Under the pieces are notes generated by a model. The model was not told the DNA's origin and searched no databases. It worked only from the letters and a program-made list of their open reading frames with translations. A stretch of DNA of 8,190 nt from Candidatus Eiseniibacteriota bacterium (GTDB taxonomy: Bacteria; JAFGKV01): positions 1 to 8,190 of the forward strand of contig JALOPK010000141.1 of NCBI GenBank assembly GCA_025453925.1. The letters are read 5' to 3'. This document shows positions 1 to 8,190 of the stretch, piece by piece. The first letter of the stretch is position 1. Each line of letters starts with the position of its first letter. The position numbers and the translations under genes were made by a program.

Positions 1-2
1 CG

Positions 3-98
3 AGCAGTCTCCCCCCCTCTATGGGAAGGGTTCCAACGGAATGTATGAGCCACGGCCGCGAGGACAAGCGGGTCATGGTTCGCGGCATGGCCACTTGA
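3..98 (+). CDS. possible 3' end of an upstream gene (partial)
   Basis: Reading from base 3, the frame is open from the window edge to a TGA at 96-98, giving a tail that ends in the residues REDKRVMVRGMAT. The last 17 codons mostly end in G or C, as in the real genes here, and a 9-bp hairpin begins two bases after the stop, as expected at a gene end. No family can be recognised from about 31 residues. A second frame is also open from base 2, but it runs straight into the aminotransferase gene and so is not independent evidence. This is inference from codon use and the position of the hairpin. Confidence 0.3.
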   Translation, partial: SSLPPSMGRVPTECMSHGREDKRVMVRGMAT

Positions 99-99
99 T

Positions 100-128
100 C
101 AGCCGGGGGTTGACGCTCTCCCCGGCTG
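100..128 (+). terminator. hairpin upstream of the aminotransferase gene
   Basis: CAGCCGGGG (100-108) and CCCCGGCTG (120-128) form a perfect 9-bp stem with an 11-base loop. It starts two bases after the stop of the possible upstream gene tail. No T-run follows, so it is not a classical intrinsic terminator. The loop contains TTGACG (110-115), a good -35-like hexamer, but no convincing -10 follows at normal spacing (CACATT at 133-138). It could be a terminator, an mRNA 3' end, or a structure in the leader of the next gene. Confidence 0.35.
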
Positions 129-190
129 CGCCCACATTAGGCTGCTTCGAATCAGCAGGCGCGTGCTCTCCTGCAACGAGTGAGGTTTCC

Positions 191-1384
191 GTGCAACTCG
201 CTGAACGAGTATCCAGGATACAACCCTCCCTGACGCTGGAACTCTCGGCCAAGGCGTCCGCACTGGCCAAGGCCGGTCATCCAGTCATCAACCTGACCGT
301 GGGGGAGCCGGACTTTCCCACCCCCCGGCACGTCCGGCAGGCGGCCTTCGAGGCGATGGAGAAAGGGTTGACGAAGTACACCCCCAGCGCCGGCATCGTG
401 GAACTGCGCACTGCTGTGGCGAATCGCTTGAACGAAACCTGGGGCACCGCATACGAACCACGGAGCATCGTTATGGGCTCCGGCGCCAAGGAATCACTGG
501 CGAACGCGGTGCTGGCAACCTGCCAGATGGGCGATGAAGTGCTGATCCCGGCTCCGTACTGGTTGAGCTATCCCGAGATGGTGCGCCTTGCCCATGCCAC
601 GCCCGTCTTCATCCCCACGCGACTCCGCGACGAGTTCAAGCTCTCGCCCGAATGCCTGAAGGAGCACCTCACGCCGAGGTCTCGCCTCATCATCATCAAC
701 TCACCGTCGAACCCGACCGGCGTCGCGTATGATCGGGAGGAACTGGATGCACTGATCCCGCTGATCCTCGAACATCGGCTTTGGGTCATCTCAGATGAGA
801 TCTACAGCAGATTGCTCTACGATGGAAGACCACATTTCTCGCTTGCCGCGCATCCGGAAATCCGCGACCAGCTCATTCTGGTCGACGGGTGGTCGAAAGC
901 CTATGCGATGACCGGCTGGCGGATCGGGTTCCTTGCCGCGCCCGCGCAGGTCAGCTCTGCGGTGATCAGGATGCAGAGCCACACGACGTCCCACCCCTCA
1001 AGCATCTCGCAGTGGGCCGCGCTGGCGGCGCTCACCGGTCCCGAGGATGACCTGCACGCCATGGTACGGGAGTTCGAGCGGAGGCGAGACATGGCCTACG
1101 AACATCTCACGGCGATCCCGGATCTGCCTTGTCGGAAGCCCGAGGGAGCGTTCTACCTCTTCGCCGACGCGTCCGGCTACGTGGGTGCCCAATGGAAGGG
1201 AAAGAGCATCGACACGTCGCTTGCGCTGTGCGAGTATCTGCTGGAGGAACAGCGACTCGCCATGGTCCCCGGGTCCGTCTTCGGCGCGGAAGGCTTTATC
1301 AGGCTCAGCTACGCCGCCCAGTACGAGCGGGTCGCGGAGGGCATTGAGCGGCTCGCGTCAGGACTCGCGGCGCTCAGACGCTGA
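191..1384 (+). CDS. aspC: PLP-dependent aspartate aminotransferase (class I, subgroup Ib type)
   Basis: This cytoplasmic, pyridoxal-phosphate-dependent aminotransferase most likely exchanges the amino group between aspartate and 2-oxoglutarate; related subgroup Ib enzymes also act on prephenate or aromatic acids, and I cannot separate these here. The start is taken as GTG at 191, because GAGG at 182-185 lies 5 bases upstream and the protein then begins VQLAERVSRIQPSLTLELSAK, the usual family N-terminus. An in-frame ATG at 41 would add 50 residues without family resemblance. The product is 397 aa, the usual size. Visible landmarks are GEPDFPTP near the N-terminus, SGAKES, PAPYWLSYP, NPTG with N174, SDEIYS with D202 and Y205, the Schiff-base lysine K236 in SKAYAMTGWRIGF, and the carboxylate-binding R371 in FIRLSYA. 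All key residues are present, so it looks functional. It converges on the YbjQ-family gene. Confidence 0.93.
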   Translation: MQLAERVSRIQPSLTLELSAKASALAKAGHPVINLTVGEPDFPTPRHVRQAAFEAMEKGLTKYTPSAGIVELRTAVANRLNETWGTAYEPRSIVMGSGAKESLANAVLATCQMGDEVLIPAPYWLSYPEMVRLAHATPVFIPTRLRDEFKLSPECLKEHLTPRSRLIIINSPSNPTGVAYDREELDALIPLILEHRLWVISDEIYSRLLYDGRPHFSLAAHPEIRDQLILVDGWSKAYAMTGWRIGFLAAPAQVSSAVIRMQSHTTSHPSSISQWAALAALTGPEDDLHAMVREFERRRDMAYEHLTAIPDLPCRKPEGAFYLFADASGYVGAQWKGKSIDTSLALCEYLLEEQRLAMVPGSVFGAEGFIRLSYAAQYERVAEGIERLASGLAALRR

Positions 1385-1432
1385 CATCGCCGGAATCGGC
1401 AGTCAGGCTCGACCGACGGTGCTGCGCGGTCT

Positions 1433-1458
1433 TGGCCGCATCATCTCTCATGCGGCCA
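1433..1458. terminator. hairpin between convergent genes, probable bidirectional terminator
   Basis: TGGCCGCAT (1433-1441) and ATGCGGCCA (1450-1458) make a perfect 9-bp stem with an 8-base loop. It sits in the 108-bp gap between the convergent aminotransferase and YbjQ-family genes, where a shared terminator is expected. No T-tract follows on either side, so termination may be weak or factor-assisted. The rest of the gap shows nothing else. Confidence 0.5.
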
Positions 1459-1492
1459 GGAATGGAGCAGAGCACCCGTCCCACGTACAGGT

Positions 1493-1816
1493 CTAGTGCT
1501 GAGGTTCGATAGTGGCCGCCGTGCCATAGGCGAGGATTTCGGCCGCACCGCTCATGACTGATGTCGTGCTGAATCGGAGAGCTAGAACCGCATTGCCGCC
1601 AAGACGGGCCGCGTCTTCGAGCATCCGGTCGAGCGCCTGTTCCCTCGACTCGGCGATCATTTTGGTGTACTCCTCGATCTCGCCACCAGTGAGGTTCTTG
1701 ATTGCGGCAACGATGTCCTTGCCGATATCCTTCGCCCTGATGGTGTTCCCTTTGACCAACCCGAGCACTCTCGTGATCCGGAAACCAGGCACCGACTCAG
1801 TCGTCACCACGATCAT
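1493..1816 (-). CDS. YbjQ/UPF0145 family protein
   Basis: This small soluble protein of 107 aa matches the YbjQ/UPF0145 family (Pfam DUF74/YbjQ), sometimes named a putative heavy-metal-binding domain; its true function is unknown. The family pattern is clear: N-terminal VTTESVPGFRITRVLGLVKG, the central AKDIGKDIVAAIKNLTGGEI, a helix with REQALDRMLEDAARLGGNAVLAL, and a final beta hairpin ending in EILAYGTAATIEP. Length is typical (about 103-110 aa). AAGGAG at 1825-1830 lies 8 bases before the ATG. The ATG overlaps the stop of the upstream anti-sigma-type gene as ATGA (1813-1816), so the two are probably translated together. This makes it the third gene of the sigma-factor operon, which suggests, but does not prove, a role in envelope or metal stress. 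Confidence 0.88.
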   Translation of the reverse strand: MIVVTTESVPGFRITRVLGLVKGNTIRAKDIGKDIVAAIKNLTGGEIEEYTKMIAESREQALDRMLEDAARLGGNAVLALRFSTTSVMSGAAEILAYGTAATIEPQH

Positions 1817-2259
1817 CGTTGGATCTCCTTGTAGCGGTCATGGCGGAATGTGAGAAGCTTCTCCCGGACGGTCGAGGCGGTCAGCACGGCCATGCCGAGC
1901 GCCAGCAGCGCGCAGCCTGCGCGCACGGCCAGTGGGATTCCCGCATCCTGAAGCCATTCACGGCACGCGGCGTACAAGGCGTAGCACAGCAGCACGGTCG
2001 CCCCGGCGCCGGCGAGGATGTAGCCGGCGTTCCGCTCGAGGCGGTTGTACACCTGCCTCCAATGCTCATCCCACACTTGATCCGGGAGCTGCGATAGAGA
2101 CAACCCCTTCATGATTCCCTCCAGGCGCCGGAGCTGTTCCAGCTCCCGCCGGCAGTGAGGACAGCCATCAAGGTGCGCATTGAGCGCCGCTGCCTGCTCA
2201 TCAGACAGCCGACCATCGAGGAGTCCGCTCAGGAGGACGCCGGTTTCCTCACAGGTCAT
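1813..2259 (-). CDS. zinc-finger anti-sigma factor, two membrane helices
   Basis: This is a probable inner-membrane anti-sigma factor that would hold the adjacent ECF sigma factor inactive. The 148-aa product starts MTCEETG and has C3, H29, C33 and C36 in the putative zinc-finger pattern Hx3CxxC (zf-HC2 type). A linker follows, then two predicted membrane helices at about 79-99 and 109-130, and a basic tail ending DRYKEIQR. The chosen ATG (2257-2259) overlaps the sigma stop as TGATG and has AAGGA at 2266-2270, 6 bases upstream; an ATG at 2272-2274 would add only five residues. Most anti-sigma factors of this type have one membrane helix and an extracytoplasmic sensor. Here two helices with a short loop leave little outside the membrane, so the sensed signal may lie within the membrane or cytoplasm. 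Binding to the neighbouring sigma factor is inferred from gene order. Confidence 0.85.
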   Translation of the reverse strand: MTCEETGVLLSGLLDGRLSDEQAAALNAHLDGCPHCRRELEQLRRLEGIMKGLSLSQLPDQVWDEHWRQVYNRLERNAGYILAGAGATVLLCYALYAACREWLQDAGIPLAVRAGCALLALGMAVLTASTVREKLLTFRHDRYKEIQR

Positions 2260-2261
2260 CA
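2257..2261 (-). promoter_or_regulatory. TGATG stop/start overlap, translational coupling
   Basis: On the minus strand the sigma-factor TGA (2261-2259) shares its last base with the ATG of the anti-sigma gene (2259-2257). The Shine-Dalgarno site for the second gene lies inside the last codons of the first. Such an overlap usually keeps regulator and partner in fixed ratio. The next junction has a similar ATGA overlap (1813-1816). Confidence 0.75.
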
Positions 2262-2810
2262 GTCTTCCTTCCATGGGGCCATGCCTGCGGCCAGGGCCTT
2301 CCGTGCGTGATGCAGTCGCGACATGACTGTTCCGACCGGACAGCCGAGACTCCCGGCGATTTCCTCATAGGACAGATCCTGGAAATGGCGAAGGAGAATG
2401 ATCTCCCGGTGTTCGGGTTTCAGTTCCGCAAGTGCCCGGGCAAGATCGCGCCGGATCTCCACCGTCCTTGTGGAGTGATCGGTTTCTCCGCCCACGCGGT
2501 CGTCGAATTCCACGCATTCGCGGTCCCGCGACCGACGCGCGAGCCTCGACATGCACCGATTGCGGGCGATGGTGTAGAGCCAAGGGAAGAGCGGGGATCC
2601 CTGATGGAATCGAGGCAGTGCGCGCCAGGCTCGAATGAAAGTCTCCTGTGTCACATCCAGCGCCTCGTCACGATCAAGGAGTAGGCCGCTGGCAATCGAA
2701 AAGATGCGTGGTGCGTACATCCTGTACAGGTCTCCAAATGCGTCCTTGTGGCCAGACGATGCCGCACGGATGAGTTCCTGCTCACGCGGTGAGCTATCTT
2801 CCACGGACAT
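2259..2810 (-). CDS. ECF sigma factor (sigma-70 family, RpoE-like)
   Basis: This is an extracytoplasmic-function RNA polymerase sigma factor that would direct transcription of a stress regulon. With the ATG at 2808-2810 it is 183 aa, the family size. Region 2 spans about residues 25-93, with FGDLYRMYAPRIF, the DEALDVTQETFIRAWRAL segment that binds core polymerase and the -10 element, and PWLYTIARNRCMSRLARR. Region 4 spans about 123-173, with LKPEHREIILLRHFQDLSYEEIA followed by the helix-turn-helix GCPVGTVMSRLHHARKAL. GAAGGA lies 10 bases before this ATG. In-frame ATGs at 2858 and 2882 would add 16 or 24 residues unlike the family and lack a good ribosome site. It heads the operon with the anti-sigma and YbjQ-family genes. 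No clear ECF-type (GGAAC) autoregulatory promoter was seen in the upstream gap. Confidence 0.92.
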   Translation of the reverse strand: MSVEDSSPREQELIRAASSGHKDAFGDLYRMYAPRIFSIASGLLLDRDEALDVTQETFIRAWRALPRFHQGSPLFPWLYTIARNRCMSRLARRSRDRECVEFDDRVGGETDHSTRTVEIRRDLARALAELKPEHREIILLRHFQDLSYEEIAGSLGCPVGTVMSRLHHARKALAAGMAPWKED

Positions 2811-2987
2811 CGCAGTCGTATCCTTCGTTGCCTTTCCCGGATCATTTCGGCAACTCATACGCTGTACCCCACGGGCTCCCATCCTATTCTCGCCGCCTCT
2901 TGCACCGCGTGCTGCCGCCGTGTACCTTGCGCATGTGAGTTATCCCTTCACCTTCACCGGCCGCCCATCCAATCAAGGGGGATCACC

Positions 2988-3266
2988 ATGAAGGTCTCCG
3001 AACTCGAAGCAGCACTCTCGCAGAGAGTCGGCACGAGCCGCATGACAACCCGCCACTTCATCGCCGCGCTCAGGGACACTGTCGCCGAGCGACTCCTTGC
3101 GGATGACAAGGTAGTCATTCCCGGGCTGGGCACCTTCCGCCGCGTGGTCCGCGGTCCGAGACGCTGTTACAACCCCGTGCGGCGCAAGCAGGCAACCTTG
3201 CCTCCCCACGGCGCGCTCACGTTTACGCCGGCGCTGAAACTGCGGGAGAAACTGCGCACGCCCTGA
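2988..3266 (+). CDS. HU/IHF-family DNA-binding protein
   Basis: This 92-aa small histone-like protein probably binds and bends DNA as a dimer. The N-terminal half is the helical dimer body (MKVSELEAALSQRVG, then HFIAALRDTVAERLL). VVIPGLGTFRRV matches the conserved core strand, where HU has GFGTF. The beta-arm follows as RGPRRCYNPVRRKQA with the NP pair that intercalates at DNA kinks in HU/IHF, and FTPALKLREKL is the C-terminal helix. AAGGGGG at 2975-2981 lies 6 bases before the ATG. The arm is unusually rich in arginine and carries a cysteine just before the NP turn, so it may be a specialised paralogue rather than the main housekeeping HU. It is divergent from the sigma factor, and the 177-bp gap between starts could hold promoters for both. 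Family assignment is firm; the specialised role is inference. Confidence 0.87.
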   Translation: MKVSELEAALSQRVGTSRMTTRHFIAALRDTVAERLLADDKVVIPGLGTFRRVVRGPRRCYNPVRRKQATLPPHGALTFTPALKLREKLRTP

Positions 3267-3358
3267 TACCTGACTTCACCGGCAATACCGCGCGCCGTAC
3301 CCGGCAAAGCGCGCTCGATAGGGTTTCAGTCACGGCCGCTCGCGGCTCAACGGGAACT

Positions 3359-3375
3359 TGGGCGCCCCTCGCCCA
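3359..3375 (+). terminator. weak hairpin after the HU-family gene
   Basis: TGGGCG (3359-3364) and CGCCCA (3370-3375) form a 6-bp stem with a 5-base loop, about 93 bases after the HU-family stop, followed by the moderately T-rich TGATTCTTG. It is the best terminator candidate for that gene but is short, and such stems arise by chance in GC-rich DNA. Confidence 0.25.
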
Positions 3376-3432
3376 TGATTCTTGAATCCCGCGCACCGCA
3401 CAACCCGCGAGGGTGGCCTGTTCTCGGACTCC

Positions 3433-3459
3433 GGCGGGCGGTCTCAGGGCCCGCCCGCC
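3433..3459. terminator. hairpin spanning the stop of the secreted-protein gene
   Basis: GGCGGGCGG (3433-3441) and CCGCCCGCC (3451-3459) pair perfectly over 9 bp with a 9-base loop. The stop codon of the minus-strand gene (3444-3446) lies in the loop. It sits between convergent genes, as a terminator would, but no T-run follows on either strand. Confidence 0.4.
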
Positions 3460-3908
3460 CCGCGCCGCGTGGGCACAGCCTCGGTGGGCCCGGTGGTCGA
3501 GGTTGACGCGGAGGGGAGGAAGGTCAGACTTCTCAGATTCACGATGTGTCCCCGCCATTCCACGCCCTGCCGCGTGGTTCCGAAGATCGAATCATTACCC
3601 CAGAGACGGCCGTTCCTCGTGCTGCCATCCCTAAGTTCGATGGACATCGCGATCATCCTGCCGTCGCTCCCGCTCCGATTGAAGGTAATGCGAAGGATGT
3701 CGCGGTAGGGTATCTGCGGTCGGTCATCTCCGTCGATGTAGCACAGCACGCGGACCGGCTGCCTGTCGAAGTATTCCCAGACGTTCAAAACCGTGTCCGA
3801 CTTTGCATCCGTGTAGACCACGGCTGCATCGTATTGCTCGACAGGTTCTGCGCCGGCCGAAAGAGCGACAGCCGCGAGCAGGGCAACCGCGACGGCTGAC
3901 ATTCGCAT
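3444..3908 (-). CDS. secreted or periplasmic protein of unknown family
   Basis: I do not recognise the family. From the ATG at 3906-3908 the product is 154 aa. It opens with a signal peptide: MRM, then the hydrophobic stretch AVAVALLAAVALSAGA, with AGA before a likely cut at residue 20. The mature part looks beta-rich: IPYRDILRITFN, then SIELRDGSTRNGRLWG and a repeat-like GTTRQGVEWRGHIVNLRSLTFLP. This pattern of short strands around 'LRDG...G.L.G' recalls small beta-barrel domains in exported proteins. The tail is rich in S, T, P and G. The start is uncertain. AGGAGG at 3921-3926 is 12 bases from this ATG but only 6 from an in-frame TTG at 3912-3914, and an ATG at 3936-3938 would add ten residues with a more basic signal start. 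It lies 135 bp downstream of the HD-GYP-like gene on the same strand and may share its transcript. Confidence 0.75.
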   Translation of the reverse strand: MRMSAVAVALLAAVALSAGAEPVEQYDAAVVYTDAKSDTVLNVWEYFDRQPVRVLCYIDGDDRPQIPYRDILRITFNRSGSDGRMIAMSIELRDGSTRNGRLWGNDSIFGTTRQGVEWRGHIVNLRSLTFLPSASTSTTGPTEAVPTRRGAGGP

Positions 3909-3958
3909 CGCCAAAGGAGTCCTCCTAGTCTTTTCCATGTGCGCGGGCTCTCAGGTCA

Positions 3959-3987
3959 GGGATATGAAGTGACGACCACCGGAACAA
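3959..3987 (-). promoter_or_regulatory. weak promoter candidate for the secreted-protein gene
   Basis: On the minus strand TTGTTC (3987-3982) and TATCCC (3964-3959) are separated by 17 bases, with only the first three bases of each matching the consensus hexamers. It would start RNA near 3952, just ahead of all three possible start codons. The rest of the gap 3909-4043 shows no other signal. Co-transcription with the gene upstream remains an alternative. Confidence 0.2.
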
Positions 3988-4043
3988 GATACGCCCCAGC
4001 GACCGCATTTTCACGCATTGGGCATCCGTGGGCAAGGGACGCA

Positions 4044-5450
4044 CTACGCGCCGCCCACGAGCGAGCGCAGAAACGGCCCGGGCTCGATGCCCCGCTCACG
4101 TGGGTCGAATGCCCCGATGATGGAGATCGCAGCCCCCGATGCCGCCAGATCCAGGTGCGACGGCCTGTCGAGCACTCTCCCGGAGTCGTCGGCAATGATG
4201 CGCACCCCGGGCCGCAGGACATGCCGCGGGTTGTTCGTCACCACAAGTGCCCACCGCCCGTCACTGAGGTCGACGAAGGTACCCGGAGCGAATACTCCCA
4301 CCGTCGCCACGAACGCGGCGAAGAGCCTCGCATCGTATGCCCTTCCGGCGTCCTTCGAGAGTCTGAGAATCGCCTGGTCGCTTCTCAGAGCGGGGCGCCC
4401 TGCACGCTCCGACACCAGGTCAACGAATTCGTCCGCCAGGCCGACCAATTCGGCCATCGGATGCACCAGCCGCTTGCCGGGCACGCAGGGGTATCCGCTG
4501 AGATCGTGCAGCATATGATGCTCAAAGGCCACCACCACGCTCAATCGGTCGACGTTCTTGCTCGCCAGCAGCAGTCGGGCGCCTTCGACGGGGTGGGACT
4601 GGTAGATCTGCTGGTTCTCCAGGGCCGAGTCCCTCGTCAGTCCCAGCGCGAGGAGCCCCACGTCGTAGAGGAATGATGCCGTGCCGAGGGCTTGCACCTC
4701 CTCGATTCCGAGACCGAGCCTCCGCCCGTGGCCCACTGCGAGCGCCGTCACTCGCACCAAGCGGGTGAGCCATCGATCCTCGTGACCCTCCATGAGGGCC
4801 AGAGACAGCAAGGGAGAATCCCCCTCCACGAGGGCCTGGGTCAGCTCATAGACATAGGAGCGCGCGGGATCCGAGGGGATGGGCCGATGTGACTCCACAC
4901 TCTCGATGATTCCGTCGAGTCCGGTTCTCGCCTGCACGATCAGGTTCGAGCGGTCACGGGTAGCGGTCGCCGGCCTGATCGCGGGCGCCATGTCATCTTT
5001 TGCCTGCAGGGGCGTGGGCGTGAGGCGCTCCAGGGTGATGGTACGCACCCCCCTGGCGTGCAGTACCCTCTGCACGCCCCCACCCTCCGTCACTTCCTCG
5101 GGCGTTCGCTGCAGGATGTCGACCAGTTCGCTGAGGTCCGCGACGCAGCATCCCTGGCTGAAGGAGACCCGATCCACGCCATGCCCCTGCAGAACGCGCA
5201 GGAGGTAGGATGCCGCCGACGAAGCGCGGTAGGAGTCCCCATCGTCGAACACGATTTCCTCCCCCAGAACCCCCAGGTGCACCGCAGTCCGGCGACGCAA
5301 CAGCATCGTCAGCTCTTCCTCGGCCCGGGCGAGTCCTGTCGCGATCGACTGATGCCCGCGCGGATAGAGCTGCGCGACACGAAGTGCGCTGTTGAGGGAA
5401 CGAAGCAGATCGTCGACACTCCCGACTGCAGGGCTTCCGGGAGGGCTCAT
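4044..5450 (-). CDS. degenerate HD-GYP domain protein with LYPxxH N-terminal module
   Basis: This soluble 468-aa protein has two parts. Residues about 13-145 form a helix-rich module with LYPRGH (28-33), LGVLGEEIVFDD and LLRVLQGHGVDRVSF; the same layout is seen in the protein encoded just upstream. Residues about 220-380 are HD-GYP-like, the fold of cyclic-di-GMP phosphodiesterases. SHPVEGARLL with H286, EHH with H311 and H312, D316, SGYP (318-321) and ADEFVDL with D340 are kept. The HD pair is YD (Y262, D263), the usual following lysine is L266, and the first conserved histidine appears as R230. The rest, WALVVTNNPRHVLRPGVRII, resembles the beta extension common after HD-GYP domains. Loss of metal ligands suggests binding or regulation rather than catalysis. 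The ATG at 5450 has AAGGGAG 4 bases upstream and overlaps the previous stop as ATGA; an upstream in-frame ATG at 5513 lies inside that gene. Confidence 0.85.
   Translation of the reverse strand: MSPPGSPAVGSVDDLLRSLNSALRVAQLYPRGHQSIATGLARAEEELTMLLRRRTAVHLGVLGEEIVFDDGDSYRASSAASYLLRVLQGHGVDRVSFSQGCCVADLSELVDILQRTPEEVTEGGGVQRVLHARGVRTITLERLTPTPLQAKDDMAPAIRPATATRDRSNLIVQARTGLDGIIESVESHRPIPSDPARSYVYELTQALVEGDSPLLSLALMEGHEDRWLTRLVRVTALAVGHGRRLGLGIEEVQALGTASFLYDVGLLALGLTRDSALENQQIYQSHPVEGARLLLASKNVDRLSVVVAFEHHMLHDLSGYPCVPGKRLVHPMAELVGLADEFVDLVSERAGRPALRSDQAILRLSKDAGRAYDARLFAAFVATVGVFAPGTFVDLSDGRWALVVTNNPRHVLRPGVRIIADDSGRVLDRPSHLDLAASGAAISIIGAFDPRERGIEPGPFLRSLVGGA
5447..5450 (-). promoter_or_regulatory. 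ATGA overlap coupling the solenoid and HD-GYP-like genes
   Basis: On the minus strand the ATG of the HD-GYP-like gene (5450-5448) overlaps the TGA of the upstream gene (5449-5447). The ribosome site AAGGGAG (5461-5455) lies within the last codons of the upstream gene. This supports a strict two-gene unit with coupled translation. Confidence 0.75.
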
Positions 5451-7660
5451 GAGGCTCCCTTTTCGTCCCGCAGGGCCTGGCGGCACGCTCTGCCTGCCAG
5501 CCCCACTCCCCACCGTCCCCGTCGGGCGACAAAGGCTCGACCCTTTGGGGTATCCAGACGCAACAGCGCCCGCGCGCTGGGCAAAACGAGCTTCTCATCA
5601 CGGGTGTACTTGGTCCAGCTCCCCGCAGACCGTATCACTTCCTGCAGCTCCTCGAGGAGCGAGTCCAATCTCTGGCTGCCCGCCAGCGCAATTGCCGCTC
5701 CTCGCACCGCGAGGAACTCGGCGTCGTCACGATGTCCCCTGATCAGTGCCGAGAGACCGGCGACGACACGCCGCGCGCCAAGTTCGGCGCACGCGTCGAG
5801 TGCTACCTGCACCACTCTAGGAGCCGGATCCAGGAGGCCCTGTTCCACGGCGGCCATCCGCCGATCGCCGCCGATTCGAATGGCCGTGGCAAGCGCCGCA
5901 GCACGTACCTCTGCGTCCCGGTGCCCAAGCAGGGCCTCGACCTTGCCGATCACCCTTCCTGACCCGTCTCGCCGGAGGATGAACAGCGCCTCACGGACCA
6001 TGCGCGTATCCGTGTGGGTCAGCCATTGGACTAACTCGTCCTCCGCCGGCGGGCCGTACTTCGCAGCCTCGCCCCGCAGTTCCTCGCAGACATCCCAGTC
6101 CGTTGAGCGGGCCAATGCGGTCATCACCGCGCGGAAGCCCTGGCCACCAAAGGCGAGGGCGGTTTCCCGGGCCGCCGCGCGCAAGCCCGGATCGAGGGCG
6201 ACCATCGCGGAGGCGAGATGGTCGGTGAGAGCGACGCTCAGCAAACGCCCAAGGGCCTCATGCGGTGAGTAGCCACGCGAGACCAGTTCCGCGGCCAGTT
6301 CCTGCACGACGCGCCGCAGCTCATCGAAGCCGCCGGCCTCGGCCAATCGCAGGAACTCTCCGTGGTAGGTGGAGAGGATGAGATCGACCTCCTCGGGGGT
6401 GCTGCTGAAGCAGAGCAGCCCCTTCAGATCGTCGACGTAGCTCGCGCGCAAGGCCTCCTCTCCGAGGGCTTCCCGGAACCAGAGGTCTTCCGCGATCGGC
6501 TGAGCCTGCTGCGGATGCTCGGCAAGGAGTGAGGAGAACAGGGGATCGGTGTCGCCGCGAAACCCCTCTCCCCGCACGACGCGCTCCTCCCACCAACGCA
6601 TGACCTCGGCCCGGCGTTGCTCGGGCACACCATGCAGCACGAGGCGCGATGCGACGAGCGGCTCCAACGCGAGCCTGCGCTCGGAATCTGGCAATAGGTC
6701 GCGGATCACGACCGCCAGACCGTCATCCAGCTCCGGCCTCTCCGCCAGCGCATCCACAATGGCGACGGCAAGCTCCCCGTTGGCCATTTCGTCGGCCGGA
6801 GTCGGCGACCGATCCCTGGCACGCGGGGCAGTGCCAAGCAGTTCGGGGCGCCTCTGCAGCAAGATGCTCGAGTCCAGCGACAGCGCCGCCTCCACCAGAG
6901 TCTTCCGTAACGACACCCACCGCTCGGGGTAGAGATTCCGCAGCCGGTCCGCCAGCACGTCCAGCGCACCCACCGTTCCCTCGACGAGGGGGGCTTGGTC
7001 GTGCGCGACGGGCCGGGGACCCTTGAGGCTCAGTTCCACCAGCCGGGCCAGCGACGCGCGATCCTCCGAGAGCCGGCCGAGGGCTTCGAGTTCCTCATCG
7101 CTCATCTGCCGCTCGGCGGACCGCGGATCCCACAGCGTGAGAAGCCGTGCGAAATGCTCTTCGTTCCGCTCCCCGACCTCAGCCGGCCGTCCCACCCCAT
7201 CCATGAAGAGCCTGCCATAGTCCAACGGCAGCAGAGTGATTCGACCGAGCCCGTGCTCGGCCGCGAGTTCCGCGAGGGTTCTCTTGTGCGCTGCCCGACG
7301 GGTATCGGACGAGAGGACTCTCAAGAACCCCGAGAGCTCGGTCGACGATACGTCGGGGGGAAACACCACCGAGGCGAGACCAAGCCGGAGAAATCGATCC
7401 GAGAAACCCTGCGGGACCTCGAGCGGCACCTCGGGGGGTTGGTCGTTGAGAAAACACTCCTGCTTGTAGACGGTAAGCTTCACGGCCGTGGCGTCGGCGG
7501 CCAGGGCCGCCACTGCCACGCGGAGAGACTCGAGAGCCTCCTGGTAGCGGGGGTGCGCGTCGGGGTAGAGCGACGCGCTCCGGCGGGCGGCTTCGGTCTC
7601 GGCCATGAGCCCGGCAATCCTCCCGGAGATGGTGTCGCGCGTGTGAGGGGTGCCCACCAT
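5447..7660 (-). CDS. HEAT-repeat-type solenoid protein with LYPxxH N-terminal module
   Basis: This large cytoplasmic-looking protein (737 aa, no signal peptide or membrane helix seen) is probably a scaffold or binding protein; no catalytic motif is visible. Residues about 13-149 form the module shared with the next gene: SLYPDAH (30-36), a strand with VKLTVYKQECFLNDQ, FLRLGLASVVF (90-100), ELSGFLRVL and GLGRITLLPLD (137-147). The middle, about 150-515, is almost all predicted helix without a recognised family. The last 200 residues contain HEAT-like helix pairs, for example near 542-565, 574-597 (LLGHRDAEVRAAALATAIRIG), 606-628 and 636-661. The start at 7660 has AGGAG (7670-7674) 9 bases upstream. 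A second ATG at 7606 would cut into the N-terminal module. The frame stays open to 8035, but that stretch overlaps the divergent enzyme I gene and is rejected. It is the first gene of the minus-strand group. Confidence 0.83.
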   Translation of the reverse strand: MVGTPHTRDTISGRIAGLMAETEAARRSASLYPDAHPRYQEALESLRVAVAALAADATAVKLTVYKQECFLNDQPPEVPLEVPQGFSDRFLRLGLASVVFPPDVSSTELSGFLRVLSSDTRRAAHKRTLAELAAEHGLGRITLLPLDYGRLFMDGVGRPAEVGERNEEHFARLLTLWDPRSAERQMSDEELEALGRLSEDRASLARLVELSLKGPRPVAHDQAPLVEGTVGALDVLADRLRNLYPERWVSLRKTLVEAALSLDSSILLQRRPELLGTAPRARDRSPTPADEMANGELAVAIVDALAERPELDDGLAVVIRDLLPDSERRLALEPLVASRLVLHGVPEQRRAEVMRWWEERVVRGEGFRGDTDPLFSSLLAEHPQQAQPIAEDLWFREALGEEALRASYVDDLKGLLCFSSTPEEVDLILSTYHGEFLRLAEAGGFDELRRVVQELAAELVSRGYSPHEALGRLLSVALTDHLASAMVALDPGLRAAARETALAFGGQGFRAVMTALARSTDWDVCEELRGEAAKYGPPAEDELVQWLTHTDTRMVREALFILRRDGSGRVIGKVEALLGHRDAEVRAAALATAIRIGGDRRMAAVEQGLLDPAPRVVQVALDACAELGARRVVAGLSALIRGHRDDAEFLAVRGAAIALAGSQRLDSLLEELQEVIRSAGSWTKYTRDEKLVLPSARALLRLDTPKGRAFVARRGRWGVGLAGRACRQALRDEKGAS

Positions 7661-7724
7661 GAGGGGTGTCTCCTGACCATTGGCCTGTCTGGGTAGTGGC
7701 ACATGGAGCACAGAATCGCCTCGA

Positions 7725-7731
7725 TTGTCAA
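7725..7731 (-). promoter_or_regulatory. -35-like TTGACAA facing the solenoid gene
   Basis: On the minus strand TTGACAA (7731-7725) contains a perfect sigma-70 -35 hexamer, 65 bases before the solenoid start codon. No good -10 hexamer is found at 16-18 bases (CTCCAT is the best), so this is only a candidate. Confidence 0.25.
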
Positions 7732-7786
7732 TGCCTCGCCCAGCGGGGACCACCCGGCGGGCCTGCTGCCGTTTCCATCGGGCCTC

Positions 7787-7793
7787 TTGACAA
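7787..7793 (+). promoter_or_regulatory. -35-like TTGACAA facing the enzyme I gene
   Basis: TTGACAA at 7787-7793 contains a perfect -35 hexamer, about 90 bases before the proposed enzyme I start. The expected -10 position holds G-rich sequence (G7 at 7804-7810, then TTTCGT), a poor match. Together with the element at 7725-7731 it forms an outward-facing inverted pair in the 223-bp divergent gap. The rest of that gap holds no clear signal. Confidence 0.25.
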
Positions 7794-7883
7794 CTGGCCT
7801 TCCGGGGGGGTTTCGTGTCGTGATGGGTAATCGACATGATGCTGTCTGCTACGCGACCCCATGCACCTCGGGGTGGAGACATC

Positions 7884-8190
7884 GTGGAAAATCGGCAGTC
7901 CAGAGTATTCCGGGGCCTCCCAGTCGCCGAGGGCGTCGCTCTCGGGCGCGCCTTCCTGTACACGACTGACGTGTCATGCGTGCTGAAGAGGGAGATCCCC
8001 GAAGGTGAGGTGGAACGGGAGATCATCCGTTTCATCGAGGCGAGGGAATCGGTCGGGAAATACTACCAGACCGCGGTAGAGGAGGCCGCCCGCGACCTCG
8101 GGCCCGAGGAAGCGGAGATACTGCGCAGCCATCTCCTCATCGTTCGAGACCCCCATTTCGTTGATGAGCTTCCCGAGTTGATCCGAATTG
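7884..8190 (+). CDS. ptsI: PTS enzyme I (PEP-protein phosphotransferase), 5' partial
   Basis: This gene runs off the right edge after 102 codons of an expected 570 or so. The translated start reads ENRQSRVFRGLPVAEGVALG, matching the enzyme I N-terminus (G-x-P-V-x-x-G-V-A-x-G). It continues with REIPEGEVEREIIRFIEARES, then DLGPEEAEILRSHLLIVRDP, the helical HPr-binding domain where family members have 'EEAAIF.AHLLLL.DP'. Enzyme I takes phosphate from phosphoenolpyruvate and passes it through a histidine to HPr, driving sugar uptake or regulation. The active-site histidine and PEP-binding barrel lie beyond the window. GTG at 7884 is chosen because GGAG at 7875-7878 is 5 bases upstream; in-frame ATGs at 7836 and 7839 would add 15-16 residues unlike the family. 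The related nitrogen-PTS form (PtsP) usually has a GAF domain first, which is absent. The gene is divergent from the solenoid gene. Confidence 0.85.
   Translation, partial: MENRQSRVFRGLPVAEGVALGRAFLYTTDVSCVLKREIPEGEVEREIIRFIEARESVGKYYQTAVEEAARDLGPEEAEILRSHLLIVRDPHFVDELPELIRI

Follow-up and report, generated by a model that had tools for sequence, protein, structure and literature searches.

Two overlapping genes on the minus strand of the window, the whole stretch of 8,190 nucleotides analysed here, from a genome belonging to Candidatus Fermentibacteria, encode an HEAT-type helical protein (P0002) and an HD-GYP protein (P0001) that begin with the same homologous module. Both genes are passed on and duplicated together, and their overlap on one strand is an arrangement for co-transcription. 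The reading favoured here, with a probability of about 0.55, is that the pair encodes a conserved cyclic-dinucleotide signalling unit made of two subunits, in which the modules would bind each other to give a heteromeric complex, the HEAT solenoid would be the arm that binds a target or an input, and the HD-GYP domain would read or remove c-di-GMP. The features of the pair, all on the minus strand, are the following.

5447–7660, minus strand: gene 1, encoding P0002 (737 amino acids), LYP module plus HEAT-type helical solenoid
7660, minus strand: ATG start of gene 1, with AGGAG at 7674–7670
7220–7621, minus strand: LYP module of gene 1, residues 14–147 (hhalign)
5450–6979, minus strand: helical solenoid of gene 1, residues ~228–737 (Pfam, AlphaFold2 model, structural match)
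5798–6040, minus strand: HEAT_2 match of gene 1, residues 541–621 (Pfam)
4044–5450, minus strand: gene 2, encoding P0001 (468 amino acids), LYP module plus degenerate HD-GYP domain plus C-terminal beta-rich domain
5460–5455, minus strand: AGGGAG of gene 2, situated within gene 1
5447–5450, minus strand: ATGA overlap, gene 2 start codon over gene 1 stop codon
5019–5420, minus strand: LYP module of gene 2, residues 11–144 (hhalign)
4323–4772, minus strand: HD-GYP domain of gene 2, Pfam HD_5, residues 227–376
4761–4763, minus strand: R230, at the conserved ligand histidine position (H189 of PmGH; alignment)
4662–4667, minus strand: Y262-D263, replacing the HD dyad, with L266 at the lysine position three residues on
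4488–4496, minus strand: retained GYP motif, residues 319–321
4068–4298, minus strand: C-terminal beta-rich domain of gene 2, residues ~385–461 (alignment; strands in the AlphaFold2 model)

Regarding the shared module, the sequence-only reading had listed motifs common to both N-termini, together with the ATGA overlap of the genes, and had known no established name for the domain; all of this held, with the motifs present and in register and the overlap at 5447–5450, which suggests translational coupling of the two genes. The module, of ~135 residues, is called LYP here, from its YPxxHP motif. The homology between P0002 14–147 and P0001 11–144 spans 134 profile columns without a gap, as judged from sequence profiles: hhalign gave a probability of 94.5 (E 7.4e-8) with three Fermentibacteria sequences per side, 99.7 (E 9.3e-27) with 16 against 17 sequences including relatives, and 99.7 (E 6.5e-26) with the window's own family left out, while the full-length profiles (99.1, E 1.6e-18) placed P0001 11–144 on P0002 14–147, again ungapped. 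BLASTP of P0001 directly against P0002 was not significant (an N-terminal segment of 61 residues had E 0.22), so the homology claim rests on the profiles. An iterated search of all ORFs returned 109 domains below 1e-4, and the best match in the reversed-ORF control was 0.14 in the last round and 0.011 in the first; these controls, with the profiles lacking the window's family, rule out chance similarity. In its own genome, profile A4 matched both modules, at 7211–7609 for gene 1 (E 1.6e-25) and at 5016–5417 for gene 2 (E 9.7e-29).

The predicted folds of the two N-termini do not differ either, since the order of helices (H) and strands (E) is equal in both AlphaFold2 models: H7-28, H34-51, E56-62, E65-69, H81-89, E94-98, H103-113, H117-122, H126-132 and E138-141 in P0001, and H11-31, H37-53, E60-65, E68-71, H84-93, E95-100, H106-117, H120-123, H129-135 and E142-145 in P0002; only P0001 has an extra short strand, at 74–77. 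As for known families, Pfam searched with 72 diverse modules matched no family (PAS, GAF or others) with more than one member, and a PDB sequence search with the module gave only weak matches to designed or unrelated proteins, such as Octarellin V.1 (5e-6) and a designed cytochrome (3e-5), all taken as composition artefacts. In structure searches with the whole models, the HD-GYP and HEAT parts dominated the results and no match was confined to the module.

Beyond the module, P0002 fits the helical scaffold previously proposed for it, now identified as a HEAT solenoid: HEAT_2 scored 28.8 bits against the Pfam cut-off of 27.7, the AlphaFold2 model (pLDDT 82) is a predicted solenoid, and in VIA-align its matches to HEAT/alphaRep solenoids reached Z 17.

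The recurrence of the gene pair in other genomes was surveyed as well, and 109 pairs were collected. Of 386 diverse genomes, 105 carry the LYP module, about a quarter, and the pair recurs with fixed gene order across over a dozen lineages of bacteria. In all 109 pairs the module-HEAT/helical gene is upstream and the module-HD-GYP gene second, on the same strand; the genes usually overlap or are separated by a few bases, and the distance from the stop of the upstream gene to the second module is at most 100 nt in 95 of them, with a median of 23 nt. Wherever the sequence upstream of a module-bearing HD-GYP gene is long enough, a HEAT/helical partner is present; the six HD-GYP genes without a visible one all lie against a contig end, and two of these adjoin a gene cut there. 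Among the partner genes of Omnitrophota, 23 of 35 have Pfam HEAT repeats and the remainder show none. No neighbouring gene is conserved across lineages, indicating that the pair itself is the unit; the neighbours vary, with MurC beside the second pair of the host genome, FtsQ-like genes in some Omnitrophota and ptsI in Fermentibacteria. A role in anti-phage defence was considered and dropped, as neither P0001 nor P0002 had a PADLOC match.

The modules also occur in other settings: about 15 LYP-HEAT proteins were seen without an HD-GYP partner, which makes the module independent of the pair context, one HEAT protein carries two LYP modules in tandem, and GGDEF-AAA-LYP-HEAT proteins are present in other genomes. 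Within the pairs, the clades of the HEAT-gene and HD-gene modules mirror each other in the trees, and paralogous pairs duplicate as units. The divergence of the two modules is correlated (r = 0.78, 59 pairs; a value that 2000 permutations never reached), more closely than that of the HD module with its own catalytic domain (r = 0.66), a co-divergence that is also expected from shared ancestry plus linkage. Mean-field DCA between the two modules on 106 pairs (Neff 94) gave scores that were unlike contacts even within the module. Strict linkage, mirrored trees and the tandem-module protein give indirect backing to a pairing of the two products through their modules, as the sequence-only reading had proposed.

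Turning to the second product, the HD-GYP-type domain suggested from the sequence was confirmed by Pfam and by structural matches. HD_5 scored 41.1 bits against a cut-off of 27.2 (E 2e-10) and is the only Pfam family in P0001, of which residues 1 to ~165 comprise the LYP module and a linker; the C-terminal beta-rich domain is kept in most HD-GYP proteins of the pairs, as judged from their alignment. The best structural match of the AlphaFold2 model (pLDDT 85) is Bd1817 (3tm8; Z 23, 218 residues, 3.0 Å), and PmGH (4mcw) and PA4781 (4r8z) are further matches. In PmGH, the roles of H189, H221, D222 and K225 are known from ligand and mutant data (PMC4159591). P0001 keeps H286, H311, H312 and D340 at the positions of PmGH H250, H276, H277 and D305, and it lacks the HD dyad (Y262-D263, with YD likewise in both Fermentibacteria relatives), the ligand histidine at H189 (R230) and the lysine at K225 (L266); the motif at 319–321 is GYP, and GFP in the two relatives. 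Because the histidine of the dyad, the one at H189 and the lysine, a stabilising residue, are gone, P0001 is probably a pseudo-phosphodiesterase, for which no hydrolysis of c-di-GMP is predicted; most likely it would bind c-di-GMP uncleaved, or only a protein partner. Neither the degenerate catalytic site nor the link to c-di-GMP figured in the sequence-only reading.

Most lineages differ from the host in keeping the scored catalytic residues, so their HD-GYP halves should be phosphodiesterases; the full scored ligand set, which leaves out the E185 position, is found in 34 of 41 HD-GYP proteins of the pairs. The host genome holds a second, diverged pair in which GYP is lost as well, an argument that this copy can do without even nucleotide binding. 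As for its c-di-GMP context, the host genome has 11 GGDEF matches, and no PilZ effector was found in the three Fermentibacteria genomes.

The two-subunit unit has to be weighed against other explanations of the same data. The most serious one, if a good deal less probable, is that each protein uses its module separately, for sensing or for homodimerisation, as PAS and GAF domains are used, so that a common cue would feed one pathway with no mutual binding. It would suit the partnerless LYP-HEAT proteins and the GGDEF-AAA-LYP-HEAT proteins, the spot N-terminal to HD-GYP, which is common for sensory domains (PMC8846402 is a review of such domains), and the known function of HD-GYP domains as homodimers (PMC13090378); however, it sits poorly with the one-to-one linkage in constant order in all 109 pairs, and with modules that track each other better than the HD module tracks its catalytic domain. 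That the HEAT protein is instead a dedicated regulatory subunit, inhibitor or activator, of an HD-GYP enzyme that decayed to a decoy in Fermentibacteria is improbable: the HEAT gene is invariably first, with translational overlap, and the active-site residues are complete in most lineages, all as this explanation would have it, but it leaves unexplained both the presence of one module on the two proteins and the retention of both genes despite loss of catalytic residues in two paralogous pairs.

Action of the HD-GYP half on a substrate other than c-di-GMP, such as 3',3'-cGAMP, is very improbable; some HD-GYP enzymes are known to act on 3',3'-cGAMP, one of them, V-cGAP3, turned up among the matches by sequence and by structure, and Hypr-type GGDEF proteins can make cGAMP too (PMC13090378), but c-di-GMP is favoured by the GGDEF fusions of LYP-HEAT and by the large number of GGDEF proteins encoded in the host genome. 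For the preferred two-subunit unit, the host copy would have P0001 bind c-di-GMP without cleavage, in the manner of DvhD, and pass the signal via its HEAT partner. A wider claim, held tentatively and at slightly under even odds, is that LYP represents a new kind of domain for dimerisation, on which an ancient, very widespread class of two-subunit c-di-GMP devices is built, with single-chain variants whose HEAT arm bears a GGDEF cyclase and an AAA ATPase instead, forming an uncharted branch of c-di-GMP signalling mostly in uncultured phyla.

The main phosphodiesterases of c-di-GMP include the HD-GYP proteins, whose control is mostly known from Proteobacteria. The LYP module with its scaffold gene suggests a general arrangement for this control, apparently overlooked because its best examples are in uncultured phyla; the HEAT/HD-GYP pair with a shared module is apparently undescribed, no description having been found in the accessible part of the open-access literature, and a review of c-di-GMP sensing does not mention HEAT. 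Genes now annotated as 'HEAT repeat' or 'HD domain', likely thousands of them, would gain names and testable partners, and the occurrence of complete and degenerate active sites in one pair family lets it be asked directly whether catalysis or binding is the signal.

Compared with the characterised enzymes PmGH (4mcw) and PA4781 (4r8z), the pair family shares the fold and the majority of the metal-ligand positions, and it adds the undescribed module at the N-terminus and a HEAT gene that looks like an obligate partner, while P0001 has YD in place of HD and two more catalytic positions gone. Bd1817 (3tm8) of Bdellovibrio, an unconventional and inactive HD-GYP member, is comparable to P0001 with the opposite loss: it lacks the GYP tyrosine and has HD, whereas P0001 has GYP and lacks HD; the match spans residues 159–385 of the P0001 model only, with the LYP module outside. 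DvhD of Desulfovibrio vulgaris (9rbz, 9rc0) is an HD-GYP receptor that binds c-di-GMP without cleaving it (PMC13090378); its HD-GYP domain has lost metal ligands, like that of P0001, for which ligand binding is a prediction, and it differs in having a periplasmic dCache and PAS and no HEAT partner, whereas P0001 has no dCache/PAS upstream. Finally, the HEAT-repeat scaffolds (PP2A A subunit, importins, alphaRep) have HEAT_2 repeats and a superhelical solenoid like P0002, which is set apart from them by being bacterial, by the LYP module that precedes its solenoid and, in the pair context, by the module-bearing HD-GYP protein that always accompanies it.

The paired genes of the window, which is the entire 8190-base contig G000:C143 of a 3.9-Mb genome in 502 contigs, overlap by ATGA, and each has a plausible ribosome-binding site. 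Pfam assigned HEAT repeats to the first protein (P0002) and an HD_5 domain to the second (P0001), with no match in the first 150 residues of either; judging from the HD-GYP protein (67% and 53% identity), the nearest named relatives of this genome are Candidatus Fermentibacteria. The features are as follows:

5447-7660, minus strand: HEAT-type gene (P0002), 737 residues
4044-5450, minus strand: HD-GYP gene (P0001), 468 residues
3444-3938, minus strand: downstream of the pair, 164-residue protein, probably exported, without a Pfam family
7836-8190, plus strand: start of a divergent ptsI (PEP-utilising enzyme N-terminal domain)
1813-2882, minus strand: ECF sigma factor gene overlapping a zinc-finger anti-sigma factor gene; a YbjQ-family gene comes next

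In both other Fermentibacteria genomes, the gene for the 164-residue protein is kept beside the pair, and ptsI is likewise divergent and upstream.

Regarding the N-terminal region, the sequence-only reading had proposed that both genes carry a common module and knew no established name for it; both points were supported. BLASTP of P0001 against P0002 gave no significant similarity; profile comparison of the two modules gave E 7.4e-8 with three Fermentibacteria sequences per side, 9.3e-27 with 16 and 17 sequences, and 6.5e-26 with the window's family excluded, while full-length profiles aligned P0001 11-144 to P0002 14-147 without gaps. AlphaFold2 models of both proteins, built from alignments of only the relatives gathered here, had a mean module pLDDT mostly of 85-98 and an identical order of elements: two long helices lead into strands, followed by one helix, one strand, three more helices and a last strand. 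Conservation is highest at YPxxHP, between helices 1 and 2, from which the LYP module takes its name. No Pfam family consistently matched 72 diverse copies, no natural protein in the PDB matched convincingly by sequence, and in representative proteins NCBIfam recognised nothing beyond the HD, GGDEF or repeat parts. Searches of Pfam, the PDB (by sequence) and a set of open-access articles turned up neither module nor pair, though a prior description may exist elsewhere.

The module is widespread, as a profile search located it in 89 of 326 genera and 105 of 386 genomes from across the Bacteria, including 5/5 genomes of one small phylum and 4/5 of another. In the first set of loci, chosen via the HD-GYP domain and not via pairing, a module-bearing gene lies directly upstream of 51 of the 57 module-bearing HD-GYP genes; the remaining six have no upstream sequence or lie against a truncated gene. 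Later loci, added partly by targeting pairs, brought the total to 109 pairs. In all 109 the HEAT or helical gene comes first on the same strand, and the median gap between its stop codon and the second module is 23 nt. Pairs occur in Omnitrophota, Armatimonadota, Actinomycetota (including Geothermincola), KSB1, Aminicenantes, Zixibacteria, Nitrospiraceae, Desulfobacteraceae, Desulfuromonas and Methylomirabilota, and the neighbouring genes vary between lineages, so that the pair itself is the unit. Several Omnitrophota (L060, L064, L067, L069, L073, L077) have upstream an FtsQ-like membrane gene and a gene of ~380 residues that looks by eye like FtsA/PilM.

As for inheritance, a tree of 136 modules, with few columns and many weak forks, places HEAT-type and HD-type copies in separate clades (14 label changes, versus 57 with shuffled labels), and its halves are mirrored: loci that group in one also group in the other. 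In some genomes (L175/L176, L172/L178, L171), two pairs are mutual nearest relatives in both halves, and therefore the pair duplicates as a unit; one contig holds two complete pairs in tandem (L171:4581-10996). Distances between HEAT modules correlate with those between HD modules at r = 0.78 (59 pairs; all permutations ≤ 0.13), above the r = 0.66 obtained when HD modules are compared with the catalytic domains of the same proteins. Tree and correlation support coupling and stop short of proving contact, because the tree is weak and common ancestry also yields correlation; coupling analysis of 106 pairs returned no usable contacts. One HEAT partner (L170:5949-8051) carries two tandem modules, at residues 20-145 and 157-289.

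The HD-GYP domain points to cyclic dinucleotides as the likely signal. Two single chains from other genomes, L159:1183-5880 (1565 aa) and L160:4340-7954 (1204 aa), strengthen this link because GGDEF and AAA ATPase (AAA_16) domains precede the LYP module and HEAT repeats, with no HD-GYP partner gene seen nearby. The shared part of these arrangements is thus LYP-HEAT, linked to c-di-GMP synthesis enzymes in cis and breakdown enzymes in trans. Other LYP-HEAT proteins of ~900 residues (L161:5724-8516, L163:6006-8729, L165:800-3520, L169:5487-8126, L039:7200-9905) have an extra helical N-terminus of ~230 residues and no HD-GYP partner seen. In two genomes (L212:1-3653, L217:1570-5281) a lone LYP-HEAT gene immediately precedes a guaA-looking (GMP synthase) gene, which may connect it with the supply of guanine nucleotides.

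Catalytic residues were scored by alignment to the phosphodiesterase PmGH; PMC4159591 describes the ligands of this enzyme and its mutants. P0001 retains H286, H311, H312, D340 and GYP, and has R230 for H189, Y262 for H221 (HD dyad) and L266 for K225; since alanine at any of these three PmGH positions abolished or strongly reduced activity (PMC4159591), although RpfG is thought to manage without H189, P0001 is predicted to lack phosphodiesterase activity. The other pair in this genome (C392; L035:6170-9572) has an HD-GYP half that lacks HD and GYP and escapes Pfam; in all three Fermentibacteria this second pair lies upstream of an adjoining MurC/Mpl-like gene. In other lineages, 34 of 41 pair HD-GYP proteins keep all scored ligands, and some apparent losses in the other seven may be alignment faults. 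With 11 GGDEF matches and further strong HD_5 matches, the window's genome sustains c-di-GMP turnover elsewhere; no PilZ protein was found in the three Fermentibacteria genomes.

In conclusion, the homology of the modules, the linkage of the genes and their joint inheritance are established, and we infer as the most economical mechanism a heteromer formed through the LYP modules, in which the HEAT part would act as a scaffold binding a target or input and the HD-GYP part would bind and cleave c-di-GMP. In the window's genome the latter would only read c-di-GMP, a role like that of DvhD, in which an HD-GYP domain that has lost metal ligands can serve as a receptor (PMC13090378).
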